Of a DNA stretch of 64,000 nucleotides, positions 1 through 64,000 are shown piece by piece. Position 1 is the first letter of the stretch. Every line of letters starts with the position of its first letter. The notes beneath the pieces were generated by a model. That model saw only the letters and a program-made list of their open reading frames with translations, was not told the origin of the DNA and searched no databases. The DNA comes from Quercus robur. Lineage: Eukaryota; Streptophyta; Magnoliopsida; Fagales; Fagaceae. A program made the translations under genes and the position numbers. The stretch covers positions 13,894,330-13,958,329 of the forward strand of contig NC_065538.1 of NCBI RefSeq assembly GCF_932294415.1, given 5' to 3'.

Positions 1-1
1 T

Positions 2-3000
2 GCACCACCCTCTCCCTCTCAACCTCCTCCTTCCTCCGACGTTGATGATGAATCACCCACCATCACCGAAGAAGTCAATCATGCCCTGAGTGCAAACCAC
101 AATGGCAACCCCGCCGAAGCCTTGAGTCTTCTCAAGTCCACCCTATCCCGCCACCCAAACTCCGCCCTCGCTCACAGCGCCCTCAGCTTCATCCAATTAA
201 AAGTCGCCAATTTGGACAGCCCCGCTGCCGACGCCAACGACGACGACGACCGTCTTCTCCAACTCGAACATGTCAGGAGTTCCGTCAAGTCCTCCAAGCG
301 AGCTGTCGAGTTATGCTCCGTCTCCCTCTCCTTCTGGTTCTTTCATGTTGTAGCACTCGTCAAATTAGCCCAATACGACGCCGATGCTGGCTTCGAAGCC
401 GTGATCGAAGCATGCGACACTGGTTTGGCCATCGAACACCCCACCGTGGTAGAAGAAAGATTGAAACTTGACGGGGAACACGAAATTGAATCGCTCAGAA
501 AGCAGCTCAGACTCATCAAATTGCAAAGCAAGTATCTCGTAGACGCTAAATCTTTGGGAAAGATGAAGGGTGAGATTCAAGAACTACAAGACAGAAAGGA
601 AGAGATCGAGCAGAGAGCTATTACGGCGAGGAAGAACTTGGAAACACCCTTGTCGGACACGGACAACAAAAGAAAGCTCAAGAATGTCAAGAAAGTCGCG
701 GCTAATGTTGACACGGTGGCGGCACGAGTCAAGGCTTACTGGAATGACAGGATGAGTATGGAGCTGAAGAAGGATTTGCTGAGTGTGGAGCTATTACTTC
801 AATTTGCTAAGAAAGATTCACCGGAGGCTGTGGCGGTGGTGATGCAGGCGCTGGAGCATGTGAAGGCGGCAAAAAATTGGAAGTTTTCAACTTGTTGTCT
901 TTGCGGGGAGAGGTTTTTCGAAGTCGAATTGAATGCGGATCATATGAAGAGTGTGCATTTAGGGACTTTATCCGATGAGCTTCGATCAGTTGAGCCGGAA
1001 ATTGAATTTGATTCAGTCCATGACACCGTTAAATCAAGAAAGTGGAGACCCGTGGACGTTGTTGCTGCTAAGAAAATGATGGAAGATTTGTCAAGAAACA
1101 AGCGTGGAGATGAAGGCCTAGAAGAGTCTGAAGTTTTCATGAACCAGAAGGAATGGCCTTATTGCGAGGATACCAGGCGTGACCTGATAATTGATAAAAT
1201 TCGATCAAGGTTACGTGTGTACTTGAAGATTAGATTTTTTGTTTCAAGTCATCTTTCAGTGTTCATGGACTTGATAATGGAAATGCTTAAGAAGCGAATC
1301 CCGGAACAGCTGCTTAAGGAACATTGGATGGATCGCACTGTGCTCACGGCATGCTTTCTTGACATCTCAGAGCTTAATCGTGTGTATGAGTTCTTGGATG
1401 ATCTCCATAATATTTGTGGGTTACAGAGTCTCAGTGTCAGTCTTGCAAGGGATGAGGTTAGAGGTATGGCTTGTGTGGCTAATCATGAGAAGATTGTATT
1501 CAACGAGGACTTCTCTTGTGTAGTTTTCGACAAGAGAATGTTGCGCGGAGAGCTTGTGGTGCCAAATGATGGAGCCGCCATTACTTCTAATGCTGATGCT
1601 GAAACCGTATTAAATGATGATGAATGTAAAGATGCTATTGTGGATTGGTTATTGGGTGGTACTAATATTAGTATTGGTGAGCGATTAATGCAGTGGACAA
1701 ATTTTAGAGAAACTAGTAAAAGTCAAGCGATGGAGTTTTTCAAGATCTATGAGGCTGAATTTCACCGGATGCAGAACTTTTGTGAAAAGAAAATAGAGTA
1801 TTTGAGAGACATTAAGGTATGGAAGAATTTGGAGAGTATCTGTGTTGAAGAAGACAAGAGACGAGAAGAGATTTCAGGGTACAAACCATGGAGTTACGAG
1901 TATCTCTTGTTAGAGCAGCATAAACACATTAAGAGGACAGATGGTGATATTGTTGAGTCGGATATCATATGGAATATTTTAAAAGTAGATCATGTGGACA
2001 ATGAAATAAAATTGGGGATCAAGAAGCAGATTGATGAGCTGGCTGAAAAGGTATGGTATAGCCAAATTTATGAACATGTCAAATTTTCCAAGTTGTTTGA
2101 TGTGAAATTCAATGTCTTTCTGTGTAGTTATGTGTTTGATATTAAATATTTTGCTTGATGAAATATTATATTCCATAGGATGATTAAATTTCTGTATGTT
2201 TGTTGTTGCAGCTTTACAAATTCGATTCTATAATCAGGACAACTACTATTGCTATGAAGCAGACGGGCAAGAAAATTGATACGGTAACTTCTTATGACTA
2301 CCGATCAATTATGGTACCCCTGCTGAAGTCATTCATGCAGGTTTGTATTCGATTTTGAGTGCTTTTTCGTTGAAGGTTTTCATATAGTTACCTTCTCACC
2401 ATATATGATATGATGTTTTTGGTGTAATATTCTCCTTTTATAGGCACGCCTGGAAGATCTGGCTAATGAGGATGCCGAAGAGAAGTCTAAGGCTGCAGAA
2501 AAAGAGTTGTTATCAGAACTTAATCTTGATGACAAGAAGAACTCCGACAAAGGAGGAGGTAATTCAACACAAGGGCAGGGAAAATCCAAGGTCAAAAAGA
2601 AGAAAAAAGATCACAGAAAGGCAAAGGAATTTAAGGTATTGTTTAGTGGTTATTGTTCTGTTTCGTCTTTATGGTAATTACAGTTGTCTTAAGCTAGCCA
2701 AGTATAAATTAATCAGAATAAATGGAGGAAGGGCAGGAACTAAAACTGGGAAAATAAGAGCCTCTAAACATGTTAAATATTAACACAATATGACAGAAAT
2801 TGGACAAACATACTTTAATTGGATGCTTTAAGACTTAAGATATGGAGGAGCTAGAGTTAAAAGTTGAAACAAAACTGGACGATTGTGTAAAAGGAATGGT
2901 ATTAAGATATAAACTTCGCAGATGCAGAGCAATGTAACAAAATATAACATAATTTTTTTTCCTTTAATAAGGAATGGAATAATTGGATATGACTAATAAA

Positions 3001-3628
3001 TTAAGAAAGTAGAGATAGGAAAGTACCTGAGTTTGATAAAATGCATACCTGTTTGTAATAGAAAGAAAGAATGAAAAATATAAGATCTGAAGGGAGTTCC
3101 CAGTTCCCACAAAACAAAGAGAATCGATTAAGCAAACTAATGTCCCAAAAATATACAATTTCTTATTGTAGGCAACTGGAGGTAGTGAGGAGCAGCAGGA
3201 AAATGTGCAGCAAATGTAAGTCTTTGTTTTGTTCATACTTTAACATTTGCATTGACTAAAACACATGTAAGTTGTGTAAATTTGTGGCCATATGTGCTCC
3301 CAATCTCTAGGCTTAAATAAAGCTCATCATGTTTTCAACTTTGCTGTGTTTCAGTTCCTTTCCGGCTGCACATGGGGGAGATGATCCTCCTAATCCTAAT
3401 CCTGAGATTGTTGTTTCTGTAACCACTGACGAATTGGAGCAAGAGGAAAGGAAACTTACACCTGAGGAGCAGAAAAATCTAAGAATGCTTGAAGAGCATC
3501 TGGAATTACAGAGGCAGATTGAGAATGAGGCCAAACAAAAGCGCCTTGCTGAGCAAAATGAGGTTGGTACCAGTGCAGAGAATGAGGCCAAATCAGATGA
3601 GAAATCAAGCGGACTTGGACAGCCGTAG
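2..3628 (+). CDS. DUF627/C2H2/DUF629 protein, tandem copy 1 (5' partial, intact)
   Basis: Five exons, read by eye and matched to copy 4: 2-2050, 2212-2340, 2444-2635, 3172-3215, 3355-3628 (stop TAG). Exons 2-4 have exactly the same lengths in copies 1, 2 and 4 (129, 192, 44 nt). The frame is open to the window edge, and comparison with copy 4 suggests only the first ten or so residues are missing; at least 895 aa are visible. The N-terminus is Pro/Ser-rich, followed by a TPR-like DUF627 segment containing SRHPNSALAH. A C2H2 finger (C-x2-C-x12-H-x4-H, starting CCLCGERFF) lies at nt 893-958, then DUF629, a Lys-rich stretch (KKKKKDHRK) and a Glu-rich coiled-coil tail. I know this layout from plant 'ubiquitin carboxyl-terminal hydrolase-related' proteins, which often continue into a UCH peptidase domain. 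Here a stop follows the coiled coil and no UCH Cys or His box is present. Molecular function is unknown. Confidence 0.85.
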
Positions 3629-3861
3629 CACTCCAAACCACCTGAATCTGACTAGGACAGACATACAAGAGGAGCATGTAGATAAGAAAGGTGGCCTTAT
3701 GGTTATGTGTAACAAAAGGATAATGATACTGAAGGAAAAAGTTACTTTCTAGTTTTTACTCTTAAGAATTTCCTGGTTGAATGAAAGGTTCACCATTTCT
3801 ACCCCATATTCGCCATATTTGATATTTACTTCTAGCCAATCAGATTTACCATTTACTAAAT

Positions 3862-3892
<31 letters not shown>

Positions 3893-4379
3893 AGAAAAGC
3901 ATCTCTGCAATAATCATCATAAAGGTTCACCATTTATGATGATAATTGCAGTTAACCAATCTAAATGACATGATTTTTTTTCACTTTTTCTGTTCATCAA
4001 CCACAATGTTTGCACCAGCCATGACTGTATTTTGAAAATATGTTATAGGTACTCTGCCCTTTGTTTTTCACAAATCTGGTTTTAATTTTCATTGAATTGT
4101 TTGACTGGAAAGGAGGAGTATGTGTGCACGTATGTGTGCTTTTAATGGGAGTCCGGCTAATGTTTCAGTTTCTGTTTTATTTATAATGATTTTTTCACTT
4201 AAGAAAGTTTGAGATTTAAGTCATCAAAACGTATACCTGAAACTTTTAGTAGGCACTGATGCCATCTTCTCTCTTTTTTCCAACGTGCTCACTGTAGTAA
4301 TCCTCACTTTTTAGATGAAATTTTTATCTCTCTTCCTAATGGCAGGAACGATAACATGAGACTGGATCAATCAGAGTAA
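3629..4379. other. Intergenic, no gene seen
   Basis: AT-rich sequence downstream of copy 1. It contains an A27 run at 3862-3888. A 15-bp direct repeat (AAAGGTTCACCATTT) at 3784-3798 and 3921-3935 brackets 122 bp, which may be a small retroposed insert, although its poly(A) is not at the end. No ORF of interest. Confidence 0.5.
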
Positions 4380-4800
4380 TGGTAATTTGTGGAAAATGCT
4401 ATGGAAAAGCAAAATTCATGAAAGGTTGATGGTCTCACTTTAAAAGGGAGATGACTTTCAAGTCTAGATTTGTGATACTAGCTGCTGTTATTGTGATTTA
4501 GAATGCGAGACAGAGGTTCATTTGTTTCAGAAGTGTAGTGTAGTCAAGTTAGCATGGTTTGGTCCCAAGTGGAGATTGAATGGTAGTAGGCCTTTTTGTT
4601 GAATCAAGTGTTGGTTTACTGTCAAAAGGGAAAAATTTTAAAACTAATACTAAAGTTTTACAAACGACGATGAATATGATTGGTGCACTTCAACTACTAA
4701 AAAATAAACATTTGAATTACTTTTATGTGATTAATAACACATTAGATAATGGAAGATATTTGTGCATTAGCCACTAGCAAGTCTAATTTCTAGATCATTT
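4380..4800 (+). mobile_element. LINE 3' relic (zf-RVT-like)
   Basis: Interrupted translations read LWKMLWKSKIHERL and then ECETEVHLFQKC followed by AWFG. This is the Cys/His pattern of the zf-RVT region that follows reverse transcriptase in plant L1-type LINEs. Stops and frame breaks are present. Because it lies upstream of the large LINE's RT domain, it must be a separate remnant. Confidence 0.55.
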
Positions 4801-5384
4801 TTGGTCAGGTGCATAGAGACAAAAATTAGGGCAGCGCATTTCAAGGGAAACAACATTTGTTGGGTAGAAAGTTAACAAAGCTACCAAGAAGGTTGATACA
4901 CAAAATGAAGAAAACTATGAAGATCCTTTATTCCAGTTCATATAATAAAGGCCATTTCCTAGTGTTCCTCTAACTGGGATTCAAGGAGGGGTGGCTATCC
5001 TCAAATACTTTCTTAGTGGCCACTCACAAGAGTCAAATCACAATCATATGCTTCGCAGCCTAGCACTTCACCATCCTTAAAGATCACTTCACACATATTT
5101 CCTTTCTAATTCAGTTGCCTTATTATTTATTTACTTTGGCAACACAACTATGATCCCATCTTAGAATCATCAGGTCTTCAAATGATCCATCCAAAAATAC
5201 AGTCCAATGTTTGGAATTATTTAAACTAGTAAAGATAACTAGAAAAAACCTAATTACTATACTTAAGAAAACTTTGCTGATTCACATGACACTCAATGAA
5301 GCAGGATTCTACCTCAAAGGTAATGAAGAAATTCAATGCTTCACATGTAACGTCCCGTCAGTCCAAAAAAAAAAAAAAAAAGAA
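4801..5384. other. Intergenic, nothing recognised
   Basis: AT-rich sequence ending in an A17 run immediately upstream of the first recognisable LINE codons. The exact 5' boundary of the LINE is not visible. Confidence 0.4.
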
Positions 5385-6893
5385 TATAGAAAGCAATTGT
5401 TAGCTTGGAAGAAAACTGAGGTGCAAGCTATACTAAATGCATTAACAAGAAAACAAGCTCATTTGCAAATATGTGAACAAGATCTGAATGATGAAACTAA
5501 ATGGGATGAAGCTAAAAAACTGCGTAGTGAGCTTAATATCTTGCTTGAGCAAGAAGAAGCCTATTGGCAGCAACGATCTAGGGTGAACTGGCTACAAAAT
5601 GGCAATCTAAATACGACGTTTTTTCACGCTTGTGCAAGCCAAAGAAAACGAACCAACCAAATATCCCAGTTGCGTAACAGAGAAGGAGATTTGGTTTCAA
5701 CTCCTGAGGGTTTGGAAAACATCACAACTGAGTACTTCCAATCTCTTTTCTCTTCATCCAATCCCATCTACATTGAGAAGGTAACTGAGCTTGTAGAAAG
5801 TGTGGTAACAGATGATATGAATTCACAGCTGTTAAAGCCTTTCATTGAGAATGAGGTTAAAATCACCCTCTTCCATATGCATCCCTTAAAAGCACCTGGC
5901 CTGATGGCGTGATGACCTTATTTTTCCAAAATTTCTTGCACATAGTGGGCCAGGATGTTACAAATGCGGTATTAGATTGTCTCCATTTTGGGAAGATGCT
6001 TCGAAGTATCAATTTCACTCACATAGTTCTTATTCCAAAAATGACTTCTCCATATTTTATGACGCAATTTCACCCCATCAATTTGTGCAACGTGGTCTAC
6101 AGGATTGTCTCGAAGGTGCTAGCAAACAGATTCAAGAATGTATTTCCTTATGTTATATCAGACAACCAAAGTGCTTCTATGCCAGGATGCTTGATCACAG
6201 ATAATGTGTTGTTAGCTTTTGAGGTTCTCCACTATATGAAGAATAAAAGGAGAGGTAAAATAGCTCACATGGCAATAAAATTAGATATGGGTAAGGCATT
6301 TGACTGAGTAGAGTGGGATTATTTGAAACAAATGATGTTGAAATTGAGATTTTTAGAAAGATGCGTGGCTCTCATCATGGAATGTATCTCATTGGTAACA
6401 TATTCTGTTATGTTGAATGGAGAGCCTAAGGGGTATATCAAGCCTAGCAAAGAGTTGAGACAAGATGACCCGCTATCACCTTATTTGTTCCTAATTTGTG
6501 CAAAAGGTCTTACGGTATTGATCAAGCAAGCTGAAAAATACTGGTGGACTGAGAGGTGTGGCCATTAGTAAGGGAGGACCCTATTTATCACATTTGTTGT
6601 TTGCAAGTGATAGTATATTATTCTGTGGAGCAAGAAGAGGGGATTGTTATGTTCTACAAGATCCTTCAAGTGTATGAAGAAGTATTAGGGCAAAAGCTTA
6701 ATTGTGACAAAATCTCATTGTTTTTCAGCAACAATGTAAATAGAGCATTGCTAAAGAAATCACTACAATCATGAGGACCAACATAGAAACAAGTATGGAG
6801 TGTAGACAAAAAAACTCGGATCCAACGCAAACTAGATGGCTGGAAACACAAGTATCTCTCACAAGCAAGAAAAGAAATTTTGATTAAAGCCAT
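5385..6893 (+). pseudogene. LINE reverse transcriptase, degenerate
   Basis: Translation begins RKQLLAWKKTEVQ and passes through SRVNWLQNGNLNTTFFHA, typical of the region preceding plant LINE RT. It continues through an APG(P)DG-type motif (frameshift near 5900), the segment from VYRIVSKVLANRF, DMGKAFD-stop-VEW (TGA at 6304), and DDPLSPYLF. The catalytic (Y/F)ADD box reads LLFASDS at about 6599-6619, so one of the two key aspartates is lost. A further frame break lies near 6540. The element cannot encode an active RT. The 6304 stop is what a CGA (Arg) to TGA transition would give. Confidence 0.85.
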
Positions 6894-9800
6894 TGTCGGG
6901 GGCCCTTTTTCATTGCACAGCCACATGTTGTCCGCTGGAGGGGTGACCTTGCTAGACCCAGATTTGTATGGGAAGTTGTGTCTAGAACTCGATATTGGGC
7001 CAAATAGTCCAATGGCTTTTGGCATATTTTTAGGCCTACAAAATGGGTGAAGCCCAAAGTCTAAGAATCATGATAATGGATGAATAACAACCACTGTAAG
7101 TTTCTTTAAAAAATTTTCTCCCCTCTCTCCGTGTGTGTGTGTTAATACTTAGTATTCTCAAAAAAAAAAAAATGATAATGGTTGAATAAATAAATAATAT
7201 GTGTTTGATATAATAGCTTTGATTAATAGTTGTAATAGTAGTTGAAATAAAGTAATATGTATTTAAAGGTTCATATATTCAATAATGTAAATTTAGAGAT
7301 ATGTAAATGTGGTGACTTATCTTTCTATGGTTTGCAACTCTAGCTGTATAGCATCAATGAGTTGATAGCATTCCGGCAAAATAACTCTATCAGTGGAGAG
7401 GCAATATGCCATGATTAGTTCAAGATTGAAGGGAAAAAATGGGTTCAACTGGAGGGAGAGAGAGTATGTCTAGCTATGTGTAGAGGCTGGTTAAGTTTGT
7501 CTCATTTATCATGCACTTAAATGAACTTCCCCTTGATAATGCTCTTTTAGTTATTGTGAAGTTATGAATAACATTGCCTTCCATGAAAATGGCTTTTGTA
7601 AGATAGGTTTGTGCCTTCCATGTGATGAGCTTTAGTATGAGTGTTTGATATCTCTTAAGGTGAATGGAGATGGTAAAAGCTATAGATGTTTTGTGGGATG
7701 TAGTATTTGTAATATGTATGGGTAAGAAGTATGGATACTTGGTGAGAGATGAGTTTGTAATATATATATGAGGAATATGAATGTATAATTTGTGAGAGAT
7801 GTAATTTGTAAGAAATATGAGAGATCTGTATGAGTATTTTGTGAGATATTTACTTTGTGAGATGTATGAGACATATGTAAGATGGTAAAGGAATTATGTT
7901 AGAGCTACTGGAAAGATTATAGTGATGGCTTGTGTTGCTTTCCAAGAGGAAAGATTTTCTAAGAGAAAAGTATGGAGATGTGTTTAGGTATTTGGAGATA
8001 TGAGCAACAAGATAGATGTATTTTCTGAATTTGGAGAGTGAGAGAATGAGTATAAGAAGAGTAATGGTGTTGTAGTGTGTTTAACAATGTTGTTGGGATT
8101 TTCTACTAGAGGATAGATAAAGGCTTATGAGTAGTGATATGAGGGGCATTTGTGAGCTAAGGGCTAAAGAGCTTAGTTTCTAATTTGGAAACTAAAAACT
8201 CAGAACCTCATTAAGAGCTTAAGAAGATAATTAGAGGAAGAGGGAAAATAGAGAAGTTTATGAGAGAATTGTTCTTCTCTATTGGTGTGCTTTGGTGTAT
8301 TGATGGGGGTTCTATTTATAGCTGAGCTTAAGGGGGTATTTAGAAAAGAATCTCAACCAAAATTTGTCCCAATCAACAATAAATTTTTAGTAAATCCATC
8401 CTAAGATTTAGCCGAAAATGATATGTTCAGCTTTAAGGGGTTTTTGCTGTTTTGGGTAATATCAGTTGGAGGAAAGACCAACAAAAAAGGAAAGGATTTT
8501 AGTAAGAAAAATATATTTTCTTTAGTTGGTTTTGATTTTTAACCAAATAAAGAAATTCTGTAATGCTAAGGCTGCTGGGTCAGCTGTCCCATTTGTTCTG
8601 AAAAAATTGTTACATTTATCTGAAAAAGCTGTCACAACCTGTTAGAAGACAATTATTGCTTGAGGTTGAAGTAGATGAGGTCAGCTGGATGATGTCAGGT
8701 TGTTGGAGAGAATATTCAGTATTTATTTCATGAATTTAACTGAAAATGGTAATATCTCTTTTAAGGATATTTTGCTATTTTGGGTATAGCATCTGGCTAC
8801 TGGGATTTGAGCATTAAATGGTTGGTGATGTCACTTTTAGCCAGGTGTCAAGTGATGAACACACTACTGGTGTTCTGCTTGAAAGGTTTCCTCTTTTGGG
8901 TATTTATATTTTTGGTCTAAAATTCTACTACAATGCATTTTTAGTAAGTAATAGAATGATTGATTGCTAATTAATGAAACTTTAGAGATTTAGTCAAGGT
9001 CTTATTGTGTTTTGACTTAATCTTGGTGAGCAAAAGGAGCATTTAATGCTCTGCTCTGGCAGCTGGCAGGGGAATATTTGGTCTGATTATGGCAGATGGT
9101 AGTTGGGTATTAAAAATTTCATGAATATTTTATATTTGAAAATTGAAGATAGCCAATCAAATTTAGCCATGTGTTTGAGTTGGATTTTAGCTGAAAGTAG
9201 TAATATGGTTTATGTGGAATAATATAATTAGGTTTCTAAATTTGTATGGCAACAGCTGGAAATAAAATGAATAGTTATTTTGTTAGCATTTAGATGATTG
9301 GAGTTTTTGAATATTTTTTATACGATGAGTATTAAGTTTTAGTCAAAGAGTAATGGGGAGTCTTATCATTTTAAGTGTTTATGTGATAAAAGAGACTTAT
9401 CATATGTTACTCGCTACACACTGACTTGTCAGAGTTCAAGAAGTTGGAGAAGACATGCCAAACAAGATGTTTTTTTTATCAACTTTAAACCGTTGAAATT
9501 TTACTAAACATACTTCTTGGCCTTCCAAACCATAACTCCCAAAGTTTCCCCAAATAGACTCATGGGCTTGGATCATGAGCTAAAGATGAGATGACGTACC
9601 TTAGGCTTTGTTGTCATTTTGTACATACGAGCTTTTGTTGGAAAAGCTGCTTTCCATTAATGTGATAGAGGTAATGCAGGTCATGAGTTTTGATTCATTG
9701 CTTGAGCCTATTTCGTATATTGATGTTGATGATGTTGTGGGTCGTGAGCCCAATTGATGAAGAGGAAATATGGACCGTAAATCTACCTCTTAAAGTGAAG

Positions 9801-9956
9801 ATGTTGTGGGCCATATGAGCTCAGTTGTTGTAGTTGAATAAAATATAAGCTTATTTTGGGTTTTAAATAAATATACCCAAAAATCAATAATATATTGATG
9901 TGGCGTGAGTTGCCAATGAAGTAATGCCATGAGGCATGAAAAAGTAGTCCTCAATA
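6894..9956. mobile_element. 3063-bp LTR-type insertion inside the LINE
   Basis: Flanked by a perfect 5-bp duplication GCCAT (6889-6893 and 9957-9961). It starts TGTCGGGGG and ends CAATA, which a single C-to-T change would derive from CAACA, giving the usual TGT...ACA ends. No coding domain and no internal LTR pair was seen. A TATA-like stretch (CTATTTATAG) lies near 8310. It is best read as a long solo LTR or a non-coding (LARD-type) retroelement. The boundaries are strong because excision restores the host LINE frame; the class is inferred. Confidence 0.7.
7088..7171 (+). mobile_element. Small poly(A)-tailed retroposed fragment
   Basis: An 84-bp insert ends in TATTCTC followed by an A run. 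It is bracketed by an 18-bp direct repeat with one mismatch (ATGATAATGGATGAATAA at 7070-7087, and 7172-7189). This is a typical target-primed retrotransposition footprint, nested inside the LTR-type insertion. Confidence 0.65.
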
Positions 9957-11327
9957 GCCATCATACATGCTATCCCTACTTACGCCATGAGTTACTTCAA
10001 GCTTCCGGATGGACTATGTGCTAAAATTACCTCAATGGTGAGTCAATTTTGGTAGGGCCAAAAAGAACAAGAAAAAAAGATACATTGGATTGGTTGACCT
10101 AAATTATGCAAGCGTAAGAAAGGAGGATTGGGATTCAAAAATCTCAAGTTATTCAATCCTTCTATGTTGGCTAGACAACGTTGGAGATTGATAATAAAAA
10201 AAATCCCCACTCTTTGCTGTTTAGAGTCCTAAAAGCGAAGTATTTTCCGCGTTCATCTTTTCTTACAGCAAATACTCCCCAAAATTCTTCATACACGTGG
10301 AGAAACATTGTTGGAGCAAAACATGTCATTGAACAAGGATCTAGATGGAGAGTGGGTACAGGAGAGAAGATTCTGATTTAGAAGGATCGCTGGCTACCAT
10401 GCTCAACCACATACAGGGTGCAAAACCCACCAAACTCCCTTCCTGATCATACCACAGTAAACCTCCTGATTGACTGAAATACTTGTTGCTGGAAACATGA
10501 AATTATTGATGCTGTGTTTACACCAAATGAGGCTCAAATTAGTAAATCCATCCCTCTAAGTCATAGAAATCATAAAGACATATTGATATGGGATGGGACA
10601 ACTTGTGGAGTAGTCACTGTTAAAAATGCCACACAGCAGGGGAATGTTCAAATCCAAATAACAGTCAATTTCTGTGGAAGGGTATATGGGAGGTGAAACT
10701 TCCATTGCGGATCAAAATTCTAATATGGAAAGCTTACTGCAACAGATTGCCAACAAATTGCCCACATGTTTAAAGTAATAAATGGAAACCCCCTCCATCC
10801 CATCTATGCAAGATTAACATTGCCATTGAGAAAAAGAAGAATGAGCCAACTGGAGGCATTATAATCAGAGATGGTGAAGGTGAGACTATTGCGGTTTGCT
10901 GTACAAAATTCCAGAATTATGGAGACAAAGTGCAACTCATGGCTGAAGCTGCCCTACTTGCTTTATCTTTTGCTGCTGACTTGAGTTTGTATGATATAAT
11001 GCTTGGAGGTGATTACGCAGATATATTCCTAGCTCTACAAAATCCTAAGAAATGTCTTACCCCTTTCGGAACAAATTTTTAGCTTTACAAATTTTTTATG
11101 TAATCAAGCAGCTCATGTAATAGCAAAGGAAGCTCTCAAGAGAAATTCTATAGGAATTTGGGTGGAGGAATGCCCCCCATTTCTTCTTAATTCTGTACAG
11201 ATAGATAAATATATGGGAACGTTGTTGTGATTTTTTTACGGTAGACTGGGTAGATATTGTATCTGCTCTAGAACATGTCATGTATGCTAGAGATTAGGTA
11301 TTGTTTCAGAAGCCTTTCAGTTGGTGA
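9957..11327 (+). pseudogene. LINE C-terminal region: zf-RVT and RNase H-like domain, degenerate
   Basis: The frame after the insertion reads IPTYAMSYFKLPDGLC, then QFW-stop-GQKEQEKKIHWIG-stop-PKLC (Trp positions changed to TAG and TGA), GGLGFKNL and LLFRVLKAKYFP. Next comes IWEVKLPLRIKILIWKA, typical of zf-RVT. A deletion near 10760 removes the rest of that domain. An RNase H-like (RVT_3) part follows with GGIIIRDGEG, AEAALLALSFA and CNQAAHVIAKEAL (the last after a frameshift near 11080). All key blocks occur in LINE order, so this is the 3' half of the element that begins at 5385. Confidence 0.85.
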
Positions 11328-11336
11328 GATGCCTCC

Positions 11337-11516
11337 GGAACCGGATCCTCTCCATTTCAAAGTGCAATGGAGAGGCTCCAGTTCACGGTGGGCATTGAGT
11401 TCAAAATTATCAAGGGCTAAAAAAGTGCCACATCATTTAAAATGAAAACACTACACTTAACCCCAGTTAAACACTTAAACCGAAGGATTTATTTAACTCA
11501 ACCGGACAAAAAAAAA
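11337..11516 (+). repeat. MULE left terminal inverted repeat
   Basis: Begins GGAACCGGATCC and runs to the sequence CAACCGGACAAAA. It is matched in reverse complement by 20801-20976, with small indels and clear divergence (roughly three quarters to four fifths identical by eye). The TIR length is typical for MULEs. Confidence 0.8.
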
Positions 11517-11565
11517 CTTTTTGGAGGGAAAAGTGAAACAGAGTTAGAGGTATATCTGTGCACTG

Positions 11566-11629
<64 letters not shown>
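11566..11629 (+). repeat. A64 homopolymer
   Basis: Uninterrupted run of 64 adenines just inside the MULE left TIR. The exact length may be an assembly or sequencing approximation. Confidence 0.85.
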
Positions 11630-11631
<2 letters not shown>

Positions 11632-11639
11632 TATAGAAG

Positions 11640-11872
11640 GGAAAAGCTTCACAGAAGGTTAGAGATATATCCCACGTTCAATGCTTCATAGATTTTAACC
11701 AAAAAAAAAGCTTCACAGAAGGTTCAAAGAATGTAAGACATCTCTATTTCTATCTTGCCATCCCACGTTCAAAGCTTCATAGATTTTAACCAAAAAAAAA
11801 AAAAAAAAAAGAGCTTCGCAGAAGGTTCAGAGAACAAGTTCAGCTTCAAAGCATCTCTGTTTCTATCTTGCC
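11640..11872 (+). repeat. Imperfect tandem duplication (about 110 bp unit)
   Basis: Blocks such as CTTCATAGATTTTAACC, followed by an A run, GCTTC(A/G)CAGAAGGTTC and CATCTCT(A/G)TTTCTATCTTG, occur twice in the same order. It lies subterminal in the MULE; subterminal repeats are common in such elements. Confidence 0.65.
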
Positions 11873-14036
11873 AAAACAAAGGTATATCCGTAAACTTGTT
11901 TATGCTTATCTTATTTGATGTTTGATCATTTTTCTGCATTTATATTGTTGTCAAGGAGCAATAGCCTAATACAGAGGAGTGATAATCACCAGACAAAGAT
12001 CTTTCAATAATAAACATAGGGACAACACATGGGCAATTATTGTTCAACCTCACCACCATTGCCCCCAGATATTGACAGAGACGAATCAATCAAAGTTTTG
12101 GAAACCCAAATAAGCAAAAAAAATTAAAGGAAAATTTTTTACCTGCTGCTCAATTCCAGGGACTTTAAGCACTTTCTTATTCACCTCTCTTATAATGTAA
12201 GAAAAGCAGTAAAAAATTAACGTCTTAGGCAATTGTTGTCATATAATAATAGAGAAACAAGATATAATGAATGAATAAACAAGACTAAACTCCGAAAACT
12301 AACTATGTAATTCAAAAGAAACTATCCAAAGAATAATCTTTTCTCACCAATATTGCCAATGATGAATCAAGAAAACAAAACACTCAAATAGCAATGAGAT
12401 TGCCATGATAAGAAACTACACAATAAGAATCACAGTTAAGACTTACAGGTCCCTAATGGTTTGATCAAAGACCTTCTTCATAGTAGCTGATGTTCAAATA
12501 AATTTTTTCAAGTCAGGGGGTTCATTTGAACCCCCTAATATGAACCCCTAAAATGTATGTGCAGCTGCCCCTGATTACTGAACATAAGAAAACGAGTTTT
12601 ACTCACAAAAAAAGAAAATGAGTTAATTTTTGAATGCTTTCCCTAAAAACAAAAGGATGGTATAGCAAGTGTACTCTAGTCATGGCCCTTATGACCAATG
12701 AATATGCCTTTTTTAGTAGCTTTTTTGAAAAAAAAAAAAAAAAAAAACACCTGTCATTAACACGTGCAACTTTGATATTTAAATGACTAATTGTAGAGAT
12801 TTGCTGATAAGGGAACTTTATCAAAGTAAATTTGTCACTCAAAAAGGTAAGTATCTTGTCAAATATTTTGTGATAAATCTCACCATACTTTATAATTAAA
12901 TAAGATTGAACATTGAAATTTCTGTTTAGACCCCAATGTGAATTAATGAGCAAAATTATCAAATTATATTGGTGAAGTGATCCACTCAAACAATTAATTT
13001 TTAACTATAGTTAAGTAATTAACAAATCAATAAGTAATATAAAAAGCACATTAAGCATGACATAACATTTGGTGATGAAGTGGAAAATCAAAGAAGAATA
13101 TCTTTAATGGAGAAACCACTTCGGAAAGTAGATTAGAAAAGTATATTTTTACGACCTCACTCAAGCGAGAGACATGCAAAATCTCGGACCTTTAATGTTC
13201 CACTTAAGCAAGTTTACCATCTTGCTTGAGCACACCTCACATCGCACTTCATCGATCTTTTGCTCAAGCAAACCTTTTTAGTAAGCATTTCTTTGAGTAG
13301 CTCTAAATATAAATTAGAAAACTAACTAGATTTTCAAACGGATAAAATTACATCAATAAATTTGAATTTATTACCATAAAATGTTATGGAATGGATCAAC
13401 ACTAAAATCCTTACACACATGATCCTAATTCATAGTGTAATCAATAAGTTTAGTGGCACAATTTAAAAAAATATATATATTTCCACAGCTGTTAATATAG
13501 TCTATTATAATCGGTTCATAAGAAAATAGTATCAATGATGAGTTCATGTGAAATTAAAAAATGATTACTTGTATGCTTAATGTGGATTATGGACATATAT
13601 AGAGAGGTGATCAAAAAGATACTGTTGTGGTGTTGATCACAAGGTTTAGATATTTCAATTAATAAATTTCTCCTTTGAAAAAAAAAAAAACATCTCATAA
13701 TAAATAAGTTCTTTAATCATAATAAGAAGATTCCTTTATAATGATTCTTGATGGCATATTATGAATGCAAGATTTTAAAGAACATGTTTATTACTATCAT
13801 GTTTAAATTGACTGCCCTTTGAGTGAGTTAAGTTGAAATCATGCTTGGTCATCTTGAATTTTTATGTTTAGTAACAAAAATATATAACATTTCTCTCATA
13901 TGAGGTACATCCTCATTAGTATGTTGATCATTCATTACATCCTTAATTTTTTTTTTTTTTTTACATCATCTCTATTTTGAAAATAAATGATAGGTGAAAG
14001 TTATAATAAATTTATGTTCAATTTTTTCTAGGGATA
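11873..14036 (+). other. MULE interior upstream of transposase
   Basis: AT-rich with no coding region recognised. Holds a perfect 22-bp palindrome with 10-bp arms (AGGGGGTTCA / TGAACCCCCT) at 12515-12536. A short poly(A) insert at about 12601-12610 lies between near-identical copies of GAAAA(C/T)GAGTT. The sequence just before 14037 (TTTTTTCTAG) looks like a splice acceptor, so a 5' untranslated exon may lie in this stretch. Confidence 0.5.
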
Positions 14037-16636
14037 ATGATGGGAATACATGTTCCTTCTCATGTGCCCATGGAATCTACCCCATTTAAAGGGATGGAAT
14101 TTGAAGCGGATGAGATTGCATATGGTTTTTATAATGAATATGGCTGAAAGGCTGGTTTTAGTATTAGAAAAGAGTATGTAAATAAATGTAAAAAGACTGG
14201 TGTGGTTACTTCAAGAAGATTTGTGTGTGCAAAGGAGGGAGTTCGAGGCAAAGACAAGAGAGATCAGAATGTAAAGAATCCACGAGCAAAAACAAGATGT
14301 GGTTGTGAAGCACGTTTGGTTATTGTACTTAATCGAGATAGTAAAAAATATGTGGTGAGTGAATTTATTGCTGAGCATAACCATTATCTCCACCTTCCAT
14401 CAACTGTGCACATGATGCCATCACAACAGAAAGTGGATGCAACTCATGCTATTGAAATTGATTTGGCACATGAATCGGGATTAAGACTAAAGCAATCTTA
14501 TGAGCTTCTTAGTAAGCAAGTTGGTGGATATGAAAATCTTGGTTTTACCAAGCAAAATCATAAAAACTACTTACGTAGTAAGCGATAGAGAGACATGGAG
14601 CATGGGGCAGCTGCTAGCTTGGGAAGATATTTTAGTCGTCAACTTAAGGAAAATCCTTCATATTATTTTGCTACTCAATTGGACTGTGAAGAGTTGATTA
14701 CTAATATCTTTTGGGGCGATGCAAGAATGATCATTGACTATAGCCACTTCGGTGATGTAATAACGTTTAATACAACGTATAGCACAAATAGAGATGCAAG
14801 GCCACTTGGAGTATTTTTGGGTCTCAATCACCATAGAGAAACTGTTGTATTTGGAGGTGCACTTTTATATAATGAAACGATTGAGTCTTTTGTATGGTTA
14901 TTTGAGACTTTCTTAGAAGCAATGTCTGAAAAAAAGCCAATCACTATTTTCACAGATCAAGATGCAGCAATGTCAGCTGCAATAAAAGTAGTCATGCCTG
15001 AGACATATCATGCATTGTGTAGTTGACATATGTGGCAGAATGCTGAGAAACACTTGGGTCATTTACTAAAAACTGAGCCTCAATTTAACGCTGATTTCTT
15101 AGCATGTATCTATGAGTATAACGGTGAAGATGAATTTCTTACAGCTTGGAATGAAATGCTAGATAAGTACAATGTTCGTGAAAATAAATGGCTAATTGAT
15201 CTATTTAAATTGAAGGAAAAATGGGCCCAAGCATATGTTAAGAGAACTTTCACTGCAGGAATGAAGACAACCCAGCTTAGTGAGAGTTTCAATACTGACT
15301 TGAAGGATTGCTTGCGTACTGATCTTAATATAGTAGAGTTTTTCACTCATTTTGAAACAATTGTCAATCAAAAGCGGGATAAGGAGTTAGAAGCAGAATA
15401 CAACTCTTGACAGAAATTTCCAAGATTAAAGCTCAAAAGCTCTCCTGTGCTTAACCAAGTAGCAACAGTGTACACACCTAAGTTGTTTGATTTATTTCAG
15501 ACAGAAGTTGAAGAGGTAATGGCACTTTCCATCCTAGAACGCAATGTGAGTCAAACACATAGTTATGTGGTTGGAGTTTTCAATCAAAATGGAAAATATG
15601 AGGTCATGTGGAATCCATTAGATAAGACTCTATCTTGTAGTTGCAGAAAGTTTGAGTCATTTGGTATTTTATGTAGGCATGGTTTGAAAGTTCTTGATGT
15701 ATTAGATATCAAGTTGATTCCTAATAGATATATCATGAAGAGGTGGAGAAGAGATGCAAAAGATGGAAGCGGAAAAAATTGCACAACACATAACATTAAC
15801 TCAGATACTCAACTGGAATATGTAGATCGATTTCGAAATTTATGTCCAAAATATATTCAATTGGTGAATGAGGCGTGTGAAACTAAAGAAGTCCATAATA
15901 TCCTAAGCTTAGCAATTGCAGATTTGAAAAAAAAACTTTGTGACCTTAGGAATTGCAAAGCTAATGTAGAAGAAGACATCATTAGGCCTTCCACTGATTT
16001 TGCAAACAAAAAAGATCAATTATGTGCTTCGATTACGATTGTACCAAAAGGGATAAAGAAAAGAGAGGTTCATCGTAATAAAAAGCGTAGGACGAAATCA
16101 TGGATAGAAAAGATGAGGAAACCAAAGGAAGGCACATCAAAGAAGCAAACAAAGAAAAGAAAAGTGCAGGAGGTAATCTTCAATTATCCTTATTTTCACC
16201 ATTCTGTTTTATTTTTACACATTAATATAGTATATTATTATTGTTGCTAAACTAGTACAATTTTTACAGGAAATATATGCACATGACGTCATGGCACAAA
16301 AGGAAACTGAGGATATATTTTCTGGAAATATTACTAGTTTTACACAACTTTTAATGGTAAAGATATTTACAATTATATATTTTATTTTGATATTAATAAT
16401 AGTTTAGATGCATGATTTGATAATTTTAATACTAAGCTTGTGATATGTGTAATGTGTAATTGGATTTTTTGTAGTCGGTTTCTACAAGTTCTGCAGTACA
16501 TCAAGGAGGCTCATCTGCAAGTGTTGCATTAGCATCACATTTAGAGAGTACATCAAGTGTTGTAGGCTCCAACGACAAAATTAATGGCGCTGGAGGTCTC
16601 TTGACTCAAGAAAGTGTTGCAAGTGGAGGTCTCTAG
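14037..16636 (+). pseudogene. FAR1/FHY3-like MULE transposase, four in-frame stops
   Basis: Coding exons 14037-16172, 16270-16356 and 16475-16636 (stop TAG) join in phase 0 with GT-AG borders, giving 794 codons. Order: FAR1/WRKY-GCM1-type DNA-binding domain (FVCAKEG, RCGCEA, EHNHYL), then MULE transposase core (FGDVITFNTTY, TDQDAAM, LSESFN), then SWIM finger (CSCRKF...CRH). Stops interrupt at codons 37 (14145 TGA), 184 (14586 TAG), 330 (15024 TGA) and 458 (15408 TGA), with no frameshift anywhere. Each stop is one transition from the residue I expect from the family (CGA, CAG, TGG, CGA). The first catalytic position, usually FDTTY, reads FNTTY. Lying inside TIRs with a 9-bp duplication, it is the element's own transposase rather than a host FRS gene. 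Confidence 0.85.
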
Positions 16637-16819
16637 TTTAGGATCATGTTTTATAATCTAGGATGCATGTCCAGATTAAGTGTTCTTGATTTGTAATTTT
16701 CCTAGTTTAGGACTGGAGTTTTGATGGTCCAAAATTTAGTCATATTCAAAATGTTTAGATTTTTTATTATTTGGAAAGAATACTTAATTTGCATGTCAGA
16801 TGTATCTTTGCAAGGTGTT

Positions 16820-17720
16820 AATTTCTGCATAATTATTTGTTGCTGCAAAAATTGTTACTATTTCTGCATAATTTCTGCATAAGTACTGTTACTTTTACTG
16901 CATAATTACTGTTAAAGTTACTGCATAATTGATGTTACTATTACTGCATAATTGATGTTACTGCATAGGTCTGGTATTGCATGGCATAAATATGTTTTTC
17001 TGCATAATTGTTATGCTAGGCAAGAGTTGTTTTTACTGCATAATTACTGTTAAAGTTACTGCATAATTACTATTACTTTTACTGTATAATTACTGTTAAA
17101 GTTACTGCATAATTAATATTACTGTTACTGCATAATGTTGAAGTTACTGCATAATTGATGTTACTGTTACTGCATAATTGATGTTACTGCATAGGTCTAG
17201 TATTGCATGGCATAAATATGTTTTTCTGCATAATTGTTATGCTAGGCAAGAGTTGTTTTTACTGCATAATTACTGTTAAAAGTTACTGCATAATTACTGT
17301 TACTTTACTGCATAATTACTGTTAAAGTTACTGCATAATTAATATTACTGTTACTGCATAATGTTGAAGTTACTGCATAATTGATGTTACTGTTACTGCA
17401 TAATTGATGTTACTGCATGGCATAAATATGTTTTTCTGCATAATTGTTATGCTAGGCAAGAGTTGTTTTTACTGCATAATTACTGTTAAAAGTTACTGCA
17501 TAATTACTGTTACTTTTACTGCATAATTATTGTTAAAGTTTTTGCATAATTACTGTTAAAATTATTGCATAATTATGTTACTGTTACTGCATAATTGATG
17601 TTACTGTTACTGCATAATTCATGTTACTGCATAGGTCTGGTATTGCATGGCATAAATATGTTTTTTTACATAATTGTTATGCTAGGCAAGAGTTGTTTTC
17701 ATATGTAAGTGTTGCTGTGA
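16820..17720 (+). repeat. Minisatellite with higher-order structure
   Basis: The basic unit is about 20-23 bp around TTACTGCATAATTACTGTTA. Groups of units form a longer repeat marked by GCATGGCATAAATATG and ATGCTAGGCAAGAGTTG, with markers at 16981, 17207, 17417 and 17647. The spacings of 226, 210 and 230 bp define the higher-order unit; the 210-bp one lacks a 16-bp piece. Only the MULE interior carries it in this window. It begins about 180 bp after the transposase stop. Confidence 0.85.
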
Positions 17721-18049
17721 GGAGAAAAAATTTATACAAATATGACAAGTTTTGAGCTGTATGCATGTTAATTGGTGTGTCAATTTTTCTTTTGCATGAG
17801 TTTTACAATCCTTATCTGCATGAGTTTTACTATCCTTTTCCTCTTCTTATAAACACTCCACATAACCAACTGACTACTTGTGCACACCCACATGCAGAGT
17901 CCCCTACACACCCTTACACACAGTGGCTTTACCCGCACCACCTATGCAGCACACCCTTACACCTACTTAAAAATATCTACAAATACCAATAGCCCACAAC
18001 TATCAAAATCTTTACTTACAAATATCTGTAAATATCCACATTCCACCTG

Positions 18050-18160
18050 TCACAATCCTTACAATTAAAATTCAATCCTTAAATTCAATCCTTACAATAA
18101 CAACTATCACAATCCTTACAATCAAAATTCAATCCTTACAATCCTTACAATAACAAATGT
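18050..18160 (+). repeat. Short tandem repeats of CAATCCTTA
   Basis: CAATCCTTACAAT-type units, some extended with AAAATT, recur about eight times. Low-complexity sequence between the minisatellite and the captured gene fragment. Confidence 0.6.
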
Positions 18161-18393
18161 CACAATACTACTTTTGAAGACTCTAGGCCATTATGTGCAG
18201 GGCATGGTGCAGCTAATGCACTGTGAAGCTGTGAATAGCATTCTTCATTCAGTTTGCCATCTTTTACAATCTTACGATGAATAGACATTTTGAACTTTCC
18301 TTCTTCATCGAGTTTCCCTACCCCTCTTGTCTTTAAGTGTCCATTTTCTGGCTTGCAATCAATTGTTACTCGAAGCCCTACACCATGATGCAC
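18160..18393 (-). pseudogene. Captured fragment of proline-rich protein (Ole e 1-like domain)
   Basis: The minus-strand frame (77 aa) reads GVGLRVTIDCKPENGH, GVGKLDEEGKFK, EECYSQLHSA, APCPAHNGLESSKVV. From memory this matches the N-terminal Pollen Ole e 1/extensin-like domain of plant PRP2/PRP4-type cell-wall proline-rich proteins, including the conserved Cys positions. It has no signal peptide and no proline-rich tail. It lies antisense to the transposase within the MULE TIRs, so transposon capture (Pack-MULE style) is the simplest reading. The fragment frame is open, so a read-through product is conceivable but unlikely to be functional. Confidence 0.7.
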
Positions 18394-18653
18394 AAAATTA
18401 TTGTTACTTGTTTTTCAATATTGTTTGTATATGGCATCATTAATCATATGCAAGAAAAAAGAACAATGCACCGATCACGAGTAGAATAAAAAAGAAACAA
18501 TGCATCAACCCTGAACACTTCAGTATTTATGACAGTTCCAAAAAAGAAAACCATACCTGTAAAGGCATGTTTAGTCTTAATGTTACTCTGCTCACAGTCT
18601 GCACAAGCAGCTAGACTATAAACACTTAAACTCATCATACTATCATACACATG

Positions 18654-18700
<47 letters not shown>

Positions 18701-20080
18701 AGATCAAGAAATACTCCAATTTGGACAAAAAAAAAAAAAAAAAATCCTAACTTTTGAGGAATTCATTTCAAATGTCTGCTAGAGCAAATACTCGCTCACC
18801 ATTAAGCAATTAAAAAAATCATTATTTGAAGTAATTTTCGGTTTATAGCTAATCAAGAAAAACATGGAACATGAATTAGAAAAATTCATGAATTAGTTTG
18901 ACAATGGTAAAACGCATTCATCAACTTAAAGATTATGATGAATATATAACAACTTTAAATCAGCAAAGCAAAACTTCACAAAAGTTTGGGATTTAGTCCT
19001 CTCATGGTGAAAAATGACAAAAGATATATGCTTGTTTATTTAAAAGGAAAACAAGTAGGTAAACCACCATATATACATACAGATTCTGTTAACAAGAAAA
19101 CAAGAGACATATAGCTATTAATCCATCTAAGCTTTGGCCACAATAAATGGGGAAAATTCATAAAACAAACTCTTGTTCATAAGCTCATTTGTGCCTAAAT
19201 TTAAATGCAATCTCTGCTTTATTGTATAGATCAGTACCATATTTGTATAACTTAGAAATGCCCAATTAGAATTAGAGTTCATAAATCAGTAACATATCCG
19301 TATAACATTGAAATGCCCAAGAATTAAAGTTCATCTAGAAATATTTGAAGATTTATTAAAAGAAAAAACATTTCACCAAATTTTCAAACATTCTTTTGAA
19401 CCAAAAACCCAGAATGTTTGAGGGAGGCCTTAACATATAAAAATCTAAATTGACTACTTAAAATTTGGGCTAAACTTGTTAAGTATGATTGGTAACAATT
19501 CAAGCAAGCAAAAATTTTCCCCTCAAGTTAGCCTATCAAGAGCCACAGTTTATAGCTTTAAAATGAACTACAACATGCAAAATACCCATCTGCAATTTAG
19601 GAAAATAATAGGTACCTAAGAAAAATTAGGACAAAAAGAGAAATTTCATAATAATTTTTTTAGCATATACCAAGCAACACAATTACTTTACTGATGTCAA
19701 AGACAACAACACACAACAACTACAAGCAAGCCACTTTCCCTTCAATCACAGCACATTTGGCTGTACCCAAAAACCTCCATTGTTTTATGCAGAAGGAAAC
19801 CTAGTCACTAATAAAAATTGAAACAAAATGGGGGTTTCAGTCATATCTAAAAAGCAAATAAAAAGAAGAGAAAATAAAGAGAAAAAGAAGGGTACCAGCG
19901 GCCACCAATGGTGTAAACACCGTCTATATGCACCGCCGCCAGCAGTAGGGTGGTTGCAAGATGAAGCTCGACCAAGAACAATCTGTAGCCAATAACACAA
20001 ATTCCACATTATTTTTTTCCCAAGCACAACAGGGAATTCAATTTCTTTATCAAAAGAAAACAAAATCCTAATAAAATACT
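18394..20080. other. MULE interior, no gene recognised
   Basis: AT-rich with an A46 run at 18654-18699 and a further A run near 18729. The stretch 19895-20000 is less AT-rich and might belong to a captured gene (its minus strand is open), but no family was recognised. Confidence 0.4.
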
Positions 20081-20383
20081 AAAAATTAAAAAATCTTTTT
20101 TTTTTTGTTGAGAAAATTAAAATAAGGAAAAATCAAAGAGGGAGATAGAGGAACTTCATCGGAACCACGGCCGGAATTGGTGGAGCGGAACACAGTGGCT
20201 GCTAGCGATAGCCTTGGAGATTGAGCACCAACTTCTCTCTTTCCCGATTTTCCCAAAACCCAAACCTTAACCTTCTCTGATTTGGGCCTGAACCAAATCG
20301 GCAAGGTTGGCTCACCGCAACCACCACCTCCGATGGTGGCTTCTTCTCTCCTTCGACCAAAATCTCTTTCTCTGTCTCTCAAT

Positions 20384-20636
20384 CTCATTTCCCTCCCGAT
20401 TTTCTCCAAACCCAAACCCTAACCTTCTCTGATTTGGGTCTAAAAAGCATCAATGTCTCTCTCTACACCCGATTCTCTCCAAACCCCAACCCTTACTCTC
20501 TCTCTGATCTGGATTTAAAGAGGACAAACCCGAACCCTAACCTTCTCTGATTTGGGTCTGAAAAGCGTCTCTCTCTACACCCGATTCTCTCCAAACCCCA
20601 ACCCTTACTCTCTCTTTGATCTGGGTTTAAAGAGGA
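20384..20636 (+). repeat. Tandem duplication containing AACCCTAACC blocks
   Basis: A unit of about 110-118 bp occurs twice. Each holds AACCCTAACCTTCTCTGATT, ACACCCGATTCTCTCC, CCCCAACCCTTACTCTC and TTTAAAGAGGA. A third, diverged start of the unit lies at 20242-20300. AACCCTAA resembles the plant telomere/telo-box motif, which also occurs in promoters, so this may be part of a captured promoter or 5'UTR. Confidence 0.65.
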
Positions 20637-20800
20637 TGCGTGTATGGGTGTCGGGATCTCTGGTGAGCTAATTTTTTCCTTTGATTTTGCTGATGGGTTT
20701 GAGTTGAGTATCCTAGAAGTGGGAGGTTGAGAGAGTTTGAAATTTGAGAGAGAGAGAGTTTGAACAGTTGGTAAGGGTTAAGAGTTTAACTTGAGTTTTT

Positions 20801-20976
20801 TTTGTTCGGTTGAGTTAAACCCCAGTTAAGTCAACTGAACTCCAATTAAGTGTGGTGACACATTTTAAATGATGTGTCCAATTTTTGAGCGTGGATCATT
20901 TTGGACTCAATCCCCACCGTGAACTGGAGCCTCTCCATTTCAAAGGGAAATGGAGGGGATCCATTTCCCTATTTCC
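20801..20976 (-). repeat. MULE right terminal inverted repeat
   Basis: Reverse complement begins GGAAATAGGGAAATGG and contains GGAGAGGCTCCAGTTCACGG, matching the left TIR. It is followed directly by the second copy of the 9-bp duplication. Confidence 0.8.
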
Positions 20977-21099
20977 GATGCCTCCATCTTGTACAGAGCA
21001 AGTTTGCTCCTAGTGTATAGTTTGCTTTGTTTTGAATAAAAAATTTCTGCCGTTTAAAATATAAATACGGTGAGAAACGTGGGGCATAAGGCCCATTTT

Positions 21100-21499
21100 G
21101 TGATTGCTTAATACCATTTGTTTTCTCGATCTTGGGCTTTTAGGCATTTGTTTCTCTTCATATATTTCAGCCTACGTAAAACTATACTTGTTTGTGGTTA
21201 TAGTCCATTTAGATTTATGGGGAATTTAGCCCAGCTGAATTGCACATTGCAGATCGTGATGTCCAACTTAAGGATCATGGATTTCAAACTTACTTGTGGC
21301 CTTGTGGGGTACCTCATCTTCATAAGGCCCATTTGTGATAGGTCCATTCTCTTTTTTCTCTCTTGGGCTTTCGGGCCTTTGTTTTTCTTCATATATATAT
21401 ATACATACATACATTTACTTTACCCATTTCGGCTTTCTTCACAAAAGCAATAGATTCAAACCAAAACCATTCCTTCTCTATTCTCCATTTCCCTCCAAA
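21100..21499 (+). promoter_or_regulatory. Promoter and 5'UTR of copy 2, shared with copy 3
   Basis: Blocks CTTGGGCTTT(T/C)(A/G)GGC, CTTCATATATATATATA, TTCACA(A/G)AAGCAAT(T)AGATTCAAACC and CCCTCCAAAATGAA occur in the same order before the copy 3 start (30150-30299). The AT stretch at 21390-21403 is the likely TATA region. The CTTGGGCTTT block is present twice here (near 21130 and 21360), so the promoter itself has an internal duplication. Confidence 0.5.
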
Positions 21500-24400
21500 A
21501 TGAACACCAAGAAACATAATGCACGTGCACCCCCATCACCCTCTCAACTTCCAAATACGATGTTGATGATCAATCACCCACCATCACAAAAGAAGTGTGT
21601 GACACTATGATTGAATTCTACGATGAGAACAACATAAATATTCTACGATGAGAAGCCTTGAATCTTGCCAAGGCCACCGTATCCCACCACCCAAACTCCG
21701 CGCTTGCTCTCGGCGCCCTTAGCTGCTGTCACTTAAAACTCGGGTTTATAGCCAGAAAAGACTACCATTCCCAATAAAAGAAAAAAGATTCTCTCTTTCC
21801 CCGTAAGCCTTGAATCTTGCCAAGGCCACAGTATTGGACGTGTTGTCTTTGCAGCGAGAGGTTTTTCGAAGTCAAATTGAATGCGGATCATATGAAGAGT
21901 GTGCATTTAGGGACTTTATCCGATGAGTTACGATCTGTAGAGGCAGAAATTGTATTAGATTCAGTCCATGACATCGGTGAATCAAGAAAATGGAGACCCG
22001 TGGACGTGGTTGCCGCTAAGAAAATGATGGAAGATTTGTCAAGAAACAAGTGTGAAGATGAAGGCCTAAATGAGTCTGAAATTTTCATGTTCCAGGAGGA
22101 CTGGCCTTATTGCAAAGATAGAGGGCGTGCCGACATGATTAATAGAATTCGAGCAAGGTTACACATGTTCTTGGAGCTTAGATGTTTTGTTTCAAGTTAT
22201 TTTTCGAGGTTGATGGACCTCATAATGGAAATTCTGAAGAAGCGAATCCCGGAACAGCTGCTTGAGGAACATTGGATGAACCAGACGCTGCTCTCCACGT
22301 GCTTTCTTGACATCCCGGAGCTTAATCTTGTGTTCGAGTTCTTGGATGATCTCGACAATACTTGTGGGTTACAGAGTCTCTGCTTCAGTCTTGCGAAGGA
22401 TGGGGTCAGGGGTGAGCCTTGTTTTGCTAATCATGAGAAGGTCGTATTCAATGAGGACTTCTCTTGTGTAGTTTTGGACAAGAGAATGTTGCGTGGAGAG
22501 CTTGTTGTGCCAAATGATGGAGCTGTTGTTATTACTTCTAGTGCTGATGAGGAAACCGAATTAAATGATGATGAATGTAAAGATGATATTGTGGATTGGT
22601 TATTGAAGGGGGTTACTAATATTGGGGAGCAATTGAAGCAGTGGACAAATTTGAGAGAAACCAGTAGAAGTCAAGGGAAAGAGTTTTTCAAAATCTATGA
22701 GGCTGAATTTCATCGGATGCAGAACATTTGTGAGAAAAAAAATACAGTATTTGAGAGACATTAAGGTATGGCAGAATTTGGAGAGTTTGTGTGTTGAAGA
22801 AGATAAGAGACGAGAAGAGATGTCAGGGTACAAATCATTGAGTTACGAGTATCTCTTGTTAGAGAGGCATAGGCACATTCAGAGGACAAATGATGATATT
22901 TTCGAGTTGGATATCATATGGAATATTTTGAGAAAACCTGTGGACAATGAAATAAAACTGGGGATCAAAAAGCAGATTGATGAAATAGTTGAAAAGGTAT
23001 GATATAGCCAAATTTAAGAACAGGGCAAATTTTCCAAGTTGTTTAATCTGAAATTCAAAGTCTCTCTTTGTAGTGTTTGTGTTTGATATTAAATATCTTT
23101 CTTGATGAATTGTTATATTCCAAAGGATGATTGAATTTCATAATGTTTGTTGTTGCAGCTTTACAAATTTGATGCTATAATCAGGACAACAACTACTGCT
23201 ATGCAGCAGACAGGGAAGAAAATTGATATGGTAACTGCTTATCACTACCGATCAATTATGGTGCCCCTGCTGAAGTCATTTATGCGGGTTTGTGTTGGAT
23301 TCTCTGTGCTGTTTTGCTGAAGGTTTTCATTTATCTACCTTCTTACCGGATATGATTTGATGTTTTTGGTGTAATATTCTCCATCAATAGGCACAAATGG
23401 AAGATCTGGCTAACAAGGATGCAGAAAAGAAGTCTAAGGCTGCAGAAGCAGCATTGTTATCAGAACTTGATCTTAATGACAAGAAAAACTCTGACAAAGG
23501 AGGAGGTAATGCAAGACAAGGACAGGAAAAATCCAAGGACGAAAAGAAGAAAAAAGATCACAGGAAGTCAGAAGAATTAAAAGTAGTTATTGTTCTGTTT
23601 CGTTTTTATGGTAATTGCAGTTGTCTAAAGCTAGCCAAGTATAAATTAATATGAATAAATGGAGAAAGGGCAGGAACTAAAAAGCATCTAAACATGTTAA
23701 ATATTAACATAATAGGCAGAAATTGGACTAATATACTTTAATTGGATGCATAAGACTTAAGATATGGAGGAGCTAGAGTTAAAAGTTGAAACAAAACTGG
23801 AAGATACTAAAAGAAATGGGTATTTCAGATGTAGAGTAGCCAAGTTAGGAAAATGTGGATCAAGTTTATTAGAATAGCAGTAATTTAGGATATGAACTGT
23901 GAAAGAGTCATAAATTGAGTAATCTAATGCATATGACATACGTTAGACATTGAACAAACACACATTGAAACAGATTATCACAGCAGCTAGATAACTGCAT
24001 AATTAAACAGACATTTAACAATATTTAATATTTTTTTCTTTAATAAGGAATGGAATAATTGGATGACTAATAAATTAAGAAATAGGAAAGCTCCTGAGAT
24101 TGGGTTTAATTAAATTTGATAAAACGCATACTTGTTTGAAATAGAAATAAAGAAAAAAAAGATATAGATCAGCAGGGAGTTCCCGGTTCCCACAAAACAA
24201 AGAGAATCGATTATACAAACTAACATCCCAAAAATATCAATTTTCTATTGTAGGCAACTGCATGTAGTGAGGAGAAGCAGGAAAATTTGGAGCAAATGTA
24301 AGTCCTTTTGTTTGTTATTAGTTTAACATTCTCATTGACTAAAACACATGTAAATTGTGTGAATATGTGGCCATATGTGCTCCCAATCTCTAGGCTGAAA

Positions 24401-24759
24401 TAAAGTTCATTGTGTTTTACTTCAGTTCCTTTCATGCTGCACATGGTGGAGATGATCCTCCTAATCCTGAGATTGTTGGTCCTGTAACCACTGATGAATT
24501 GGAGCAAGAGGAACGGAAACTTACACCTGAGGAGGAGAAAGAGCAAAGAATGCTTGAAGAGCATTTGGAGTATCAGAGGCAGATTGAGAATGAGGCCAAA
24601 CAAAAGCGCCTTGCTGAGCTAAATAAAGCTGGAAGCAGTGCAGGAAATATGGAAAAAATGTCCCTTAGACGCATCAACTTTGATGACTTTCACTGGAAAT
24701 ATTTTTATCAAGCTCAGGGTGTCAAATTGGATGAGAGAGTAGCACCCAAGAGAACTTGA
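21500..24759 (+). pseudogene. DUF627/C2H2/DUF629 family, tandem copy 2 (N-terminal deletion, frameshift)
   Basis: The start region aligns with copy 1 at its Pro/Ser-rich end. Then about 0.7 kb coding for most of DUF627 is missing, and the finger begins at once after a short duplicated stretch (AAGCCTTGAATCTTGCC at 21652 and again at 21806). From 21836 the finger (CCLCSERFF) and DUF629 are intact up to an A8 run at 22734-22741, where one extra A shifts the frame. Exon borders match the other copies: first exon ends 22996, then 23159-23287, 23391-23582, 24254-24297, 24426-24759. The tail after KQKRLAE extends further than copy 4's (to VAPKRT). If spliced, the downstream exons are undamaged, so the lesions look recent. 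It lies just after the LINE/MULE stack. Confidence 0.8.
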
Positions 24760-26200
24760 ATCTGACTAGACCCATTTAGAAGTAATAAATTGTCTTGGAT
24801 GAAACACTATTGATATTTGTTGAAAAACTCTTGATGCATGTGATTAATCTTAGTTGGAATTTTCCCCTTTCAATCTTAGTTTGCACTGTGTTCAGTTCTC
24901 TAACACCCATGCGACTGGCAGCAGATAGGAAAGAGAGTCCGGTAATGGAGGTTGGAAATCTTTAACAGAATGGGACACATACTGTCATTTCTCTCTGAGA
25001 GGTACCATGAGCTTGCTTTAATATGCTATTGCCTTCTTCTTTCTTAATGATGAAACATTAAGAAGAGTACTACCACGTCCAAGTGTCCAGTAAATTTGTG
25101 TCTCAATGTACTTCTTCAGGAACATTTGACCCATGAAACATACCACCTTTGCAGATTAACATAATAATTCAATCGCTTAATAGTTTTGTTTATGTTTGCA
25201 AATGAAATGTGCATATGTGAATGATTTATGGCAACTGTGACACAAATTTGTGTTTGGTCAGTGGTTGCTGTACCATTGACCATTGTTATATATTGTCAAC
25301 ATACGAGAGGAAAAATAAGGGAAACTGGAAGACAAATCCATGAAGAAAATTTCATGACATAGATACTGTTCTTAGTAACTGGAATTGATAATCACCAAAT
25401 AGAAAGCATAACAAATTAATGCAAAATGAAGATGCATATTCTGATGAATAAATTGTTTGTGATCAAAATGTCATCTAAACCTTTCTTCAACATCAATCCT
25501 TTAATTTTGAAAGTAGTTGTCTAGTAGTCCATATTTCTTAACAAAGCAATCCACTTAGAATTGTCAGAATCTTCTTCCCAATCTAAATTCTCAACCTTTC
25601 CAATGGAAAATTGCCAGCAACCCATCTAAAATGGTACAAATAATTGTAAAAAAGAAATATGAGAAAGAGAGAGAGAGAGGATCAATAACACATGTCTAAT
25701 AATTTTCTGGACCATGACGGTATTGTCAGGTTTTTTACTGCAGGAAAATCATGCAGAAATCTTTCAACCAAATTGACTAAACTCATTGATGATATATATA
25801 GTTATTTTTGCCTCAACTTTTTGAGATTATTTAGCAAGGAAAATTTGTTTTCGTTGAATCCATCTAGGAGAATGCCATTGCATAAGAAGGGGGAAAAACG
25901 CCACAAAGTTAAGGATATAGGTATATTTATAACAATTTATAAAATTTAAACTAGAAGGGAGAATTGTTAACTTGGAGTAATTACCCAAGTTCAAACCCTC
26001 AAAATTTTTAAACTTTCCAACAAGTTCCATCATGGAGAATGCAGAAATTGGAAGGTCTCACATTTACCAAAGAGCAATATTTTGTAGTTTTCTTTCCCCT
26101 GGTTGTAGTTTGGCCTCTAAATTATTTTTAAGTGATGGATTGTTTTGTGGCCATGGCACAAAGGCTATTATGAATGAGTTAAATTATTTGATATTAATTC

Positions 26201-26219
26201 TTTTTTTTTTTATAAGCAT
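26201..26219 (-). mobile_element. 19-bp poly(A) micro-insertion with 15-bp duplication
   Basis: On the minus strand the insert is ATGCTTATA followed by A residues. It is bracketed by perfect copies of ATTTGATATTAATTC (26186-26200, 26220-26234). Confidence 0.7.
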
Positions 26220-26879
26220 ATTTGATATTAATTCTTAAAACTAAAAGTATTAGTCTGCTTTTTGGCATTTGAGAATGAAGTATGCCATTTTAGATATCAC
26301 CAACCTTACCAATCCATTTAATTAAATGAAATTTTTTATTATAATGATAGGGCTTATCTATATCAGAGATTTAAAATCCGTATTAGTAACATTAAACTTG
26401 TACATAAAGCGGATACATGAACAAAGGGATGAAAGGAAAATTAGACCAAACAGATCTTCAGATTTCAAATGATTTTAACATTTGGCCACTCCAGTCTAGT
26501 TCGCCCATTTCAGTCCATTAGGTCCAGTTTGGTTCATTCTCAACGTAATGTTGATAGGTTCTTGATAAAATTACACTTTTCTTATATTATTAAGATCTTA
26601 TTTCTAATATAGGAGATGGATTAACTTATATCTACTTCCTCTTTATGTCATTCAAAAAGTATAAAGGATGAATCGTTTGTAAGGAGTACTAGAAACAAAT
26701 TTCAACCACACATTACATTATTACCAAAATATCTTGCCTTATATATATATATACCAAGAGAAAGTTCTTATTGTCTCCTTCAGTGAAAATTGACAAAGAT
26801 TATATGCTTGATCTAAGTAATATAAGAAAAATAATGTCTTTAAAAGGTAAAAGGGCATCGTTTGTTAACAATATAACTC

Positions 26880-26904
26880 TTTTTTTTTTTTTTTTGAGAA
26901 GCAC
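26880..26904 (-). mobile_element. 25-bp poly(A) micro-insertion with 16-bp duplication
   Basis: On the minus strand the insert is GTGCTTCTC followed by an A run. It is bracketed by perfect copies of GTTAACAATATAACTC (26864-26879, 26905-26920). The GTGCTTCTC end resembles the neighbouring micro-insert at 26201. Confidence 0.7.
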
Positions 26905-27699
26905 GTTAACAATATAACTCGAGGCTTCTTCATGTAGCAGCTGTTGGATTGGCTTCTTGGTGAAAGGCATTCCCTACTTCTTGGACGGGCTGAGCTTAAA
27001 ACATTCGTAGATATGCATGCATATAAGGTTAGTGTGTCTGATATTCATTCAGCTTGTATCAATTGCAAATTATGTGCAATTCATGAAGTGTCAAGGAAAT
27101 TGATAATGATCAGAAAATAACATGACTTTGAGATGTCTTGAAAACACTTTCTTTAAGATGATAATTACTCTGTTCGAAAGAGTTTTTGAATTAAGATCAA
27201 TTTACCTTTAAGATACAACAAAGTCACCAATTGTAAAAGGCAATTCTGAAGTTTCTTTTAAAGAGTGTTTCTTAGAAAATTGTGTATTTGACTATGATTC
27301 ATCCGGCCCTTAATTTACTCTTAATTAGTACCTTTTTCATAATAATTTATAACCTTTTAGAAATATCCCTTAAATTTTTTTTTTTACTCTCTTTCTGTTT
27401 CAGAAAATAACTTACCACGTCTTTTTAAGATAATTTTTTTTAATGAAATCGTGTATCTAACTAGGATTTTTTTTAACATAATAATTCATAACACTTTTGA
27501 ATATTATTAATTTTCAATATAATTCATAACCCACTCATCAAATTAAGTCCACCAAATAAAAACCCATATACATAATCACAAGAATATCACCCAAAAAGCT
27601 CATAAATCACATGAATATCATTTCTAAAGTTTAGATAAAGAGAACCTCTAGCAAAAGCATAAAAAACCCACCAAAAAGATTAGAAATTTTTATCTCAAA

Positions 27700-28029
27700 T
27701 AAAATGGATGAAGATGTTTAGAGATTCCTAAGGATTTTTCCGATGATCTTGCCGAAAAAATGACGGTGGAGATGGTGGTAGGTAGTGTGGTACCGGTGGG
27801 GAAGTGTGAGGGAGTGAGAGAGCATTGTTTAGTGTGTTTGTGAGAAAAGAGAAGAAAAGAGAGCAGAGTGAGGTATGGCTGGCCAAAGAGAAGAGAGTGA
27901 GATATTTTGTAAGGATATGTGGTGGGGAACAAACGGGTAGGTGGGCATGTGTGACTCCATAAAACCTGATCCCTTTTTTTTTCCTTCTTTTTTTCTTTTT
28001 CATTTTTTACAATGGGCTGGGGCATTACA
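27700..28029 (-). mobile_element. LTR-like fragment of a TGTAA(C/T)(A/G)CCCC family
   Basis: Read on the minus strand it starts TGTAATGCCCCAGCCC, then passes through pyrimidine-rich sequence with TCTCACTC and CTCTCTCACTCCCTC blocks. The unrelated-locus insertion at 50282 starts TGTAACACCCC and has a similar CTCTCACTCCCTCACC leader. No coding domain. Both boundaries other than the start are uncertain. Confidence 0.4.
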
Positions 28030-28464
28030 AGCATTTTTATATAAATGAATTCCAAGACATGATTTGTGTATAACATGAATTCTATGAATTTAAGTTTTTC
28101 TTTAGAGATATCCAATTTGATATATAGAACTAAAAGACATGATTTCTATATAATATAATATAAATAAGATTGTATGTTTGCCATAAAGGTAGATGTTTGA
28201 TATCCAAACTCATATGTGAACTAAAATAGTTTTTATAAAAGATGATTTCAATCTAAAATGAATACTATTTAATATTATTACTTTCCCACAACAAAATTCG
28301 AAGAAAATTATTAACAGTTCATATTATCACTATTGTATTATTGAATATAACTCTTTATTATCAGATCAAAACACTAATCGGTTTTTTGTGTAAGTAGGAA
28401 TTGAATCATTAGATCTCTTATGTTAGTTGTAAATTCATTTATGGATTGATCTTTTCTTGTTCAG

Positions 28465-28719
28465 ATGGGCATCTAATAATGGCTTTACTAGAATGTTTCT
28501 AGAATTATTTGGGACTCTTACAAAACTGAAAGACTTGTGTGCATCGATTTCCCTAGCATTACTATCATTTCAATATTAATTTGAGTTTTCTTTACATTAA
28601 GGTATTTAAAATATATTATGTTGACTGCACTTTATCTTTTACAGTTTACTTCAAGCTAAATCACTTAATGGAGGCCTAATCCCAAGTAGCTTTGGTGCTC
28701 TAACAAAGCTAGAGAACCT
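28465..28719 (+). pseudogene. Relic of a leucine-rich-repeat receptor kinase (two LRR exons)
   Basis: Two exon-like pieces, 28465-28536 (after TTGTTCAG, before GTGTGC) and 28645-28719 (after TTTTACAG, before GTAAGG), splice in frame. They give ASNNGFTRMFLELFGTLTK... and then ...LLQAKSLNGGLIPSSFGALTKLENL. One-repeat-per-exon structure of about 72 nt and the sequence resemble subfamily VIII LRR receptor kinases, whose usual text is close to ASDNGFTG and FQGTS. No kinase domain and no neighbouring LRR exons were found, so this is a fragment, not a gene. Confidence 0.6.
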
Positions 28720-28722
28720 GTA

Positions 28723-30149
28723 AGGCCTTAAAAACATGAGCTTCTATGTTTTTCTGTGTCTTTTGCATTGCTAACTGTTGCCATTAAAATTTTTTCCCCT
28801 AAAAAATCATTTCTTGCCTTCCATGTCACATCACATGTAGTTTTAAGGTGGGAGGCAGGGATTGGTCATAGAAGAGGAGAAGAATAAAAAAACACCTTAA
28901 TTTTCATCTGCTAAAAATAGCTGATTTTGAATTTGCTAGAGATCTTAATCTTTCATTCCACTTTGTATTGTTTTTTATATAGAAATGCCACATATTGCTT
29001 ATTAGATAGGAATTGATCTTAGTAAGGAAGACTAGTCTTGATTTCTTGGAGAACCAAACAAGATTGTCCATACTATGAGATTCTCTATGTTTTAGATATT
29101 GAGTTTGTTTTTTGTTTGAAGTTATTCCAGATTTGAACGTTAATTAATTGGGAGGAAATGGCCTTCATGCTTGGACCACTGGTAGATGCTCTTAACACAT
29201 GGTAGTTTGTCCCCTTGGATAATTGGTTTGCTTTAAATGAACAGGAAGTTAGGCTACTGTCTGATATATGCATGATAAGAATTCTTGGTAAATTAATTTG
29301 AATCTTGTCAATTGGATTCATTCCCTGTTTAATATTTATGCATAAAACTCTTGCTTCTCTCATTTTCTCTTACTTTTAATCTCCCAAAGCTCATTGCTAC
29401 AGAAGCATAACTCACCTTTATTACATATATAGGTGAAATCATACACAAATGCTATTGCTGATATACACATGTCCCTAGAATGTCTTTAGTGTTAAGGACT
29501 TTGGAACATAAAAATAGGTTTTATGTTAATGTTGTATGTGTTTTAACTAAGAGATGCACTACATCACAACATTTTTATAATATTTTCACAACAAATCATA
29601 AGTGGTTTGTTGTTATTAATTCAAATTTGAATCTAACACTAAAATTACTTTTTTACCCCAACAATAACAACAAGTAATAACCTGCCACTTAAAATTTGTT
29701 GTAAAAATATTGTGGACATATTATTTCTCTTTAACTTAACTTGAATGCTTGAACATAAAAAATTTGTGTGGTTTCATTTATTGGGCATTTAATATAATTA
29801 ATTATGAGTTGGTTTTTGATTAGTAGCTTTTATGTTTGCATTCATATGCTTATTTTTCATTTAATATAAAATTTGTGTTTTGGTATATATACTTTGTTAG
29901 AAAATAATCACATCATTTTACAAAGAATTTGAGATTAACATTTATAATTCTCATCTACTGTTTTTATTTTTCATTTAATAAAAAGCATAAATCATCAATT
30001 TTTTCGGCATGAGCCTACGACCGGTCCGTCCATAAAACCCAAAACTTTTATGGATTATTTAGCCCAAATAGAATGTGTATTCTCACCTAGTAAAGATATG
30101 GGTCATTAAGCGCAGGTACAATATGTGTACTTTCACCTAATAAAAATAT
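28723..30149. other. Intergenic with one MITE-like foldback
   Basis: AT-rich and no gene. At about 29559-29720 sequences near the two ends are inverted relatives of each other (ACAACAAAT...AAGTGG on the left against CCACTT...ATTTGTTGT on the right), as in a miniature inverted-repeat element. The borders are not sharp. Confidence 0.4.
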
Positions 30150-30197
30150 AGGTCAATTCCCTTTTTCCCTTTTTGGGCTTCCGGGCCTTTCTATCTC

Positions 30198-30233
<36 letters not shown>

Positions 30234-30296
30234 CAGTTCACCCATATCAGCTCCCTTCACAGAAGCAATTAGATTCAAACCACACTTCCCTCCAAA
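30150..30296 (+). promoter_or_regulatory. Promoter and 5'UTR of copy 3
   Basis: Carries the same ordered blocks as the copy 2 promoter: TTGGGCTTCCGGGCC, an (AT)n TATA region at 30199-30230, TTCACAGAAGCAATTAGATT, and CCCTCCAAAATGAA. It is intact in appearance, so the rearranged copy 3 downstream may still be transcribed. Confidence 0.5.
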
Positions 30297-30365
30297 ATGA
30301 AAACCAATACACCAACTTCCCCCTCTCAACCTCCACTGTCCAATAATCAAGAAACCCAAGAATTT

Positions 30366-30509
30366 GAGGACTCATTTGGTATATATGTTTAAGCCCATGT
30401 TTTCAATTTTTAAACAACATCATACATATTTTTACACACTTTTTCACCCACACATATTTCCAAAAAATACAAACAACGTTACTAGAACAATATTACCAAA
30501 CGGCCCCTA
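30366..30509. mobile_element. MITE-like element at the edge of the inverted duplication
   Basis: Begins GAGGACTCATTTGGTATA and ends TTACCAAACGGCCCCTAA. The ends are imperfect inverted repeats sharing the ATTTGGTA / TACCAAA core. The interior is AT-rich and non-coding. A similar foldback lies at 54409-54558. The target duplication is not clear. Confidence 0.45.
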
Positions 30510-30932
30510 AATCTTTAAAAACTACTTCTTTAGATCCATAGTCATTGTATGCCAGTAATTCTTGAATCGTGCCGTGTTATATGATGAGTGAGGTTTAAGA
30601 ATTTTGATTTTTTGCCTTGTTGTTATAGCTCTTTCTTGGATCTCTTCCTTTCTTTCTTGCCATTCTTGAATCTCATGCTTTACAGTTGCCAAATACATGG
30701 CATCTTGACTCTTCATAATTTTTCCTTTCAAAACCCGAAGTTCTTTCTTGGAGTCATCATTAATACCTATTGGGATCGATAGAGCGGAATTGCATGTTTC
30801 CAGCGCCTCACAGTAACAGGCTAATCTATAGAGGACTTTTGCATGGGTGATGAAGAAGGGGAGCGATGCAAGACAATTCATCATGGCAATGTTGGAGGAT
30901 TTCAGGGACTCTATTAAGTGTTCATGCATCAA
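30510..30932 (-). repeat. Left (antisense) arm of long inverted duplication
   Basis: On the minus strand it encodes AKVLYRLACYCEALETCN, GINDDSKKELRVLKGK, EWQERKEEIQERAITTR and FKNYWHTMTMDLKK, that is DUF627 coding sequence. It pairs with 31056-31451 at about 92% identity by eye, with one 27-nt gap and a few small indels. It is transcribed antisense from the copy 3 promoter. Confidence 0.9.
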
Positions 30933-31055
30933 GTCCTCAACAGTCATATAGATGGAGCACAGGGCATTGTGAGCAAGAGCAAAGCTAGAGTCATATAGAT
31001 GGAGCATAAGGCATTGTGAGCAAGAGCGAAGCTTGGGTTGTGGGATAGGGTGGCC
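30933..31055 (+). repeat. Hairpin spacer with a 47-bp tandem duplication
   Basis: TCATATAGATGGAGCA(C/T)A...GGCATTGTGAGCAAGAGC occurs twice head to tail (30945-30991 and 30992-31038). It forms the loop between the two arms. Confidence 0.8.
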
Positions 31056-31451
31056 TTGATGCATGAACACTTAATAGAGTCCCACGAATTGTCTTGGGTC
31101 GCTCCCCTTCTCCATCACCCATGCAAAAGTCCTCTATAGATTAGCTCGTTACAGTGAGGCGCTGGAAACCTGCAATTCTGCTCTATCGATCCCAACGGGT
31201 ATTAATGATGACTCCAAGAAAAAACTTTGGGTTCTAAAAGGCAAAATTATGAAGAGACAAGATGTCATGTATTTGACAACTATAAAGCATGAGATTAAGA
31301 ACGGCAAGAAAGAAAGGAAGAGGTCCAAGAAAGAGCTATAACAAGGAAAAAAATCAAAATTCTTAAACCTCACTCATCATACAACACGGTGCGATTCAAG
31401 AATTACTGGCATACAATGACTATGGATCTAAAGAAGCAGTTTTTGAAGATT
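31056..31451 (+). repeat. Right (sense) arm of long inverted duplication
   Basis: Sense orientation of the same DUF627 segment. It continues without a break into the rest of copy 3 (QFLKIQMAYLKCHFEND), so this arm is the original and the left arm the added copy. It carries small indels that break the frame. Confidence 0.9.
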
Positions 31452-31806
31452 CAAATGGCGTATCTTAAATGCCATTTTGAGAATGACAGATCAGCAACAC
31501 ATGCCCTAGAGGGCTTAAAGGAGATTAAGATCTAGAAGGTGTGGCGTTGCTGGTGAAATTTCCATTCGATGTTTTACAGCGAAAATTTGATGATGCAGCA
31601 CATCCTCAAAATTTGTGAATAATCTGAGAAGTGGAGACCCGTGGACGTGGCTGCGGCGGTGAAAATAATGGAAGATTTGTCAAGAAACGAACAAGGAGAT
31701 CAAGGTCAATATATCTCAAAAGTTTTCATGAACCAAGCCGAATGGCCTTATTGCAATGATAGCAAGTGTGAAGAGATAATTAATAAAATTCAAGAAAAAT
31801 TACGTG

Positions 31807-31960
31807 TGTTAACGTGTATTAGGGTATGTGGGCTTTAGGCCCACCTTGTTTACTTGTACAACACACTTACTTGCACTACACACTCTGCCTCCTATATAAA
31901 GGCACATATGTATATTCTATTACTTGAGAAATACAATACAATCATTCAGTATCTCTAACA
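31807..31960 (+). repeat. Copia 5' LTR
   Basis: 154 bp, TGTTAACG...TCTAACA, with a TATA box (CTATATAAAGG) at about 31893. Confidence 0.95.
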
Positions 31961-32658
31961 TGGTATCAGAGCCACTGCTCTGACCTTTTCTTAGCAGTCT
32001 TGTCTTCATTAGTGAGACTTCCTTTCTTTTACTAACGCTTCCGCCATCACAACTGCCACCGCAACCTCTCGCCGTTGAACCTCCGACGTCATCCAGCTGT
32101 CGTCCTTGGGTTTCGGACCTGCAGCCGCCGTCGTTAAGGAGTTTCACACTGCACAGACCACTGCTCTTTGCATCACCGCTACGAATATTGCTTCGATTTC
32201 ATTTTTGAAGGTACCACTGAGATCGTCCTGCGCCGATCTACACACTCGTGGAAGCCTCACCGCCAACGGAGACCGCACGTGCCCCCACGCGTCGTTCAAA
32301 GCTGTTGTGATGCTGATCACGCACCACCACGCGCCGTAGTTTTCTTGCACGCACGTCCTATCTACGCCACGCGCCGCCACGCGCTCCCACGCACCGGAAC
32401 CTGATTTGCTGACGTCATCACCTCTGCCACGTCAGCCCTAGCTGCGTCAGCATCCATTGATCTTTTGACGTCATCGCCACGTCATCTTTTGACGTCATCT
32501 GCCTGACCGTTGACCGACCGTTGACTGTTGACTAGCAGTTGACCGTTGACTTTGATTGTTGACTTTTTCGGGGTTGATTTTTGCAGTCCAGGTGCTCCTT
32601 ACCCAGTTTTTCGCGTAGATTTCATTTTGCAGTCCATTTCTGCATATTTTGCTTCTAA

Positions 32659-35600
32659 ATGAAAACTAAGGACAGGTCTTCTTCTTGTTGCAATAATCGT
32701 CGCCGACAATCCAGCAAACATTTTTGCAATTTTTGCAAACGTTTTGGCCACAATATTGAGACTTGCTATCATCGCAACAAATTAGCTGTGTCAATTTCCA
32801 CTGCTACTGTTGCTAACACTAAGAGTGTCCAACCAATGGCTCCCATCTCTGCACAGTCTAAGTCTTCAGGACGCACTTTCACCATGTCCACAGATGACCT
32901 TAAAAATATCATCACCAATGTCATTTGTATGGTTGGTAATGCATCTTATTCCTCTTCTCTCTCAGCTTTATCTGGTATGTCTCCTTCCTCTTGGCTTATG
33001 GATTCTGCTTGTTGCAATCACATGACTCCTCACTCGTCCTTATTTTCTAAACTTAAACCTGCACCACATCCTCTTAATATTCACACAGCAAATGGTTCCA
33101 CTATGTTTGGTCATAATATAGGTTCCGTTTCGACCTCCAATCTCTCGGTTCCTGGTGTCTTTAATGTTCCTGACCTTTCTTACAATTTATTTTCTGTGGG
33201 ACAATTAGCTGAGTTAGGTTATCGCATTATCTTTGATTATTCTGGGTGTATTGTGCAGGATCCAAGGACGGGACAGGAGCTTGGGACCGGTCCTAGAGTT
33301 GGGCGTATGTTTCCCGTGGACAACCTTCGTCTTCCATTTGTTGCTCCTGTTTCTATTGTTACAGCTACTGCAGTTTCTTCTACTCCTTCCCTTGCACTTT
33401 GGCATGCTCGACTTGGTCATGCATCTTCCTCTCGAGTACAACAATTGGCTTCTAGAGGTTTGTTAGGTTCAGTGTCTACAGAAAATTTTGATTGTGTTTC
33501 ATGTTAGTTAGGAAAACAACCAGTTTTGCCCTTCAATACTAGTGAATCAATATCACTGATATCTTTGACCTTATTCATTCTGATGTTTGGGGGCCTTCCT
33601 CTGTCTTTAGTATTGGTGGATCTGGATATTTTGTTGTCTTTTTTTATGATTACTCTCGCTATAGCTGGATTTTTCATATGAAACATCGTTCTGAGTTATT
33701 GCAAGTATATTCTAATTTTGCAAAAATGGTTGAAACTCAATTTTCCAAACGTATCAAAATTTTTCGATCTGATAATGCTCTTGAGTATACTCAATATGCT
33801 TTCCAAGCTGTTTTGCATTCCTATGGCACTGTTCATCAACTAACTTGTCCAGGTACCTCTCAGCAAAATGGTAGAGCCGAACGAAAATTTCGTCATATTC
33901 TTGACACTGTTCGTGCTCTTCTTCTCTCTGCCAAAGTTCCCGCTCCTTTTTGGGGTGAAGCTGCCCTTCATGCTGTTCATGCTATTAATCGCATTCCAAG
34001 TCCTATTATTCAAAATCAAACTCCATATGAGCGCCTTTTTAGGTCACCTCCAGACTATCACCACCTTCGCTCCTTCGGTTTTGCTTGTTTCGTTCTTCTT
34101 CAGCCACATGAGCATAACAAACTTGAGCCTCGGTCAAGACTTTGTTGTTTTCTTGGCTACGGCGAAACTCAAAAGGGGTATCGGTGTTATGATCCTATCT
34201 CTCATCGTCTTCGTATCTCCCGCAATGTTGTCTTTTGGGAACATCGCTCCTTTGTCGAGCTCTCTCACTTCCGTGCCTCCATGTCTTCCTCCTCTGTTTT
34301 AGATCTTTTTCCAGATGAGGCACATATTCCTTCTGTAACTACTCCTGATCCTCCTGTAGTTGCTCCTGATCCTCCTATAGACTTTTCTTTCCAACCACCA
34401 GATACCTTTGATCCCTTTCCTAGTTCACCTTTTAATGAACAGGTGGAAGATGCACAGGTTGAAGACGAGCTACCCAACCCTGAGCTTGGGTCCCCTGCTC
34501 CTGCTCCGCCTGAAGATCTTGCACAAGACATTCCACCTTGTCACTCAACTCGGGTAAGATCCATTCCTACACATTTACTTGATTATCATTGTTACACTGC
34601 TCTTGCTACACTACATGAGCCTCACACCTATCGTGAGGCTTCCACTGACCCTTTGTGGTAGATTGCAATGAAAGAGGAACTTGATGCATTATCTAAAAAT
34701 CATACTTGGGATTTGGTGACTCTCCCCCCTGGGAAATCTGTGGTTGGTTGTAAGTGGATCTACAAGATTAAGACTCGCTCTGATGGGTCCATTGAGCGCT
34801 ACAAAGCTCGTCTTGTTGTAAAAGGTTTTACACAGGAGTATGAGATTGATTATGAAGAGACCTTTGCTCTGGTTGCTCGTATCTCATCTGTTCGAGCTTT
34901 CTTAGCTGTTGCTGCTGCCAGAAAATGGGACCTTTTTCAGATGGATGTCAAAAATGCATTCCTTAATGGGGATTTAAGTGAAGAAGTTTATATGCAACCT
35001 CTTCCTGGTCTCTCTGTTGAATCAAATAAGGTTTGTTACCTTCGGCGTGCTCTTTATGGCCTTAAACAAACTCCACGAGTTTGGTTTGCCAAATTCAGCT
35101 CTACCATCTCTCGCTTAGGTTACATGGCTAGTCATTATGATTCTGCCTTATTTCTTCGTCGCACTGACAAAGGCACTATTTTACTTCTCCTGTATGTGGA
35201 TGATATGATCATAACTGGTGATGACCTTAGTGGCATTCAAGAACTCAAGGGTTTTCTCAGTCAGCAGTTTGAGATGAAAGATCTTGGACATCTCAGCTAC
35301 TTCTCGGGTCTTGAAATCACTCATTCTACAGATGGACTTTATATTACTCAAGCCAAGTATGCCTCTAAACTCTTGTCTCGAGCTGGACTCACTGATAGCA
35401 AGACTGTTGATACTCCAGTTGAACTTAATGCGCATCTGACTCCGTCAGGGGGGAAACCATTGTCTAATCACTCTCTTTACAGACGCTTGGTTGGCAGTCT
35501 AGTTTATCTCACTGTCACTCGTCCAGACATTTCCTATGCTGTTCACCAGGTGAGTCAGTATCTGTCTGCTCCACGATCAACTCACTATGCTGCTGTTCTG

Positions 35601-36143
35601 CGCATACTTCGATACCTAAAGGGCACTCTCTTCCATGGTCTTTTCTACTCTGCTCAGTCTCCTCTTGTTCTTCGTGCATTTTCTGATGCTGATTAGGCAG
35701 GAGATCCCACTGATCGCAAGTCCACCACTGGCTATTGCTTTCTTCTTAGTTCTTCTCTGATTTCTTAGCGAAGTAAGAAACAAACTCATGTGGCCCACTC
35801 CAGTACTAAAGCAGAATATCGTGCTCTTGCTGATACCACATCTGAGCTCCTTTGGCTACGATGGCTTCTCAAAGACTTAGGTGTATCCACATCCTCTGCT
35901 ACTCCTCTTTATTGTAACAACCAGAGTGCCATTCATATTGCTCACAATGATGTCTTCCATGAACGGACTAAACATATTGAGATTGATTGTCATTTTATTC
36001 ATTATCATCTTGTCCATGGTGCTCTCAAGCTGATCTCAGTTTCTTCTAAAGATCAACTTGCAGATATCTTCACCAAGTCACATCTTAAGGGACGTCTTCG
36101 CACTTTGGTTGACAACCTCAAGTTGGTCTCACATCCACCTTGA
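32659..36143 (+). pseudogene. Copia gag-pol remnant (stops, one frameshift, gag core missing)
   Basis: Starts near the gag end with a CCHC knuckle (CNFCKRFGHNIETC); the usual gag core upstream is absent. Protease-like LMDSACCNHMT follows, then GAG-pre-integrase (ALWHARLGHASSSRV). Integrase shows HSDVWGP, RSDNALEY and NGRAERK. RT holds the intact YVDD box (LLLYVDDMIITGDD). RNase H reads AEYRALADTTSELLW and YCNNQSAIHIA, where CDNQSA is usual. Stops: 33505, 34659, 35694, 35766 (all TAG). One base is lost near 33547, shifting the frame. Each stop sits where Gln (CAG) or Trp (TGG) is expected, so all fit single C-to-T or G-to-A changes. Not autonomous. Confidence 0.9.
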
Positions 36144-36156
36144 GTTTGAGGGGGGC

Positions 36157-36310
36157 TATTAACGTGTATTAGGATATGTGGGTTTTAGGCCCACCTTGTT
36201 TACTTGTACAGTACACTTACTTGTACTGCACACTCTGCCTCCTATATAAAGGCACCTATGTATATTCTATTACTTAAGAAATACAATACAATCATTCAGT
36301 ATTTCTAACA
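36157..36310 (+). repeat. Copia 3' LTR
   Basis: 154 bp, starting TATTAACG (5' LTR has TGTTAACG) and ending TTCTAACA. It is followed by the second ACGTG. Confidence 0.95.
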
Positions 36311-38133
36311 ACGTGAATTCTTGAATATTGGATGGTTTGATTCAAGTCAGATTTCAGTGTTCATGGATATGATGAAGAAGCAAATCCCGAAACCACTGCT
36401 TAAGCAACATAGGACGAATTGCACTCTACTCTGGGTATGCTTTCTTGACATCTCAGGCCTTAATCGTGTGTTCATGTTCTTGGATGATCTCTACAATATT
36501 TGTGGGTTACAAAGTCTCTGCAAGAGTCATGTGAAGGATGAGGTTAGAGGTGACCCGTGTGTCTCTAATATTGAGAAGATTACTTTTAATGAGGACTTCT
36601 CTTGGGTAGCTTTCGACAATAGAATGTTGCGTGGAGAGCTTTTTGGGCCAAATGATGGATTTATTTTTAGGTTCAGTGCTGATGATGAAATCGAATTAAA
36701 TGATGATGAATGTAAAGATGCTATTGTTGATTGGTTATTGAGTGGAGATACAAGTATTGAAGAGGAATTAAAACAGTATAAATCTTTTGCGTTATATAGT
36801 AAAATTCAAGCCAAGGAGCTTTTCAATATCTATAAGGCTGAATTTCAGCGGATGCAGAACATTCGTGCAATAAAATCCAAGTATTTGAAAGAGTTAGAGC
36901 ATTGGAAATATCTGGAGTATCAATGGAAACAAATAGAAGAATTTCCGTATCTAGACAGCAGAGCCTCACCATTTAAGTCTTTCATGTTAGAAAAGCAGAA
37001 AGAGATAAATGCTGATACTCTCGAACCAGATATGATATTCGACATTTTGAGTGAAGAACAAGAGCAGGACAATGAAATAATATTGGTGATCAGGAATCAG
37101 ATTGATGAGATGACTGAAAAGGTATGTTACAGACAAAGTTATGAACATGTGAAATTTTCCAAGTTGTTTGATGTGAAATTCAATGTGTTGTGTGAGATAT
37201 TATATATGTTGGCTTTAATTGCATGGTGTCCTTTGCATACATTGTCAACACAATCTGCTTATTCTTGTACCATGCTTACATAGTATAGACTAGGTGGCTC
37301 GAAATTTTGAGCCTAGCAAATAGATGCAGATTGTTGTTTAACAAGAAAAATAGAGAGAGTGGTGCGGCAATTGCAGAGAAGAAAAATTTCTTCTCTTAGT
37401 ATTTGTGAGATGTTGTATTGGGGTTTTGGGTTTAGTGATGAACTTTTATATTCCGTATAATGATTGAATCTCAGTATGTTTGTTGCAGATTTACAAATTT
37501 GATTGTATAATCAGGACGACTATTATTGCCATGAAGCAGACGATGAAGAAAATTGCTATGGTAACTGTTTATGACTACCGATCAATTATGGTACCCCTAC
37601 TAAAGTCATACGTGCGGATTAGTGTAGGATTCTCCACGCTGTTTTGTTCAAGGTTTCTATTTATTAGTTACCTTCTTTCCCATCTGTGATCTGATATTTT
37701 CGGATTTTATAGGCACGCCTGGAGGATCACATAAATGCTGAAAAGAAGTCTAAAAAGGTTACGGTTCTTTACTGTGGCCACAACTTGATAGATTTTTATC
37801 AAGAAACAAAGCGCCTTGCTGAGCTAACCGGTACAAATTTCCTAAGGAATGAGGCAGAGGATGTGCCTTTCAGTGGCTACTACTTTGGCACTGTTAACTG
37901 GATTGATTTTTATCGAGCTCAGCATGTCAGATGGGATGAGGAATCAAGTGAACCTGAGCAACAGAAGGGCCTCAAAGCTCCTGAATCTGATTAGCACAGA
38001 TCTACCCGATTCTACAGGAGGAGCCTGCACTTTTTTTGAAAATAAAAAAATTAAAGTATTTTGTTTTTAATCCATCTAATCTAATCTAATTTAATACTAT
38101 ATATAAAAGTAGAAGTTTTTTTTCTATCATTAA

Positions 38134-38384
38134 GTGTATGTTTGGATAGCACATTTAAGTGCTGCGTCTGTGTTTTCTCTTTTTTTTTTTTTTTTTTTCA
38201 ACCGCAATTGTTGACCGGTCTTTTGTGAATAGTACATAAATGCACTGTTCATGGGTCTCACAAACTCCACTTTTTATCAACTTTTTCATTAAAAATGGGT
38301 CACACGGTACTATTTACACATTTAAAAATTATTTTGTTACAGTGTTTTTAATTTTAACAAAATAAGTTCTATCCAAATAGACTC
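38134..38384. mobile_element. PIF/Harbinger-type MITE
   Basis: 251 bp with 16-bp imperfect terminal inverted repeats (GTGTATGTTTGGATAG and, inverted, GAGTCTATTTGGATAG). It is bracketed by TAA (38131-38133, 38385-38387), the 3-bp target typical of the PIF/Harbinger superfamily. Non-coding. Confidence 0.5.
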
Positions 38385-38707
38385 TAAGGAGGTCCTGCCA
38401 CATAGGAAAAAAAACCTACTTTAAATTCTGCCACATTAAATTATAGCGTTTATAGTTTACCCAATTTAAATTAAAATAATAATAATAAAAATAAAATTTA
38501 AAAAAATTAAAAATTAAAAATTAAAAAAAATTAAAAAAAAAAAAAAACTTCTTTACATTAGATCAGTAGAAAATATCAGATCAGGAGGAGCCTACTCTGC
38601 ATTTTTTTTTTTTTTATCAATTTCAAAAAGGCCTCAAAAATATTAGACCAGTAGAAACTCAACCCACTTGAAATATTAAATTGCTTGGAGAAAATGATAA
38701 TAAGATC

Positions 38708-38877
38708 AGTAATGCTAGAGATAAAATTTTTTTCACAAATTACTGATGTGTTGAGTGGCTATTAATAAATGAAAAAGTGATATTAATAGTGGGCGTAGAT
38801 GAAAACTAATAATAAATTGGTCATATTAACAGTTTATAAAAATGTTGTAAAATTGTTTGTAAATGTAACATTACTCT
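38708..38877. mobile_element. MITE with AGTAATGCTAGAG / TAACATTACTCT ends
   Basis: 170 bp of AT-rich sequence. Its ends are inverted versions of one another, and its interior (AAAAAGTGA...GTGGGCGTAGATGAAAAC) closely resembles the element at 47577-47767. Likely the same dispersed family as the copy at 48244. Confidence 0.5.
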
Positions 38878-40059
38878 AATTAAATGCATCGAATCATCTA
38901 TGATGAGTAATTTTCCTAGACAGCTAAAGACATTATTTTTGTAAACTAATATCAAATATGATACAGTAGATTATCAACAATAATGACCTAATCTCTCACA
39001 TGACCACACATCAATCTCCATGTCTTTCTTAACACCAAAATCAAAATTGAAATTGGACTACAACTTTATTTAACCATTCACTGTCTTATCAAAGATAAAG
39101 TAAACCTCATTTAAAAAATTAGTAATAAATGTTTATTTATTTTTATTAAATTTAATGCTTAAACCATGATATAAAATTTTCTATATGAAATTAACCTTAG
39201 ATTTTTTTAGTATTAATTCATATATATATATATATATATCAATTAGCAATTATCCTGAAATAGTACTCTAGAATTTACCAATATTGAAATTGTATGTTCA
39301 AATAGACAAACTAAAATCGGCACTAAAATGAAATTGACAACGTCACTTTAATCCATTTTATTTTCTTTTGGTGTTTCTGAACAAGAAACTATAGTTAATA
39401 CCATAATTACTCAACCACTTATTATATTGAAAATAATTAAAAATTTACCATCCCATCAGATTGAAAAATTTCAAATCTCAGTCAAACCGATTTTTGAAGA
39501 ACTTTTGGAAGGTAACAATGTATGTATGAGAAAATTTTGGATATTGGAAGAGAATTCAATATCAAATGGGCATTGTGATGTTAAGAGAGTAAACTTTTCT
39601 TAATATCAAGAACCACCAAAGCACCATTTAAAAAAAAAAAAAAAATGATTTGAGCCAGTAGACAACAAAGATTTTTCAATCTGTGTGAGTCAAAATATTC
39701 AACAATTACCTTAACGAGTCCAAGAAAAACGGAGTATATGCTCTGTATTACTACTGTTACACCTTAATCTACCAGCCTGTGTGCTATAAAACATATCATA
39801 GTAACCTTACCATGAAAAATTCCTCAAGCTTACAATCTTGCGATAAATAGTCTTTTCAAACAAGTGACCTAAGTATGTTAATTGATTAAACAATAATTTT
39901 GTAGAAAATATATTAAAAATATATATTTGGAAAAACATAGTCTAGTTTCCATGTAACACATTTAATTTTAAATTTAAATACAATTTTAACAGTTCTACTT
40001 GGGTTCTATGTAAATTTTTATGTCAATTAGTTCCTACTCTTTTTTAATATAGTGAATCA

Positions 40060-40275
40060 AATGGAATGAAGTAGATTGAATGGACAGAAGTAATTCAAAA
40101 TGGACCAAAGTCGACTAAACAGACCGAAATAGGCAGAATAGACTGAAGTAGACCAGATAGATTAAAGTTGACCAAAATGGACTATAATAGACTAAAATAG
40201 ACTGAATAGACGATAGCAGACTATAATGGACTAAATTAGACTGAAATGGACCAAAGTAGCTCGAAATGGACCAAA
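40060..40275 (+). repeat. Degenerate short-period tandem array (GACCAAAATAGACT-like)
   Basis: Dozens of variants of TGGACCAAAGTAGACTGAAA with a dominant period of about 10-11 bp lie directly upstream of the copy 4 promoter. No open frame. Confidence 0.65.
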
Positions 40276-40370
40276 AGGGTTTGAATTTTTTTCAGAAACA
40301 AATCTGCCACTGATCACTACTTAATGGCTACAGGGTTTTCTCGCTCACATAAGAATCTGGATTGTGTAAA

Positions 40371-40374
<4 letters not shown>

Positions 40375-40432
<58 letters not shown>
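40375..40432 (+). repeat. (TCTA)n and (TA)n microsatellites near the copy 4 promoter
   Basis: About seven TCTA units are followed by about fourteen TA units. The (TA)n lies about 105 bp before the copy 4 ATG and could serve as, or mask, the TATA region. Confidence 0.75.
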
Positions 40433-40434
<2 letters not shown>

Positions 40435-40537
40435 CGAGAGGCAAACTCATATTAGTTTTTTTTTTTTCACTAGTCAATAATATTCATCAATTCAAAACAC
40501 TCATTTTTTTTTTCTCTATCCTCCGTTTCCCACCAAA

Positions 40538-43500
40538 ATGAGCAGAAGAGATGATGCACCCTCCTCTCCCTTTCCCTCTCCCTCTCCCTCTCCCTCTCAA
40601 CCTCCACCGTCCAAAGATGATGATGATCAATTATCCACCATCACCAGAGAAATCAATCACGCCGTCAGATTACTCCACAGTGACCCAACCAAAGCTTTGA
40701 ATCTCTTCAAGTCCATCCTTTCCCGCCACCCAAACCCGACGCTTACTCAAGCCAATGCAGTCTACAATTTAGTCGAATCTGGCCTCCAAGACGAGATCCA
40801 TGCGTCCGAGAATGTCTTGGCTTACAGACAGTACCACCTTGAATCACTCAGAAAGGAACTCGGAACCCTCAAAGCGCAAAAGAAGAAGATCTTGTATGCT
40901 AAATCTATGGCAGGCATAAAGAATGATATTCAAGAACAACAAAACAGAAAGAAAGAGATCGAAGAGAGAGTTAATACATCGAGAAAGAACTTCAAAATGC
41001 CAGAGGATGACAAAAGAAAGCTCAAGAAACACGCGTCCAAGGTTGTAGACACGGTGACTACACGGGTCAAGGCTTATTGGAGAGACACCATGAGTATGGA
41101 GCTAAAGAAAGAATTGTTGAGGATTCAAATAAAAGACCTTAAACTGCATTTTGTTAAGGATATTAAATCACCCGTGGCTGAGGCTGTGATCATGGAGGCA
41201 GTGGAGTATGTGAAGGAGGCAAAGAATTGGAAGTTTTCTTTGTGTTGTTGTTGCAGCCAGCGGTTTTTTGACGTCAAATCCAATGCGGAGCATATAAAGA
41301 GAACGCATTTAGGGACTTTTCCCGATGAGTTATCATTCGAATCCGAAGTTGTATTTGATTCAGTCCATGACACCGTTGAATCCCGCAAATGGAGACCTGT
41401 GAATGTGGCCGCCGCTGTTAAAATGATGGAAGATTTGTCAAGAAACGAGCGTGGAGATGATGGCCTAGATGAGTCAAAAGTTTTCATGAACCAGAAAGAA
41501 TGGCCTTACTGCGAGGATAGCAGGCGTCACGTGATCATTAATAAAATTCGAGTAAAGTTATTGTTGTTCTTGAAGATTAGATGTTTTGTTTCAAGTCATC
41601 TTTCAGCGTTCATGGACTTGACAATGGAAATGCTTAAGAAGCGAATCTCAGAACAGCTGCTTAAGAAACATTGGATGAATCGCACACTGCTCTCCGTATG
41701 CTTTCTTGACATCCCAGAGCTTAATCGTGTGTCCAAGTTCTTGGATGATCTCGACAGTATTTGCGGGTTACAGTGTCTCTGCGAGAGTCTTGAGAAGGAT
41801 AAGGCCAGAGGTGAGTCTTGTGTTGATAATCATGAGAAGATTGTATTCAATGAGGACTTCTCTTGTGTAGTTTTTGACAATAGAATGTTACGTGGAGAGC
41901 TGGTGGTGCCGAATGATGGAGCTGCTGTTACTTCTAGTGCTGATGATGAAATCGTATTAAATGATGATGAGTGTAAAGATGCTATTGTGGATTGGTTAAT
42001 GAAGGGTGGTACTAATATTAGTATTGGGGAGCAATTAAAGCAATGGACTCATTTTAGGGAAACAAGTAGAAGTCATGCGATGGAGTTTTTCAAGATCTAT
42101 GAGGCTGAATTTCACCGGATGCAGAGCATTTGTGAGAAAAAAATAGGGTGTTTGAGAGACATTAAGCTGTGGAAGAATTTAGAGACTATCTGTGTTGAAG
42201 AAGATAAGAGAAGAAAAAAGTTTTCCGCATACAAACCATTGAGTTACGAGTATCTCTTGTTAAAAAGACACAGAGGGATTGAAAGGAGAAATTGTGATAC
42301 TTTTGAGTCCGATATGATATTAGATCTTTTGAGAGAAGAACAAGTGGAGGACAATGAAATAAAATTGGCGATCATGAATCAGATTAATGAGATGGATGAA
42401 AAGGTATGTTATAGCCAAATTTATGAACATGTGAAATTTTCCCAGTTGTTGGTTGTAATATTAAATGTGTTGCTTGATGAACTGTTATATTCTATAGGAT
42501 GATTAAATCTTTATGTTTGTTGTTGCAGCTTTACAAATTTGATGCTATAATTAGGACAACTTCTATTGCTATGCAACAGACGGGGAAGAAAATTGATTCA
42601 GTAACTGCTTATGACTACCGATCAATTATGGTGCCCCTGCTGAAGTCATTAATGCGGGTTTGAATTGGATTCTCCTTGCCGTTTTGTTGAAAATTCTATA
42701 TAGTTACCTTCTTGCCTTTCTATGATTTAATGTTTTCAGAGTAATATTATTTTTTTATAGGCACGCCTAGAGGATATGGCTTACAAAGATGCTGAAGAGA
42801 AGTCTAATGCTGCAAGCGAAGCATTGTTGTCAGCACTTGTTCTTAGTGACAAGAAGGGTACTCACAGAGGAGGAGGTGGAGCAAGACAAGGACAGGGAAA
42901 ATCCAAGACTAAAAAGAAGAAAAAGGATCACAGAAAGACAAACGAATTAAAGGTGCTATATACTGGTTATTTTTCTGTTTCCTCTTTATGGTAGTTAACA
43001 GTTGTCCAAATCTACATGTATATAAATTCACCAGAAAAAATGGAGAAGGGGCAGGAACTAAAAGTGGGAAACATGTTAAATATTAACATAAGATGACAGA
43101 AATTGTAGAAATATACTTGAATTGGATTCTAAAAACTTAAGATATGGAGGAACTAGAGTTAAAAGGAGAAACAAAACCGGAAGACAGTGAAAAGAAACGA
43201 ATATTTTAGAGGAACCAAGTTAGGAAAATGCAGATCATGGTTACATGAATAGTAGTAAATAAGGATCTGAAAGAGTAATAAATTGAGCAGTCTAATACAT
43301 TTGAAATACAACAGACATTGAATGCAGGCACTTACTGAAAGAGATTATCACAACAGCTAGTTAATTGCATATAAAATATGCAGAGAATTGTAAACCTCAA
43401 TGGTCTTTCCTTCATACTTTGCCTTTCTCTCAGCCTCTGCGTAGGGTTTGAACTGTTAATTGTTAACCAAAATTCAGGCAGCTTCGTTATACTGATTACA

Positions 43501-44173
43501 GCAGATCTGGATAAACTTTTTTTTTTCTGTTACCCAAAAAAAAAAGGAATGCAATTACTGGATATGACTAATAAATTAAGAAACCAGAGACAGGAATGCA
43601 GCTAATATCATGGTTGGTAAAACAAGTAGCTTTTCGAAATAGAAAGAAAGAAAGATACACGATATGCTGAGAGTTCTGAGTTCCCACAAAATATAGAAAA
43701 TCTATTATGAAAATAAATGTCCCAAACTCCCAATAATACACAATTTGCTTATTATTGTAGGCAACTGGAGGTAGCGAGGAGCTGCAGGAAAATGTGCAGC
43801 AAATGTAAGTCTTTGTTCATACTTTAACATTGGCATTGACTAAAACATATGTAAATTGGAATTGCATATGTTTTTGGCAGTATGTTCTCTCAATCCCTAG
43901 GCTCAAATAAAGTTCATTATATTTTCTCCTGTTCTGTGCTTCAGTTCCTTTCCAGCTGCACATGGTGGAGATGATCGTCCTAATCCTGAGATTGTGGATC
44001 CTGTAACCACTGACGAATTGGAGCAACAGGAAAGGAAACTTACATCTGAGGTGGAGAAAGAGCAAAGAATGCTTAAAGAGCATTTGGAGTACCAGAGGCA
44101 GGTTGAGAATGAAGCCAAACAAAAGCGCCTTGCTGAGCTAAATAAAGCTGGAAGCAGTGCAGGAAATATGTAA
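40538..44173 (+). CDS. DUF627/C2H2/DUF629 protein, tandem copy 4 (intact, 819 aa)
   Basis: Exons 40538-42403, 42529-42657, 42761-42952, 43761-43804, 43945-44173. All borders are GT-AG and the phases match copy 1. The ATG follows CCCACCAAA, like the other copies. The N-terminus has a hexanucleotide-encoded Ser-Pro run (SPFPSPSPSPSQ), then DUF627 with SRHPNPTLTQ. A C2H2 finger starts at residue 236 (CCCCSQRFFDV...H...H), followed by DUF629 with FNEDFSCVVFD and LNDDECKDAIVDWL, a Lys/Gly-rich linker (KKKKKDHRK), and a coiled-coil tail ending KQKRLAELNKAGSSAGNM. Compared with copy 2, a G-to-T change plus an extra A ends the protein early; a longer tail is still legible to about 44350. No UCH domain follows. 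About 80 residues of DUF627 seen in copy 1 are absent here. Confidence 0.88.
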
Positions 44174-45419
44174 AAAAATGTGCCTTAGTCGCACCAACTT
44201 TTATGACTTAACTGGAAATATTTTTATCAAGCTCAGGGTGTCAAATCAGATGAGAAATCATGTGAACTTGAACAAGAAAAGCGCCCCAAAGCACCTGAAG
44301 CTGATAGAGTTTTACAAACTAGGAAAAAGAAAAGGCAGATATATTTGATAAAGGTGAGGGTTCTCTGGATTCATTTCTTTCTGGGTTTTGAGATTTTGCT
44401 ACTGCGACGTTCCTGAGTTGAATGACAGGAAGAGCGTTTCTCAGACTCACATTCACCATATTTCCTTCTAACCTATTTGATTAAGACATTCTTGATTGCT
44501 TAGTTAACCCCATAGATTTATTACATCAATACATAGTGGGACCACCCACAATCTTCTCATTATCTCCTACCACCCCCCCATAAATTATCACATCACACCT
44601 ACCATGGAAAAATTTTGGTCTCAACATCAGAAATACAAATTTGCTACAACCAATCAGCAGTAACAGCTGTAGCAATATACTATATTACAGGGGAAACCCC
44701 ATTTTTTACTGACTGAACAAAAAGGAGAAGATTTGTTACGGGGCAGCATGCAATGTATGAAAAAAAAAATCCCGTCATTTCCTGCCCTCTGCCACACTCT
44801 TAACGCATATCCAATTTTGATTTTCAGATTTGATGCATAAGGGCAGCATTTCTCAGCACCATTGGAACATTTGCATTAAAATCTAGAATTGATGCATAAG
44901 GGCCACACTCTTGATGCATATCCAATTTCGATTTTCAGATTTGCTGCATAAGGGCAGCATTTCTCAGCAATATTGGAACATTTGCATTAAAATCTTGAAT
45001 TGCAAGTTTACATTTTCCAAAGTCCCCTTATTTTACTCCCCTTAATATTTTTTGTGTATCCAACAGGAAGTATCTACGGAACTCTTTCAAACCTTGATTT
45101 GTCAGGCCTATGAGAGTAATTTGAATTTCTAATTATCACATATAGAGAAGAACAATAAAATGGGCTTAGAGTCAATCCTTGAAAAGTGAAAATATAGATG
45201 TGTCTTCAATGTATTTGCTAATTCAATTAGCCAATGAAATACCTGCATAAACACATCTCAAGAGCAGCTAAATGAAACATGTAACTGGTGGCTTATTATG
45301 ATATAGATGGAAGTAGAGAGCATGAAGTTGAGCAAGGGAGATTCCAGGATTTGGATAAATTCACCAGAAAAAATGGAGAAGGGATTTGCAGGCTTAAATA
45401 AAACAGCATAAATACGAAT
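44174..45419. other. Intergenic, contains a tandem duplication
   Basis: The old C-terminal tail of copy 4 is followed by non-coding sequence. A 111-bp unit (GCCACACTCTT...TTTTCAGATTTG(A/C)TGC...GGAACATTTGCATTAAAATC) is duplicated head to tail at 44791-45003. No gene recognised. Confidence 0.6.
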
Positions 45420-46740
45420 TTGATACATCTATTAGGGGAGGAACCCATGGATAGAACTCATCCTTGAAAACCGGATAGCAAGGGGAGGGTGCCCAAGGGC
45501 AGCTTGATTGGCCTCAGTGAACTCCAATGCGTACCTTGTGGCTTTGTGGAAAGTTTGCTCTGGAGTTCACGATGGATTCACTCAGGCGAGATTCCTTTCA
45601 ACAATTCCACAACATCCAGGCTCCAGTGAAGAACGCTTCTACTGTCAGCGATGTTGTTCTCTCAGCAGAGCCTCCTCAACATCTGAATAATAAATCTTCC
45701 CCAAGTTGCAACTCTCTCAATCCATCATGTAATGCCTATATCAATCTCACAAAAGAGCCGCTCCACAGTAAATGATGCACAGTTTCTGGCTCCGCTGAAC
45801 ACATCCCACATGAATAGCTGGAAATAATGCATTTTTCAAAGAGTTTTGTTCCTGTAGGTAGGATTTTTTGGCAAGCTCCCCTTTTGGGGGCTTCATCTGC
45901 TACAACATATCATATATGCACTCTTTTCTGTAAAAATGCCCCCACGCAGTTCCAGCTCATGAAAAAATTATGTCGTCCCTTCTATTTGAACTTAAAGGGA
46001 TGCTTTTAATCCGAATAGTTTCATAGGGCAAGCAAAATTTGATCAATTAAGTCCACACCCCAGCAATAAGAATCTGGGTTAATAAGCTCATTCACATAAG
46101 AATTTTTCAAAATAATTTTCGGTGGAGAGATAATACTATATGAGGTTGATGAATCCACTTGTCTTGCCAGGCACGCGCTGAGTCTCAATTCCCAGTCCTT
46201 CATCTTGAACCTTTTCTAATCACATCCATGGCCTGTGCAATAATATACCAAGCATATGATGCATGTTAAGGGTTTTGGATTAGGCGCCACCCTTGCTTTG
46301 GCAACAAAGGCAGATTAAAAGAGTTCAAATTCCTAAACCCAATGCCTAGTTTGTCCCAGCTCAACCAATCTCTCACTACTCTGTTATCCCCACCAAAACT
46401 TGCTCATCATTGCATTTAACTCTACACAAATAATTTGGGAAGGGAAAGCTACTCATAGCATAAGTCAGGTTTGCTTGGGCTACACTCTTAATTAACAGCC
46501 CTCTACCAGCAGAAGAAATATATTTCTTCTTCCAAAGTTCCACCCTTTGATCATATCCTGGATTCAAATTTTAATATCCTCGAAAGCTTTCTTTTCCCTC
46601 TACCAATCACAGGAGGTGAGCCTAGATACTTCTCAAAGTAGCCTGAACTAGAAGCACCCCAAAAAGTACTGATATCACTGTAGTATTGGAACTGAAATAA
46701 TACATGGAAGTTTTTCATAGAATGCAGAGACACACCTCCA
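45420..46740 (-). mobile_element. LINE 3' relic, minus strand
   Basis: Minus-strand frames read YFEKYLGSPPVIGRGKRK, then LIKSVAQANLTYAMSSFPFP, then MKDWELRLSACLARQVDSSTS and VNELINPDSYCWGVDLIDQILLAL, and CGMCSAEPETVHHLLW. These are RT C-terminal, linker and zf-RVT segments in the right order for a plant LINE read from 46740 to 45420. Many stops and frame changes. Its sequence is clearly different from the plus-strand LINE at 5385. Confidence 0.75.
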
Positions 46741-47094
46741 CTAAATTATCAGTTATCAAACTACTGGGCACAAAAGCAGCTTAACTCTCAGAAATAATAC
46801 ATAGAAGTCTTTTTTTTTTTTTAATTCCAACCTATTAACCAATACCTTTGCCGATATTTTGTAAATTACATTACAAAAGGTTATGGATCGGAATTCGGAA
46901 CTGGGTTATAGCGACATGATACAGTAACTCCTATACATAGGCATGTTTTATGTTTTTTTTTTTAGCAGTAATTATAGTAGAATTTATTTATTCAATGTCA
47001 CATTGTATAGTGTATAAGAGAAAATAGTGGCATTTTTCTACCCAAACAATGGCCGCCTCATTCTCTTTTGCGGGTTATTATTGGGTACTCTAGG

Positions 47095-47989
47095 CAGGGG
47101 CAACCTAACAAATTTGGAAGTTTAAGGCAATATATTTAAATGAGACATTTTTGTTATCACTTAAATCATATTTAACTAGTATTTAATATCATAATTTTTT
47201 TATAACAAAAATTGATTCCTTTTATTCTATAATATGCTTCTTTTTTTCTTTTTGAAAATGCTAAAACTATAACAAATTTTACTAAAAAAAACTTTCAAAT
47301 GATGTAGAAAATGAATGCAATTAGTGACACATCAAGAAAATAATAAACAAGTATTTGAATGAATGATGTTAAGGATATTATAAATTTTACAACATAAGAC
47401 TTACAAAAATGTATTATTAATTACAAAAAATAATTCAAAAATGCATTTAATAGGTTATTGACGTCCACATATCATATAAATTGTCACATCAATTTGTAAA
47501 ATTTTCAAGTAAAATTAATAATATTTCCAACATTTTCCTATCTAAATTATTTCTTACTATTAGTGACACATATTTGTAAGGGAAAATACTATAAATACAA
47601 TTTTTTTTAAAAAAAACTTTTACAAACTAATAATGTGGTGAATGATTATAGATAAATAAAAAAGTGACGTTATTGGTGAGCCCAGATGAGAACCAATAAG
47701 AATTTGGCCACAACAACAATTTGTAAAAATGTAATGAAATAGTTTAGAAAAGTATAGCATTACTCTATTTGTAAGACCCATATATTTAAAGTTGTATTAT
47801 CTCTAACATTACACAATACTTTGGGACTTCTTAAAAGTTGAGGAAAATTATAAAACTATTTTTTTTTTCCTCTATCTCCATTTTTTTTTTTTTTTAATAT
47901 TATCAATTTTTACAGCAAAATTTAGGGTCTTCCTCTAGTAGGGGGCCCTAGGCGGTGGCCTAAGTGGCCTAGGCCTAGGGCCGGCCCTG
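47095..47989. mobile_element. Non-autonomous hAT-like element, 895 bp
   Basis: Ends CAGGGGC...GGCCCTG form short inverted repeats as in hAT elements. They are flanked by ACTCTAGG (47087-47094) and ACTCTAGA (47990-47997), an 8-bp duplication with one mismatch, the size used by hAT. The right end is GC-rich (CCTAGGCCTAGGGCCGG), the interior AT-rich and non-coding. A MITE is nested inside (47577-47767). Confidence 0.65.
47577..47767. mobile_element. MITE nested in the hAT-like element
   Basis: Shares AAAAAAGTGACGTTATTGG, GAGCCCAGATGAGAACCAAT and TTTGTAAAAATGTAA with the MITE at 38708-38877. It ends ATTACTCT like it; the left end is more eroded. Confidence 0.5.
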
Positions 47990-48008
47990 ACTCTAGAAGT
48001 ATACTTCC

Positions 48009-48066
48009 TCCCTCTCACATGGGAGTGAGTCTTATGAGGCCCACCCCCATGTGAGAGTGAGGGCGT
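48009..48066. repeat. Short imperfect inverted repeat
   Basis: CCCTCTCACATGGGAGTGAG is mirrored by CCCCCATGTGAGAGTGAGGG around a spacer of about 15 nt. Just outside the hAT-like element; origin unknown. Confidence 0.5.
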
Positions 48067-48243
48067 ACACTTTTAGAGTATCTAATAAATTTTCCTCTTT
48101 TGCAGCTCTAACGAAAGCTAGAACTAGGGATGGAGCCCCCAATTTTACTTTTTTTAATTATTAATATATATAGGTATTAATTTTAACAATTTTGTTTTAT
48201 AAAATTATATTTTGCCCTCCTTAACAATATTATTAATTATTTT

Positions 48244-48413
48244 GAGAGTAATGTTATAACCACAAACTTTTCTACAATTTTTTTCAAACTTACAGCAAAT
48301 TTTTATTCGTTCACATTTTGGCCCACTACTTACATCATTTTTTTTTACATAACAATAACCACTATCCACATCAAGAATTTATAAATAAATAAAAAATTAT
48401 AGCTCTAGCATTT
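48244..48413. mobile_element. MITE with AGAGTAATGTTATA / AGCTCTAGCATTTT ends
   Basis: Terminal sequences are inverted relatives of each other and match the ends of the 38708 element (AGAGTAATG, CTAGCATT). Interior is AT-rich with CACTACTTACATCA. Probably a diverged or inverted member of the same family. Confidence 0.4.
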
Positions 48414-48642
48414 TCTTCCTTTTAAAGGCTATAAAAAATTTATAGTTCTAAAATCTAAAACAAAGTATACAATCCTAGAAAAATTAGCCCAACAGCAAAA
48501 ATTACTAATAGCAAACATAAAAATTAAAAATTAAACTCAATCAACCAATTTTATCCAAAACAAATAACCCAACGCTTTAAAAATTTTAAACAAAATAATT
48601 TTGTCCTTACCTAATAGTATGCATCAAAGACACTAACCAAAA

Positions 48643-48673
<31 letters not shown>

Positions 48674-49019
48674 TATATCTCTTAGCAACTAAACAGTAGA
48701 GCCAGGCGTCAAAACCACCACACGTTGCAATTCCAAGTTATGTCCCTTACTAGAACGACATGATTACATCACAAAGGAACACTAACAAAAGCAAATATCA
48801 ATTTAGTAAAATAATATGCAAATATCTATATTATCAATATAACTTTACTTTACTATTTTTCCCTTTCCTCCATACATGGTGTGCCTTGTTTTAAAAACTC
48901 ATTATAGACAATTTTGTTTTGGTATGCCATTTTTGACAAAGTTGGAAGAGAATTTTCATATTATCAATTGATTATAAAATAGAGGTAACTTTCTGATATT
49001 TAAAGTCTAAAGAAAGCAC
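48414..49019. other. Intergenic, nothing recognised
   Basis: AT-rich with an (AT)n tract at about 48655-48679. Confidence 0.5.
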
Positions 49020-52000
49020 ACATGATGCTTTCTTGATGGAATGACCCATATTTCTTGATCTTCAACTTCTTGTAGGCACCCATGGGAAACCTCTCCTTTC
49101 TAAGTTAAACCAGCTACACTAAATCCCTAACACTGAAGATCTTTTCACGCCTCTTCTTATCAACAACTTACTTGTATTTGGCATTTTTAGCTTCAAGTTT
49201 TTGCCTCACCTCCTTTTGCACCTAAATACAATTAGCCATATTTTCTACAGCTTGACTCACCCCTAGAAGCTCAGGTAAAGGTACCAAGTCCAAAGCATGT
49301 TTTGGGGGCACGCAATAGATGATGGCAAATGAAGACTTACCAGTGCTTCTACTGACTAAGCTGTTGTAAGCAAACTCTACCTAGGATAGTGCTAGATCTC
49401 ACTGCTTAGGCTTCACTCCTAAGATACACCGAATCAAATTCCCCAAAGTGTGGTTAACCACTTCTGTTTGGCCATCAATTTGAGGATGTCTGGTGTTGTT
49501 GTAATTCAAGGAAGTATCAAAACGCTTCCACAAGATCTGCTAGAATTGACTGATGAACTTGGTATCACGGTCAGAGGTGATGGACTTTGGCACTCCATGC
49601 AAATGCACAACTTCTTTAAAGAACAGATTGGCCACTCGAGTAGCATCTAAAGTCTTCTTGCATGCTATGAAATGGGACATCTTCAAGTACTTGTCAACCA
49701 CAACAAAAATATAATCTATACCTCGTTGGATTCGAGGAAGACCCAGCATAAAATCCATAGACAAATCCTCCTATGATGCTTGTGAAACCGGTAAAGGCAT
49801 GTATAAACTAGTATTCTGAGAACAAATTATTGATCATATGACAAATGCTTAAGAGTTTGTACTACAACAAATAACTCCAATTCATAGGCCGACCATTTAC
49901 TTTGAGCTTTACAAACTTTCTCACTGAAGAATGCTACTAATCTATTGTCTTGTGAAAGAACAGCGCCTATCCCGACTACGGATGCATCACACTCCACTTG
50001 AAACACCTTATCAAATTTGGGCAATGCCAAAATTAGGGTGGTGCTCAAATTCTCCTAGATCAAGGCAAAGCTCTGTTCTGCCTCCCTTCCCCATAAGAAC
50101 CTCCCCTTTTTCAGACACTCAATGATAAGGGCTACTATGCTACTAAAATCTCGAACAAACCTTCAATAGAAAGTTGCCAAGCGATGGAAGCTTCGTACAT
50201 CACTCACTGTCTTTGGGGTTAGCCATTCTCTGACTACACGGATTTTGTCCTCATCAACATGAATCCCATCCATACTAACTATGTAACACCCCAATTTTTT
50301 TTTTTAAAAGCAATTTTTCCAATGAGAATAATATCTAAATTGGACTTTTTCTTTTTAATTAGTGTGGTTAACTATTTTATGGAGGAGTTTTGAATATTTG
50401 GGCATGTGATAATATTTAGTTAATTTTGGAATAGGCTAATTTAAATATGGGAGAAACTTTAAGGGTAAAGTTGTAATTTTGATCCCAAGACATTTTGGAA
50501 CAAGTGGTCCACAATGCTCCCATCAACACAGCCCCTTTCTCTTTTCACCATACGTATGCCCCTTCTCTCTATTGCTCTATTTTCCTATCTCACTCAGCCA
50601 CTGAAGCCCACACAAATACACACTCTTGCTCCCTCTATTTCTCTCACTCCCTCACCAGTAAACCAGCCATCCACCACCACGTTTGGCGGATTTCACCGGA
50701 GAACCCCATTAGAAACCCCTTACACTCCATTCTCTCAAAGCTTTAAAGGTAAAACTCTTAATTGTTTGGTAGCTTTTCAAGTTTTTCTAAGATTTCTTTC
50801 TAATCTAAGCTACATGAATGGTATACATGTGATTGAGTACATGGGTTTTTGAATTGGTGGATTTATTTGTTAAATGGTTAAGGGCTTTTACAAATGATGA
50901 TCATTTGGGGTTTCTTCATGGTTAAAAACTTGGGTTTCCTTGAGCAAATCGTATGAGTTGATTTTGTGGAAGTTTGAGGTTGATTTTTTTTGTAAGAGTG
51001 TTAACTTTGAATTTCTGAAATTGGAGTGTGAGCATGTGCTTTGTTTTTGCATACCTAGTGTTTGATAAGTTGTTTATATGAGATTTTGGGTTTGATTCCT
51101 TGTTCTTAATATGCTTTAAATCTGGTGGTTATAATGTGGGTGAATTCTCAAATAATTTAGGCTAGTCTTACAACTATAGCAATTTTCTAAAGCTGTCATG
51201 ACAGATTTGAGTCAGCCACAATGCATGATTTTTAATAAATTACAGAAAAATCTTTTTGGGCTAAATTTTCTGTGGTACATTTTATACATATAGGGGAATG
51301 TTCCCTTAAAGTTTTGAATTAATGAGATAACTTTTCATTGACCAAACAATTTTTACAAATGGCTACCCTGTTATGTACTGAATTTGAAAGTAAGACTAAA
51401 ACGCTGAGAAATTGTGAAATTAATCCCATACCTCGGTTGATCTTATCTTGGATTAAATATACTATTTAGTACTCAAAGATTCATGAGTATGTTATTTTAT
51501 CTTATGATGCACATTTTTGCGGTAGTGAATTTAAAATGTTTTGGTTGTGTAAGCACTATGAGTTTCTTGGATGCTTGTTTGGTTCCTACTTGGGAAGGGT
51601 ACTTGTCTTAGGATGGGCAAGCTAGACTTTAGGGCCTTTGGTTTGATTTTAAGGTATTGTTACGATTTATGGAGATAAGTGTGATGGTACTTTGTGAAAG
51701 GCCTTGTTATTGATAGGATTGATCATTATGTTTCTAGGTTCCGATATTCTTGGTGATGGACCTAGTGACTAGATTAGTTGATTTTGTGGTGCCCGGTTGA
51801 GGTAAAATTGGTTAGCCTTCTGAGGTAAGTAGTTTTTTAATGGGATTTTGAAAAATAACCATGTAATATAAATGTTTTTGGGTTAGACACGCTTTTGGAT
51901 ACTACCTATGGAAATTATATTTTCCTAAAAACTATTGTGTCGTAACCTTAATATATATATATATATATATATATATGATTATATATGGAAATGCATCATA

Positions 52001-52830
52001 TTTGGTATTGCATTTGGGGAAATGCATGAATTGTTGATATGGAAAAAAAGAGCATCTTTTATTTAATCTTTTTTTTTTTTTTTAATTTTATTGAAGAAGG
52101 TAGAAAGTGTTGGGAGCATTGGACAGTCTAAAAGGCATCACCATCCACTCAAACAATCTCTCCTATGTCTTGAAAGCTGTCTTCCACTCATCTCCAGGTC
52201 GAATTCGAATTTGGTGATACCTACTCTTGAGATCCAGCTTGATGTAACACTTGGACCCACTTAGTATATCAAACATGTCATCTAGTCAGGGAATAGGAAA
52301 TCGATACCTGACTATAATCTTGTTGATGGCTTAACTATCCACACACATATGCCAGCTTCCATCCTTCTTCGATGTTAATAATGCCGGTACTGCATATGGT
52401 CTCATACTCTCCCTAATTTGCCCCTTGCTCAGAAGCTCATCCACCTGCCCTTGTAGAATCTAACCTTCCTAAGGATTCATCCTGTAATGTGGCAAATTTG
52501 GTAGACTAACTCCATGAGTTAAATCAATGCAATGCTGGATGTCACACATTAGTGGTAAACCTACAAGTAGCTTCTCTAGAAAAAGTTCCTTAAACTCCTT
52601 GATCAATGGTTGAATTGCTTGTATCTCAACAACCTTCTTCAGCTTAACATCCCTGACCACTACTGCATATACCTGTTTCAACTCCTTACACTCCCTATCA
52701 AACTCATCCTCATTGTTGACTATGAGAAGTGATGGCTTTCCCTCCACTTTAGAAACTTTGGGTATACTGCCTTCTTTAATAGGACCAAAGACAATTTTTT
52801 TGTCATTCTTAAAAAGCACATACACATATA
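49020..52830 (-). mobile_element. Ty3/gypsy retrotransposon relic, minus strand
   Basis: Read from 52830 to 49020 on the minus strand. The protease-RT linker (52825-52469) has IVFGPIKEGS and LPNLPHYRMNP. RT (52460 to about 52105) has CAVPALL-like [43 protein letters not shown] and MPFRLSNAPNTF. After an insertion come the RT end and RNase H (50284-49827), with MDGIHVDEDKIRVVREW and [18 protein letters not shown]. Integrase (49764-49530) shows [10 protein letters not shown] and [14 protein letters not shown], and the integrase C-terminus (to about 49020) RFPMGAYKKLKIKKYGSF. This PR-RT-RH-IN order defines gypsy. Many stops. About 80 RT residues including the YxDD box are missing at the insertion. 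No LTRs recognised. Confidence 0.85.
50282..52100 (+). mobile_element. Insertion inside the gypsy relic, LTR-like (TGTAACACCCC start)
   Basis: It begins TGTAACACCCC exactly where the gypsy frame breaks (YIVS-type residues at 50284). It contains a pyrimidine-rich leader (50560-50680) and a donor-like AAAG-GTAAAACTC at 50747. The other edge is a T-rich tract near 52070-52090, after which the gypsy RT resumes. No target duplication was found, and part of the gypsy RT is lost, so the junction has been altered. An (AT)n tract lies at 51949-51976. Confidence 0.5.
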
Positions 52831-54262
52831 CACTTAAATTAAGGTAGAGTAAAGTTTCTATCTATAATAATAATAATAATCCATTAATTTAGGAATAGAT
52901 ACCAAACATGTGGGGTCAACCAGTTTGATAAAATAAAAAGGCAGGATTTTTTTTTTCACATATTTTCACATAATAAAAATAAATAATTTTCATAAATTAA
53001 TATTTAAGAAATTTTTTTATTAATTTTTTTTTTAGCTTCTAGTCTTTGCTTTACTATCTTGACTTTTTCTTTTAACCAGTGTTTTTTTTTTTTTTTTAAT
53101 ATATAAAATATAAGTTCTACTCTAATCTAATTTAAGTATATATATTCTGCCGTGGTCTTTCAACTAGTGTTAAGAACACAATATTTTTAGTAAATATTGA
53201 TATGACTTGTTACGATTAAAATAACATCACTTTTTATTTGGGATCACTATTAACACAATTTTTATTATATTTACACTAATGATTTAATTATAATAAATCA
53301 TGTTTGGAATCAAAAACTAGCATATTGACTTGTGCTGTGTAATGTCTTCAATTACATGATCAAAGGAAGCCTGACAGATTGCGTCACACTGAAGGAATCG
53401 GAATCATGAAGTCCAGTTTCCTTTTGCCAACTGAAGCGATGGACATCAAACTTAACCACTCTTCAAAATATTGGGGCATTTTATCTATCGAAAAAAACAC
53501 CGAATGAAATATTACTACATTGCATCCTTTTCCTTTTCCCAATTTTCTATCATAATTGCCCACTAAGCTATTTTTTATGCCCAGCAAAACATACAAGAAT
53601 TCTGAATTTTTCTTGTAACACAGTCAACTAGTTTTTGGCCCAAGGTCTCTTGTTCTATCAGAAAAGAATTTACCAAATGAAATGACTGAACAGATTCTTG
53701 CTTTTCTTACTTGCATCAATAATTTTTCTTCATATTCTTTACGCCCCAAATTTTGTTTCCCTAACAAATGTGGAATATATATCCCATTATTGCTATTATG
53801 AAATTTCCTCAGTGTTCTCTACAAGTTTATTGGTTGCTCTTTGGGTCTCAAGGGAAGACCCCTGAAGAGATCTATCCCAAATAATTTCAAAAATCAATCA
53901 GTAATGTTCAATGTGCGAAACAATGGAAATCCTTTAAATGGGCCTCAAATTTATGCCTAGTAAGAAGGACAATGCAGTCATTTACTGCTTCCCAACGTAA
54001 CTCCACTATTCTTAAAATAGTAACAGTTTTTTTTTTTTTTTTTTTTAAACGAGGGATTTAGATTTTATGATGTTATCAATATTTAAATCAATACTATTAA
54101 TTATACTTTAACACTATTTTAACATTCATTAAAAAAAAAAAAAACACATTTAACATTTATCTTTATATATTAAGAAGAATCAGAAAGTTAGTTATAGTAT
54201 TTTTGACTTCCAAAAATGCCCATAATTTAATTAACTTATTCTTATTTCTAAAATATAAAAAA
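52831..54262. other. Intergenic, nothing recognised
   Basis: AT-rich with several long A or T runs. No ORF or repeat family recognised. Confidence 0.5.
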
Positions 54263-54263
54263 T

Positions 54264-54387
54264 GAGTAGATTCCAATTAACTCAATTGGTAAAGTCTCTG
54301 ATAATTGAATAAGGGATCTAGAGTTCAATTCCCGCCTACACTAAAAACTGATTGATGTCTTGATCAAGCTCAAAAAAAAAAAAAAAA
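54264..54387 (+). mobile_element. tRNA-derived SINE
   Basis: Contains an A-box-like TAACTCAATTGGT (about 54278-54290) and a B-box-like GAGTTCAATTCCC (54321-54333), followed by CGCCTACACTAAAAACTGATT and an A16 tail (54372-54387). It is a polymerase III promoter pair in a retroposed context, not a tRNA gene: the acceptor stem does not pair. I recall close relatives as common dicot SINEs, notably in Fagaceae; this is memory, not a search. Confidence 0.7.
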
Positions 54388-54408
54388 TTAAGTTAAGAAC
54401 TCTAGAAA

Positions 54409-54558
54409 GGGCCTGTTTGGTTCATCTGTTTAAAAACTGAAAATTATTGTTTAAAAATTTTTGTGAAAATACGTATGAATGAAAAAATGTGTAAAAATAC
54501 GTAAAGTATTGTTTAAAAACTGAAAATTATTGTTTAGAAACACTCACCAAACACCTCC
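54409..54558. mobile_element. MITE-like foldback (GGGCCTGTTTGG ... CCAAACACCTCC)
   Basis: Terminal inverted repeats GGGCCTGTTTGG and, inverted, GGAGGTGTTTGG. The interior holds a tandem pair of TGTTTAAAAACTGAAAATTA. No clear target duplication. Confidence 0.5.
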
Positions 54559-54693
54559 TTATTTTTCAATTGGAAATAAAAACAAACATGCAAGATTCTT
54601 TTGTATGACAACCCAACTAGGCCCATCTCAAATAGCCCACGTACTTGAAAATAAAGGGCCTAATAACTCATCTTCTATCATAGCCCAATTACT

Positions 54694-54783
54694 TATAAAA
54701 TGCCCTCTCTCATTAGTCATTTCTTTAGAAAAAAAACTTTCAGTCTGTCTGATGCAGAAGCAGTGCTTTTCTAGGAGTACGAG
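54694..54783 (+). promoter_or_regulatory. Possible promoter and 5'UTR exon of the F-box gene
   Basis: TATAAA at 54694-54699 is followed by a pyrimidine-rich leader (CCCTCTCTCATTAG) and ends in a strong donor, ACGAG-GTAAGTAAC, at 54784. An acceptor (GCAAACAG) at 58216 lies 26 nt before the F-box ATG. That would make a 3433-bp 5'UTR intron. Inference only; transcript data are needed. Confidence 0.3.
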
Positions 54784-57022
54784 GTAAGTAACTTCCTTTT
54801 TAAGTTTTTTCATCGTATTCTTGCTCGTATGTATATGTGTTTGTATAATTCTGAAAAAGGTTTGTCATTTCTTTTGATTGTTGATGATGATGATGATGAT
54901 GATGATGCTTTACTTTGTTTGGTTACCAAGAAATTGTAGGAAAACTAAGGAAAGTATTTTTTTTTTCCCCCTCAATTGTTTGGGACCCAATTGAGAAAAA
55001 TAACGCCTACCCAATTGAGTTTAATGCGATTTCTTCTCATCGGAGTTTTGTTTTCATGGATTACGTGAGTAAAATTGTCATGAAGCGTATCAGTCGGTTA
55101 TTTCCTTGGAAAAATTGTGACTTTTGAGATTCTTTAAAAAAAAAAAAATGATGGAGCTTTGGTTGATCTAAACATATTAATTGCTTATATGAGTAGAGGA
55201 TATCTGTTTTCCGGAGACCCTGAAAACATATAATTCTTTGAAGTAATTGAAAGGACAGTAGTAAATAATACATTTGTTGAGTTTATGGGGATTTCAATAT
55301 TTTTTTTGCCTTTTATTCTTCTGCTATTGAATTATATTTTTATTTTTTAGGGATTCAATGGGTTTTATAGAAGAACATCTTGTTACATATCAGCATTTTT
55401 ATTTTTATTTGAAATTAGAGAAAGTGATTTCAATAGAATTTCCCTATTTTTATGGTTGAATATTCTGACACTGAATATTAAACCTCTATTTTCTTAATGA
55501 TACTTCTGTAATAATTTGTTTCAACAATCTATGGTTTATGGGCAAGTAAGTCTAAAACTAATTGTTAAGTTTTCTAAATTCTAATTTGTAAAACCATTTT
55601 GTAATAATGTTTTTTAGTGATTCATGTTACTAATTCAGTGACTAGCAAAGTATTTTTGCCAAATAGTTTTCTTTTAAGGAATACAGATATTACATACGGT
55701 ATGCCAAAAGGTTCAACCAAGAATAAACTCTAGTCTTCCCCAACCATGTACTCCTTTTTTGCCTTATAGTGTAGTATTTGCTTTCTAATTTTTTGTTTTT
55801 TGACTTTCGATATCAGCTTATGATGATTTCTAAGTTTGCTAGTTTTTTTCCTTGCCTTTAGTTTGCATTAGGACTTCCTAATGTTAAGGTTTACCGTTTA
55901 GAGGAAAAGGCTATACACACATACACATGGACATGCACACACACACACATAGCAGCTAACAGTAGATGCTAGGAAATGTAATTGCATTAGTATTCAAATT
56001 TTGGTGTAAACCCATAAGAAAAGTATTACCCCTATCATATTAATCTTTATTTTCTGTTTTTTGGAATTTCTGGTTTATTGTGTTTTTAAACCTATATTGG
56101 ATTTATTATCTAAGGGTGTTTGAGATCTACAATTGTTTATTTTTATTATAAATCTCCTAAGGAACTCATAGTTTTAATACTAATTTCAACTTTTGCTCTC
56201 TAAGGATTTAATTCCAAAGTTTTCTGATATACTCATTAACATTCTTGCTTTTTTTGAAGAATACCAGATGAAGTTCACGATTTTATAATTCTTGGAGAAG
56301 TAGTCCCACTACCTGTCTTTCACCCCCATTCTTTCATTTCATTGTATATTTATCTAGAAACATTGGTTTGAGGACCATGCATATTCTTAACATTTCATGG
56401 AAAATAGTGATATAGGGAGCAAGTTGCATATCTTTTCAAGTGCATTTAGTATTGATGAACGTCATGTCCAGTCTAGTCTAAATAATGGCAAGAAGCATCT
56501 AGAAGTAGAATATAATCAATATATTGAAATTCACTTCATATGGCTTTCAAATCTTTGGTTTAGTGATTCCATATTCCCAAAACTTGGAAATTTATTATTA
56601 ATTACAGTTAGTAACTAAGGTGACATAAATTTGTTTCTCTTTTGGAAGTGGCTTATTGATGTATTGATGTAGATTATATAAGCATTCTGTGTTCATCCTT
56701 ATAAACATCCTAAGGTGCAAATCCAATTAGCATTTGAATTGTGAAATTGGCCAACCAAGTTATTATGAAGATTGTGATAAATTGAATATTTGAATTGTGA
56801 GTTTCCTCTCATGTTAGTTTAGTCTGGGTGCTTTCTTTAGAGGTTGACTATATGGAAGTATTGTTACTTGCTTTAACATTCATGAAACCTCCATACTTGT
56901 GCTTGTTCATTAGAAAGTTAAGTTGTAGCATTTTATATGTATTCTTTCATTTTTCACATAGTGGGGATATTCTTCTCACTTTTAACTTCTGTTGTTTGAA
57001 GATGCCATGGAAAGCTTTGATT

Positions 57023-57053
<31 letters not shown>

Positions 57054-58216
57054 GGTAATAAAGTTTAATAAAAAGCACAATAAGGAGCACAACTCTAGTA
57101 CACAAGATGTATGCAAGGAAAACACCCAATATGAAATCTAGCATCTAAAATTCAACAGATCAAATAACTCCAACAAATTTGGAAAAGAAAATGCAGTAGC
57201 TAATATCTAATCATTGAAGAGATCACAAGAACAAAAGTTTTGGCCTCATTACTGATGATTTACAACCTCAGGAATGCTGCATTCCTTTCTCTCCAAAGGC
57301 ACCATATAGCAAAACAAAACTACCTTCCAAATTCCCCACTACAATATCTACCAATGTTCCTTTCTAGGAATGAAATAAATCAACTACCATCCTTGGCATG
57401 AGTCATGACCCATTTAACTCAGTAAACAGAAAGGAACTTACCTTCCAATTTCTACCACTACAATGCCTACCTGATAAGTGTCCTTCGCAACAATGCAATA
57501 AAGCAACATGACCCATTTAACACCAAACAAGAAAATTCAAGATTACATTTTTCTATCAATGTTGAAATGAAGAAATTGATGATCCACTGTCTCCCAATTT
57601 AATTTACACAAATAGAAACAATCAGCAGTGATTATTTGACGCATTTTCTAGTTATCTATTATATGGATTTTTCCCAATGCTGTTATACAAGTGGAAATCC
57701 CCACTCTTGAGAAGTTTTGACTTTCCATATACTTCTCCTAGGAAAGAGCTGCCACCCTCTGAATTTAATTCCTTATAATTGCTCTTAACCTTAAAGCCAT
57801 GGCTTCTGGCAGGAGAATCATTAAATCCTACCCTCTTGACGACCCTTGGTAAAGTATACTATCTAAAAGGATAAAGAAAACCTAAGGACTCTAATTCCCA
57901 ATCTTGCACCATTCTTAGAAATCTTGGATTCCAATTAAAACTGCCATCAGACGTAATGAGTGTTGTGTGCTGAAAATTGCTCTAAGGATCTTATTTGAAT
58001 GGGAATAATCCTTTTTTTCTTGCCTTTGCTTTGTGCTGATTTCAAACATCTGTCCTAACTGTTTTGTTTTTCTGTTTGCCAACCCCAGCCTGCTGAGGGT
58101 GTTTGATTTTGATTTTGATTATTTCAGCCATTTTGTCATATACTTTTCTCCTTTCATGAATAATATTATCACAAGGGAAAATTTAGTCTAATGTAATATA
58201 ATACTACTGCAAACAG
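54784..58216 (+). other. Non-coding stretch, possible 5'UTR intron of the F-box gene
   Basis: T-rich, as plant introns are. Contains (GAT)n at 54882-54907, (CA)n near 55930, and a T-run/A-run palindrome at about 57019-57053. No gene recognised. Confidence 0.4.
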
Positions 58217-58242
58217 GAGCTAGAATTGGATAAGAAAGTAGG

Positions 58243-60299
58243 ATGAAAGGCGTCCATCACAAAAGTTCAAGGAACAAATTGTCTACTAGGGACAGAAAGA
58301 AGCTAAGTGGAGAAGATTTAAACACCGTTGACGAGACTGTTGGGCAAAGAAAGAAACTAAGTGGAGAAGATTTAAGCGAGTTGGACCATAGAGTTGAGTT
58401 CAGGGATATAATCTCCCAATTGCCTGAACACATCATCCATCACATCCTTTCTCTCCTTCGTGATACAAATGATGCAGCTCGAACCAGTATTTTGTCGAGA
58501 AAGTGGAGGCAGATATGGACTTCATTCTCCATTTTGAAATTTGACCAACAAAAGATTCAAGAACAAGAGGAATGTCTGGAAATGAGGAACAAGACCAAGA
58601 CATTTAAAGACTTTGTTGCCAACTCTCTGAATAACCACCTCAAGCGAAAATTAAGCATACAGAAATTAGTGCTACATATTACCTCATATGATTTAGAACT
58701 GGCCCCACACATGGACCATTGGATCAATATTGCAATTGAAAACAACATGAAAGAGCTAGATCTTCATGTTGTTGTCAAGAAAAGTAGATATTATTATTTG
58801 CCCCAGACTGTTTTTGCTTCAAATACAATCACTGGATTAAGGTTACATGGGTGTAAGTTGAAATTTCGCAGCAATATAAAGCTTCCGCAACTGCAAAAAT
58901 TGTATCTCCACAAAGTCCATGTCGGTCAACAGATAGTTGACAACCTGATCTCCAGCTGCCCTTTAATTGAGGATTTGAGATTCATACACTGCACAGGGTT
59001 GCAGAATCTGCAGGTTTCAAGTCTTCTCAAACTTGATAGGGTTGAGGTACACCATTGCCAAGGACCGAAAGAGATCAAAGTCAATGCCCCAAATCTTCAA
59101 ACATTTTGGTATTGTGGGAAGAAATCCTTACCATGCAAAATTGACTTGGTTGCTTGTGTATTTTTGAAAAGATTAACATTGGAGGATGCCAACATGACAG
59201 ATGAAATGTTTGAAGATCAGTTTGCTAGATTTCCTTTCCTTGAGATATTGGACCTAAGCAAATGTAACAACTTGAAGAATTTAACGATTTCAAGTACACA
59301 GCTAAAAAAACTTGTCTTGAGAGGATGCAAAAATTTAATGGAAGCTGACATAGATGCTCCAAATCTTTTTTCATTTGAGTATAAAGGTGATAAGATGCCT
59401 TTCTCATTTTCAAATCCTTCATCTTTGAAGGCAGCCAAATTTTCTTTTGAACCAGTACATATAGATAGCCAAGAATTCCACCTTGGAGATGCAGATCCTC
59501 TCTGGTTTTTTAGATTGAGAGAACTTCTTGAGAAGTTAAAACACTCCAGTGGCTTAAAATTGATTGTCCGCTCCAAAAAGGTAATTGCTTTTTGACTTTC
59601 TGAAAATTTTTGAACCTTAATCAACTTTCTATATCTGACAAAATATCTACTTGCCGTGTTGATTTAGAATGTCATCATACATGAAGAATTGGAAGAAGTC
59701 TTACTTCCCCCACAATCTGATCTCAAGCTTGAAATAATCAAACCATTAACATGCTTTGAAGATTTATTAGATAATTTGTTGAGGACATGTCACCCAGAGA
59801 TTCTTTCAATAGTATCATCCTCCAGCAGTGAATTCCCCAAGGTATGATAGGATCTCACAAATACTGTCCAAAATGCTTTATCTGTAGATTCCCTTTGTAT
59901 GTAAATGTGTGTGGGTACTGGGTTGTGCACATGTGCTGTCTGTGTGGTGTTTTTTTTTCCTCTATACATCATGTTATGACCTTTCTCGTAGTTGTAATGT
60001 TTACTTTGGAAGAATAAACTTATGATTTGTGCCTCCTGGAGACGTATTGTAACTGTATTCCTTTTTTCTTTTTCTTATATGATGTATAGTTGGTATATGA
60101 AAAGATGATGCACAGAGGAGAGAACCCAAACTGCTGCCCATACAACACTCAAAATAAATGTTGGCGGCACTCTCTGAAGGGCATCAAGATTGAGAAATTT
60201 GAAGCAGCTTATGGTAAAAGTACATCTGACTGGATTGCTTGGTTGAAGTCATCTCCGACTTTGCAGTACCAGACAACTAGTTATCGGTTATCTTGGTAA
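58243..60299 (+). CDS. F-box/LRR protein, 573 aa
   Basis: Exons 58243-59580, 59668-59841 and 60090-60299 (stop TAA) join in phase 0 with GT-AG borders. An F-box lies at about residues 54-98 (FRDIISQLPEHIIHHILSLL, then ARTSILSRKWRQIWTS), the segment that binds SKP1 in SCF ubiquitin ligases. It is followed by RNI/LRR-like repeats (LHGCKLKF, LIEDLRFIHCTGL, FLEILDLSKCNNL, KLVLRGCKNL). The C-terminus has a Cys-rich CCPYNTQNKCWRHSLKGIKIE motif seen in this plant subfamily. The N-terminus carries an 18-residue repeat (KKLSGEDL at residues 19-26 and 37-44). No stops, so probably functional. The target is unknown. The start is the first ATG after the acceptor at 58216. Confidence 0.88.
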
Positions 60300-61562
60300 T
60301 CTGATGAACGTGATAGGAAACCAAAGCCCATTCTATGTTAATCAAGTGGCCTTTCTTTCCAATGTAATTGAGAAACAGAGGGTGATTTCGTTGGTTCAAT
60401 CCTATATAGGTGTCCAACAGTACAAGTCTTCTTACCTATAAAAGAGAAAAATCATCCAAAATCAGACTTTAACATTTAGACTCTGCTTTTTTTTTTTTTC
60501 TTTTTTCTTTTTTTTTGGTTATGGTTAAAAGGTTAAAATATAGTTCAGAACACATTAGTAAGATGTTAATGGATTATGCTTTGAATCTTATTATGATTGG
60601 TTTTCAGTAACAGGAATATGTTCTTGCCATTGCCAAAACTGTTTGACACAAGCACATGCATTTGAGCATAATGCATTGTATATGCATACATGATTGCATT
60701 AAGTAGTTTTCTGCTATCTGCAATAATAGGGAACCATGACTGGCAACAACACCCACAATCATATTACATAATGAAATGTTATTTCAGCTTTGAAGTAGAA
60801 GGGTATTTTATCTCCTATATCATAAAATGAATGTTACTCTCAACTGTGAATAAGAATGATATTTTATGATTTTAACTCCTTTCCTTTTCCCTTCTCTAAG
60901 CCAGTTGTGTGCTAACCGGCAGTATCTTTATAACGGCTCCAATTGTATGGTTTGAGTAATCTAGTTGGGGCTATTGTCTACCCTTATATAAGTTCAATCC
61001 TCAAGAAGGTATGGATTTTTTGGCCCTGCCAACTTGGAAGTTGGAAGTTGGAACCAATATGGTTATCTGCGTAAAGCAAAAGCATAATTGCTAGTCCTTA
61101 GATAGTGCCGGAAATGGAATCAGATACTGCAAGGGATGTACAGTTTATTCTCTATATTTAGCATCTCATTCCACCACAAACCACAACCATTCTCTCATAG
61201 TACCATGCTTCTATTACCCTCTATACTCAGTATCTCCTCTTTCCAGCCATATCAACTTATATTATACGGTACGAAATCCATTTTTCTATGATTTTTGAAT
61301 CCGATACTTTCATTAACATCCGGTTTTTTTTTTTTTTTTTTTTTCTTAAATTAATTTTGACTCACATAAGTTTCAGTGACTCAAAAACTCTTCATTTTTT
61401 TCCCTTTCTTTTTTCTCATTTATGGGTTGTTTGAAGGTAAGATTGAACCCAATGTTATCTGGTGACCCTTTCAGCCATAGCAGCCAGGATAATTTCTTTT
61501 CTTTGACCATTTACTCATCGCTTTGATTTCTTTAATATTATTTTACAAGAATTTGAACCCCT

Positions 61563-61597
<35 letters not shown>

Positions 61598-61776
61598 CTT
61601 TCTAAAAGAATGCTTAATTGATAACCTCGATCTTTTTTTCTTTTCTTTTTTTCAATCCCATCTAAATCAATTACATCCTTGTCATATGTAAAATTAGTTT
61701 TTTTTTTATCCTAAATTTTGCTCAAACACCATATTTTATTACAATAAAAGTCAAATTCCATGAAAATAAAAATACC
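60300..61776. other. Intergenic, nothing coding
   Basis: The F-box 3' region, then AT-rich sequence. A pure A32 tract at 61567-61598 is bracketed by near-identical AACCC(C)TTTCTAAAA, looking like a poly(A)-only insertion. Confidence 0.5.
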
Positions 61777-63689
61777 TGTTAAGGGCCATTTGTGAGAGCC
61801 CAGACAGACAGAAAGAAAGCCCAATAATAAGGGCAACAAGGAATTGACAAAATAGATAGCAAAAAACCATTAGGTCCAAGCGGCAAGAATAATGGATCAC
61901 AGACCCAACAAATAAACAAATGGGTCTTGAAGAGGCAAGTGGGCTCAAAGAAGTTCGAAAAGAAAGAAATAGCATCCCATGGGCAGTGTATGAGGTAGAA
62001 AAGCGAGAAAGGACTGCCACAGGCCCAGTGTAATGTAAACTAAGGAAGTAAGGGGTTTATGGCAAACCCATAAACCTTAAGGATGAGAATAAGGTTATTG
62101 GGTCAGGGTGCCCAATGAAGTTAGTAAAAAACCCATGAGAGTGCGGAATTAACAAATGGGCCGAGGAAGCCCAAAGAAAGCAAACGGGCCGTGGATGCCC
62201 AAAGGGACGCAGGAGCCCATAAGTAAAAGCAGAACAGTGGCAATGTCAAGCCACTGAGAGAAGGAATAAACGGCTGGCCCAAAAGAGGCCTAATAGGATT
62301 GAGTTATTACGGCAGAAATAACAGTACAACATTGCAAGAAATAAAGAAAACCAAGAGTGGGCCAAAGAAATGTAAGGCCCATCATTAGACAAAGTCCAGC
62401 TCTTAAATGGAGCGGGAAAACAAAGAAAAGCTCACATAAGAGGTCAAAAAACACGGATGGCGAGCCTCCAGATCACGGCAAACGCATGAGCAGCAGACAG
62501 ATTTTTGGACATATTTGAAAGGAAAGCACGCGCAAGGCCTAAGCACCACTAGTCTGTACCTAGGCAATATGGGACGTGGTGGGGCATGGGCCAGAGGTAA
62601 AAGGTAAAGGGGGTATGGTTTAGTGGTGGGGAGAGGAGAAATGACCTATTTTGCGACTCCTGCCCAAGTCCTTTTAGGAGGTACGTCCTACTGGGATGAC
62701 AGACCACCCAAAAGAGGCAAGGTTGAGGGAGGAACCGTTAGGTGCATGCCTTGAGAGAAAGAGAGAGAAAGCATTTATGCCGTGGCAGGAAAGAGTGCTA
62801 CGGTGGACTGAGGAATGTAACAAACCTGCCTTTGTCTAGCAAGGGTGAATGTCACACACCTTTGGTGATCGGCAAATACGCCCAGACCAAACAAAGGCGG
62901 TTAAGGGGTAAAGTGGTAAAAAACTGGCCATGGCAGGCACTATAAAAGGACCCTTGCCGTGCCCTCAAAAAAGCATCAAAAAACAGAGTGTATTCACGGA
63001 GTAAAAAGAAAGCAGAGTAAAAAGAAAGCAAAGAAAGAAAAGAAAAAGATAAGAGAGAAAACAGAGGAAAGAAGAGAGGAAATTGAGGAAAAAAGAGAGA
63101 TAATACAATGGGCATACACCAGTAGGTCCATTTCCCTCTCTCCCCCTTCAAATCCTACTCTCTTCCAAAACGTAACAAGGATTCCTTTTGGGCAATAACC
63201 ATTCAGGTTCAACTCCCTCAAACTCATTAATCCCCACGGCAAGATCTTTTCCTGGGAGATTATTTGCATTGAGAGGAGGCATTCTCCCCTCTTTAGTTTT
63301 GCTTCGGCGGACCAAACTTAAAACTTGATTCTATGCCCATTCTTAATTAGTTCATATTATTTTCTTTCTCCTTTACTTTCTCTGTAAATGACATTATCAC
63401 GACTGTAATCACGTTTCATAAGTAAGGATTACTTGGCCATTTTTATTAAATAGTCAAAGTACTCTATTTTGCTATTATTATTATATCTGTCTGTCGTAAT
63501 TCATCTAAAACAGTTCTGCTTGCCGTAAGCCTACTCCTGGCAGACAAGGCATAGTTTGTGCACAAATCGGCCCAAGTTGAGTTACAATTGGACCGACCCC
63601 AACTCCCTTACTCAGAAACATTCGAGCCCATTACCGCAGGAGGCAGCCCAGCCCAGCCCAACGCACAATATGCAAAAAAGGCCCCTACA
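61777..63689 (+). mobile_element. Solo LTR, 1913 bp
   Basis: Begins TGTTAAGGG, ends CCCCTACA, and is flanked by a perfect 5-bp duplication ATACC (61772-61776, 63690-63694). A TATA box (CTATAAAAGGA) at about 62941 sets the plus orientation. No internal coding region or second LTR is present, so it is the product of LTR-LTR recombination. The downstream part has an A/G-rich stretch (62990-63100). Superfamily not determined; length suggests gypsy. Confidence 0.8.
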
Positions 63690-63694
63690 ATACC

Positions 63695-64000
63695 TAAATA
63701 AGTTTACTTCCCATACTACTAAAACAAAATGCAAGATACAGATATTTCAAATAAAAGATGAGCCAGGTATTGATTTTTTCTATACAAGATCTTATAGATT
63801 TTTTAAGGAATACTCTATTATGGAATTCTTAAAATTTTACCCCTTCATCTTGAAACAAGTATTTGTTTAAATTTTGATACTACTCCATCTGTTTCATAAT
63901 AGATGAATATGATATCTAAAATTAAAACTACATGATCCTAGTCCAATTTTTCCTTTATGTTTATATCCTTCAAACATTAATATTTGGACGTGTGTGGATT
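63695..64000. other. Intergenic, nothing recognised
   Basis: AT-rich sequence to the window end. Confidence 0.5.

Follow-up and report, generated by a model that had tools for sequence, protein, structure and literature searches.

An inverted duplication inside a decaying DUF627/DUF629 gene copy of Quercus robur and the long hairpin it could form

The window analysed here, a stretch of 64 kb from one contig of the Quercus robur assembly, carries a tandem set of DUF627/DUF629 genes, copies 1-4. Copy 1 lies at the left window edge, copy 2 at about 21391-24736 with most of its N-terminal part absent, and copy 4 starts at about 40538. Copy 3, which starts at 30297, contains a long inverted repeat, and its parts are arranged as follows (window positions).

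30148 to 30296, + strand: 5' flank and leader of copy 3, 79% identical to that of copy 2 over 135 nt (blastn), partly TA-rich
30297 to 30361, + strand: start of the coding sequence of copy 3, still present (blastn and empty-site comparison)
30362 to 30367, - strand: outermost 6 nt of the left arm, severed by a MITE and ending in the target duplication TGA (empty-site comparison)
30368 to 30507, no strand assigned: high-copy MITE (140 bp) between TGA and TAA, inserted after the inversion
30510 to 30936, - strand: left arm, an inverted copy of DUF627/linker coding sequence (blastn and alignment)
30625 to 30687, + strand: conserved core of the left arm; antisense 21-mers from it score a penalty of 4 or less in 5-10 of 10 intact paralogues
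30937 to 31051, - strand: spacer (the future loop), more coding sequence of the inverted copy
31052 to 31456, + strand: right arm, the copy native to the gene and in its orientation; 23, 1 and 3 nt present in the left arm are absent from it
31457 to 31806, + strand: continuation of the copy 3 exon, carrying stops and frameshifts
31807 to 36310, + strand: Copia-type LTR element in the copy 3 exon, with LTRs 94% alike and a 5-bp target duplication (by eye)
36311 to 37760, + strand: 3' part of copy 3, the DUF629 region; where compared with paralogues, it has 70-78% nucleotide identity to them

The assembly searched comprises 785.7 Mb in 42 contigs. Genome-wide, 35 DUF629 stretches were listed, 31 of them on the window's own contig, where 21 of the 31 are clustered at 12.66-12.67, 13.69-13.94 and 14.67-14.84 Mb. 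The beginning of copy 2 (21391-22160) is without most of the DUF627-linker segment and retains the 5' flank and the DUF629 part. Outside the gene family, 16822-17699 is occupied by tandem direct repeats with a period of about 230, the longer pairs of which are 82-89% alike. The reading frame that begins at the original ATG of copy 3 runs into a stop after 31 codons, within the MITE. Copy 3 is also mosaic-looking (31052-37760): its identity to three paralogues is 41-65% up to about 31650 and then mostly 70-89%, with a few lower bins; judged from these identities, its 3' part looks as if homogenised with neighbouring copies.

When 30201-31900 was compared with the window by blastn, 30510-30936 aligned in opposite orientation with 31451-31052 (E 4e-152), which gives arms of 427 and 400 nt around a spacer of 115 nt. 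The first-pass annotation had read arms of 423 and 396 nt around 123 nt, about 92% identical by eye, and the repeat it described is real; the identity is right with gaps excluded, since 371 of the 400 aligned bases match in the global alignment of the arms (92.75%, or 86.9% with gaps counted). The 29 mismatches comprise 22 transitions and 7 transversions, and one of them, situated at the inner junction, may not have arisen later. Three gaps (23, 1 and 3 nt) are all absences from the right arm. Five runs of at least 21 nt pair perfectly, the longest being 45 nt, and 65 21-mers are fully paired. The folding calculation that had been proposed at the first pass gives -656.5 kcal/mol for the + strand RNA, compared with -241.9 on average (sd 6.9) over 20 shuffles (z -60). 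This value confirms the repeat and not a function, because any long palindrome yields such a value.

Silencing RNAs are known to arise from long hairpins. The foldback in copy 3 extends over about 940 nt and is paired along both arms, so that a long near-perfect repeat that one transcript could span, as expected of an endogenous hairpin siRNA locus, is present. As copy 3 coding sequence stands inverted behind the gene's retained 5' end, one transcript would form a long, near-perfect hairpin, and the single-hairpin architecture suggested earlier is borne out as being of the type that can be diced. In a screen for inverted repeats by blastn (E of 1e-10 or less, at least 60 nt) of the window and 11 paralogue loci, that of copy 3 was the sole one above 200 nt, and the three weaker ones listed measured 182, 72 and 137 nt. 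Two short inverted repeats near other paralogues, 6555-6685 with 7349-7484 of locus L050 (74%) and 4392-4463 with 4590-4660 of locus L044 (83%), are much weaker than that of copy 3.

In alignment with the intact copies, the right arm has the orientation and position native to the gene and continues into its remaining part. In the left arm the frame stays open for 139 codons, up to one TAG, and the right arm has lost its frame through frame-breaking gaps. The arms had been attributed to DUF627 coding sequence, which holds by homology (tblastn to DUF627/DUF629 paralogues, 7e-22) but not by domain assignment, as Pfam does not find DUF627 in the left-arm protein at E values up to 10; the alignment maps the arm to the later portion of DUF627 plus the linker that leads to DUF629. 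A Pfam match of the left-arm protein to MIT (E 0.15) was taken as chance. The spacer contains a 47-bp tandem duplication (30942-31035), the units being 91% alike and their length not a multiple of three.

In the tree the arms are sisters with a support of 100/100, their tips measuring 0.037 and 0.044 and the stem common to both 0.57 changes per site, while their position within the family is unsure because the tree program warns of long branches meeting. Neutral simulation of the 0.57 stem starting from the present left arm left the sequence stop-free in 0.6% of 1000 runs, and together with the open left-arm frame this suggests that the segment probably remained coding up to roughly the time of the duplication. 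A DNA search of the assembly showed no closer relative of the arms among the matches listed (at least 24), the best-scoring of these outside the locus being 85% identical over 75 nt, and a search with the left-arm protein showed none among at least 14 matches, the listed ones being 4 within the hairpin and 10 in paralogues at 35-47% identity. As sequence comparison demonstrates, the arms stem from one inverted duplication and have a common origin. That two paralogue fragments were instead placed head to head independently is highly improbable: the size of the family and its partial copies, such as copy 2, speak for it, but the arms are only about 7% apart while the left arm differs by 41-49% from nine paralogues, and both the sister relationship and the lack of a closer relative among the matches listed speak against separate sources.

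The stretch between the promoter and the left arm was considered as a product of the rearrangement, and this was ruled out: the genome search identifies it as a common repeat, and by the empty-site comparison it arrived after the inversion. A genome search with this MITE gave 2687 first-look candidates, 40 of which were scored, and among six other copies that were aligned, four have TAA or TTA on both sides (by eye), flanks that resemble those of PIF/Harbinger-type elements. When the MITE was removed by script and the empty site compared with the right arm, the identity between the arms extended by 6 bases (ATTTGA), and the MITE is therefore younger than the inversion. The arms had been described as lying just after a promoter-like region: the 5' flank and start of the gene are indeed kept, but the high-copy MITE intervenes between them and all but 6 nt of the left arm.

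Fold-back artefacts also produce inverted repeats, and a chimeric or fold-back read could in principle have created the arrangement. We regard this as extremely unlikely, because the arms are about 7% apart with three indels and a MITE was later inserted in one of them. Arms made by such an artefact would be near-identical, and here they carry 29 substitutions as well as the indels, while the MITE and the 47-bp duplication occur in one copy only.

The divergence between the arms was also considered for signs of selection on the pairing. In 130 aligned codons there are 10 synonymous and 17 nonsynonymous changes, and the NG86 estimates (dN 0.058, dS 0.147) looked like constraint. Selection keeping the pairing was nevertheless set aside as an explanation, as neutral simulation with the observed transition bias gives a mean of 7.6 synonymous changes (sd 2.3) and does not reject neutrality (P = 0.20). 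Of the 29 differences, 7 were placed on the left arm, including one at the junction, and 6 on the right arm, while 16 were placed on neither. By this low-power test, the divergence of the arms fits neutral drift.

The match between the hairpin and the living members of the family is weak. The left arm has 51-59% nucleotide identity to nine paralogues, with dS of 1.3-2.8, as compared with 70-78% and dS of 0.39-0.53 for the DUF629 part of copy 3 against the same nine; therefore the arms derive from sequence far from the living copies. No exact 21-mer match of either arm was present in 21 family sequences, and the left arm with the spacer has a 21-mer with one mismatch in 9 of the 21. As a yardstick we used 10 paralogues with long open frames and counted the 21-mers in common at two mismatches or fewer. 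Pairs of these intact paralogues have 17-752 such 21-mers in common, and the left arm with the spacer has 0-27 in common with them (the right arm 0-3), ranges that overlap only in that copy 4 also matches poorly. Extended near-identity to intact paralogues, as expected of a silencer of the soybean CHS type, was thus not found, and the identity of 51-59% to the nine paralogues would make copy 3 a poor silencer of its family.

The earlier case for silencing in trans had singled out 30639-30659, which pairs with copy 1 (587-607) with a single mismatch. The match is correct, but it is no special link to copy 1: apart from its own site, where it is exact, this 21-mer recurs eight times with a single mismatch, namely in the right arm and in seven paralogues, of which copy 1 is one. 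It is found in so many paralogues because it lies within a conserved part of the family. The plant target penalty scheme counts 1 for a mismatch and 0.5 for a G-U pair, doubled at positions 2-13. With this scheme and a cut-off of 4 or less, guides were scored against the 10 paralogues and against a background of 35 kb of non-family sequence on both strands. Guides that obey plant target rules in the paralogues are present by this scoring, as 57 of the 406 left-arm guides pass in at least one of the 10 paralogues and 0 of the 406 in the background. Those reaching at least five paralogues number 23, all at 30625-30687 except one at 30525-30545, and several of the 30625-30687 guides pass in 8-10 of the 10. 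All 10 are reached by 30662-30682, 30663-30683 and 30639-30659, and several core guides begin with U. Segments of the same length from four intact paralogues have more passing guides than the left arm in 36/36 comparisons at a cut-off of 4 or less, while at 2.5 or less one comparison was lower and two were equal.

Silencing of the family in trans is thus a claim of which one part stands. The passing guides and the clean background are in its favour, and against it are the distance of the arms from the intact copies and their 0-27 common 21-mers as opposed to at least 17 between intact paralogues. From the guide results, it rests on core stretches and is weaker than the silencing by an intact copy would be; as far as target prediction can tell, silencing of the family through the core, chiefly 30625-30687, is possible.

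The question is then whether copy 3 works as a hairpin siRNA locus today. Under this reading the hairpin would be transcribed from the retained 5' region and cut by DCL4/DCL2, and much of the family would be repressed in trans by guides that come chiefly from 30625-30687, in a manner like that of soybean CHS. The retained 5' flank and start of copy 3, the long near-perfect stem, the three guides that pass in all 10 paralogues with an empty background, and the documented precedents discussed below are in line with it. The better performance of the intact-paralogue segments and the lack of an exact 21-mer in the 21 family sequences are not, and the flanking MITE and Copia element could silence the promoter or end transcription. 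On balance we judge such activity unlikely.

Inverted repeats that yield siRNAs against paralogues have been documented in soybean, including the I locus (PMC13051633, PMC3534067, PMC3804491; the cited parts of these reports). At the I locus, GmIRCHS, which consists of chalcone synthase sequence, is, like copy 3, an inverted repeat of a pseudogene copy within a gene family, and the reports, in the portions cited, connect it with RNA silencing of the paralogues (PMC13051633, PMC3534067). There both siRNAs and a phenotype have been shown, whereas copy 3 is known from its sequence and its left arm has only 51-59% identity to the nine paralogues. The soybean aquaporin NIP6-1 repeat on Gm14, of 621 bp with about 1,000 nt between the arms, is likewise a coding inverted repeat of similar size that resembles a paralogue elsewhere; in the cited part of the report, 40 unique siRNAs match that paralogue with 0 mismatches (PMC3534067), a situation unlike that of copy 3 with its 21 family sequences and no exact 21-mer. 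Maize Mu killer is, like copy 3, a partial inverted gene duplication for which a long hairpin has been proposed, but its target is a transposase gene, and the cited section also describes short antisense transcripts in the silencing plants and proposes another model (PMC3440606). Judged by sequence organisation, the copy 3 hairpin has the architecture of known siRNA repeats, without the extended similarity to targets. Among the papers listed as naming DUF627 or DUF629, none mentions hairpins in its title or the opening of its abstract.

The first-pass annotation had also seen in the hairpin a candidate proto-MIRNA locus. On such a reading, the inverted duplication would be in the course of reduction to a single excised duplex within the conserved core. 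MIRNA foldbacks should by guideline be under about 300 nt; that of copy 3, at about 940 nt, is well beyond this, is paired throughout both arms, and nothing in it marks a single excised site. Rfam 15 at gathering scores gave 0 matches in the window, which says little about a young gene, for which a match to a known family is not required. The core sites common to many paralogues favour the idea, and some young MIRNA genes have been proposed to originate when a target gene undergoes inverted duplication, a model in which gene sequence is inverted and duplicated as in copy 3 (PMC3237417, in the part cited). Unlike young MIRNA genes, copy 3 has no defined miRNA and only weak extended similarity to possible targets. 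With the foldback paired along both arms and arm changes that fit neutrality (P = 0.20), the proto-MIRNA proposal is weakened, and we consider it very unlikely. A bolder variant is that the hairpin is expressed and regulates the whole family, being built from a paralogue lineage that is otherwise lost. After far-reaching drift of the arms it would act on the living copies through core stretches only, chiefly one of about 60 nt, and would be part-narrowed from a many-site siRNA source towards a near single-site one, midway between a hairpin siRNA locus and a MIRNA gene; this appears improbable.

The best reading of copy 3 is that of a decaying pseudogene and a latent hairpin-siRNA locus of a known kind. 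We propose that it was formerly a diverged but coding member of the tandem DUF627/DUF629 family, and that about 500 bp of its coding sequence was copied, inverted, into its own N-terminal part, perhaps by a replication template switch or a similar repair event. The two copies would have been joined at a microhomology of about 5 bases, breaking the gene. At the inner junction about 5 bases, CTTGA, are common to the inverted segment and the right arm (by eye, in comparison with paralogues and the left arm), which fits a microhomology-mediated template switch. Later the arms diverged by about 7%, the reading frame of the right arm was lost, the MITE entered the outer end of the left arm, and the Copia element split the gene downstream. 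The outcome is a pseudogene whose + strand RNA, if made, would fold into a duplex of about 400 bp, which Dicer-like enzymes would cut into siRNAs of 21-24 nt. Such siRNAs would match their own locus perfectly and could reach the intact paralogues via short conserved stretches, chiefly one of about 60 nt.

It seems likely that the hairpin is a by-product under no selection. Several observations count against this: the synonymous count is slightly above the neutral mean (10 vs 7.6), NG86 dN is below dS, the 5' flank and gene start have been retained, and the 65 fully paired 21-mers come together with core guides passing in up to 10/10 paralogues and none in the background.

Overall, copy 3 contains a real inverted duplication of single origin inside a decaying gene, while its proposed roles as a proto-MIRNA gene and in trans-silencing are possible, at a lower grade than they had first been given. 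The locus also advises caution, as the striking fold follows from the palindrome alone and the 21-mer with one mismatch from paralogy alone. If copy 3 is silent, which is more likely, it is a clear case of an inverted duplication inside a tandem family. If it is active, the locus would exemplify a hairpin that has come to match its family in short core stretches only, and it would be useful for understanding how hairpin siRNA loci become MIRNA genes or die.
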